Shown: in pieces, positions 1 to 36,771 of the stretch | How positions within the stretch are numbered: position 1 is the stretch's first letter | Layout of the letters: each line of letters opens with the position of its first letter | NCBI GenBank assembly: GCA_023269735.1 | Contig: JAGDWA010000110.1 | Span: 1-36,771, forward strand | DNA from: Thermofilum sp. | GTDB taxonomy: Archaea > Thermoproteota > Thermoprotei > Thermofilales > Thermofilaceae | Length of the DNA stretch: 36,771 bases | Reading direction: 5' to 3' | Made by a program: the position numbers and the translations under genes | Notes under the pieces: generated by a model | Told to the model about the DNA's origin: nothing | What the model saw: the letters and a program-made list of their open reading frames with translations, nothing else | Database searches by the model: none

Positions 1-1
1 G

Positions 2-376
2 ATGCTCGTGGGCGAGGCCGCTGGGCAGGTTATACCCGTCACGGGAGGCGGGATACACACATCCATCGCCGGCGGGAAAATTGCCGCGGAGGTCGCGGCC
101 AAATCGCTGGAGCGGGGGGACCTTTCCGAGAAGGCCCTCCAAGAGTACAGGCGCCGCTACGACGAGTACTGGGGGAAGAGGATAAGAGACAGCTACAGAG
201 TCCTAAGCGTCCTCGAAAAGCTCAGCGACGATGAACTCAACCAGCTGGCCGAAATCCTCACGCCGGAGGACGTCGTCAAGCTGGCCAACGGCGAGGACGT
301 GGCGAGAGTCGCGGTGAAGTTCCTCAAACACCCGTTATTCAGCATCAAGCTCGCCCAAGCTCTCCTGACAAGCTGA
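2..376 (+). CDS. Geranylgeranyl reductase family flavoprotein, C-terminal fragment
   Basis: This is the 3' end of a gene that begins before the window. The first residues, LVGEAAGQVIPVTGGGIHTS, match the second FAD-contacting segment (G-[DE]-A-A-G followed by P-x-T-G-G-G-I) of the geranylgeranyl reductase family. In archaea these enzymes saturate the geranylgeranyl chains of ether lipids, using FAD at the membrane. The remaining 90 or so residues are helical and charged, as in the C-terminal cap of the family. The Met at position 2 is internal, not a start. GGGP synthase and G1P dehydrogenase, two other steps of archaeal lipid synthesis, are in the same window but not in the same operon. The exact substrate (lipid or quinone side chain) cannot be told from this fragment. 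Confidence 0.8.
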   Translation: MLVGEAAGQVIPVTGGGIHTSIAGGKIAAEVAAKSLERGDLSEKALQEYRRRYDEYWGKRIRDSYRVLSVLEKLSDDELNQLAEILTPEDVVKLANGEDVARVAVKFLKHPLFSIKLAQALLTS

Positions 377-381
377 GAGGA

Positions 382-393
382 AGATTTAAAAGG
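382..393 (+). promoter_or_regulatory. TATA box of the 5S rRNA gene
   Basis: An AT-rich element with TTTAAA at 385-390 lies about 26 bp before the inferred 5S rRNA 5' end, the usual spacing of an archaeal TATA box. A second TTTAA at 395-399 is too close to the RNA start. The position suggests that the 5S gene is transcribed alone, not as part of a 16S-23S operon. Confidence 0.65.
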
Positions 394-411
394 ATTTAAG
401 AAGTAGTAACC

Positions 412-528
412 ACCGGTTCCGGCCATAGCGCCCCTGCCACGCCCGCACTCGTCAGATCGCGGAAGCTAAGGGGGGCGCGCCGTCCCTAGTACTGGGGTCT
501 GCGGCCCCGGGAAAGCGCGGTGCCGGCT
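412..528 (+). rRNA. rrf: 5S ribosomal RNA
   Basis: The segment folds as a 5S rRNA. The ends pair as helix I (CCGGTTCC at about 413-420 with GGTGCCGG near 519-526). GGCCATAGCG follows the first strand. The conserved loop region runs CGCACTCGTCAGATC then GCGGAAGCTAAG, and GGGGTCTGCGGCCCC forms the helix IV/V region. The length of about 117 nt is normal for the family. The ends are placed from helix I and could be off by a few bases. No 16S or 23S gene is adjacent, as in many Thermoproteota. The RNA belongs to the central protuberance of the large ribosomal subunit. Confidence 0.93.
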
Positions 529-575
529 ACGGCGCCCCACTTACGCCTACATTGCGTTTGGCTAAAGCCCGCGTC

Positions 576-584
576 ACTTTTTTA
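576..584 (+). terminator. T-run downstream of 5S rRNA
   Basis: Six consecutive T (578-583) lie about 50 bp after the 5S 3' end. U-rich tracts are enough to terminate archaeal RNA polymerase, so this is the likely stop for the 5S transcript. No strong hairpin is required or obvious. Nothing else recognisable lies between the 5S gene and the next promoter near 601. Confidence 0.45.
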
Positions 585-628
585 ACCAAGCGCTGCTCAC
601 CTTTTTAGAAATTGGTCGTGGTGTAAGC

Positions 629-943
629 ATGGCGGCGACATCGTCGTGCGATAGGTGCACGTACTACTTGAAGAGAAGCGGGTACTGCGCTCTGCTCGCG
701 GTCAAGGTGAAAGACCCTAGGAACCCCCCATGCGCTAGCGGCAGAGTCGAGGGCGGTGGGGCGAGCGAGCTAAGCCCTCCCAGCGCTGTGGGCGGCGCCG
801 CGGACCCAGCTAACCTCGCGCCGGACCCGCCAGCCCGACGGTGTCCGTCGCGATCCCCCAGCCTGCGCCCCCCCAGGCTCCGGTCGCGGCGGAGGCGTAT
901 GGGAGCATCGAAAAGCAACTCGAGTACGCGGTCCCCGAGATAG
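629..943 (+). CDS. Short Cys-motif ORF, possibly the frameshifted N-terminus of the following ATPase
   Basis: The first 35 residues carry CDRC, then GYC, then PPC, a C-x2-C-x9-C-x14-C pattern that looks like a small metal-binding module. The rest turns into a Pro/Ala-rich and then Arg-rich stretch that looks like out-of-frame reading. A TATA-like CTTTTTAGAA at 601-610 sits about 26 bp before the ATG at 629, so the transcript should start at or next to this codon. The ORF overlaps the KaiC-like ATPase by about 100 bp in another frame, and that ATPase has no promoter of its own. A -1 shift (one missing base) between 814 and about 875 would join both into one protein: Cys module, Pro/Ala linker, ATPase. 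The first part is probably real coding sequence; the C-terminal third probably is not. No function is assigned. Confidence 0.5.
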   Translation: MAATSSCDRCTYYLKRSGYCALLAVKVKDPRNPPCASGRVEGGGASELSPPSAVGGAADPANLAPDPPARRCPSRSPSLRPPRLRSRRRRMGASKSNSSTRSPR

Positions 944-1683
944 CGAGCTTCGATTACGTCAGCACGGGGGTCCGGGAGCTGGATGAGGCCCTGGGGGGAG
1001 GCTTCATCAGGGGGAAGACGTACCTCGTGGCCGGGGAGACCGGGTGCGGGAAGACGATCTTCTCCATCCAGTACTTACTGACGGGGGCCCTGTACTACGA
1101 CGAGCCCGGGATCTACATAGCCATCGATGAGCCCACCGAGCAGCTGCTGAAGGGCCTCAAGCGGTTCGGCTGGGATGTAACGGAGCTGATCAGGGAGAGG
1201 CGGCTCGCGTTCCTCGACATGCGCACTCACTTCAGCAAGATCTACCTGCGCGAGGAGAGGAGGAAGATAGAGCCCCGCTACATAATAGAGTCGATACTCA
1301 ACGCGGCCAAGAAGATAAAGGCCAAGCGGCTGGTCATAGACCCCATCGCGCCGCTGATCTACGGCGGCACCCCCGAGGACGTGCTCTATGTGAGGGAGTT
1401 CCTGAGGGAGATGGTCTTCGCGCTGGAGAGCGTGGGCACCCTGACGACCGTGATGACGAGCGAGATCCCGACGGGCAGCAAGCAGCTCAGCAGGTTCGGG
1501 GTGGAGGAGTTCCTAGCGACGGGCATCATAGTCCTGGGGCTCGAGGAGATGGGGGGCGAGATTGTCAGGGTGATGTACCTCAGGAAGGCGCGGTGGGCGC
1601 CCGCGAAGCCCATCAAGTTCGTTTTTGACATCGTGCCGGCCACGGGGATCGTGATTAAGGGCACCTACCGGGGCTCGAGGTGA
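841..1683 (+). CDS. KaiC/RadA-like RecA-fold ATPase, single domain
   Basis: This 280-residue protein has a P-loop (GETGCGKT, about residues 65-72), a Walker B strand ending in Asp (RLVIDPIAPL) and the entry motif STGVRELDEALGGGF typical of archaeal KaiC-like proteins. Such ATPases form rings and act in signalling or DNA-related roles, but archaeal single-domain members are mostly uncharacterised. The GTG at 841 is the first usable start after an in-frame TAA at 811. It follows a Pro/Ala-rich stretch that continues upstream in the same frame, so the true N-terminus may lie in the overlapping ORF at 629. The gene ends 19 bp inside the convergent GGGP synthase gene. Family is certain; biological role is unknown. 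Confidence 0.85.
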   Translation: MSVAIPQPAPPQAPVAAEAYGSIEKQLEYAVPEIASFDYVSTGVRELDEALGGGFIRGKTYLVAGETGCGKTIFSIQYLLTGALYYDEPGIYIAIDEPTEQLLKGLKRFGWDVTELIRERRLAFLDMRTHFSKIYLREERRKIEPRYIIESILNAAKKIKAKRLVIDPIAPLIYGGTPEDVLYVREFLREMVFALESVGTLTTVMTSEIPTGSKQLSRFGVEEFLATGIIVLGLEEMGGEIVRVMYLRKARWAPAKPIKFVFDIVPATGIVIKGTYRGSR

Positions 1684-2438
1684 CGCCGGCTCCGGCCGGC
1701 CTCCTCCACTGCGCGCACTATGGCCGTAAGCTTGGAGTAGAGGTCGCCCCCCTCCTCGAGGATCGTCCCCGTGACCACGATGTCTGCGCCAGCCGACACA
1801 GCCGCCCTGGCCAGCTCGGGGGTGCGTATGCCCCCGCCCGTCACGATGGGGATGTCGACGCTGCTGTCGACGGCCCTTATGAGGCTGGGGGGCACCGGCT
1901 CGGCCCCCGAGCCCCCCTCCAGGTAGAGGAAGCGGAAGCCCATGTACTGTGCGGCCAGAGCGAAGGCCACCGCTATCTCAGGCCTATCGTAGGGTATGAG
2001 CCTCGCCTGGCTCACGAAGCCCACCGTGCCGCCGCTGCCCAGGATCAGGTACGCGAGCGGGATGGCCTCCAGACCGTAACGCTTGACTACGGGCGCGCCC
2101 TGCACCTGCCCCAGCACGATGAAGTACGGGTTGGTGGAGTTGAGGACGGAGAGGAACCAGACCGCGTCGGCGAACCGGCTCAAGCTCGTTGGCGAGCCGG
2201 GGAACAGTATCACGGGGAGCTTGCACGCGTCCTTCACGGCCAGGACGACGTCGTCGACCATGTGCTCGGAGACCCCGATGCTGCCGCCGACCATTATGGC
2301 TGCGGTGCCGGCCCTCTCAGCCACCCTGGCGATCTCCCTCGCCTCCTCGGGCCCCGTCCTCGCGGGGTCTATCAGGGCCATGTGGATGGCGCCCCTCTCC
2401 TCGATAGCGCTCAGCACGTACTTCTCGACCCTCCCCAT
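1665..2438 (-). CDS. Geranylgeranylglyceryl phosphate synthase
   Basis: This 257-residue TIM-barrel prenyltransferase joins geranylgeranyl diphosphate to sn-glycerol-1-phosphate, the first committed ether bond of archaeal lipids. Visible family features are the Mg/phosphate site HMALIDPARTG near the N-terminus, GGSIGVS, LFPGSPTSLS, the YLEGGSGA segment, and the C-terminal phosphate-binding loops TGGGIRTPE and GADIVVTGT. Length and motifs fit the group II enzymes of Thermoproteota and related archaea. It starts 3 bp after the end of the Elf1 gene on the same strand, so the two are probably co-transcribed. Its substrate is made by the G1P dehydrogenase encoded at 19855. The 3' end overlaps the KaiC-like gene by 19 bp, tail to tail. 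Confidence 0.93.
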   Translation of the reverse strand: MGRVEKYVLSAIEERGAIHMALIDPARTGPEEAREIARVAERAGTAAIMVGGSIGVSEHMVDDVVLAVKDACKLPVILFPGSPTSLSRFADAVWFLSVLNSTNPYFIVLGQVQGAPVVKRYGLEAIPLAYLILGSGGTVGFVSQARLIPYDRPEIAVAFALAAQYMGFRFLYLEGGSGAEPVPPSLIRAVDSSVDIPIVTGGGIRTPELARAAVSAGADIVVTGTILEEGGDLYSKLTAIVRAVEEAGRSRRHLEPR

Positions 2439-2441
2439 ACG

Positions 2442-2687
2442 CTACGCACCGGCCGCACCCTCGTAGGCGTCCAAGAACCTAGCGTAGTAGTCGACCGGCT
2501 GCAGGTACTCGCGGTACTCAAAGTCGGCCGCGAGGCCGCAGGTCGAGCACGCCACGTGGACCACCCCACTGCTCCTGTCGATGCTCACGCCCACGCTCAC
2601 CGAGCCGCAGCGAGGGCACTGGAACACCTTCGGCAGCGTGCGCCGCGGCCTGACCCTGATCCTCCTCTTACTCTTCCGCCGCCCCAA
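2442..2687 (-). CDS. Elf1-like transcription elongation factor (zinc ribbon)
   Basis: This is an 81-residue basic protein with the archaeal Elf1 layout: an Arg/Lys-rich N-terminal tail (GRRKSKRRIRVRP), KVFQCPRCG, then about 25 residues, then VACSTCGL, giving one four-Cys zinc ribbon. The end, YLQPVDYYARFLDAYEG, matches the D-x-Y-xx-F signature of the family. Elf1 binds RNA polymerase and helps elongation through obstacles. The start codon appears to be TTG at 2687: the reading begins with the conserved GRR tail and no in-frame ATG or GTG lies nearby. A TATA-like element at 2720-2727 is in the right place for a short leader. GGGP synthase follows immediately. Confidence 0.88.
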   Translation of the reverse strand: MGRRKSKRRIRVRPRRTLPKVFQCPRCGSVSVGVSIDRSSGVVHVACSTCGLAADFEYREYLQPVDYYARFLDAYEGAAGA

Positions 2688-2756
2688 CTTGGCACCCTCA
2701 CCTCACGCTCAGGTTCCCCTAAAATACCTTGACGCCTCGTCGCGACGGCCTGGCGC

Positions 2757-4235
2757 TCAGCCGAGGAGCCTTATGGACTCAACTGCCATGACCCTGTCCC
2801 CGCTAACGTAACCCCTCAGCTCGACGTCGAGACCCCTCAGCTCCTCAGCTACATAGGAGAGGGTGGCCGGAAGGATGCCGGTAGCCGCCCCCTCCCTGAT
2901 CGCCTCCTCGTCTGCGCTCAGCAGGTGGGCCACGTGCCCCGGGAAGCTCGTTATGGCCCGCGCCCACCCGGTGCCGTCGTCGACGTTGATGATCGCAGCG
3001 ACCAGTGGCCACCCGTCGCTCAGGATCTTGAACCTGAACGCCGCCGACACAATCGTGGCCCGCGCGCTGACGTGGCTGCCCGGGCGGTGGAGGGTTTCGG
3101 CGCGAGTCGCCTCCTCGCCCGAACCCCTGACCTCGAGCCTGAAGTATGGCGACAGCCTCAAGCCGTGCTGCGTCGCAAAGGCCCCCCTAACCTCTACGAT
3201 GCTGCAGGGCTTGACGGTAGCGAGCATTCGAGCGGCGTCCTCGCTGAACGTTAGCACGCTGAGGGACTCCCTCAGGCCGCCAAGCACCATCAGGAAGCCG
3301 CCCGCCCTAGAGGGGACCACCGCCACGTGGTAGCCGCGGATGCCGAGCGGGCTCCGGGTGGGCTCGCTCCCCTCCAGGAGGTCTACCACCCCGAAGCTGG
3401 CGCCGCCTCTATCGATGGGGCTGCTCCCCAGGGTGAAGATCCTCGAGAGCTTCGTCAGCAGGAACCTCTTGACCGCGCCCGAGGTCACCACGCGGGGGTC
3501 CTGGATCAGCAGCACATCGCCGGGCCGGAGCTTGGCGCCGAGGTCCCCCGGAACGATGGCGCACGAGGGGGCTCCGTCGCTCACGCCGTAGAGCGTGGCA
3601 CCACCGCTCCCGACCACCACCTCGTGCAGGTGGAACTTGTGCACGTTCACCCCGAAGCGCTCGGCGAGGGACTCGAGGCTGGGGACGGTCGGGTCGTCGA
3701 CGACCTTCACCTCACTGTTGTCTGCCACTTTTACCTCCAGCTCACCCCTGTACCTGATCACTGAGGCCCTCGTTATCAGGAGGCAGTCCCCCGGCTTGAG
3801 GAGCCGCGCAATCTCCTCGGCCTTCTCCCCCCAGGCCACAGCGCTGATGGTCGAGGTGGCGTCGCCCAGCAGCAGCCTAACCATGGCCCTGCCGTCGGGG
3901 GGGCTGCGGCTCCAGACTTTGAGCACCCGCGCGAGGATCTGGACGTTCTGCAGGCCGGCTACGAGGTCCTTTATCGCGAGGCGCCCCCTCCCCGCGGGCA
4001 GGACGGCCTGGGGCAGCGGCACCCCCAGCTCCTTGGCAACGAGGAGCGCGGCGGCATCCTCGTCGATCAGGCCCTCAAGCTCCCTCACGCGCTCGTTTAT
4101 CATTTCGATAACGGCCTCCCTGGAGAGGTCGGACCTGTGCGCCAGTATCCTGTCCACGATCTCGGGGAGGGAGGGGGCTGGGCCGCCAGCGCCGCCTCCG
4201 CGCGCGGGTTGCTCGCAGTGCTCCTCGCTCGGCAT
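2757..4235 (-). CDS. RPA-like single-stranded DNA-binding protein with several OB folds
   Basis: This 492-residue protein begins with a low-complexity Gly/Ala stretch. A helical domain follows (residues about 22-75; IVDRILAHRSDLSREAVIEM, then LIDEDAAALLVAKELGV) of the kind that precedes the OB folds of archaeal replication protein A. An OB fold starts at IKDLVAGLQNVQILARVLKV, with LLLGDATSTISAVAW and LLITRASVIRYRGELEV. At least one further OB domain lies near residues 195-290, and one near 385-490 contains INVDDGTGWARAI. No four-Cys zinc finger of the RPA41 type is seen. RPA coats single-stranded DNA in replication, repair and recombination. GCTTAAGG at about 4252-4260 sits 20-26 bp upstream of the ATG, so the mRNA is likely leaderless. 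The gene is divergent from the ABC permease. Confidence 0.8.
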   Translation of the reverse strand: MPSEEHCEQPARGGGAGGPAPSLPEIVDRILAHRSDLSREAVIEMINERVRELEGLIDEDAAALLVAKELGVPLPQAVLPAGRGRLAIKDLVAGLQNVQILARVLKVWSRSPPDGRAMVRLLLGDATSTISAVAWGEKAEEIARLLKPGDCLLITRASVIRYRGELEVKVADNSEVKVVDDPTVPSLESLAERFGVNVHKFHLHEVVVGSGGATLYGVSDGAPSCAIVPGDLGAKLRPGDVLLIQDPRVVTSGAVKRFLLTKLSRIFTLGSSPIDRGGASFGVVDLLEGSEPTRSPLGIRGYHVAVVPSRAGGFLMVLGGLRESLSVLTFSEDAARMLATVKPCSIVEVRGAFATQHGLRLSPYFRLEVRGSGEEATRAETLHRPGSHVSARATIVSAAFRFKILSDGWPLVAAIINVDDGTGWARAITSFPGHVAHLLSADEEAIREGAATGILPATLSYVAEELRGLDVELRGYVSGDRVMAVESIRLLG

Positions 4236-4269
4236 AGGGGCGCCCCGCCTGCCCCTTAAGCTGCGACGA

Positions 4270-4284
4270 AAAGCCTTTATATGC
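4270..4284 (+). promoter_or_regulatory. TATA box for the ABC exporter permease
   Basis: AAGCCTTTATATG contains an archaeal TATA box (TTTATAT, 4275-4281) with a purine-rich BRE-like flank. It lies about 26 bp before the ATG at 4304, which makes that ATG the probable first base of a leaderless mRNA and decides the start against the GTG at 4289. Confidence 0.65.
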
Positions 4285-4303
4285 AGCGGTGGGGCGTGCC
4301 TCG

Positions 4304-4942
4304 ATGGCTCAAAGCGTCGAGATAGGCGAGATCAGGCTGCCTGTCGCAGAGGCCTTCCGGATCTCCCTCGAGAACATCAGGAGGAGGTTCACGAGGGTCG
4401 CGATAACCACGGCGTCGGTTACGCTGGGGATAGCGTTCTTCGTCTCGCTGATGATGATGGCCTCGTTCCAGGCGGCAGCGGGGGGCGCGGGCATCCAACC
4501 CTACATGTACTGGCTGCTCTTCATCTCACTCCTCGTCTGCGGCGTGGGCATCACCAACAGCATGCTCATCGCGGTGGCTGAGAGGTACAAGGAGATCGGC
4601 ACGTACAAGTGCCTCGGCGCCCTAGACAGGCACATCCTCGAGATGTTCCTGATGGAGGCCCTGCTGGTGGGCGGCATAGGCGGCCTAACGGGCTACCTGG
4701 TGGGGCTGGTAGCGGCGCTAGTCTACGCGATCGCCAACCCTGGCGTCGGCATCGCCAATGCCGTTAGGGCGATGATCAGCGGCAACCCCTCGATCCCCCT
4801 TGGCAATCTCATGCCGGCGTCCGTGGCGCTGTTCGCGCTGGGTGTGGGCATCGCGGTACTGCTAAGCCTGATCGCGACGCTGTACCCCGCCTACTACGCT
4901 GCCAAGCTGAACCCGGCGGAGGCGTTGCGTTACGAGATCTAA
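4304..4942 (+). CDS. FtsX/MacB-type ABC transporter permease lacking the usual extracytoplasmic domain
   Basis: This 212-residue membrane protein belongs to the FtsX-like permease family. Its C-terminal half has the hallmark order: a TM helix, a cytoplasmic stretch ERYKEIGTYKCLGALDRHI, two more TM segments, and an end reading YPAYYAAKLNPAEALRYE, which is the typical family terminus. Four TM segments are visible (about residues 30-52, 63-88, 110-145, 165-198). In normal family members a large MacB core domain sits between TM1 and TM2; here only about a dozen residues (QAAAGGAGIQ) separate them. It pairs with the ATPase 56 bp downstream and is probably part of an exporter or of a mechanotransmission complex. 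The substrate is unknown. Confidence 0.82.
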   Translation: MAQSVEIGEIRLPVAEAFRISLENIRRRFTRVAITTASVTLGIAFFVSLMMMASFQAAAGGAGIQPYMYWLLFISLLVCGVGITNSMLIAVAERYKEIGTYKCLGALDRHILEMFLMEALLVGGIGGLTGYLVGLVAALVYAIANPGVGIANAVRAMISGNPSIPLGNLMPASVALFALGVGIAVLLSLIATLYPAYYAAKLNPAEALRYEI

Positions 4943-4956
4943 AACCTGAGGTGCAA

Positions 4957-4970
4957 AAGGTATATACCCC
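4957..4970 (+). promoter_or_regulatory. TATA box upstream of the ABC ATPase gene
   Basis: AAGGTATATACC (TATATA at 4961-4966) lies in the 56-bp gap between permease and ATPase. It would start a transcript near 4990, just before the ATG at 4999, so the ATPase may be transcribed on its own as well as with the permease. Confidence 0.5.
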
Positions 4971-4998
4971 AGCCGTGGGAGCTCGAGAGTGATCCGGT

Positions 4999-5727
<729 letters not shown>

Positions 5728-5733
5728 AGCCAC

Positions 5734-6042
5734 CTAGGAGAGCAGGCCCCTGAAGATTAAAGGGAAGATTTTGTTCCTGAAGTCCTCCAGGCTGACTTCC
5801 ACCGCCGGCAGCTGGGCGTCCTTCGCGAGGGATAGCGCCGCCAGGTGCACGCACTGGCTGGCCGTTCTCCTCAGGAAGGCGCTGAAGAAGAAGCTGAAGC
5901 AGGAGCAGAACCTCCCCGGTATCAGCAGGTAGAGCTTGTCGAACTTGGCTCCGTAAGCCAAGTACAGCGTCAGGCCAAGCTCCCTTACGTGGACCTTCAC
6001 TACGCGCCTCTCGCTCAGCAGCTTCTGGGCCGCCCTCTCCAC
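5734..6042 (-). CDS. Small SWIM-like zinc-binding protein
   Basis: This is a 102-residue protein with a CSC-x15-CVH pattern (RFCSCFSFFFSAF then SQCVHLAAL), which fits the C-x-C-xn-C-x-H signature of SWIM domains. Small archaeal SWIM proteins of about this length are common but poorly characterised, and related domains take part in protein or DNA binding. Residues 14-42 (VVKVHVRELGLTLYLAYG) look like beta strands before the metal site, as expected. The start is probably the GTG at 6042. A longer reading in another frame from 6073 shows none of this signature and is treated as a shadow. The gene is the most downstream member of the minus-strand series AspRS, dUTPase-like, SWIM-like. Confidence 0.65.
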   Translation of the reverse strand: MERAAQKLLSERRVVKVHVRELGLTLYLAYGAKFDKLYLLIPGRFCSCFSFFFSAFLRRTASQCVHLAALSLAKDAQLPAVEVSLEDFRNKIFPLIFRGLLS

Positions 6043-6096
6043 GAGCCCTACGGAGGCCGGGGGGCCGCTCCATAACCCTTGCGGAGGCGGTGGGAG

Positions 6097-6597
6097 CTAC
6101 TGCTCACCCTGGTAGGCGCCGCTGTACCCGACCGAGGCACCTAGCACCCTGATGAACACCAGCTGGACGATCCTAGCGTTCTTCTCGAGGACCACCCCCT
6201 TGTCGTTGAAGACGATTAGCAGGGCCCTGCTGCGGCCTCTGTAGCCTGGATCCCAAAGGGCGGTCTCGACGGTCGCGCCGCAGCGCAGCAGGCTCGAGCG
6301 GGGCCTCGCCAGTGCGGCAACGTCGAGCGGGAGGCTCACGACCTCGTTGAAGACCACCTGGTAGGCGCCCGGTGGCAGCTCGATAGAGCCGTCCCGATCG
6401 AAGGGCAGGGGCTCGGTGTCCGGCAGAGCCCTCCTTTCGTTGCTGAAGTCCACGCGCCCCCGGCCCCTGAACCTCCTGACCTCCATCAGCGTGAGATCAA
6501 AGCCAGCGGGCTGGAGCTGCCTATCCAGGTCGACCCAGCCGGTGATTAGTGAGGCCTCCCTAATGAGCCTAAGGATTTCCTCTCTCCCCAGAATCAT
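6097..6597 (-). CDS. dUTPase of the dCTP deaminase/dUTPase trimeric family
   Basis: This 166-residue protein hydrolyses dUTP, or deaminates dCTP, to keep uracil out of DNA. Family motifs are present in order: QPAGFDLTL near residue 30, RPRSSLLRCGATVETALWDPGYRG, LIVFNDKG, the strand RIVQLVFIRVL, and a flexible end YSGAYQGE that closes over the nucleotide. Deciding between dUTPase and dCTP deaminase needs alignment; the dUTPase annotation is preferred because the segment before WDPGYRG is dUTPase-like. The ATG at 6597 gives the usual family beginning (MILGREEILRLI) and is preferred over the GTG at 6609. It lies 65 bp downstream of aspS on the same strand and is probably in the same transcript. 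Confidence 0.82.
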   Translation of the reverse strand: MILGREEILRLIREASLITGWVDLDRQLQPAGFDLTLMEVRRFRGRGRVDFSNERRALPDTEPLPFDRDGSIELPPGAYQVVFNEVVSLPLDVAALARPRSSLLRCGATVETALWDPGYRGRSRALLIVFNDKGVVLEKNARIVQLVFIRVLGASVGYSGAYQGEQ

Positions 6598-6662
6598 CGC
6601 GGCCACCAACGCCTCAGCGTGCCCCTGCGATCAAGCTAACGCTCCGGGTCCAAGGAGTCCGG

Positions 6663-7928
6663 CTAGGGGACCAACCTCTGCCTGTCTCGAGGGAACAGCA
6701 CTACCTCCCTGATGTTCTGCGCCCCCGTTATCACCATCACGAGCCTGTCGAGGCCCAGGCCGAAGCCCCCGTGGGGGGGCATCCCGTATTTGAATGCTTC
6801 CAGGTAGAAGGCGAACTCGCTCGGGTCGAGCCCCTTCTCCCTGATGCTCCTCACCAGCTCGTCGTACCGGTGCTCCCTCTGCCCGCCCGACGCCAGCTCC
6901 ATCCCCCTGTAGTCTAGGTCAAACGAGCGGCTCAGCTGCCCCTCCCTCATTATGTAGAAGGGCTTGGCCCTCCAGGGGTAATCGGTTATGAAGTATGCGT
7001 CGTACCCCTCCTCGACCATCGCCTGGCCCAGCAAGCGCTCCTCGTCGCTGCCGAAGTCGTCTCCCCACTCGAGCTTGCAGCCCCTGCCCCTGAGGATCTC
7101 CAGCGCCTCGTCGTACGTTATGCGCTTGAACGGGCTCCGGGGCGCCCTCACCTCGAGCCCCAGCTCGCTCAGCTCCTTGCCCGCGTTAGACCTCACGTAC
7201 TCGAAGACGTAGAGGACGAGGCCCTCGAGAACCTTCATGACGTCCTCGGGCCCCTCTATGAACGCCATCTCAGCGTCCACCCCCCAGCTCTCGTTGAGGT
7301 GCCGCACCGTGCTGAAGGGCTCTGCCCGGAAGTAGGGGGTTACCTCGTACACCCTCGCCAGGCCGCACATCAGCATCTGCTTGTAGAGCTGCGGGCTCTG
7401 AGCTAGGTAGGCCGTCCTGCCGAAGTAGTCGACCCGGAAGAGCGTCGCACCCCCCTCAGCACCAGCCCCGCAGATCTTGGGTGTGTGGACCTCAAGGAAG
7501 CCGTGCCTCTCCAGGAACTCCCGGGCGGCCTTCACGACAAGTGCGCGTACCCTGAAGATGGCGCGCTGGCGGGGTATCCTCAGCGCGACGTACCGGTGGT
7601 TGATGAGGTTGTCCAGCAGCGCCGGAGTGCGCCCCGAGGGGTCTAGCGGCATCACGTCGATGGGCTCCGACACGACAGCGAGGCTCTCGGCGCGCACCTC
7701 GACCCCCCTCCTGCTCACCTGCACGCCTGGCACCTCGCCCTTAACTACGACGGCTGAGCCCACCCTCACCCGGTTTGCAGCCTCCCAGGCCCCAGGGTTC
7801 TCGCTGCGCTTGATCACCACCGTGTAGACTTGGAGGTCGCTCCCGTCGATGACCTCGAGGAAGACTATGCCCCCCAGCCTCCTCACGGAGTTGACCCACC
7901 CTCGAACCTCCACGCTGCCAGCTAGCAC
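6663..7928 (-). CDS. aspS: Aspartyl-tRNA synthetase, archaeal type
   Basis: This 421-residue class II synthetase charges tRNA with aspartate. The N-terminal OB fold that binds the anticodon (VEVRGWVNSVRRLGGIVFLE) is followed by the catalytic domain with motif 2 (FRAEPFSTVRHLNESWGVD), the ATP-binding segment and motif 3 (GFGLGLDRLVMVITGAQNIR). The C-terminus ends in FPRDRQRLVP, as in archaeal and eukaryotic enzymes without the bacterial GAD insertion. Whether it also charges tRNA-Asn was not determined; no asparaginyl-tRNA synthetase or GatCAB gene is in the window. The start is GTG at 7928; AAGTTTTTG at about 7951-7960 on the minus strand is the likely TATA box. The gene is divergent from the PolB1 gene. 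Confidence 0.95.
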   Translation of the reverse strand: MLAGSVEVRGWVNSVRRLGGIVFLEVIDGSDLQVYTVVIKRSENPGAWEAANRVRVGSAVVVKGEVPGVQVSRRGVEVRAESLAVVSEPIDVMPLDPSGRTPALLDNLINHRYVALRIPRQRAIFRVRALVVKAAREFLERHGFLEVHTPKICGAGAEGGATLFRVDYFGRTAYLAQSPQLYKQMLMCGLARVYEVTPYFRAEPFSTVRHLNESWGVDAEMAFIEGPEDVMKVLEGLVLYVFEYVRSNAGKELSELGLEVRAPRSPFKRITYDEALEILRGRGCKLEWGDDFGSDEERLLGQAMVEEGYDAYFITDYPWRAKPFYIMREGQLSRSFDLDYRGMELASGGQREHRYDELVRSIREKGLDPSEFAFYLEAFKYGMPPHGGFGLGLDRLVMVITGAQNIREVVLFPRDRQRLVP

Positions 7929-8012
7929 GCGGGCATGCTCACGGCGCCGACAAAAACTTTCTTCGGGCCGCGTGAGCGACAGGCTTATCCACGAGCGTTC
8001 GGCCCTCCGAGC

Positions 8013-10499
8013 GTGGCTGCCGCAGCGCGGCCGCTCTACCTGCTAGAAGTAGAGTATGACGGCAAGCTGGGGAGGGCCGTGCTCAAGCTCTACGACGCGG
8101 AGAGCCAGAAACTCGTGGAGGTGCCGGACGCTAGCGGCCACAAGCCCTACTTCCTAACGGATCTGTCGCCGGAGGAGCTGCTCCGGGAGCACCCTGAGCT
8201 CTTCAAGCACGGCGGCTTCGACCACATCGAAGTGGTGGAGAAGTACGACCCTCTGAGGGACGAGAACGTCTTGATGACGAAGGTGGTGGCGCGTGACCCC
8301 CTCTCCGTGGGTGGGTCTAGGGGCGCCATGAGGGAGGTGCTGAAGGATCACGCTTGGGAGGCGAGGATCCGCTACCACCACTGCTACATCTACGACCTCG
8401 GCCTGGTGCCCGGGATGCCCTACGTGGAGTCTAACGGCGCGCTCAAGGCGGTCGAAGTGGAGGTGCCCGAGAACGTGGTGCAGGAGCTGGAGAAGCTCTA
8501 CGGCAGCGATGAGGAGTTGTTCAGGAGGGCGCTGGAGTGGGCTAAGCTCTTCCAGGCTCCCGTGCCGCGCATCAAGAGGGTCGCGGTAGACATCGAGGTC
8601 TACTCGCCTGAGCCCAACAGGGTCCCCCGGCCCCTCGAGGCCCCCTACCCAGTGGTCGCGGTCTCGTTCTGGGCGTCGGATGGGCTCAGGCGGGTGCTGC
8701 TCCTCAGGCGCCCCGAGCTCGGTGAGCCGCCGAAGCTGGACGATGTCGAGTACTTCGCGAGCGAGCGCGAGCTGCTGCGCAGGGCCTTCGAGATCATCAG
8801 CCAGTACCCCCTCGTGCTGACTTTCAACGGCGACGCCTTCGATCTACCCTACCTACGGGTCAGGGCGCAGAAGCTGGGGTTCGCTGAGGAGGAGATTCCG
8901 ATAGAGTGGAGGCCCGGCGCGGACAAGGCTCAGGTGAAGGGGGGGCTTCACGTCGACCTGTACAGGTTCTTCATCAACCGGTCGATGAAGGTCTATGCGT
9001 TCGGGAACAAGTACAGGGAGGGGCGGTCCCTCGACGAGATCTCCGGGGCCCTGCTGGGCGTGGGGAAGGTGAAGCTGGACAAGCACGTCTCCGAGGCCGG
9101 CTACGAGGAGCTGGCCCGCTACAGCCTACGCGACGCGGAGCTGACCTTCATGCTCACGCAGTTCAACGATGAGCTGGTGATGAAGCTGATAGTGCTGATG
9201 ATGCGGATATCCAAGCTCGGCATCGAGGACCTGACGCGCCACAACATCTCGACGTGGATACGCAACCTCCTCTACTTCGAGCACAGGAGGAGAGGGTACC
9301 TGATCCCCAACGAGAGTGACCTGAAGAGGCTCAAGGGCCAGACCGACACGAAGGCCGTCATCAAGGGGAAGAAGTACCTGGGGGCCGTGGTGATAGACCC
9401 GCCCACCGGCATCTTCTTCAACATCACCGTGGTGGACTTCGCGTCGCTGTACCCCTCGGTCGTCAAGAAGTGGAACCTGTCCTACGAGACCGTGAGGTGC
9501 GTGCACGAGGAGTGCAGGTCGGCGGTGATCCCGGGGCTCAGCCACTGGGTCTGCAGGAAGCGCAGGGGCATAATGTCCGAGGTCGTCGGCTTCCTCAGGG
9601 ACTTCCGAGTCTACATCTACAAGAAGCTGGCGAAGAGCGAGAAGGATCCCGTGAGGAGGGGCCACTACGACGTCGTCCAGAGTGCGCTGAAGGTCTTCAT
9701 CAACGCTAGCTACGGCGTCTTCGGCGCGGAGACGTTCCCGCTCTACTGCCCGCCCGTGGCGGAGGCCACGACGGCGCTCGGGCGCTACCTGCTCGTCCAG
9801 ACGCTGCTGAGAGCCCTCGAGCTGGGCCTGCCCGTCCTCTACGGGGACACGGACTCGCTCTTCCTGTGGAACCCCTCGCCCCAGAAGCTGGAGGAGCTGG
9901 TCAGCTGGGTGTCGAGGGAGCTCCAGGTCGACCTGGACGTGGACAAGAGCTACCGCTGGGTGGCCTTCAGCGGGCGCAAGAAGAACTACGTGGGCCTGCT
10001 CAGCGACGGGACCGTCGACGCGAAGGGTATAGTCGGCAAGAAGCGCAACACCCCCGAGTTCATCAAGAGCTACGTCATGCAGATCATGGACCTGCTCGGG
10101 AAAGCCGGCGACATTGAGCAGCTCGACAATGCGATTAGCGAGCTGAAGAGGCTAACGCACGAGTACTACAGCAAGCTGAGGAGGAAGGAGGTGCTGTTGA
10201 ACGACCTCGTGTTCAAGGTGGCGCTGACAAAGCCCCTAGCCAGCTACGTCAAGAACACGCCCCAGCACGTGAAGGCGGCCAGGCAGCTGCAGAGGCACGG
10301 CGTGAGGGTGGAGGTCGGCGACATCATCTCATTCGTCAAGGTGAGGGGTGGAGAGGGCGTCAAGGCCGTGCAGCTGGCGAGGATAGACGAGGTGGACTCG
10401 GAGAAGTACATCGAGCACTTGAGGACGGCCACGGAGCAGATCCTCGAGGCGCTCGGCACATCATTCGAAGAGGTGGTGGGCGGGGCGCAACTGATGTAG
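8013..10499 (+). CDS. B-family DNA polymerase, PolB1 (Dpo1) type
   Basis: This replicative DNA polymerase carries an active 3'-5' exonuclease: Exo I (VDIEVY), Exo II (LTFNGDAFDLPYL) and Exo III (YSLRDAELT) all keep their acidic residues. Polymerase motifs A (VDFASLYPSVV), B (KVFINASYGVFG) and C (YGDTDSLFL) and the KKNYVG motif are intact. Four Cys in VRCVHEEC and HWVCRKRRG lie between motifs A and B, as in crenarchaeal PolB1. The reading frame is open back to an ATG at 7935, but the GTG at 8013 is preferred: a TATA-like GGCTTATCC at 7982-7990 is about 26 bp upstream of it, and the extra 26 residues would overlap the aspS promoter. No intein is present. A second polymerase of PolB3 type is at 24778. 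Confidence 0.93.
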   Translation: MAAAARPLYLLEVEYDGKLGRAVLKLYDAESQKLVEVPDASGHKPYFLTDLSPEELLREHPELFKHGGFDHIEVVEKYDPLRDENVLMTKVVARDPLSVGGSRGAMREVLKDHAWEARIRYHHCYIYDLGLVPGMPYVESNGALKAVEVEVPENVVQELEKLYGSDEELFRRALEWAKLFQAPVPRIKRVAVDIEVYSPEPNRVPRPLEAPYPVVAVSFWASDGLRRVLLLRRPELGEPPKLDDVEYFASERELLRRAFEIISQYPLVLTFNGDAFDLPYLRVRAQKLGFAEEEIPIEWRPGADKAQVKGGLHVDLYRFFINRSMKVYAFGNKYREGRSLDEISGALLGVGKVKLDKHVSEAGYEELARYSLRDAELTFMLTQFNDELVMKLIVLMMRISKLGIEDLTRHNISTWIRNLLYFEHRRRGYLIPNESDLKRLKGQTDTKAVIKGKKYLGAVVIDPPTGIFFNITVVDFASLYPSVVKKWNLSYETVRCVHEECRSAVIPGLSHWVCRKRRGIMSEVVGFLRDFRVYIYKKLAKSEKDPVRRGHYDVVQSALKVFINASYGVFGAETFPLYCPPVAEATTALGRYLLVQTLLRALELGLPVLYGDTDSLFLWNPSPQKLEELVSWVSRELQVDLDVDKSYRWVAFSGRKKNYVGLLSDGTVDAKGIVGKKRNTPEFIKSYVMQIMDLLGKAGDIEQLDNAISELKRLTHEYYSKLRRKEVLLNDLVFKVALTKPLASYVKNTPQHVKAARQLQRHGVRVEVGDIISFVKVRGGEGVKAVQLARIDEVDSEKYIEHLRTATEQILEALGTSFEEVVGGAQLM

Positions 10500-10503
10500 C
10501 CGC

Positions 10504-10809
10504 TCAACCCTTCTGCAGCGCCTCCGCGATCCTCCGCCGCGCTTCCTCGAAGTCCGGCCTCCCCGCGGAGTCGAGGGGAACCCTCGTAAGCACGTGGACC
10601 ACGCGCCCCTCTTCGACCTCTACGAAGACCTGGGGGACGTCCGCCCCGCCCAGCTCGTCGACCTCCCCGTGGCGGGCCAGGAACACCCAGTCGTCCTTCC
10701 TCACCTCGAAGGGTACACCGGCCTTCCTCGCCTCCTCCTCGCAGATCTGGGCGAGTTTGCTGGAGAACGGGGCCCAGTCGGTCGTGACAAAGATCAGCTT
10801 CTTGGGCAT
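10504..10809 (-). CDS. Small thioredoxin-fold-like protein without the CxxC motif
   Basis: This is a 101-residue protein with a thioredoxin-like pattern: a first strand (KLIFVTTDW), a loop APFSS where thioredoxins have their CxxC, a helix (KLAQICEEEARKAGVPF), then GGADVPQVFVEVEEG where the cis-Pro normally lies, followed by a final helix. The only Cys (in LAQICEE) is not in the active-site position. A redox role is therefore unlikely and no function is assigned. TATATA at about 10842-10848 on the minus strand gives a start near 10819, 10 nt before the ATG. The gene is convergent with PolB1, with 4 bp between the ends. Confidence 0.7.
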   Translation of the reverse strand: MPKKLIFVTTDWAPFSSKLAQICEEEARKAGVPFEVRKDDWVFLARHGEVDELGGADVPQVFVEVEEGRVVHVLTRVPLDSAGRPDFEEARRRIAEALQKG

Positions 10810-10858
10810 CCCAACCGCCGCCCCGCCACCCTCAGACCCCTATATACGCTTTTTTGCG

Positions 10859-11236
10859 TCATTCCTCCTTCAGCACTTCACTTATCGTTTTCACTCTACC
10901 TTTCTTCTTGTACACTATTTTGGTTTCGATCCTTATCGGGTAGCCGAGCTGCTCGAAGATCATAAACACCGACTCGGCGTCGAGGGGCCCCCGTACCTTG
11001 CCCGCGGCTATCAGCTGCCCGACGGCTTCGGCTACCTTCCGCGCCGCCTCCGGGTACTGCTCGAGCGCCATCCTGTACATCTCTCTCCCGTCTTCCGTCA
11101 GGCTGTCGGTGAATAGCCTAGCGTAATCCACCTTGGCCTCCTCCGGCCTGGCCGCTGCCTTGGACGCCATCTTGCGCTGCATGTCGAGCAACATTTTGCG
11201 CAGCAGCATCTCCTCCTCGCTCCCCATGCCAACCAT
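10859..11236 (-). CDS. Conserved archaeal protein of unknown function
   Basis: This is a 125-residue, mostly helical protein. The N-terminal third (EEEMLLRKMLLDMQRKMASK) is amphipathic and Met/Lys-rich, and the middle contains LFTDSLTEDGREMYRMALEQ. The C-terminal 25 residues are a basic beta-like stretch (IRIETKIVYKKKGRVKTISE). I do not recognise the family. The last 80 bp are clearly more AT-rich than neighbouring coding DNA. GCCTTTATCAG at about 11259-11269 lies about 26 bp before the ATG at 11236; an ATG at 11227 is an alternative. The protein may bind nucleic acid, judging only by its basic tail and its neighbour at 11345; this is speculative. Confidence 0.6.
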   Translation of the reverse strand: MVGMGSEEEMLLRKMLLDMQRKMASKAAARPEEAKVDYARLFTDSLTEDGREMYRMALEQYPEAARKVAEAVGQLIAAGKVRGPLDAESVFMIFEQLGYPIRIETKIVYKKKGRVKTISEVLKEE

Positions 11237-11304
11237 CCGGGGGAGGATCCCGCCGAGAGGGCTGATAAAGGCTTTGGTCGCTAGACCTCAGGTGGGAAAG
11301 GAAC

Positions 11305-11315
11305 GGGAAAAAATG
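11305..11315 (-). terminator. T-run terminator after the CC1-like gene
   Basis: On the minus strand six T in a row lie about 30 bp after the stop codon of the small chromatin-like gene at 11345, a typical archaeal U-tract termination signal. The next promoter, for the gene starting at 11236, follows about 40 bp further on. Confidence 0.45.
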
Positions 11316-11344
11316 GGGAATTTACGCCTGCGTCTGCCAGTCGT

Positions 11345-11524
11345 TTACTTTTTCGTGACGTACTTCTCCACTTCCTCCTTGCTGAGGAATCGGAAGACCT
11401 TGATCCCCGTCTCCTCGCTCGTACCGGTTACGGCCCAGCGCCCGTTCTTCAGCTGCACGAACTGGGGGTTCTTGATACGCACCTTCTTTCTCGCCTTGAC
11501 ATCGAACGCGTACCACTCGACCAT
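11345..11524 (-). CDS. Small basic protein resembling crenarchaeal chromatin protein CC1
   Basis: This 59-residue protein has WYAFDVKARKKVRIKNPQF, LKNGRWAVTGTSEETGIKVF and a Lys-rich end. Order and spacing (F-D-V-K-x-K-K, then K-x-G-R-W-A-V, then T-G-x-K-x-F-R) resemble the small single-strand and double-strand DNA-binding protein CC1 of Thermoproteota; the alternative is a cysteine-free relative of the DUF5679 family. Such proteins are abundant and help to compact DNA. The frame is open upstream to 11734, but the ATG at 11524 is the start: a TATA box (GCTTATATAGG, 11556-11566) lies upstream at a distance that leaves a leader of about 9 nt, and only the part from this Met resembles known proteins. 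Confidence 0.7.
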   Translation of the reverse strand: MVEWYAFDVKARKKVRIKNPQFVQLKNGRWAVTGTSEETGIKVFRFLSKEEVEKYVTKK

Positions 11525-11566
11525 GTTCCTCGCCAGGACAGCTTGCAAGCCGCACCTATATAAGCT

Positions 11567-11738
11567 CAATGTTCTCCTTAAAGTTTGACGAGGTACATAG
11601 CCTTGAGGCCTAACCGTTGATGAAATTCGATTCCAATACTTCAGCTGCTTCGGCTCCCATGAGCAGTGAGAGAAAACATGAACAATAGTTCTTATAATTT
11701 CTACGTCATACGGCGGCACATCTAGATTTTTCACAAAA
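11567..11738. other. AT-rich intergenic stretch without a recognised gene
   Basis: The stretch between the CC1-like gene and the radical SAM gene is clearly richer in A+T than the rest of the window. It is open on the minus strand as an extension of the CC1-like frame, but that extension resembles nothing known and lies upstream of the TATA box. A TGATGA at 11617 has no matching CTGA box. It probably holds the upstream regulatory region of the CC1-like gene and the 3' end of the radical SAM transcript. Confidence 0.4.
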
Positions 11739-12749
11739 TTACACGACGTTCAGCAGGGTTCGGCGGTAGTCCGGGAGCTCCTCAACGAGGCTGTGGCGGG
11801 CTCCCAGCAGCTCGGCCACGAGGAGCGACGTCTCAAGCCCCAAGCGGCCGCGGAAGGCGAGCCCTGAGGGGACGCTTGCACAGTCCTCCGGCACGAGGGC
11901 CTTCAGTATCGTGCCCTCATCGCTGACCATTTCGTGGGGGCGCGCCGACGCTACCCCCCTCCGGTAGAGCCTGAGGCGCAGCTGGTAGGCGTCCTTACTG
12001 CTGGCCGGGCAGAAGTGCACGCTGACACCGTACCCGCTGCTCTCCGCGGCGCTCACCAGTCTCAGCGCAACCTCGCGGCTCCCGCGCACGGTCTTCCCGT
12101 CTTCCGACAGCTCGTAACCCCGCCTCCTCATCGCCGCGCTGTTGCTCTCAGTCACCTCGAGCTCGTTCACGTTCACGAACTCGACGACTTCACTGGTGTT
12201 GGCCAGCTCGAGCAGCTTCAGGGCTTCCTCGAAGGCTTCGGGGAGCGCTGGTATCTCGAGCCCCACGCTGAAGGGGGGCCTATGCCTCTCCAGCAACCTC
12301 AGCAGGCGCGCGGCGTCGGCTGGCTCGGGGTGCAGCCTCAGCTCGTCCAGCCCAGCGCGGCTCAAGCCGTCCAGGGCCTGCTCGCTCAAGAGCTCGCCCG
12401 ACGTGTAGAGGTGGATGTGGAAGCCGCTGCCGAAGCTCTCCTTCAGCGCCCTTATCACCTCCAGCGTGCGCTCGAGCCTCGCCAGCGGGTCGCCGCCCGT
12501 GAGCCCAGCCCCCCTCGAGCCCGCCGCCGCTACCTCGGCCACGAGCTCCCCCACGCTACCCACCGGCCTCTCGTTGGCGTAGAAGGAGTCGTGCCCCCTC
12601 CTCTCGAGGCTGATCGGGCAGTAAAAGCACCTCCTCGGGCAGAGGCCGGTGACGAAGATCACACTTTTCAGCCCCCTAAGGCAGAGGCGGCAGCCCTGGG
12701 GTAGCCGGCCGTAGACTACGTTGCCTGTGTAGAGCCTAAGGGCCCTCAT
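11739..12749 (-). CDS. Radical SAM protein of the archaeal PflA-related family
   Basis: This 336-residue protein carries the radical SAM cluster motif CPRRCFYC (C-x3-C-x2-C) near residue 37. An extra CRLC pair lies upstream at about residue 20, and the SAM-binding GG is in LTGGDP. It resembles an archaeal group related to pyruvate formate-lyase activating enzymes (COG2108), whose substrates are unknown. After the TIM-barrel part, a C-terminal region of about 130 residues contains HFCPASSKDAYQLR and shows no further cluster motif. The gene overlaps the end of rimI by 14 bp, which indicates a transcript UPF0147-rimI-radical SAM. Whether it acts on a protein, RNA or cofactor cannot be read from the sequence. 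Confidence 0.82.
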   Translation of the reverse strand: MRALRLYTGNVVYGRLPQGCRLCLRGLKSVIFVTGLCPRRCFYCPISLERRGHDSFYANERPVGSVGELVAEVAAAGSRGAGLTGGDPLARLERTLEVIRALKESFGSGFHIHLYTSGELLSEQALDGLSRAGLDELRLHPEPADAARLLRLLERHRPPFSVGLEIPALPEAFEEALKLLELANTSEVVEFVNVNELEVTESNSAAMRRRGYELSEDGKTVRGSREVALRLVSAAESSGYGVSVHFCPASSKDAYQLRLRLYRRGVASARPHEMVSDEGTILKALVPEDCASVPSGLAFRGRLGLETSLLVAELLGARHSLVEELPDYRRTLLNVV

Positions 12750-13224
12750 CTCGGAGGACCGTCAGCATCAGGTAGGCGTCTTCCCCGTCCGGGTAGTAGT
12801 TCTTCACCGTTCCGACTATCCTGAAACCGAACTTCCTGTACAGGCTGATGGCCGCACTATTGCCAGTCCTCACCTCTAGCCGGACCACCCTCGCCCCCTT
12901 GCCCCTGAGCCTCCTGAGGAGCTCCTGGAGTAGAGCTGAAGCGACGCCGCGCCTCCTGAACCGCGGGTGGGTAGCCACCGATATCAAATGCCCCTCGCCC
13001 CACCTGTTGACCACCGCGATGGCGTAGCCGACTACGCGGCCGTCGAGGAGCGCAACCAGGAAGGTGTCCCGGGCTAAGCCCATGTAGAGCTGGAGCAGGG
13101 CCGGGTCGTAGGCCTCAGCGCCGAAGCTCTCCACCTCTATCTCGTACACCTCTCTTAGGTGCGAGGGGTCTGCCTCGCAGATCGTCAGTCCTTCAGCTGC
13201 TCCAGCAGAGCTATCACTTGCCAT
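12736..13224 (-). CDS. rimI: N-terminal protein acetyltransferase, RimI/Ard1-like GNAT
   Basis: This is a 162-residue GNAT acetyltransferase. The acetyl-CoA binding loop is RFRRRGVASALL (R-x2-G-x-A pattern), preceded by HLISVATHP. The C-terminal part LEVRTGNSAAISLYRKFGF is the classic RimI signature, with the catalytic-region Tyr in LYRKFGF. The archaeal homologues acetylate N-terminal Ser, Ala or Met residues of many proteins. The ATG at 13224 lies inside the UPF0147 gene (40-bp overlap); no later in-frame start would leave the fold intact, so the overlap is probably real. The 3' end overlaps the radical SAM gene by 14 bp. Confidence 0.88.
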   Translation of the reverse strand: MASDSSAGAAEGLTICEADPSHLREVYEIEVESFGAEAYDPALLQLYMGLARDTFLVALLDGRVVGYAIAVVNRWGEGHLISVATHPRFRRRGVASALLQELLRRLRGKGARVVRLEVRTGNSAAISLYRKFGFRIVGTVKNYYPDGEDAYLMLTVLRDEGP

Positions 13225-13442
13225 ATCAGCGTCCTCGCGTAAAGGGGCGCGTTCGGGTCGAGGGAGACTTCGTCGAGCTTGGAGATGACGTTGGCGGCCC
13301 TCAGGCCTATCGAGAGCCTATCGTCGCTGAGGATCTCGATAGACTCAGAGGCCATCCTCCTGATGTTGCGCGGGATCCCCCTATCCTCCACCAGCTTCCT
13401 GAGGAGGTCCAGGGCCTGCTTCAGCTGCACCGCGCCGCTCAT
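13185..13442 (-). CDS. UPF0147 family protein
   Basis: This is an 85-residue all-helical archaeal protein. The segment LVEDRGIPRNIRRMASESIEIL followed by LSIGLRAANVISKLDEVSLD and DPNAPLYARTLIWQVIALLE is the family pattern: the D-x-x-V/I-P-R-N-I-R core and the D-P-N-x-P-x-x-x-R-T motif. The function of the family is unknown; it is conserved across archaea. The likely TATA box is TTTAAA near 13475-13480. That AT element also lies upstream of the divergent fau-1 gene. It is the first gene of the UPF0147-rimI-radical SAM series. Confidence 0.88.
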   Translation of the reverse strand: MSGAVQLKQALDLLRKLVEDRGIPRNIRRMASESIEILSDDRLSIGLRAANVISKLDEVSLDPNAPLYARTLIWQVIALLEQLKD

Positions 13443-13473
13443 CCCACCACCCGCAGGAAGCGGGGACCCCGCC

Positions 13474-13487
13474 GTTTAAAGGTTTTC
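13474..13487. promoter_or_regulatory. AT element between UPF0147 and fau-1, possibly bidirectional
   Basis: GTTTAAAGGTTTT is the only AT-rich element in the 86-bp divergent gap. On the minus strand it lies 32-40 bp before the UPF0147 ATG. On the plus strand it is about 50 bp before the fau-1 start, leaving a leader of about 25 nt. It could serve both genes. Confidence 0.45.
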
Positions 13488-13528
13488 ACCGACCGCAATG
13501 TTCTTCTGAGGATCCATGCCTCCGATGC

Positions 13529-15079
13529 GTGCCCGAGAGGGGGGTGAGGGTCAGGGGGATCTACGCCACCGCGGTGGCCAGACTCCTGATCGACCATGGC
13601 CTCAAGGTCGTCGATGCGAGCTGGCAGCTCAGGGAGCGCTTCGGCGAGGCCGTCAGCGAGGGTGGGGTGGCGGTTGCGACCGTGAAGGATCGAGATGATA
13701 GGAGGGGGCTGGTGGTTGTAGGCCGCAGGCGGGCCGTGGAGGACGTTCTGAGCGCGCTGAGGGGCGCGCTGAGGCGCTCACCGATCATCGTCCTGGGGGA
13801 CGAGATCTACGCCACGTACGCCTGCAGGGCGCTCGACGATAGGACTGTCGAGTTGCCGGGAGGCCGCGAAGGGCTCCTAGAGGGGGGCGGGGCGAGGGCG
13901 GGGGACGTCGTGATCGCCCACGTCTACACGTTCCGGAGGGGGGTGCCGGTGCTGCGGAGGGGCGCAGCGCTGGTGGGCGATTACGCCAGGCTGGTCGAGG
14001 GGCAGCCGCACGACGTGAGCGAGCACGTGAGGGGCCCGCTGAGGAACCTCCTGCTGACCCTCGCCGTGAGGGCAGGGCTCGAGGGCTGGGGCGTGAAGTG
14101 GCGCAGCTCAGCTCGCTGGGCCGAGATGGCTGAGCTGCTGGCTGAGCTCCAGAGGCTCAAGGAGGAGGCGGCGAAGCTGAAGGAGGCGGCCTCCAAGGCC
14201 GTGGCGCCCTCCAAGCTGAGCGAGGGGGAGCTGCTGGCCATCGTGCCCCTCTCACTGGACGACAAAGCCCGCCTGGACTCCCTCAGGTCCAGCTGCGTCC
14301 CCACTCTACCGCTCCACCACTTCTTCAAGGCGTGCGGGGACCAGTACTCCTCGCTGGTCGACATTGCCGAGAGCACCTTCCTCGGATTCTGCGGCGCACG
14401 CGAACTGGCTAGGGCTCTGATGGCCAGGGTGGAGGGCAGCTACCCCCCTTCCGGCGTAGCGAGGCTCCTCCACGAGAAGCTGGACGGCGAGGTGGTGGCG
14501 ATCGAGGGTGAGTACAGGGTGGTCGCGAGGGCGCCGCTCACGCTGAGGCTGGAGAGGCGCGTGCGCGGGGGCGGCGTCTACGACGGTCTGCGCATCCCGA
14601 AGGAGGAAGGGGACACCATAGTCAGCGTGGTGACCCTAGGCTCGTACGTCGTCCCCCACGCCTACCTAGCCCCCGGCGGGAGGCTGAAGGGCGTTTACGT
14701 CAATGTGAACAGCCCCATCGAGGCCCAGCCCCCATCCTCGTTCTGGTACCTCGACCTCTGCGTGGACGTCGTCTGGACGAAGGACCGGGGCGTCGAAGTG
14801 GTGGATCTGGAGGAGCTGAGATCCTACTCGAGCTGCCTGGGCGAGGAGGTTGCGAGGAGCTATGAGGCGCTAGCCAACGAGGTGGCGCGGCGCCTCAGCG
14901 GGGTGGAGGCGGAGTTGGAGGAGCGCGCGATCGAGGTCCTCCTCAGCATCAGCCGGAGCTTCGTCACCGAGCACATCTCATCCATCGTAGCAGAGGATCA
15001 GAGGTGTAAAGCTTTTAACGCGGCCCTGCCGGTAAGCGACGGCGGGGGTGCCCGAGCTAGGTCAAAGGGGGCGGACTGA
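13529..15079 (+). CDS. FAU-1, ribonuclease E/G-like AU-rich RNA-binding protein
   Basis: This 516-residue protein matches archaeal FAU-1, a ribonuclease E/G-like RNA-binding protein implicated in 5S rRNA precursor processing and binding of AU-rich RNA. The N-terminus VRVRGIYATAVARLLIDHG and the downstream LRERFG are characteristic. A coiled-coil segment lies near residues 200-230. The C-terminal DUF402-like region contains VYDGLRIPKEEGD, and WYLDLCVDVVW near residue 405. The GTG at 13529 is used; the GTG at 13544 (directly before RVRGIYAT) is also possible because a purine-rich GAGAGG precedes it. The last 13 codons lie inside the tRNA-Leu gene: the stop codon TGA is formed by the base before the anticodon and the first two anticodon bases. 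Confidence 0.85.
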   Translation: MPERGVRVRGIYATAVARLLIDHGLKVVDASWQLRERFGEAVSEGGVAVATVKDRDDRRGLVVVGRRRAVEDVLSALRGALRRSPIIVLGDEIYATYACRALDDRTVELPGGREGLLEGGGARAGDVVIAHVYTFRRGVPVLRRGAALVGDYARLVEGQPHDVSEHVRGPLRNLLLTLAVRAGLEGWGVKWRSSARWAEMAELLAELQRLKEEAAKLKEAASKAVAPSKLSEGELLAIVPLSLDDKARLDSLRSSCVPTLPLHHFFKACGDQYSSLVDIAESTFLGFCGARELARALMARVEGSYPPSGVARLLHEKLDGEVVAIEGEYRVVARAPLTLRLERRVRGGGVYDGLRIPKEEGDTIVSVVTLGSYVVPHAYLAPGGRLKGVYVNVNSPIEAQPPSSFWYLDLCVDVVWTKDRGVEVVDLEELRSYSSCLGEEVARSYEALANEVARRLSGVEAELEERAIEVLLSISRSFVTEHISSIVAEDQRCKAFNAALPVSDGGGARARSKGAD

Positions 15080-15129
15080 GGCTCCGCTGGCGTAGGCCTG
15101 CCCGGGTTCGAATCCCGGCCCCCGCACCA
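15042..15129 (+). tRNA. tRNA-Leu (anticodon GAG), CCA encoded
   Basis: A full class II tRNA can be folded. The acceptor stem pairs GCGGGGG (15042-15048) with CCCCCGC (15119-15125). The D arm has the GGTCAAAGG loop of tRNA-Leu. The anticodon stem pairs GCGGA with TCCGC around the loop CTGAGGC, with anticodon GAG at 15078-15080. A short variable arm has a GGC/GCC stem. The T arm is CCGGG-TTCGAAT-CCCGG. The discriminator A at 15126 is followed by an encoded CCA. It reads CUC and CUU. Its 5' 38 bp are also the end of the fau-1 coding region, and a TATA-like GCTTTTAA at 15011-15018, inside fau-1, is correctly spaced to start the tRNA transcript. No intron is seen. Confidence 0.95.
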
Positions 15130-15230
15130 CGCCTTAGAGGGCTACGGCGCTCCGGGAGCTGGGGGGATCGGCCCCCTCATGGTGCCCTAGGGGCACAGGG
15201 TAAAGAGGGGGAGCCTGACTGTGGGGCCGG

Positions 15231-16763
15231 TCAATACCCTTTAAGGACCTCGTGGAGGTCGTCGAGGCTCTCGCGCAGCTTCCTCTCGATGTCGGAGAGC
15301 CTCCTCTCCCTCTCCCTCTCGCTCAGCCTCCTGCCGGCGCCGCTCACCACCTCCTCCGCCTCGCGGAGTAGCCTCCCGACCTCCGCGAAAATCCCGTCGA
15401 CCTTCTCGAGCAGCTCACGCGCCTCCTCGCTCGATGCGAGGACCTCGGCTAGCCGCCTCAGCTCAGCTTCGCGCCTCATGTACCTCTGCGCCGCCTGCCT
15501 GAGGGCCTGCCTGCTGAGCTTGCCCCTCCGATAGCTGCCCCAGACGCCCAAGTAAGCCTCCAGGTTGCTCCCCCTCTCCCTCAGCACCGCGAGGAGCTCG
15601 CTGGACACCCTCACCTCCGCGGCCACAAGCTCCCCCTTGGGCCTGCGGAGCCTCATGACAGCGCCCACTGCCGCGAGCACCACCGCCAGGGCTGCGATCA
15701 ATAGGTAGTTCGGCGTGGGGGGCGGGTACAGGTGCCCCTCGACCAGGACGTAGGGGTCGGCCTCCTCGGGGAGCAGCTTCTGGCCGCTGAGCCTGTAGAT
15801 CGTATAACCCCCTTCAGCCCCCACCCTCTCTACGCCGCGCAGCTCGCCCCGGACTTTCAAGGTGATCGTGAGGTTGCTCACGTACCACCCGACGCTAAGG
15901 AAGGCCGGGAGCGCGTAGCGTCCCTCCACTGTGCTAAGCGGGGCCGAGAGCTTCACCCACACGATTGCCCTATCGCCCCGGGCCTCAGGGGGGGCTAGCA
16001 GCCTTATGGACACGACCGTGGCATCGCCTTGCCTCTCGACCGAGTAAAACGTCGGGGGGTAGGGGCCCAGGAGCCCGCCCACCTCCCTCACCTCCACGAA
16101 GCCGGGGTACGTGAGCGTGACGTTGCCCTGGGATCTCCCAGCGAAGCCTACGAGCGTGAAGTTGTCGACGATGGTCAGGTGCTGAGCGTCGACGTAGAGT
16201 GTCCTGTCCAGCCTCTCTATCGAGGGCGCGAGCATGGTCGCTAGCACGCTGAAGGTCAGGTTGCCCACGCGAGGCGCCTCGACGCTCAGCGCTGCTCTTA
16301 AGCTGTACCTCTGCCCTCCGTAGCTCACGCTGACATTGAACGGCGACGAGACGACGCTTGGGTAGGAGGGTAGGTCGGACACTGTGAGCGTGAAGTTGCA
16401 GTCGCGAGCTTCGACTGGTACCAGAGGTGCCGGAAGGCTCACGTACAGCACCCCAGCCCCCCGAAGGGTCGTGTTGAGGGCGAGCCAGAGCTCGAAGCCC
16501 CCGCCTGCGGTTAACCCGAAGCTCAGCTTACCCCCCTGCGCCCTCAGGGGGCTCCGCGTCCCATTGATGACTGCAGTCGCGTACTCCAGGTACCGTGAGA
16601 AGTTCCCCAGGTCGATCGTGGCGCTGGCGGCCTGGAAGCCCCTCCCCAACAAGTGGACAACCACGTACGGGGGCTCCACGCGGGCCCGCATCTCAACGAC
16701 GGGCGCCGCCAGCGCGACATTCGAGAGCAGCAGGATCGCTGCGGCAAGCGCGCACAGTCGCAT
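15231..16763 (-). CDS. Surface-anchored protein: signal peptide, beta-rich ectodomain, TM helix, cytoplasmic coiled coil
   Basis: This is a 510-residue protein of unrecognised family with clear topology. A signal peptide comes first (MRLCALAAAILLLSNVALAA). Then about 340 residues rich in beta-type sequence follow, with many N-x-S/T sequons (for example NFS, NGT, NTT, NFT, NVS, NLT), as in glycosylated archaeal surface proteins. One TM helix (YLLIAALAVVLAAVGAVM) is followed by about 140 charged residues rich in Arg, Glu and Leu that look like coiled coil. The ATG at 16763 is chosen over the GTG at 16781, because an AT element at 16784-16795 is about 26 bp upstream of it. It could be a sensor or envelope scaffold linking the outside to a cytoplasmic coiled coil. 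The gene is divergent from the methylthiotransferase. Confidence 0.75.
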   Translation of the reverse strand: MRLCALAAAILLLSNVALAAPVVEMRARVEPPYVVVHLLGRGFQAASATIDLGNFSRYLEYATAVINGTRSPLRAQGGKLSFGLTAGGGFELWLALNTTLRGAGVLYVSLPAPLVPVEARDCNFTLTVSDLPSYPSVVSSPFNVSVSYGGQRYSLRAALSVEAPRVGNLTFSVLATMLAPSIERLDRTLYVDAQHLTIVDNFTLVGFAGRSQGNVTLTYPGFVEVREVGGLLGPYPPTFYSVERQGDATVVSIRLLAPPEARGDRAIVWVKLSAPLSTVEGRYALPAFLSVGWYVSNLTITLKVRGELRGVERVGAEGGYTIYRLSGQKLLPEEADPYVLVEGHLYPPPTPNYLLIAALAVVLAAVGAVMRLRRPKGELVAAEVRVSSELLAVLRERGSNLEAYLGVWGSYRRGKLSRQALRQAAQRYMRREAELRRLAEVLASSEEARELLEKVDGIFAEVGRLLREAEEVVSGAGRRLSERERERRLSDIERKLRESLDDLHEVLKGY

Positions 16764-16782
16764 GTGGAGCCCTCGAGTCACG

Positions 16783-16796
16783 CTTTTAATTCCTTC
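16783..16796. promoter_or_regulatory. Shared AT element between divergent surface-protein and methylthiotransferase genes
   Basis: CGCTTTTAATTCC is the only AT-rich element in the gap. On both strands it lies about 26 bp before a start codon (ATG 16763 on the minus strand, ATG 16816 on the plus strand). A single element may therefore act as the TATA box in both directions and decide both starts. Confidence 0.55.
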
Positions 16797-16815
16797 TCAG
16801 GGCTCGATCGATGGG

Positions 16816-18081
16816 ATGCACAAGGTTTACGTCGAGGACTACGGCTGCTGGCTCAACAAGGCCCTGGCCGCATACATCAGGCAGCTGGTGGCTCGCGAGG
16901 CGGTTATCGTCGAGAGGGCCGAGGAAGCCGACGCCGTGATCGTGAACACGTGTGCCGTAAGGGCCGAGAGCGAGAGGAAGGTTCTTGCGCGGCTCAGGGA
17001 GCTCGCCAGGATGGGCAAGCGAGTGGCGGTGACAGGCTGCCTGGTTAATGTCCGCCCCTACTCGATCGTGGAGGCAGCGCCGGGCGCATCGCTAATCGAG
17101 CCCTCGTGCCTGGATGAGATTGAGAAGTTCTTGAGGGGCGAGGACGTGTGGTGCGTCAGGGAGTACCGCAGGGCGGCCTTCGCGGCGCGGTACAATGGGG
17201 GTGTCAGGTTCGCGGTGCCCATCCAGGTTGGCTGCACGGGCTCCTGCAGCTTCTGCGTCGAGCCCATCGTGAGGAGGGGCGTGGCCAGCCTGGAGCCTGA
17301 CAGAGTGGTCGAGCTAGTGGCCGACGCCGTGAGGAGGGGGGCCAAGGAGGTTTACCTCACCGGCCAGGACGTCGCAGCCTACGGCGTGGACCTGGGCACA
17401 CGGCTGACGGACCTCCTCCAGCGCATCCTCTCGGAGGTGGATGGCGAGTACAGGCTGAGGCTGGGCATGATGGAGCCGTGGATGGTGAGCAGGCTCGCGA
17501 GGGACCTGGCCGCGCTGATGAGGGACAGGAGGGTCTACAAGTACCTCCACCTGCCGCTTCAGTCCGGCGACGATGGGGTCTTGAAGCTCATGAGGAGGAA
17601 GTACACGGTGAGCGAGTACGAGCAGCTCGTCTCCTTCTTCAGGCGTGAGGTGGGCGAGCTCTCCGTGGTGACCGACATGATCGTTGGGTTTCCGGGGGAG
17701 ACTCAGGAGGCGTTTATGAGGAGCGTGGAGGCAGTGAGGAGGCTCCGCTTCGACAAGGTCCACGTGGCGCGCTACACGTTTAGACCGTTCACGCCGGCGT
17801 ACGTGGCTGGGAACACGGTGCCGGAGCCGGAGAAGAAGAGGAGGTCAAGGGTCCTATCGCAGGTAGCCCTCCGGGTCGCTGCCGAGGTCAACTCATCGTA
17901 CGTGGGAAGGGAGCTCTACGCGCTGGTTTGCGAGAGGGGTGAGAGGGAGGGGACTCTCGTGGCCAGGACGGACGCCTACAAGCCCGTGGTGGTGCCCGAG
18001 GGCGCCAAGCTGGGGGAGTGGGTTAAGGTTAGGATCAGGGGCTTTACGCCGCTCCACTTGATAGGCGAGGTCGTAGACTAG
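16816..18081 (+). CDS. MiaB-like tRNA methylthiotransferase (archaeal e-MtaB type)
   Basis: This is a 421-residue radical SAM methylthiotransferase, the archaeal type expected to make ms2t6A at position 37 of ANN-reading tRNAs. The N-terminal UPF0004 domain has its three cluster Cys in YGCWLNK, VNTCAVR and TGCLV. The radical SAM motif is CTGSCSFC (C-x3-C-x2-C), followed by YLTGQDVAAYG, HLPLQSGDD and DMIVGFPGE, all family signatures. A C-terminal TRAM domain (about the last 60 residues) should bind tRNA. The reading frame stays open far upstream (to 16384), but that part is antisense to the surface-protein gene. The ATG at 16816 gives the canonical MHKVYVEDYGCWLN beginning and fits the TATA spacing. 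It ends overlapping metG by 4 bp, tail to tail. Confidence 0.9.
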   Translation: MHKVYVEDYGCWLNKALAAYIRQLVAREAVIVERAEEADAVIVNTCAVRAESERKVLARLRELARMGKRVAVTGCLVNVRPYSIVEAAPGASLIEPSCLDEIEKFLRGEDVWCVREYRRAAFAARYNGGVRFAVPIQVGCTGSCSFCVEPIVRRGVASLEPDRVVELVADAVRRGAKEVYLTGQDVAAYGVDLGTRLTDLLQRILSEVDGEYRLRLGMMEPWMVSRLARDLAALMRDRRVYKYLHLPLQSGDDGVLKLMRRKYTVSEYEQLVSFFRREVGELSVVTDMIVGFPGETQEAFMRSVEAVRRLRFDKVHVARYTFRPFTPAYVAGNTVPEPEKKRRSRVLSQVALRVAAEVNSSYVGRELYALVCERGEREGTLVARTDAYKPVVVPEGAKLGEWVKVRIRGFTPLHLIGEVVD

Positions 18082-19772
18082 CCGGTCGACCTCCCCCTGA
18101 TGGCCTCGAGCTTCGCCTGCATCGCCTTGAGCTCCTCATCCGAGATCTTCCTGAAGAGCGGCTGAGGCTCACCGATCCTGAGCCCGGGCCTTACCGGCTG
18201 CTTAGCCTCGCTCCAGCCAGCCTCCTCCACCCTGCCGCTGTAGCCTAGCAACTCCCACATCCTCTGGGCGCTCTCCGGGATCACGGGCGCCAGGGTTACG
18301 GCTAGGGTCTTCACCAGGCTGCACGCCACGAACAGCGTCTTAGCCGCCTCCTGCAGGGGTTCCTCCCAGGGCCTCATCTCGTTCAGGTACGCGTTGCCCA
18401 GCGACGCGATGTCCACCACACCGGAAAGGGCGCGCTTGAACCGGAACGCCAGCATCTCCTCCTCGACTTTGTCGACCCTGCCCCAAGCATCCTGCAGAGT
18501 CTCGGAGTCCCGCCCCCTGAGCTCGCCAGGGTCCGGTATCACGTAGTCGAACCTGCGCTTCACCAGGGTCAGGGTCCGGTGGACGAAGTTCCCGATCACA
18601 TCGTTAAGCACCGAGTTGATGACCTCCTGCAGTCCCTTCCAGGAGAAGCTCGTGTCGCGAACCTCAGGGCGCATCCAGATCAGGGCGAAGCGCCAGTAGT
18701 CCGCCGGCAGCAGCTCCAGCGCCTCGTCTATCCACACCCCGATACCCCTGCTCTTCGAGAACTTCTCACCCTCGAAGAGGAGGTACTCGGTCGAGGCGAC
18801 CGTCCACGGCAGCACGTAGCCCTCGCCAGAGGCCATCAGCAGCGCTGGGAAGATGATGGTGTGGAAGGGTATGTTGTCCTTGCCTATGAAGTACACGCTC
18901 TTCGTGCTCTTATCGAGCCAGAACTCCCTCCACCTCCACGGCTCGCCCCTCCTCTCGAAGTACTCCTTGACGGCCGACACATAGCCTAGCACGGCCTCCA
19001 TCCACACGTATATGGTCTTGCCCTCGGCGCCGGGGAAGGGGGCTGGTATCCCCCACTTGTTGTCGCGCGTGAGAGACCTGGGGCGGAGCCCCTCCTTGAG
19101 CATCTGCAGGCTCATGTTCCTCGCGTTCTCGGGCAGGTGGGGGTTGCCCTCGATGTACTCCCTCAACCTGTCAGCCAGCTTGGAGAGGTCCAGGAACCAG
19201 TGCTTGCTCTCCTTGACGATTGGCCGGGAGCCGCAGAGGACGCAACGCGGCTCGATGAGCTGGAGGGGGTCGAGGAGCCTCCCGCAGTTGTCGCACTGGT
19301 CGCCCCTAGCCCTCGGGTAACCGCAGTAGGGGCACGTGCCCTCTACAAAGCGGTCGGGCAGGTAGATGTTGTCGACAGGGCAGTAGAGGGTCTGCACTAC
19401 ATCGCTGAAGATGTACCCGTTCTCGAAGACCCTCCTGTAGAACTCCCTCACGAACTCGATGTGAGTGGGGTTGTGCGTCTTGGTGTAGATGTCGAAGGAA
19501 ATGTTCCACCTCCTGAAGAGCTCGCTCACCTTCTCGTGCATCTCGTCGGCCAGCTTCTCCGGGTCCACGCCGCGCTTCAGGGCCTCGACCTCTATGGGGG
19601 TGCCGTGCTGGTCCGATCCGCTGGCGAATACAACCTCAGCGCCACGCATCCTGAGGAACCTCGCCGCCACGTCAGCCGACAGGATGGAGCCGATGAGGTT
19701 CCCCAGGTGGGGGATCGCGTTCACGTACGGCCAGGCCGAGAAGACTAGCCACCTCTCCCTTAGCTCGACCAC
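18078..19772 (-). CDS. metG: Methionyl-tRNA synthetase
   Basis: This is a 564-residue class I synthetase. The N-terminal catalytic start SAWPYVNAIPHLGNL contains the HIGH-type motif (HLGN), and the KMSKS loop appears as KFSKSRG. Two zinc knuckles are present, CPYCGYPRARGDQCDNCG plus an added CVLCG, as in archaeal MetRS. The anticodon-binding helical domain contains NAYLNEMRPW and there is no appended C-terminal EMAP-like domain. The GTG at 19772 is selected: the upstream open frame to 19895 has no family resemblance, while AGCTTTTAAGG at about 19795-19803 lies about 26 bp upstream. It is divergent from the G1P dehydrogenase gene. Confidence 0.95.
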   Translation of the reverse strand: MVELRERWLVFSAWPYVNAIPHLGNLIGSILSADVAARFLRMRGAEVVFASGSDQHGTPIEVEALKRGVDPEKLADEMHEKVSELFRRWNISFDIYTKTHNPTHIEFVREFYRRVFENGYIFSDVVQTLYCPVDNIYLPDRFVEGTCPYCGYPRARGDQCDNCGRLLDPLQLIEPRCVLCGSRPIVKESKHWFLDLSKLADRLREYIEGNPHLPENARNMSLQMLKEGLRPRSLTRDNKWGIPAPFPGAEGKTIYVWMEAVLGYVSAVKEYFERRGEPWRWREFWLDKSTKSVYFIGKDNIPFHTIIFPALLMASGEGYVLPWTVASTEYLLFEGEKFSKSRGIGVWIDEALELLPADYWRFALIWMRPEVRDTSFSWKGLQEVINSVLNDVIGNFVHRTLTLVKRRFDYVIPDPGELRGRDSETLQDAWGRVDKVEEEMLAFRFKRALSGVVDIASLGNAYLNEMRPWEEPLQEAAKTLFVACSLVKTLAVTLAPVIPESAQRMWELLGYSGRVEEAGWSEAKQPVRPGLRIGEPQPLFRKISDEELKAMQAKLEAIRGRSTG

Positions 19773-19819
19773 CCTGCGGTGGGCCCGCGCTCCCTTAAAA
19801 GCTTTCGGCGCGCCCCAGA

Positions 19820-19833
19820 CGAGTTTATAAGGT
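19820..19833 (+). promoter_or_regulatory. TATA box for G1P dehydrogenase
   Basis: GAGTTTATAAGG (TTTATAA at 19823-19829) would start a transcript near 19852-19855. This favours the GTG at 19855 over the one at 19843 as translation start of the dehydrogenase. Confidence 0.6.
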
Positions 19834-19854
19834 CGCGGTCGAGTGCCCGATGCA

Positions 19855-20916
19855 GTGGAAGGGAAGCCAGTGCACGAGATAGAGCTCCCCGCCAAGGTCG
19901 TAGTGGGGAGCGGAGCCCTCAGAAGGCTCCCGCAGCTGCTAAGCCGCTTCTCCTACGAGCGGGTTGTCGTGCTGACGGGCCCCAACGTCCACCGCGTGGT
20001 CGGCCACGCCGTGGTCTCAATGCTTTCCAGCGAGGGCTTCGAAGTCAACGTAGGGATAGTGGGAAGGGCTGACAGCGAGGGCGTCAACGAGGCGAGGGAG
20101 GTCGTCAAGTCGGCCGCGCCGGACGCCATCCTGGCCGTGGGCGGGGGCAGGGTGATCGACGTGGTGAAGTACGTGGCCCACCTTTCCAACCTGCGCTTCA
20201 TCAGCGTCCCTACCGCGATCTCCCACGACGGGGTCGCCAGCCCCATCGTATCGCTGAAGGACGTGGACGGCTCCCCCATCGGCAGGTTCGTCAAGCCGCC
20301 CATAGCGGTCGTCGCCGACGTGGACGTCATCTCCCAGGCCCCGCGGAGGCTTCTGGCCAGCGGCTTCGGCGACATAATAGGCAAGTTCACCAGCGTTCGC
20401 GACGCCGTACTGGCGAGGAAGCTCAAGGGCGAGTACGTCGGCGACTACAGCCTCGCACTGGCGAAGATGAGCGCCAGGATGGTGGCGAGGAGCGCGGAGA
20501 GCATAGCCAAGCTGGAGCCGGAGGGGGTCAGCGTCCTGGTCGAAGCGGCGATCAGCTGCGGAGTGGCGATGGCGATCGCCGGGAGCTCCCGGCCCTGCTC
20601 CGGCAGCGAGCACTCCTTCAGCCACGCGCTGGACATGGTCTACCCGGAGAAGCAGAGCCTGCACGGCGAGCAGGTCGGCGTGGGGACCATCATGATGGCT
20701 TACCTGCACGGGATCAACTGGAGGAGGATAAGGCGACTGCTGAAGATCGTGGGGGCGCCCACAAACTGCGAGGAGCTGGGCGTGCCCCCGCGCGCGATCA
20801 TCGAGGCGCTCAAGCTCGCGCACAGGGTCAGGGAGAGGTACACGATACTCGGCGAGAGCGGGCTCAGCGAGAGCGCTGCCGTAAAGCTGGCCAAGGTGAC
20901 GGGCGTGATACCCTGA
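19855..20916 (+). CDS. egsA: sn-Glycerol-1-phosphate dehydrogenase
   Basis: This enzyme, of about 353 residues, reduces dihydroxyacetone phosphate to sn-glycerol-1-phosphate with NAD(P)H, which sets the archaeal lipid stereochemistry. NAD-binding loops LTGPNVH and AVGGGRVIDVVKYVA are present, followed by SVPTAISHDGVASP. The zinc ligands fall in SGFGDIIGK (Asp), GSEHSFSHALD (His) and LHGEQVGVGT (His). Length and motifs fit archaeal EgsA/AraM-type enzymes. Its product feeds the GGGP synthase encoded at 1665. The GTG at 19855 is favoured by the TATA spacing; the in-frame GTG at 19843 would add four residues. The FBP aldolase/phosphatase gene follows after 65 bp with its own promoter. Confidence 0.93.
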   Translation: MEGKPVHEIELPAKVVVGSGALRRLPQLLSRFSYERVVVLTGPNVHRVVGHAVVSMLSSEGFEVNVGIVGRADSEGVNEAREVVKSAAPDAILAVGGGRVIDVVKYVAHLSNLRFISVPTAISHDGVASPIVSLKDVDGSPIGRFVKPPIAVVADVDVISQAPRRLLASGFGDIIGKFTSVRDAVLARKLKGEYVGDYSLALAKMSARMVARSAESIAKLEPEGVSVLVEAAISCGVAMAIAGSSRPCSGSEHSFSHALDMVYPEKQSLHGEQVGVGTIMMAYLHGINWRRIRRLLKIVGAPTNCEELGVPPRAIIEALKLAHRVRERYTILGESGLSESAAVKLAKVTGVIP

Positions 20917-20948
20917 GGCCGCAGAGCGGCGGCCAGGGCAATGAGGCA

Positions 20949-20962
20949 AAGAATTTAAAGGG
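20949..20962 (+). promoter_or_regulatory. TATA box for FBP aldolase/phosphatase
   Basis: AAAGAATTTAAAGG (TTTAAA near 20954-20959) is about 26 bp before the ATG at 20982, so the mRNA is expected to be leaderless. Confidence 0.6.
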
Positions 20963-20981
20963 TGCCGCCGCGACTGGTCCG

Positions 20982-22085
20982 ATGAAGGTAACGGTCTCTC
21001 TGATCAAGGCCGATATCGGCGGCTGGGTCGGCCACAGCACTGTCCACCCCAAGCTGATAGAGTACGCACAGGGCAAGCTCAAGGAGGCCAAGGAGACCGG
21101 CCTACTCATCGACTACTACGTTTTCAACGTGGGGGATGACCTGCAGCTGCTGATGACGCACACGCGCGGGGAGAACAACCCCGAGATCCACAAGCTGGCC
21201 TGGGACACCTTCGTGGGGGCCACGGAGAAGGTCAGCAAGCCGCTCAAGCTCTACGGCGCCGGCCAGGACCTGCTGAAGGACACTTTCAGCGGCAACGTGA
21301 GGGGCATGGGGCCGGGCGTCGCCGAGATGACGTTCGAGGAGCGCCGCAGCGAGCCGATAATAGTGTTCGCGGCCGACAAGACGGAGCCGGGCGCTTGGAA
21401 CTTCCCGCTATACAAGATGTTCGCCGACCCCTTTAACACGGCCGGACTGGTCATAGACCCCAGCATGCACGACGGCTTCCGCTTCGAGGTGTACGACGTC
21501 ATCGAGCACAAGTACGTGCTCATGAACGCTCCCGAGGAGCTGTACGACCTTCTGGCGCTAATCGGCACCCCTGGCAGGTACGTGGTTAGGAGGGTGTTCA
21601 GGAAGTCCGACAACGAGATCGCGGCCGCCGCCAGCGTGACGAGGCTGAGCCTGATAGCTGGGAGGTACGTTGGTAAGGACGACCCGGTGCTCATCGTGCG
21701 CGCCCAGCACGGCTTCCCCGCAGTGGGCGAGATCCTGGAGGCCTTCGCCTTCCCGCACCTGGTGGCCGGCTGGATGCGCGGGTCCCACCACGGCCCGCTC
21801 ATGCCGGTTCCCCTCAAGTACGCCAAGTGCACCAGGTTCGACGGGCCGCCTAGAGTCGTTGCGCTGGGCTTCCAGCTGCACGACGGTCAGCTGGAGGGGC
21901 CCAACGACCTCTTCGACGACCCCGCTTTCGACTACACGAGGAGCGTGGCCCAGATGATTGCCGACTACATAAGGCGCCACGGCCCCTTCATGCCGCACAG
22001 GCTAGGCCCCGAGGAGATGGAGTACACGACTCTGCCGGCAGTGCTGGAGAAGCTGAGGGGGAGGTTCAAGCCCGGAGAGGAGTAA
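20982..22085 (+). CDS. fbp: Bifunctional fructose-1,6-bisphosphate aldolase/phosphatase
   Basis: This is a 367-residue type V FBPase found in thermophilic archaea and deep bacteria. It condenses triose phosphates to FBP and dephosphorylates it to fructose-6-phosphate, making gluconeogenesis unidirectional. Visible family features are the N-terminal metal-binding KADIGGWVGHSTVHP, VGDDLQLLMTH, GMGPGVAEM, the Lys/Tyr region CTRFDGPPRVVALGFQ, and PNDLFDDPAFD. The His in VGHS is among the catalytic and metal residues of the family. The complete length suggests a functional enzyme, so this organism makes sugars from C3 units. It is convergent with endA across a short gap holding a T-rich terminator. 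Confidence 0.95.
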   Translation: MKVTVSLIKADIGGWVGHSTVHPKLIEYAQGKLKEAKETGLLIDYYVFNVGDDLQLLMTHTRGENNPEIHKLAWDTFVGATEKVSKPLKLYGAGQDLLKDTFSGNVRGMGPGVAEMTFEERRSEPIIVFAADKTEPGAWNFPLYKMFADPFNTAGLVIDPSMHDGFRFEVYDVIEHKYVLMNAPEELYDLLALIGTPGRYVVRRVFRKSDNEIAAAASVTRLSLIAGRYVGKDDPVLIVRAQHGFPAVGEILEAFAFPHLVAGWMRGSHHGPLMPVPLKYAKCTRFDGPPRVVALGFQLHDGQLEGPNDLFDDPAFDYTRSVAQMIADYIRRHGPFMPHRLGPEEMEYTTLPAVLEKLRGRFKPGEE

Positions 22086-22088
22086 GAG

Positions 22089-22106
22089 CCCTTATAAATC
22101 TCTTTT
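22089..22106 (+). terminator. T-rich terminator between fbp and endA
   Basis: The 21-bp convergent gap contains CTTATAAATCTCTTTTTTA, with a run of six T on the plus strand directly after the fbp stop codon. This is a likely U-tract terminator for fbp. Confidence 0.5.
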
Positions 22107-22652
22107 TTACATCAGCCATCTGAACTGCAGGTAGCACACCTTCCCGTTCTCGTCCACGAAGGCTATGATGAACTTCTTCCTGACGGAGTGCGAGAGCCTT
22201 CCCGCCCGGACGATCTCTATGGGGTCGAGCTTGCTGTCGAAGGGCAGGACGTGGACCAGGAAGGGCGCGTGCTCCAGCCCCGGACCCAGCCTGTACACCA
22301 GGAACGTGGCCCCGAACTTCATCCCGGACTTCACCACCAGCCCCCTGTCCCTGAGGTCCCTGTAGACGGCGTAGACCTCGCCGAAGTTCTCGTAGCTCTC
22401 GCTGCCCAGCTTCATCAGCTCCTCGACCCCCATGCGTCGCCCGCCCTCGCGCACGACCTCAACGACACCCTTCTCGGCGAGGTAGATGGCCTCCAGGAGC
22501 GAGAGCTCGAGCTCCCGCTCCACGTTGGGCAGCTTTGGCTTGCTTACCGCGAAGAACTTGCCGTAGAAGCCCTCGTTGAAGTAGAGGTCCCTGGCCCTCT
22601 CCCTATCGAACACCACCACCCTTCTCCCGAGCAGGGCCGCGGTGACGGGCAT
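22107..22652 (-). CDS. endA: tRNA-splicing endonuclease EndA
   Basis: This protein of about 181 residues cuts tRNA and rRNA introns at bulge-helix-bulge structures. The C-terminal catalytic domain shows KFGATFLVYRLGPG (catalytic Tyr), EHAPFLVHVLP (catalytic His) and SHSVRKKFIIAF (catalytic Lys). The motif order and VYRDLRDRGLVVKSG before it are family hallmarks. The ATG at 22652 gives a normal length; an ATG at 22703 in the same frame would add 17 residues with no family resemblance. In Thermoproteota this catalytic type often needs a second structural subunit; none is visible here. The gene is divergent from the HerA-type ATPase gene. Confidence 0.9.
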   Translation of the reverse strand: MPVTAALLGRRVVVFDRERARDLYFNEGFYGKFFAVSKPKLPNVERELELSLLEAIYLAEKGVVEVVREGGRRMGVEELMKLGSESYENFGEVYAVYRDLRDRGLVVKSGMKFGATFLVYRLGPGLEHAPFLVHVLPFDSKLDPIEIVRAGRLSHSVRKKFIIAFVDENGKVCYLQFRWLM

Positions 22653-22729
22653 TGCGTGCAGCGGGCCTGAGGAGCCTCTTATCCCTTCTTTCCCCCTTAT
22701 CATAACCGCGACCGTAGGGTGGGGAGTGC

Positions 22730-23680
22730 GTGGCCCTCAGGCTGAGGCTGGGCAGGTTCGGCGGAAGGATCGCAATAACGCAGGGTCACGTGGTGATCCT
22801 AGGTCGCTCGGGTTCTGGCAAGACCAACACCGCGAAGGTCATCGTGGCAGAGTTGATGAAGAGAGGCGTGCCAGTGCTCGTGCTGGACTGGGCCGGCGAG
22901 TACGCCAGCCCGCGGCTGGTGCGGCTGGTTCCCGGCGAGAACCTCGCGTTGGATGTGCTGCCTCCCGGATCTGACGACCCGGAGCACGTAGATGTGATCG
23001 TGGACCTCTTCGACGCTGTCTTCCACCTCACCCAACCCCAACTCTACATGCTACGGCTGGCTGTCAAGCAGGCGATCGCCGATGGCTGCAGCGGCATAAA
23101 GGGGATCCTCGACGCGCTCGAAAAGGTGCCCATCAGGTCGTATTATGACCACGAGACGAGGGCCGCGCTCGTCAGGCGCCTGGCCCCTCTGAGCGAGGGG
23201 CGCGTTGCGCGAGCGCTGGAGGGGGGTGCACCCCTCGAAGCGGTCTTGTCGAAGAGCTTCGCAGTCGACCTGAGCGTGTTCAAGAGCGTCTACGCCAAGA
23301 GGCTCTTCACGCTACTCCTACTGAAGGAGGTTTACGATCGCGCGGTGGCTCGAGGGCCCACCCAGGGAATCGTCCACGCGACTCTCATCGAGGAGGCGTG
23401 GAATGTGATCCCCTACCGAAGGCCCGACGCCGAGCCGACAATCGGCGAGCGGCTCTTTGCGGAACTGCGGAAGTACGGCGAGTGCGCGATAGCTGTAGCG
23501 CAGAACCCGGCTGAGATCGCGTGGAGCGTAGTGAATAACGCCGAGATCTTGGTCGTGCACGCCATGATGCCCAAGGGATACGAGGCGCTGGGTCTGCAGG
23601 CCCTCGCGCTGAGGACAGGCGAGGCGATCGTCATCGAGCGTGGGCGTGCCAGGCTGGTGAGGGTTAGAAAGGCCCGATAA
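22730..23680 (+). CDS. HerA/VirB4-type ATPase (short, DUF87-like)
   Basis: This is a 316-residue FtsK/HerA-superfamily ATPase. The P-loop is GRSGSGKTNTAKV, followed by VPVLVLDWAGEY, where HerA-like proteins have their conserved D-x-x-x-E/D. Walker B is HATLIEEAWNV, and sensor region AVAQNPAEIAW lies near residue 260. At 316 residues it is much shorter than the DNA-end-resection HerA (about 500), lacking most of the N-terminal beta-barrel domain. No nurA gene is adjacent. The GTG at 22730 fits a TATA-like CTTATCATAACC at 22695-22706. The role is probably DNA or protein translocation; the partner is unknown. Confidence 0.82.
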   Translation: MALRLRLGRFGGRIAITQGHVVILGRSGSGKTNTAKVIVAELMKRGVPVLVLDWAGEYASPRLVRLVPGENLALDVLPPGSDDPEHVDVIVDLFDAVFHLTQPQLYMLRLAVKQAIADGCSGIKGILDALEKVPIRSYYDHETRAALVRRLAPLSEGRVARALEGGAPLEAVLSKSFAVDLSVFKSVYAKRLFTLLLLKEVYDRAVARGPTQGIVHATLIEEAWNVIPYRRPDAEPTIGERLFAELRKYGECAIAVAQNPAEIAWSVVNNAEILVVHAMMPKGYEALGLQALALRTGEAIVIERGRARLVRVRKAR

Positions 23681-23681
23681 A

Positions 23682-23694
23682 CATTTTATAACTC
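23682..23694 (+). promoter_or_regulatory. TATA box for the barrel-like/PhoU-like bicistron
   Basis: CATTTTATAACTC (TTTATAA at about 23684-23690) precedes the ATG at 23718 by about 30 bp and is the only promoter-like element upstream of the two overlapping genes. Confidence 0.55.
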
Positions 23695-23717
23695 TGAGCC
23701 CCGGCCGCAGGGGCGCC

Positions 23718-23999
23718 ATGGCGGTGCGCGAGCGCAGGCTCCGCGTCCGCAGGCGCGACGACGTTCCGCGGGGGCAAGCGCGGATGAACCCCAGGACCAT
23801 GGCGAACCTTGGCATCAGGGATAGGGTCGAGGTGGTCGTGGGGGGCAAGAGGCGGCTAGTCTTCAGCGTCCTGCCTAACGATAAGGTCCCGGAGAACGAG
23901 GTGTGGTGCAACGCCGACGAGCTTAGGGAGCTGGGGGTCGCGGACAACACCGTGGCCGCCACCCGTGCGCCCTTGACTCAAGCCTCGGGTGGGGGCTGA
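23718..23999 (+). CDS. Small protein with a possible double-psi beta-barrel fold
   Basis: This is a 93-residue basic protein. The segment RRRDDVPRGQARMNPRTMANLGIRDRVEVVVGGKRRLVF resembles half of the double-psi barrel found at the N-terminus of CDC48/VAT and in formate dehydrogenase-like proteins (R-x-N-P-x-x-x-x-x-L-G-I/V-x-x-G/R-D-x-V). The second half, VWCNADELRELGVADNTVA, repeats the L-G-V-x-D-x-V pattern. This assignment is by eye only. Its TGA overlaps the ATG of the next gene by one base, so the two proteins are probably made together and may work together. Confidence 0.55.
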   Translation: MAVRERRLRVRRRDDVPRGQARMNPRTMANLGIRDRVEVVVGGKRRLVFSVLPNDKVPENEVWCNADELRELGVADNTVAATRAPLTQASGGG

Positions 24000-24661
24000 T
24001 GGCGGTGGAGGTCTCCAGCGGCGCGCCGGCGACCGCCGACGAGAAGCTGCTCTCGATGCTGCGCAGCGAGCTGATCATCGCGAGGGAGCTAGCGAAGAGC
24101 GTGCTCGGCTTCCTCACCAGCGAGAAGGGGGAGGCGGACGCCGCGAAGCTACGGAGCGAGGTGGACGCGACCAAGAGAGAGGCCGAGGCCCTACAACACG
24201 ACTTCCTCAGCTACTTCTCGCGGGTCGCCCCCTCTCTCTCCAGCCGCGAGGTCTGGATGGACATCTTCTCGAAGGTCTCGGGAATCGTTGATAAGATGGG
24301 GGGCCTCGCCTATCGTGCCGAGTTCCTCGCCCTCAAGCACCGACCGCTCCTCGAGAGCCTTGGCGGGGCGATAAAGGAGATGCTGAACTCCCTGATCGCG
24401 ATCATCGACAGCTATATGGCCATGATGAGCTACGTCCTCACGAGTAAGGACAAGGCCCTCGAGGCGAAGAAGAAGGTATCCGAGCATGAGAAGAGCATGG
24501 ACTCCCTCTACAGGAGCACGGTGTTCGCGGCGTTGAGCATGGAGCTCCCGGCCTCCGCCCTCTTCCTCGTGCTCAACGTGGCCGAAATGATAGAGGACGT
24601 AGCAGACCTGGTCAACTCGGCAGCCGATGACCTCTACCTGCTCACGCTGTACTCTTACTGA
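23999..24661 (+). CDS. PhoU/DUF47-like all-helical protein
   Basis: This is a 220-residue, almost purely helical, acidic protein. The arrangement of long amphipathic helices (SELIIARELAKSVLGFL, VDATKREAEALQHDFLSYFS, FSKVSGIVDKMGGLAYRAEF, LNVAEMIEDVADLVNSAADD) matches the three-helix-bundle repeats of the PhoU/DUF47 family. The E-x-x-x-D metal-site pattern is weakly recognisable in the last helix (EMIEDVADLVNSAAD). DUF47 proteins often partner phosphate permeases; none is adjacent. It is translationally coupled to the preceding barrel-like protein. About 116 bp without a recognised element separate its end from the PolB3 gene. Confidence 0.65.
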   Translation: MAVEVSSGAPATADEKLLSMLRSELIIARELAKSVLGFLTSEKGEADAAKLRSEVDATKREAEALQHDFLSYFSRVAPSLSSREVWMDIFSKVSGIVDKMGGLAYRAEFLALKHRPLLESLGGAIKEMLNSLIAIIDSYMAMMSYVLTSKDKALEAKKKVSEHEKSMDSLYRSTVFAALSMELPASALFLVLNVAEMIEDVADLVNSAADDLYLLTLYSY

Positions 24662-24777
24662 GCCGCAGGAAGTCTCGGTCCCTTGCCGCCACGCTCAACC
24701 CCTTTGCGCCAGAACGTGGAGGGAGCGACAGCGTGGAAACCTGCGACGTTTACCCTCGCTGAGCATCCGCGAAGTGG

Positions 24778-27153
24778 CTAGCCGCCGAAGAAGTCTAGCA
24801 GCGTCCGCTGGGGGGACTCCAGCAGCTGGGCTTCGCGGACGCCGAAGTAGCCGAGTATCCTGAGCGCCGCCGGCACGACCTGCTTCCTGATGTAGTAGTC
24901 GACGTCCAGCTCCTTGACATCCTTCAGGAGCACGTAGGGGACGGCCCTCTCGGCCAGCTTGCCTGACCCCTTGACCACGACGAACCCCACCTTCCCGCCC
25001 TTCAGAACCTTGTAGCCGCTTTCCATCAGCCTCTTCGCTGCCGCCACGTGCGCGGCCTCAACCTCGTACTCTTCGAGGGACTTCCCCAGGGACTTCCAGA
25101 TTATCAGCTTCTCCAGCGGGACCCTATAGGCCCTCAGGTCGTCGATCACCCTCCTCACGAAGTTGACGGCCTCCGCGACATCGTCCTTCCTCAGGATCAG
25201 CTCGATGACCTTCTCCTGGACATCCTTGGCGATCTCGGCCCAGTCCCCCCTCACCGCCTCCAGCCCGACCACGTCCACTCGCCCGTCCTCGAGCAGGCCG
25301 CAGTACCTCTTCTTGGCCTCGGTGAAGAAGACCTTGACGTACACCTTGTCGACCTTGATGTCGAGGTTGAGCTCCCTGTTGATGGTCTCGACCAGCTTGT
25401 CCACCCTCGGGGGATCGTACACCACGAAGATGCTGTCGGTGTCGCCGTACACTATCCTCAGGCCCAGCTTCCTGGCGAGCTCGATGGTCCTCATGATGGT
25501 CTCCCTGCCCCACGCCGTCGTGGCCTCCGCGACCTCCCTCTTGTACCACCGGGCCCCGACCCAGCCGCAGTAGCCGTACGTGGCGTTGGCGACCACCTTC
25601 AGCGCCTTCTGCCTCTCGTCGAGGACCCTGTACTCCGGCGAGGAGGGGTCCAGGCCCCTCATCTTCTCGCGCACCTCCCTCCTAGCCTCCAGCAGCCTCT
25701 CCAGCACCACCCTGTAGAAGCCTGGGGGCTCCCTCCTGAAGGCATGCCCGACCTCGGGCGCAACGTTGACGCTGGCGGGGTCCGCAACCTCCTCGGGGGG
25801 TACGTAGGTGTCGGGCGACACGTTGTACTTTATCATGAGGTTGGGGTACATGGAGGAGAAGTCCAGCACAGCCACGTTCCTGTGGATGCCCGGCAGCGGC
25901 TTCAGCACGATAGCACCCTTGTAGGGCTCGTAGGGCCGCTCCACCTTGTTGGGTATGAGCTCCCCGTACTCGTACGCCGCCCTCATGAGGTGCCACTCCA
26001 CCCTGTTCCCCACAGATGCCGCGCCCACCTGATCGAGGGGGAGCCCGACGATGTTGGAGAGCTGGATGGCGAAGGGGAGGAACTTCTCCGCCAACCCGTA
26101 CGTGCTCTCCACGTCGTCGACCGCGTAGCGCACAAGGAGCGGGCGCTTGCCCAGGTCGTCCCAGTACTCGTGGATTCTATGGCCCTCTATCAAAACTCTT
26201 TCACTCTTCTTCTTCACTCCCAAATAATCAGCTACGTTCTCTAATGTCTTAACTTTAACCTCATGTATCTCTTCTGCGAAATCATAGAGGTCTACGTTTG
26301 CCCTCCCCACAACGGAGTAGTGGCCGTACACGCTCGGGGCCGGCTCGCCACCGCCCCTCGACACGTCGAGCTTGACGCCGTGCACCTTGCCGCGCTCCAG
26401 CAGGTAGGGCCAGTCGAAATGGTTTGAGTTGTAGCCCACGATCACGTCCGGGTCGGCTTCAATGAGGTCCTTTACGAAGGCAGCCAGCGCTGACCTATCC
26501 TCCTTGCCCTCGGCTGTGAAGACCTTGGTCTCCCCCAGGCGCTTGACGGCTATCACGATCACGGGGTCGCGCTCCGGGTTGGGCTCGCCCAGCGGGTTGT
26601 AGCACTCTATGTCGAAGGCGTAGACCCTGAGCTCGGGGGGATCCTCGTGCCCCAGGTACCGAGGGGCATCCCTGGCAAAGTACACCTTATCGACCCTCCA
26701 CCCCCAATCGTTGGCCACCTCCTCCACTTCAACCTCGTGCCAGCCGCAGGGGCGAACCCCCTTGTCTATCATGTACCTCATGTAGAACCGTATGTCCGCC
26801 TCCAGGACTTCCCTCACCCCCTCCAGCTTAGCGACCGCCTCCCTCAGATCGGGAACGACCCTGGGGGAGATCAGGGTCACTTTGATGGCGTTGACGGGCT
26901 TACCGAAGTACTTCCTGCTGACGATGTCTGTGCCTATTATGCCGTATCTCCCGCTTAAGCTCGCTATCCTCCTCAGCACCCGCTCCTCGGCGCCCTCCTC
27001 AGGGAGGACGTATATGTAGGGCCGGAAGCTCCTGTCCAGCAGGACGATGCGCCTGCCCTCACCATCGATACCCCAGAGCCTGACTTCGGGTACGCCGCCC
27101 ACCATCTCGTAGCTGGCGTCCAGGAGCCAAAACCTGATCCTCATCGACTCCAC
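24778..27153 (-). CDS. B-family DNA polymerase, PolB3 type, with C-terminal PIP box
   Basis: This is a 791-residue proofreading DNA polymerase. Exo I is FDIEC (residues 180-184), Exo II YNSNHFDWPYL (240-250), Exo III YAVDDVEST (342-350). Motif A is LDFSSMYPNLMIKYN (429-443), motif B KVVANATYGYCG (518-529), motif C YGDTDSIFV (568-576). All catalytic acids are kept. The last ten residues contain QRTLLDFF, a PCNA-interacting box. The N-terminal uracil-recognition-type domain is present and there is no intein. A stretch at 26171-26290 (residues about 288-328) is strikingly AT-rich in this GC-rich gene. The start is GTG 27153 or ATG 27144; GGCTTATTTG at about 27171-27180 gives a near-leaderless mRNA. 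Confidence 0.95.
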   Translation of the reverse strand: MESMRIRFWLLDASYEMVGGVPEVRLWGIDGEGRRIVLLDRSFRPYIYVLPEEGAEERVLRRIASLSGRYGIIGTDIVSRKYFGKPVNAIKVTLISPRVVPDLREAVAKLEGVREVLEADIRFYMRYMIDKGVRPCGWHEVEVEEVANDWGWRVDKVYFARDAPRYLGHEDPPELRVYAFDIECYNPLGEPNPERDPVIVIAVKRLGETKVFTAEGKEDRSALAAFVKDLIEADPDVIVGYNSNHFDWPYLLERGKVHGVKLDVSRGGGEPAPSVYGHYSVVGRANVDLYDFAEEIHEVKVKTLENVADYLGVKKKSERVLIEGHRIHEYWDDLGKRPLLVRYAVDDVESTYGLAEKFLPFAIQLSNIVGLPLDQVGAASVGNRVEWHLMRAAYEYGELIPNKVERPYEPYKGAIVLKPLPGIHRNVAVLDFSSMYPNLMIKYNVSPDTYVPPEEVADPASVNVAPEVGHAFRREPPGFYRVVLERLLEARREVREKMRGLDPSSPEYRVLDERQKALKVVANATYGYCGWVGARWYKREVAEATTAWGRETIMRTIELARKLGLRIVYGDTDSIFVVYDPPRVDKLVETINRELNLDIKVDKVYVKVFFTEAKKRYCGLLEDGRVDVVGLEAVRGDWAEIAKDVQEKVIELILRKDDVAEAVNFVRRVIDDLRAYRVPLEKLIIWKSLGKSLEEYEVEAAHVAAAKRLMESGYKVLKGGKVGFVVVKGSGKLAERAVPYVLLKDVKELDVDYYIRKQVVPAALRILGYFGVREAQLLESPQRTLLDFFGG

Positions 27154-27190
27154 TCATGCGGTGCTGCAGGACAAATAAGCCTTTGCGCCG

Positions 27191-27931
27191 CTAGGCTCCG
27201 GGGCCCGACCCCTCTCGCTCGGCCCCTGCGCCCACGCGTCTGGGACCTTCGAGCCTCTGCCGCAGCTCCGCTATGAAGTCGAGCACCTCCCTGCCGTAGA
27301 CCGCTATCCCCACCATCGCCAGCACGACCCCGAGGCCGCAGCCCAGGCCGTATGCGAGCGCGGTGGCGAAGCTGACGAATGGCGACAAGTCGACGCCGGC
27401 GACCGAGAGGGCGGCCGCCAAGACTAGCACCAGCGAAGCGGCGTGCATGACGTCGATGGCCACCTTAGTCGCCACGCTGCCACCCGATGCGATCCGAGCC
27501 GCCACCTCGAAGATCTTCTCCACCACCACCAGGCCGACCATCAGGATCACGACCGAGAGGGCTACGCGCCCCACGAGCCTCATCAGCTCGCCGCCGAGGG
27601 CCTCGGCCTCGGGGACTCCGATCATCCTCACCGCGAGGGCCACAGTAAAGACGTAGACGATCGCGCGGGCGGCCAGGTCCGTGAAGTGCGACAGCGAGTA
27701 CCCCGCCCTCTCCATGTACACGCCGAGGGGGGTCCCCTTCAGGGCCTCGTCGGCCCTGCTGAGCCTCACGATCATGGCTGACAGCCGGCCAAGGAGTCGG
27801 CCCAGTAGCCAGCCCAGCACGAGCGTGACCACCACCGCCAAGCCCCTAGGCAGGACCCTAGCAAGGGCGCTGAAGTACTCGACCATCACCTCCCTCAGGC
27901 TGGCGACCATCATGTCGATGAAGTTGGTCAT
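27191..27931 (-). CDS. Multi-pass membrane protein with MscS-like TM helix repeats
   Basis: This 246-residue membrane protein has about four to five TM segments: LPRGLAVVVTLVLGWLLGRL, AIVYVFTVALAVRMIGV, LVGRVALSVVILMVGLVVV, ASLVLVLAAALSVAGV and ATALAYGLGCGLGVVLAMVG. The Gly-rich helix followed by LGRLSAMIVRLSRADE and the final Gly-patterned helix resemble the conserved TM helix repeat family of mechanosensitive-channel relatives. The soluble MscS beta domain is absent; the C-terminus is a short charged tail. It may be a small ion channel or a structural membrane protein. It starts 4 bp after the MFS transporter gene on the same strand, so they are probably one operon. Confidence 0.65.
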   Translation of the reverse strand: MTNFIDMMVASLREVMVEYFSALARVLPRGLAVVVTLVLGWLLGRLLGRLSAMIVRLSRADEALKGTPLGVYMERAGYSLSHFTDLAARAIVYVFTVALAVRMIGVPEAEALGGELMRLVGRVALSVVILMVGLVVVEKIFEVAARIASGGSVATKVAIDVMHAASLVLVLAAALSVAGVDLSPFVSFATALAYGLGCGLGVVLAMVGIAVYGREVLDFIAELRQRLEGPRRVGAGAEREGSGPGA

Positions 27932-27935
27932 AGCC

Positions 27936-29318
27936 CTAGAACCTCAGCACGCTTAAAAGCACGGTGAAGAAGGTCAGGATGAGGGCTAGGAGGCCCACCA
28001 CAACGGCGGCCGCGTACGCCACGCGGGCCACCATCGCGAGCTCCAGCAAGGCCAGGTGGAGGGCCTGCGTGCCGGCTGAGTAGAGGGGGTAGAGGTAGCT
28101 CGCTACCCTCAGCTCCTCGTAGCTAGCCCCCCTCGGCGTCGCTACCCTGTAGAGGGCCGCCAGAGCCGCCAAGCGGCCGAGGGCCGAGGCGTAGAAGGCC
28201 AGGACCCCCCCGGTGTTGTAGAGCCATGCCCCCACCGCCGCGCCGGCAGCTGACGCCAACGCCGGCAACAGGTTGTAAACGGCGATGTAAATGTGCCGCC
28301 GCTCATGGGTGTAGGCGACGGCGTAGTTGAAGGCCGCCAGGTTGAAGCCAGTCCAGAGGAACGTGGAGTAAACCTGCAGCGCGCTCTGCCCGGCCAGGCT
28401 GGGAAGGAGCGGGAATAGCGCCGGCACCAGCACTATACCTAGGCCTGAGAGGAGGAACGTGGCTCGGGGGCCGTACCGGTCGTAGAAGCTACCCCACGGG
28501 GGGCTGGCGAAGGTCCCGACGACGCCGCCGATCAGGTTGAGCGTAGTGAACCAGGATTCGTTAGCCCCGAACGCCGCGTAGAGGTGGTAGTTCCACACGG
28601 CGGCCGCCACGTTCACCGAGAATGCCCACGCGGCCATCGCCGCGGAGTCCCTCAACGCCTCCCTGCTCCTGAGCAGCGAGAGCAGGCCCCCGACGGCCCC
28701 CCCGCTTTTGGGCTTCACGGGGTCGCCGTACATGTAGAGGAGCGGCACTGCCGCCAGCAGAAAGGCTGTGCCCACCCCGATCGCGACTGCGTAGCCGCTA
28801 GGGTAGCCCATCGAGTCATAGATCAGCTTCGCTACGAGGAGCCCAGCTATGTTCACGAAGCCGAGTATCGTGTTGCGCAGCGCGAACAGCCTGCCCATGC
28901 GCGCTGGCTCCACCAGGTCGGCTATCAGGTCGGTCCACGCGAGGCCTGCGAAGAGCCCTAGCGCGTTGGAGGCCACGAGGGCCGCCACCACTGCCCCCAG
29001 CCAGCCCCCCTTCAGCACGGCGAGCAGGACGGCCAGCCACAGCAGGCGGCTGGCGCCAGCGAAGGTCACCATCAGCTGCAGCCTCCTCTCGCGGTATCTG
29101 TCGAGGAGGGCTGCTGCTAGCAGCTGCAGTGGCGGGGTCGACACCTGAGTCACGGCCGTGTAAAGGGCGATCACGCTCGCGTTGGCTCCCATCCTCAGCA
29201 GCAGCGGGATGGACATCGGCCCCACGAGCGCTACACCGAAGACGGTGAGGGCACCCTCGACGATGCTGACCTTAAAGCCCCGCGAGGCCCTCCCGAGCTC
29301 GTTGAGCTGCAGACGCAT
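27936..29318 (-). CDS. Major facilitator superfamily transporter
   Basis: This is a 460-residue membrane protein with about 12 TM segments. An MFS-like loop between TM2 and TM3 reads LLDRYRERRLQLMV, and a second similar loop in the C-terminal half reads FYDRYGPRATFLLSG, the internal duplication typical of MFS. WTDLIADLVEPARMGRLFALRN resembles MFS proteins with uncharacterised substrates. The protein is predicted in the cytoplasmic membrane; the substrate is unknown. It lies 25 bp downstream of the hydrogenase small-subunit gene, so it could be read through from the hydrogenase operon, although a weak TATA-like TACTATTC at about 29330-29337 lies between them. Confidence 0.85.
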   Translation of the reverse strand: MRLQLNELGRASRGFKVSIVEGALTVFGVALVGPMSIPLLLRMGANASVIALYTAVTQVSTPPLQLLAAALLDRYRERRLQLMVTFAGASRLLWLAVLLAVLKGGWLGAVVAALVASNALGLFAGLAWTDLIADLVEPARMGRLFALRNTILGFVNIAGLLVAKLIYDSMGYPSGYAVAIGVGTAFLLAAVPLLYMYGDPVKPKSGGAVGGLLSLLRSREALRDSAAMAAWAFSVNVAAAVWNYHLYAAFGANESWFTTLNLIGGVVGTFASPPWGSFYDRYGPRATFLLSGLGIVLVPALFPLLPSLAGQSALQVYSTFLWTGFNLAAFNYAVAYTHERRHIYIAVYNLLPALASAAGAAVGAWLYNTGGVLAFYASALGRLAALAALYRVATPRGASYEELRVASYLYPLYSAGTQALHLALLELAMVARVAYAAAVVVGLLALILTFFTVLLSVLRF

Positions 29319-29343
29319 AGGGAAGAGCCCGAGAATAGTACCG

Positions 29344-30633
29344 CTACTGGGTGAGGAGCCGGTACGGCGCCCCTGACCCCCTCCTGCAGCCGCCCGGGCA
29401 CAGCTGCAGCACTACCGGCTTCCCGCTGCTCTGCAGCCCTCCCGACTTGAGCTTCTCTACCGCAGACCTGCAGGCCTCGGGCCCCACCAGCACCTCCACG
29501 TCACCCACGGCCTCATGCGCGTAAGCCTGGTTGGGCAGGTCGCTCAGCGTGATCCTAGCCCCCTTAGCCACCTCCACGAGCTCGTGGGCCGTGAGCACCA
29601 GCGGGTGGTCCTCCTTCCTGGCCGCGCAGGCAGTCACCAGCACAGTGTCCGAGTCGCCCACGATCCTGACGTGGCCCTTGACGGCCCCGGGCACCAGCTT
29701 CCTCACCCACCTCTCCTCAGCTGAGCTGAACGGCACCAGGGGGCCCTCGAATTCGTGAGCCAGCTTCAGCGGGTCGACGATGGCCACGTCGCTGAAGCCG
29801 AGCTCCCTGAGCAGCGAGATCACTTGGCCCGGCGCCACCCCTAGGGCTTCGGCGGCAACCTCGACGGCGTAGCTCTCGACGATTGCCGTGCCGCCCTCCC
29901 TCGCCACCTTGAGGGCGGGCTCCACATCGCCTCTGTAGGTTATCGCGGCGACCGGGCAGTAGGCCGCGCAGAGGCCGCACCTCACGCACCCAGCCTCCAG
30001 GAACGGCAGTTGCGCCGGCGTGGTGACGACCACGCGGAAACCCCTGTACGCCGGCGTCAGCACGTGGGCGCCTATGTACGCACAAATCTCCGAGCACCTC
30101 CCGCATACGATGCACTTGCCGGCGTCAAGCCTGAGGAAGTCGTCCTTAATCGTCAGGTCCCCCACCACCCGCTCGTACTCGAAGCGCCTCTCGTACCGCG
30201 CTGCCGCCAGGCCCAGCGAAAGCAGCCTGAGGACGGCGACCAGCTCGTCGACGCTCGCTGGGCACCCCCTCACGTGGGCGTCGACCTTAACGACCTTGTG
30301 CAAGGGGTGAGCATCCGTGTAGCCCTTCGCCTCGTACTCCTCCAGCCTCAGCCCGAGCCTGTACCCGAGGGTCGTTATCCCCCCTAGCACGGCGCAGCTA
30401 CCCAGAGCGATAAGGTGCTTCGCCCTCCCCCTTATCTCCCTGAGCTTCCCGACGTCGGGCTGCGTGACGGCCCCCTCGACCACGGCGACGTCGAACTCGC
30501 CGTCCGAGGACAGGCCCAGCAGCGGCTCCCTAACGATCTCGATCCCCTCCAGCGCTAGGACCTTGTCGATCTCGTTGACGATCCTGTACCTACACCCCTC
30601 GCACGCGCCGAAGGAGAAGAACGCCACCTTCAC
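29344..30633 (-). CDS. [NiFe]-hydrogenase small subunit (N-terminal half) fused to ferredoxin and degenerate [FeFe]-hydrogenase H-domain
   Basis: Numbering is from the GTG at 30642. Residues 1-150 are the flavodoxin-like part of a group 3 [NiFe] small subunit, with proximal-cluster Cys C14, C17, C83 and C127 (FSFGACEGC, GSCAVLGG, VRGCP). The usual C-terminal half of such subunits is missing. It is replaced by two [4Fe-4S] sets (C177/C180/C183/C187; C219/C222/C225/C229) and then about 190 residues that align with the [FeFe]-hydrogenase H-domain. There, the TSCCPxW motif reads FSSAEERWV (both Cys lost), PCxxK reads ACAARK (C339 kept), and the last motif CPGGC is intact (C415, C419). The H-domain is about 60 residues short between C339 and C415. 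It should pair with the large subunit and pass electrons; an intact H-cluster is unlikely. The GTG at 30633 is favoured by the shared GGTGGTGG signal. Confidence 0.85.
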   Translation of the reverse strand: MKVAFFSFGACEGCRYRIVNEIDKVLALEGIEIVREPLLGLSSDGEFDVAVVEGAVTQPDVGKLREIRGRAKHLIALGSCAVLGGITTLGYRLGLRLEEYEAKGYTDAHPLHKVVKVDAHVRGCPASVDELVAVLRLLSLGLAAARYERRFEYERVVGDLTIKDDFLRLDAGKCIVCGRCSEICAYIGAHVLTPAYRGFRVVVTTPAQLPFLEAGCVRCGLCAAYCPVAAITYRGDVEPALKVAREGGTAIVESYAVEVAAEALGVAPGQVISLLRELGFSDVAIVDPLKLAHEFEGPLVPFSSAEERWVRKLVPGAVKGHVRIVGDSDTVLVTACAARKEDHPLVLTAHELVEVAKGARITLSDLPNQAYAHEAVGDVEVLVGPEACRSAVEKLKSGGLQSSGKPVVLQLCPGGCRRGSGAPYRLLTQ

Positions 30634-30645
30634 GCCCACCACCTA
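30634..30645 (-). promoter_or_regulatory. GGTGGTGG start signal of the small-subunit gene
   Basis: GGTGGTGG (30636-30643, minus strand) lies two bases before the GTG at 30633. The same box with the same spacing precedes the large-subunit and HoxU-like starts. It overlaps the stop codon of the large-subunit gene. Confidence 0.5.
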
Positions 30646-31932
30646 GTGCACTGAGCAGGGGAGGCAGGGGTCATAGGCCCTAACGAGCGCCGCCACGAGG
30701 CCCTTGAGCTGCCACTCGTCGTGTAAGCCCCTCTCGCGCGCCCACCTGATCAGCGCCTCCCCCGAGACCTCGATGTGCCTGGCGTTCATCACCGTCGGCG
30801 TGATTATGTTAGCGTAGTCCAGCCTGCCGTTCACGACCCTGTAGTGGTGTATGAGCACCCCCCGAGGCGCGGTCGCCAGCCCGACGCCTTCGCCGCTCGC
30901 CGCAGGGACATCCTTCAGCGCCCTGAACTCCGCAGCCTTGCGGATTGAGGGCGCCAGCTCCCTGAGCATTCCAGACAGCACTTCTGACAGCCACGCGGTC
31001 TCGATGTACTGCGCGGCGACGTTATCGAAGGGGTTCGCGGGGTCCATCCTCAGGGCGCCCTCCAGCTCCCTAACCTCGGGGGGCAGCATCCTGGCGTAGG
31101 CCTGGAGCCTGGCCCGCGATCCGACGTAGAAGGGGGAGCCCTTGTAGAGGGTGTAGTGGGCGTTCGAGTAGGGCGACTTGAGCTCCTCGATGGCCTCCTT
31201 ATAGCTCCCGGCCTCGACGACGGTCCCGTCGGAGAAGCGGAGCCTTTCGGAGAAGAACGGGTACTCGTCCCCCGCGGCGTCCAGCACGCAGTAGGTGGGG
31301 GCGGGGTCTCTGAAGCCCTCAGCCGGGGACCTCCACAGCTCACTCAGCTCGGCGGCCAGGTCGCGCATCCTCTGCCCGACCCCCTCGAGCTCCTTGGCTG
31401 CTGCTTCCAGCTCGCTCCCGCTTATCGGCTTGCCGTGCTCTGCCACGCCCAGGCTGGGCATGTGGATGAACCTCCCGCAGACTCTATTGCTGACGCCTAG
31501 GACGCTCTTGTTGATGGAGATCATCTCGCTGAAGATCTTCGGATACCTCTTGGAGAACTCCACGACGTTGCTGAGCCCTGTGAAGTCGGGGATCGCCATC
31601 AGCACGTGAACAAAGTTGTTCTGGAGGATCTCGATGCCCTTGGCAACCTCCCTGAGCAGGCGGACCTCGGGCTCCGGCTCCAGGCCAAGGGCCCTCTCTA
31701 TGGCCTCGATCGAGCAGGTGAGGTGAGCCACGCTACACACGCCGCAGATCCTCGACATGACCCACGGCACCTGGGTGACGGGGCGCCCCTTGAGGGAGCG
31801 CTCAAAGAACCTCGGCTCCTGCACCGCGCCGAACTCGACTCGAACTCTCGCCTCCTCGCCTCTCACGTATACGTTCACTTTCCCGGCGACCGCCGGCACC
31901 TCCTCGAGGGAGAGCACCAGCCTCTCAGCCAC
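30643..31932 (-). CDS. [NiFe]-hydrogenase large (catalytic) subunit, group 3-like
   Basis: This catalytic subunit of about 429 residues (432 from the GTG at 31941) holds the NiFe site. The L1 motif is RICGVCSVAH and the C-terminal L2 motif is DPCLPCSVH, which give the four Ni/Fe-binding Cys. Intermediate features ITPTVMNARHIE and LIHHYRVVNG are those of group 3 soluble hydrogenases (Mvh/Hox/sulfhydrogenase). The protein ends exactly at the His of L2, so there is no C-terminal peptide for a maturation protease to cleave. The start is GTG 31932 by the shared GGTGGTGG box, or GTG 31941. It overlaps the HoxU-like gene by 8 or 17 bp. No maturation (hyp) genes are in the window. Confidence 0.93.
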   Translation of the reverse strand: MAERLVLSLEEVPAVAGKVNVYVRGEEARVRVEFGAVQEPRFFERSLKGRPVTQVPWVMSRICGVCSVAHLTCSIEAIERALGLEPEPEVRLLREVAKGIEILQNNFVHVLMAIPDFTGLSNVVEFSKRYPKIFSEMISINKSVLGVSNRVCGRFIHMPSLGVAEHGKPISGSELEAAAKELEGVGQRMRDLAAELSELWRSPAEGFRDPAPTYCVLDAAGDEYPFFSERLRFSDGTVVEAGSYKEAIEELKSPYSNAHYTLYKGSPFYVGSRARLQAYARMLPPEVRELEGALRMDPANPFDNVAAQYIETAWLSEVLSGMLRELAPSIRKAAEFRALKDVPAASGEGVGLATAPRGVLIHHYRVVNGRLDYANIITPTVMNARHIEVSGEALIRWARERGLHDEWQLKGLVAALVRAYDPCLPCSVH

Positions 31933-32590
31933 GGCCACCACCCGATGCCCTGCCTGCGACGCTCTTAACGACGCCGAAGCTGTCTAGGGAGTTCCAGAAG
32001 ATCTCCGCCTTGGAGACCACGGACGTCACGTCGAAGCCCAGCTCCGAGTACCTCTTAAATGCTCTCTCGAGTACGTCTGCTCTCGTTATGGGCCCTCTGC
32101 AGCCCCAGCACTCGCCGCCCCCCGCGACGCACTCGGCTTCGCAGCCGGCCAAGGTTATCATCCCGAGGCAGAGGATGCCCCTTCTCAGCAGGCACTCGCT
32201 GGGCGGCAGCGGGCATTCGGAGCAGACGGGGATTCCTTCCACTCCGAGCTCCTTAGCCAGGCTGACGAGGGAGCACGCGCCCTTCCTCTCGCACTGCCAG
32301 CACTCGATCCTGTGGAACGCGAGCAGGAGCTCGAAGTTGACCCTTCTCATCTCCCACAGGTCAGGCGAGGTGGCCACGAACTCCTCGTCCCTGTAGACCC
32401 TGTAGTTGCAAGCGGGGAAGAGCCGCCCGGCAGGGGTTTTCACCAGGCACACCCTGCAGCTAGAGCCCTCATAGAGCCCCGGCACGACGCAGAGCCTCGG
32501 TATCCTGACCCCCGCCTTCTCGGCCGCCGCCAGGACTGTGGTGCCCGGCTCCACTTCGACTACCCTACCGTCGATCTTCACCTTAGGCAT
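31925..32590 (-). CDS. HoxU/NuoG-N-like iron-sulfur subunit fused to the C-terminal half of a hydrogenase small subunit
   Basis: Numbering is from the ATG at 32590. The protein starts as a NuoG/HoxU-type electron-transfer subunit: a plant-type [2Fe-2S] site (C34, C45, C48, C61; LCVVPGLYEGSSCRVC) and the His-Cys [4Fe-4S] site (H93, C97, C100, C106; HRIECWQCERKGAC). Instead of the two bacterial-type ferredoxin clusters of HoxU it then continues with CSECPLPPSECLLRRG, LCLGMITLAGCEAEC and GECWGCRGP (Cys 123, 126, 133, 141, 150, 154, 161, 164). That is the C-terminal medial/distal-cluster half of group 3 hydrogenase small subunits (MvhG, HoxY). The small-subunit protein encoded in the same operon lacks precisely this part. 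It should relay electrons between the diaphorase and the NiFe module. Confidence 0.82.
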   Translation of the reverse strand: MPKVKIDGRVVEVEPGTTVLAAAEKAGVRIPRLCVVPGLYEGSSCRVCLVKTPAGRLFPACNYRVYRDEEFVATSPDLWEMRRVNFELLLAFHRIECWQCERKGACSLVSLAKELGVEGIPVCSECPLPPSECLLRRGILCLGMITLAGCEAECVAGGGECWGCRGPITRADVLERAFKRYSELGFDVTSVVSKAEIFWNSLDSFGVVKSVAGRASGGGRG

Positions 32591-34574
32591 GCCCACCACC
32601 TAGCGAACCCCTGGGAACTTTCGTGATAACTTTGACGGGGCACACCGCGAAGCAGATGCCACAGCTGATGCACTTCTCCTTGTCGATCCTGTACTTGCCG
32701 CTCTCGACCCTTGAGATGGCGCTCACGGGGCAGTTCATCGCGCACTGCCCGCACGCTATGCAGCGCTCCTCGTCGATCCTGTAGGCTATCAGGGCCCTGC
32801 AGACCATGGCGGGGCAGACCTTGTCCCTGATGTGGGCCATGTACTCATCCACGAAGTGCCGCAGCGTCGAGAGCACTGGGTTAGGCGCTGTGCCTCCGAG
32901 CGCGCACAGGCTGAACGACCTAACGGTCTCGGCCATCTGCCTCAGGGTGTGTAGGTCCTCCTCCGTGCCCTCGCCCCTGGTTATCTTGTCGAGGATGTTC
33001 CACATGGTCCTCAGGCCGACCCTGCACGGCACGCACTTGCCGCAGGACTCAGCCGACGTGAAGGTCAGGAAGAACTTGGCGGCGTCCACCATGCAGGTGT
33101 CCTCGGTCATCACGACTATGCCCCCGCTGCCCATGATGGCGCCGGCACCCTGAAGGGTCTCGTAGTCGATCGGCAGGTCGAGCAGTGCGGCCGGTATGCA
33201 GCCGCCCGAGGGGCCACCGATCTGAACCGCCTTGATCTTGGAGCCGTCGGGGGGCCCGCCGGCGAGCTCCTCCACGAGGTAGCGCACGCTGACGCCTATC
33301 GGCACCTCGTAAGCCCCCACCCTCTTCACGTTCCCCGTGACGCAGAACATCTTGGTGCCCTTCGTCCTCTCGGTGCCCACGGCGGCGAACTTCTCCGCCC
33401 CCTCGGCCATGATCGTCGCCGCGTGGGCCAGCGTCTCGACGTTATTGACTATCGTCGGCTTGCCCCACAGCCCCTTCTCGGCTGGGTAGGGCGGCCTCTG
33501 GCGAGGCCAGGCCCGCTTGCCCTCGATAGCCGCTATCATGGCCGTCTCCTCGCCGCAGACGAAGGCGCCCGCGCTGAGGATCACCTCGATGTCGAAGTCG
33601 AAGCCCGACCCGAGGATGTTCCTGCCCAGCAGGCCGTACTTCCTCGCCTCCTCCACGGCCCTCCTCAGGCGCTTCGCCATCATCGGCTTCTCGGCCCTCA
33701 CGAAGATGAAGCCCTGGCTGGCACCCACCGCGTACCCCGCTATCGTCAGGCCCTCGACGATCCTGAAGGGGTCGGACTCCGCTAGCAGCCTGTTCATGAA
33801 AGCCCCGGGGTCACCCTCGTCGGCGTTCGCAATGACGTACTTCGGCGTCGCCGGCTGCTGCCGGGCCAGCTTCCACTTCAGGCCTGTGGGGAAGCCGGCG
33901 CCCCCCCGGCCTCGCAGGCCGCTCTTCTGTATCTCGTCGATCACCCTCTCGGGCCCCACCTTGAGGGCCTTGCTCAGGCCCCTGTACCCCCCGCTCGCGA
34001 CGTACTCCTCCAGCGATTCGGGGTTGACCACCCCGCAGTTCCTCGAGACCCACTTGTACTGCTTCCTCCAGAAGTCGAGCTCGCTTAGCAGCGGGACCTT
34101 CTCCTCGCCCAGCGCCCCGCCCGTGCGCTCCTTCAGGGCGAACGCCCCGCTCACGTCGCGCTTGATGAAGTAGCTCTCTATCAGCTTCGGCACGTCGGCG
34201 GGCCTGACCCTAGCGTAGATCGCCGTGGGCATCCCCTTCGCCGAGAACTCCACCCACGGGTCGATGAAGTCCATCCCATAGCAGCCCGAGATGGTCACGG
34301 TGGCCTCCACGCCCAGCTTCTCCACCGCCTCTAGGACGGCGTTGTAGACGGCCTCCGAGCCCATGGCGAGCGTGCAGCTGGCCATCGGCACCTTTATCTT
34401 GGCCCCCTTCTCGCCGTAGGCCAGCTCCTCGAGCCTCCTCCGTCTGAGCTCCCTGCACCGCTCGTCCTCGTGGCAGAGCGGCCCGTTCAGCCTGCACTCG
34501 ACGTAGTCCTTGCAGGGATTCTCGACGCTGTGCGTGCACCTGTCGCAGCACCTGTCGAGAAGCGTCCAGGTCAT
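32583..34574 (-). CDS. NuoF/HydB-like flavoprotein (diaphorase) subunit with extra Cys-rich N-terminus
   Basis: This 663-residue subunit should bind FMN and NAD(P)H. Its core has RGRGGAGFPTGLKW (221-234), NADEGDPGAF, AGAFVCGEETA and the [4Fe-4S] site SCGKCVPCR plus a distant Cys in FSLCALGG. Two C-terminal ferredoxin clusters follow (CIACGQCAMNCP, CISCGICFAVCP), as in the HydB subunit of bifurcating hydrogenases. Two features are unusual. An added N-terminal module has seven Cys in 40 residues (C9, C10, C13, C21, C27, C34, C40). In the following thioredoxin-like domain only C67 and C98 remain of the four [2Fe-2S] ligands; the partner positions are V62 and D102. ATG 34574 overlaps the NuoE-like stop by 4 bp. 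Confidence 0.92.
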   Translation of the reverse strand: MTWTLLDRCCDRCTHSVENPCKDYVECRLNGPLCHEDERCRELRRRRLEELAYGEKGAKIKVPMASCTLAMGSEAVYNAVLEAVEKLGVEATVTISGCYGMDFIDPWVEFSAKGMPTAIYARVRPADVPKLIESYFIKRDVSGAFALKERTGGALGEEKVPLLSELDFWRKQYKWVSRNCGVVNPESLEEYVASGGYRGLSKALKVGPERVIDEIQKSGLRGRGGAGFPTGLKWKLARQQPATPKYVIANADEGDPGAFMNRLLAESDPFRIVEGLTIAGYAVGASQGFIFVRAEKPMMAKRLRRAVEEARKYGLLGRNILGSGFDFDIEVILSAGAFVCGEETAMIAAIEGKRAWPRQRPPYPAEKGLWGKPTIVNNVETLAHAATIMAEGAEKFAAVGTERTKGTKMFCVTGNVKRVGAYEVPIGVSVRYLVEELAGGPPDGSKIKAVQIGGPSGGCIPAALLDLPIDYETLQGAGAIMGSGGIVVMTEDTCMVDAAKFFLTFTSAESCGKCVPCRVGLRTMWNILDKITRGEGTEEDLHTLRQMAETVRSFSLCALGGTAPNPVLSTLRHFVDEYMAHIRDKVCPAMVCRALIAYRIDEERCIACGQCAMNCPVSAISRVESGKYRIDKEKCISCGICFAVCPVKVITKVPRGSLGGGHA

Positions 34575-35077
34575 CCGCTGCCACCCCTCTCCAGCCGCCT
34601 GTAGCGCTCCACCGCGGCCCTGAGGCTGCGCGGGTTGGCCCTGCCGATGATCTCATTGGTGCCGTCGGGCTTCAGGATCATGACGACCGGCGCCAGGCCG
34701 CAGCAGCCGAAGCACCGTGCCTCCTCAACGGAGAAGAGCATGTCGGAGGTGGTCTTCTGGCCCGGCTTCAGGCCGAGCAGCGAGCGCAGGAACTCCGCGT
34801 TGAGGCGGTTGCCCGCGAGGTGGCAAGCAGTGCCCATGCAGAGCAGGATCCTGTACTTGCCCAGGGGCTCCAGGCTGTACTGGTGGTAGAACGTGGCGAC
34901 GCCGTAGGCTTGGGCGAGCGGCACCCCCACGTAGTCTGCAGCCATCTTGATGCCCTCCAGCGGCAGGTACCCGTAGTGCGCCTGCACCCTCCTCAGGGCC
35001 TCTATCAGGTTGTGGGGAGCCCGCTGCAGCCCCCTGAAGAGCTCGTCCGGGTTGGGAGGTGCGCCCTTCTCCTCCAT
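34571..35077 (-). CDS. NuoE/HydC-like [2Fe-2S] subunit
   Basis: This is a 168-residue thioredoxin-like [2Fe-2S] protein, the small partner of NuoF-type flavoproteins. An N-terminal helical part (LIEALRRVQAHYGYLP, YGVATFYHQYS) is followed by the cluster ligands C80 and C85 in LCMGTACHLAG and C122 and C126 in RCFGCCGLAP; an additional Cys, C125, sits between the last two. In bifurcating and NAD-linked hydrogenases this subunit accepts electrons near the FMN. It is the first gene of the five-gene hydrogenase operon and its ATG is about 27 bp after a TATA box at 35099-35109, so the operon mRNA is likely leaderless. Confidence 0.93.
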   Translation of the reverse strand: MEEKGAPPNPDELFRGLQRAPHNLIEALRRVQAHYGYLPLEGIKMAADYVGVPLAQAYGVATFYHQYSLEPLGKYRILLCMGTACHLAGNRLNAEFLRSLLGLKPGQKTTSDMLFSVEEARCFGCCGLAPVVMILKPDGTNEIIGRANPRSLRAAVERYRRLERGGSG

Positions 35078-35097
35078 CGGGGGCCTCCCCGCCCCTC

Positions 35098-35110
35098 ACC
35101 TTTTAAACAC
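35098..35110 (-). promoter_or_regulatory. TATA box of the hydrogenase operon
   Basis: On the minus strand GTGTTTAAAAGGTG contains TTTAAAA with a following GG, about 27 bp before the ATG of the NuoE-like gene. It is the only clear promoter for the operon. No operator-like repeat was recognised near it. Confidence 0.6.
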
Positions 35111-35290
35111 GCTCTACTTATCCCGCCAAAGCTAGAAAACTAAACTCAAAGGGAAAATTTCACTTTCATAGCCGGACCTTCAGCCCCTCTAACTCGGCCC
35201 CCGCCTCCCGCGCGGCCTCGAGCGCGATATCTGGGGGCGGCCGCTAGGTCCGGACCAAAATCCCCCGCAGCCCGCCATAACAGGCGGGCG
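35111..35290. other. Non-coding stretch upstream of the hydrogenase operon
   Basis: This stretch lies between the operon promoter and the C/D RNA. It holds a GC hairpin (CCCGCC at 35271-35276 with GGCGGG at 35283-35288), followed on the minus strand by a TTTT at 35257-35260, a possible terminator of the guide RNA; a perfect 10-bp palindrome GGTCCGGACC at 35247-35256; and a coding-like minus-strand fragment of 26 codons at 35166-35243 without a start codon. The part at 35110-35165 is AT-rich. No gene is called here. Confidence 0.4.
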
Positions 35291-35347
35291 AGTCATCAGC
35301 ACTCAAGATCTTCGTCATCTCTCGGTTAAGCCTGGGTCATCACCGGC
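35291..35347 (-). ncRNA. C/D box guide sRNA (2'-O-methylation guide)
   Basis: On the minus strand a C box GTGATGA (35343-35337) is followed by a 11-13-nt candidate guide CCCAGGCTTAA, a D'-like CCGA, a C'-like AGATGAC, a second guide AAGATCTTGAGTG, and a D box CTGA (35299-35296). Sizes and order are those of archaeal C/D box sRNAs, which direct fibrillarin methylation with L7Ae and Nop5. A TATA-like GCTTAATTCC at about 35369-35378 lies 26 bp before the inferred 5' end, so it seems to have its own promoter just past the eIF5A stop codon. By the N+5 rule the D guide would target the C in CACUC of a sequence like CACUCAAGAUCUU. The target RNA is not identified. Confidence 0.78.
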
Positions 35348-35383
35348 CGATAATGGGCAGGGGGAGGGGAATTAAGCGTGGCG

Positions 35384-35785
35384 TCACCGCTTGACGGTCC
35401 TCATCACCTTGTGCCTGCCCATTATCTCCCAGACCTCAACCTCGATGCCCGGCTCGATCTTCGCCCTCACGTCGGGATCGTCGGGCATCGGCGCCTCGAA
35501 CGTGGAGTAGTCCTCGAGGCTCATGACCTGCAGGGTGTCGCCCGTGACCGCCAGCACCTGCCCCACGAACTTCCTCACCACGGGGCTCTCGACCCTGGCG
35601 TCGGAGGGGACTATGAGGGTCCTCTTCACGCCGTCGAACACCCCCACCGCGACGATGCGGACCTTGGCCGAGCCGTGCTTGCCGGTCTTCGAGCGCTCTA
35701 TCTCCATCACTCGGCAGGGCTCACCGTCTATCACCACGAAGGAGCCCTCCTTCAGGTCGCCCGCCTCCACGGGCTTCGTTGACAT
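35384..35785 (-). CDS. Translation factor aIF5A
   Basis: This is a 133-residue homologue of eIF5A/EF-P, which helps ribosomes through difficult peptide bonds. The N-terminal SH3-like domain has the modification loop [13 protein letters not shown], in which the Lys between G and H is the expected site of hypusine (or deoxyhypusine). The C-terminal OB domain contains [17 protein letters not shown] and [14 protein letters not shown]. Length and both domains are complete. GTTTATAGAG at about 35813-35822 on the minus strand gives a start near 35792, a few bases before the ATG. No deoxyhypusine synthase gene is in the window. Confidence 0.95.
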
Positions 35786-35811
35786 ACCCCTCAGCTCGGG
35801 CGCCGCCTTAC

Positions 35812-35823
35812 ACTCTATAAACT
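35812..35823 (-). promoter_or_regulatory. TATA box of aIF5A
   Basis: AGTTTATAGAG on the minus strand is about 28-36 bp before the aIF5A ATG at 35785 and leaves a leader of about seven bases. The rest of the gap to the NAD kinase gene (to 35972) is AT-rich and includes a second element, CTATTTAAAG near 35886, which drives no recognised gene. Confidence 0.5.
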
Positions 35824-35972
35824 TTGCCTTGCAGCAACGCGAGGTCTCCTGGGAGCCCCCTGGTGAATGGAGTCAGCTTATTATACTATTTAAAGTTGTA
35901 GGTGGAAGTAAGCTCAAGGAAAAGGCAGCACAGTTAAAGATATGCTCTTATCGGCACTCGCCCTGCGATAGC

Positions 35973-36771
35973 GTGGTTCGGGCGTGGATCTACCCCCGGT
36001 TCAACCTCGCGCCGGAGAAGCTGCTGAGGGTGGTGGAGGCCCTCAGAGAGCTGGGATTCGAGGCTTCAATCAGCTTCCACTACCCCCACCCGCACCTGCC
36101 TCAGATGGGGGGCGATCAGGCCAGTTCCTGGGCCGACTTCGCGATCGCGGTGGGGGGAGATGGGACCCTCCTCAGGGCGTTCCACGAGGTGGGGGGCCGG
36201 ATACCCCTGCTCGGGGTTAACAGCGGCGAGAGCGTGGGCTTCCTGCTCGAGACCGACCTTGAGGGCCTGGAGCAGGCCCTACGGTCGGTGGCTCAGGGCG
36301 CCTACAGGGTGGAGGAGGGGCTTGTCGGCCGCGCCACGGCGGCGGGGTGGAGCGCGCAGTTCGCTAACGACGTGGTGATCGCGCCCCCCCGCCGGGCGCA
36401 GCAGCTGCTGCGGGTGGCGGTGGTCGCTGGGGGCGAGGTCATCGCGGAGGGGCGGGTCGACGGGCTCATCGTGGCGACGCCCACCGGCTCCACTGCGTAC
36501 GCCATGTCGGCCGGCGGGCCCATAGTCGACCCCCTCCTCAACGCCCTCGCGGTGGTGCCCATAGCCCCCCTCACCGCTCTATTCAAACCGGTGGTGGTCT
36601 CAGCAGATAGAGAGCTGAAGATCACAGTTGAGGGCAGCTGCACGGTGGTGGTCGACGGGCTGTTCGCGAGGAACATGGACAGCTGCACGATCACCATCTC
36701 CAGGGCCGAGACGACCCTCAAGCTGATCAGAACCCCCTTCAGCGAGCCCCGCGTGTGCAGGCTGAGGCGAA
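35973..36771 (+). CDS. NAD kinase (3' end outside the window)
   Basis: This is an open frame of 266 codons that runs off the window end. The signature VGGDGTLLRAFHE (GGDG motif for ATP/NAD binding) is near residue 62. Then come LLGVNSGESVGFL, FANDVVI (the N-E/D motif) and DGLIVATPTGSTAYAMSAGGP, the second conserved loop with the NAD-contacting residues. It phosphorylates NAD to NADP and so controls the pool used by NADPH enzymes in the cell. The GTG at 35973 is about 26 bp after a TATA-like CTCTTATCGG (35945-35954). Most of the protein is present; only a short C-terminal end is missing. Confidence 0.93.
   Translation, partial: MVRAWIYPRFNLAPEKLLRVVEALRELGFEASISFHYPHPHLPQMGGDQASSWADFAIAVGGDGTLLRAFHEVGGRIPLLGVNSGESVGFLLETDLEGLEQALRSVAQGAYRVEEGLVGRATAAGWSAQFANDVVIAPPRRAQQLLRVAVVAGGEVIAEGRVDGLIVATPTGSTAYAMSAGGPIVDPLLNALAVVPIAPLTALFKPVVVSADRELKITVEGSCTVVVDGLFARNMDSCTITISRAETTLKLIRTPFSEPRVCRLRR

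Follow-up and report, generated by a model that had tools for sequence, protein, structure and literature searches.

In archaea, complexes that fuse [FeFe]- and [NiFe]-hydrogenases have reportedly been described from ten orders (Greening et al. 2024, Cell 187:3357). Passages of PMC11406978, and of others, cite such hybrid hydrogenases as already published. The complex analysed here is very probably one of the Greening 2024 hybrids, and the fused [FeFe] and [NiFe] architecture given for them, with which we compared it by description only, is found here. Among characterised enzymes, NiFe-HydABCSL of Acetomicrobium mobile (NiFe-Bfu; 7t2r, PMC8880783) shares with it the BfuBC core, the BfuA clusters and the [NiFe] subunits S and L. 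Its wire runs FMN-B1-A1-A2-A3-S1-[NiFe], with A4 and A5 forming a side arm, and its HydA has no H-cluster: the extra cluster A5 takes that place on the arm, much as we propose below for our locus, and is described as a non-functional remnant (PMC8880783). However, A. mobile encodes A and S in two genes of their own, both intact, whereas here they are cut and cross-joined, and HydS of A. mobile has one cluster, against three predicted for S here. The bifurcating [FeFe]-hydrogenases HydABC (T. maritima 7p5h, T. kivui 8a6t, A. woodii 7q4v) have HydB, HydC and all HydA domains homologous to those of our locus, in order; unlike them, the present complex has no complete H-cluster ligand set and no 2Fe pocket, and its HydA is split over two chains. 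Finally, the group 3b sulfhydrogenase (Pyrococcus HydD/ShyD and HydA/ShyA) is close to L and to both small-subunit halves, but here the small subunit is split and the NAD(P)/flavin module is of a different type.

The locus lies in a window of 36,771 nucleotides from Thermofilum sp. (contig JAGDWA010000110.1). Its features, all on the minus strand, are as follows:

34571..35077, minus strand: BfuC/HydC (NuoE-type) [2Fe-2S] subunit C, from profile matches
32583..34574, minus strand: BfuB/HydB-type NAD(H)- and FMN-binding subunit B, with C-terminal 2x[4Fe-4S] and an N-terminal CCxxC prefix domain
31925..32599, minus strand: reciprocal fusion A_N::S_C, 224 aa, HydA N-half followed by the small-subunit C-half
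30643..31941, minus strand: [NiFe] large subunit L, both CxxC motifs intact (RICGVC, DPCLPCSVH)
29344..30642, minus strand: S_N::A_C fusion protein, ORF of 432 aa with a GTG start
30211..30633, minus strand: [NiFe] small-subunit N-half (residues 4-144; PF01058, E 3.2e-20; ShyD 2-153)
29926..30132, minus strand: two [4Fe-4S] ferredoxin clusters (residues 171-239), homologous to the HydA1 clusters beside the H-domain
29347..29925, minus strand: H-domain remnant (residues 240-432, the C-terminal 193 residues), from profile and fold matches
29716..29727, minus strand: L1 remnant S306-S307-A308-E309, at the start of helix 307-316
29626..29628, minus strand: L2 cysteine C339, invariant (36/36)
29386..29400, minus strand: L3 CPGGC with C415 and C419, invariant (36/36)

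The operon order C-B-[A_N::S_C]-L-[S_N::A_C] was found at most of the 19 loci checked, wherever the contig allows, save for L066 and L067, which have no L at that place. These two are not instances of hydrogenase loss, as an L-like gene is present on another contig in both genomes. Full-length homologues of S_N::A_C come from Thermofilaceae and other Thermoproteota, including MAGs named Sulfolobales and Desulfurococcales. Since many independent genomes of deeply diverged Thermoproteota share the five-gene arrangement and the invariant residues, we rejected both chance and an assembly artefact as explanations of S_N::A_C. The fourth codon of this gene is also GTG, an equally good start that agrees with the MKVAFF of relatives.

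The partner genes carry the features of a [NiFe] group 3 enzyme on a bifurcating core: L has both CxxC pairs, and the small-subunit N-half has four near-invariant cysteines (C14, C17, C83 and C127) predicted to bind the proximal [4Fe-4S] cluster. In the window, the His of DPCLPCSVH is the last residue of L, which lacks the normally cleaved C-terminal extension; the same holds for other members of the Thermofilales clade, and in other lineages L continues for about 3-16 residues more. A hydrogenase maturation protease (TIGR00072) was not found in the window's genome. Subunit B can be aligned over its whole length with HydB of A. mobile (E 1.7e-203) and likewise with NfnB, so that the core looks like a Bfu bifurcating enzyme. 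The domains that define BfuABC (FMN, SLBB, NADH_4Fe-4S and C-terminal ferredoxin in BfuB, plus BfuC; PMC9304861) are all present. By eye, the cysteines of B1-B4 and C1 appear to be kept; in the N-terminal domain of the window's B, one B5 cysteine is replaced (GCYGMD, compared with GCHGMC in A. mobile HydB), a substitution that makes full bifurcation competence of this complex less certain.

The [FeFe] HydA and the [NiFe] small subunit appear, on the evidence of their sequences, to have swapped halves reciprocally. In S_N::A_C, a part corresponding to ShyD 2-153 is followed by HydA from position 136 on: Oxidored_q6 (PF01058) matches residues 14-139 in Pfam, an NCBIfam FrhG/ShyD match covers the N-half, and the [FeFe] A6 hydrogenase family NF040763 matches residues 166-286 (E 2e-20), where the dicluster cysteines (177/180/183/187/219/222/225/229) are near-invariant among relatives. 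In A_N::S_C, residues 6-124 correspond to FeFe A6 HydA 2-121 (E 1.7e-28) and residues 121-201 to ShyD 156-237. The N-part is predicted to hold the [2Fe-2S] and the His-ligated [4Fe-4S] of HydA, and the sulfhydrogenase-type C-part two further [4Fe-4S]; 15 Cys and 1 His, putative ligands of one [2Fe-2S] and three [4Fe-4S], are invariant (20/20). PDB matches of this protein are 7q4v and 9nez. Comparison with unexchanged archaeal A and S proteins gives the same pattern of halves. This operon-wide picture goes beyond the sequence-only reading of the window, in which the reciprocal fusion, carried by the ORF upstream of L, went unmentioned.

Unexchanged forms survive in relatives. When 398 Thermoproteota genomes were scanned with PF02906, HydA proteins came to light that are complete and have SAECP or SPACP at L1 (L099-L101); their neighbourhoods read C-B-A-S-L in L103 and A-S-L in L104 and L105. 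In the tree of L, exchanged operons form one clade (support 93/89), which adjoins the unexchanged operons after a long-branch outlier is set aside and within which L068, the locus of L053, branches first; L053 is the relative that keeps Cys-Cys at L1. The tree of A_C likewise gives one exchanged clade (support 98/95). We thus regard a single exchange as moderately supported by the trees, support in the L tree being moderate and few unexchanged relatives being known. From an ancestral C-B-A-S-L operon, the halves of A and S would have been exchanged at the joint between cluster domains, which would have left all cluster-binding domains in place and altered only their covalent joining. The present gene order could have arisen in one event if the A_C-S_N segment had been excised as a circle, opened at the A/S boundary and reinserted behind L; both direction and mechanism are put forward here as suggestions. 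Both fusions are found together, and their order of origin is therefore unreadable from present data, which leaves room for an independent origin of each fusion, the complementary halves having been lost afterwards. Yet the joints agree within about 25 residues in both genes, in none of the 19 loci checked does the exchanged operon still contain an intact A or a second copy of a half, and relatives do have the C-B-A-S-L arrangement, so we consider this alternative unlikely.

The C-terminal part of S_N::A_C is a shrunken [FeFe]-hydrogenase H-domain that stands behind a [NiFe] small-subunit half, as had been proposed from the window's letters; the two ferredoxin clusters that were placed ahead of it are also borne out by the homology of the dicluster to HydA1. 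From the window protein alone, the case for an H-domain would be weak, and it is the relatives that settle the question. Against Fe_hyd_lg_C (PF02906), the window protein reaches 18.7 bits (E 0.0014), below the Pfam cut-off of 22.1, and a search of the window's own genome gave no PF02906 match at E<=0.001, which shows how strongly degenerate this copy is. Several relatives pass the cut-off, namely L053 (57 bits, E 2.5e-15), L045 (34 bits, E 3e-8) and L049 (24 bits, E 3e-5). With phmmer against the PDB, the window protein matches T. kivui HydA1 over two colinear stretches (162-285 and 390-427), and a profile of the C-terminal domain only retrieves [FeFe]-hydrogenases (best E 1.2e-18), the sole other match being at E 0.37. 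The A2 profile matches 7t2r_A, the HydA of A. mobile, over the ferredoxin part (122-211) only and not over the C-terminal domain. The predicted fold agrees as well: AlphaFold2 models were obtained for the full protein (pLDDT 82.9) and for the C-domain only (pLDDT 94.6, pTM 0.90), and all 27 PDB chains that Foldseek matched to the latter at E<=0.001 are [FeFe]-hydrogenases (27/27), the next match being at 0.07. The best structural match of the whole model is 8a6t_A HydA (E 4e-13). Of the two outcomes that had been named as refuting the H-domain, a lack of any significant profile match and a predicted fold of another kind, neither came about.

The ligand residues were followed in the 36 proteins that carry the domain. 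C339 in L2 and C415 and C419 in L3 are invariant, so the sequence-only reading was right that three of the four [4Fe-4S] ligands remain. It had also put FSSAEERWV, in an alignment almost without gaps, at the place of FTSCCPxWV, with A308 and E309 at the cysteine pair, which would make E309 the replacement of the ligand; this register is three residues off. Profile A2 aligns p-a-s-e-a-e with S-C-C-P-A-W of T. maritima HydA (7p5h), and bridging relatives (SAECPAV..FFP in L103, SPACPAA..FFP in L104, PCCYSAK..YYP in L053) lead to the same placement, the alignment with unfused archaeal HydA having no gaps between L1 and the subsequent YYP/FFP. The positions of the Cys-Cys pair are thus taken by F305 and S306, and that of the Trp in TSCCPxW by E309; on this ground we rejected E309 as a replacement ligand in the register first proposed. 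In L1, it is the cysteine before Pro that should coordinate the cubane (PMC12138974). At this position Ser is found in 35/36 proteins and Cys in L053, and the set of four ligand cysteines (L1, L2 and two in L3) is incomplete accordingly; the proton-transfer Cys of TSCCP is F305 in the window and variable in the family, with Cys in only two rows. Residue 309 is Glu in 35/36 and Ala in L053. In A. woodii HydA1 (7q4v chain A), a characterised bifurcating hydrogenase, L1 reads TSCSPGW, with Ser directly before Pro.

Large parts of the H-domain are missing. The spacing between L2 and L3 is 144 in CpI and 76 in the window, so that about 68 residues are lost, close to the 60 or so estimated before; it ranges from 55-84 in the family and is 160 in the canonical archaeal protein L106. 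A further loss of about 20 residues between L1 and L2, absent from the sequence-only reading, is apparent from a spacing of 33 in the window and 32-36 in the family, compared with 55 in L106. The GGVMEAALRT segment is gone, and with it the region over the 2Fe site. The canonical protein (L106 6910-8724) has TSCCPAW, MPCTSKK and MACPGGC; HydG was not found in this archaeal genome, which is 96% complete.

Could the domain nevertheless build a complete H-cluster and serve as a second H2 site? The L2 and L3 cysteines are kept, and L053 also has Cys-Cys in L1. However, the ligand cysteine is gone in 35/36 proteins and the proton-relay cysteine almost everywhere, and the domain is shorter by about 20 residues from L1 to L2 and by about 70 from L2 to L3, the GGVMEAALRT region being among the latter. 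With T. maritima as a positive control, HydG was found in 0/18 carrier genomes and HydF above cut-off in 0/18, most of these genomes being incomplete MAGs; HydG was likewise found in 0/4 comparison genomes, those of the unexchanged relatives among them. The absence of HydG and of above-cut-off HydF from the genomes searched, together with deletion of the region over the 2Fe site, make a catalytic H-cluster in S_N::A_C very unlikely, and a functional one was rejected on ligand loss, the L2-L3 deletion and the HydG and HydF results; we give a second H2 site practically no credence.

The product of the operon is probably a soluble [NiFe]-hydrogenase that bifurcates electrons between NAD(H) and ferredoxin and that has chimaeric wire proteins, derived by the exchange of A and S halves, and a non-catalytic H-domain remnant. 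Cluster content, electron path and bifurcation are inferred by homology. The [NiFe] site in L would be the only place where H2 is handled, and S_N::A_C and A_N::S_C would connect L to the flavin subunit. The wire would lead from [NiFe] to the S proximal cluster (in S_N::A_C), the S medial and S distal clusters and the His-ligated cluster (in A_N::S_C), the dicluster of S_N::A_C, the [2Fe-2S] of A_N::S_C, B1 and FMN, thereby weaving between both chimaeras, with the H-domain remnant at the end of a side arm. The three-Cys site of the remnant would probably hold either a [3Fe-4S] or a [4Fe-4S] whose fourth ligand is not Cys but S306 or solvent, and the domain would both buttress the structure and carry a cluster on a side branch, comparable to A5 in the HydA of A. 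mobile.

Two other roles of the remnant deserve attention. In the first, the domain would hold no cluster: an S306-x-x-E309 capping box would have replaced the ligand, the cysteines would be kept for packing or through inertia, and the domain would be a pure scaffold holding both chimaeras and B together. The S_N::A_C model, in which the helix begins at 307 with Ser at the N-cap and Glu at N3, suggests the form of such a capping box, and residues 306 and 309 covary (S+E in 35/36, C+A in L053). But three cysteines that stay invariant in 36/36 proteins down to about 28% identity exceed packing needs, and we hold this role to be rather doubtful. In the second, the remnant would be a live redox port, with a [4Fe-4S] whose fourth ligand is Ser306 (or Glu309), a shifted potential and electron exchange with a partner outside the Bfu core. 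A conserved Ser exactly at the ligand position, and the Ser before Pro in the L1 of A. woodii HydA1, speak for it; against it, A. woodii HydA1 still has a Cys beside that Ser, which the S_N::A_C family has not, A5 of A. mobile is a dead end (PMC8880783), and a partner gene was not identified. We judge such a port improbable. The same low probability attaches to the joint proposition that two unrelated hydrogenase genes swapped halves reciprocally and only once, that the wire was kept while being re-threaded over two chains, and that the relict H-domain is a Ser306 oxygen-ligated Fe-S site with a redox role of its own.

On the preferred reading, that of a bifurcating [NiFe]-hydrogenase with a non-catalytic remnant, one hydrogenase appears to do the chemistry in these heat-loving archaea while the other, of an unrelated type, survives, stripped down, as wiring and scaffold. 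The relatives form a readable series from the canonical H-domain, through unfused archaeal HydA with the ligand Cys and the fused Cys-Cys form, to the three-Cys remnant, the later stages standing beside a [NiFe] enzyme, and this makes the displacement of one hydrogenase by another within a shared electron-transfer chassis testable. It is unusual for two subunits of one complex to have swapped halves reciprocally and for the unexchanged form to survive in relatives, and such an exchange predicts that both joints are neighbours once the complex is assembled.

Two minor observations concern gene integrity and surroundings. At L097, a 243-aa ORF (1483-2211) has the C-terminal dicluster and H-remnant part without the small-subunit half, and may be a gene that has been split or disrupted. 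In the window, the operon is directly followed by an MFS transporter gene (27936-29318, minus strand), which is likewise found downstream in four relatives checked from the Thermofilaceae clade (L057, L031, L032 and L058).
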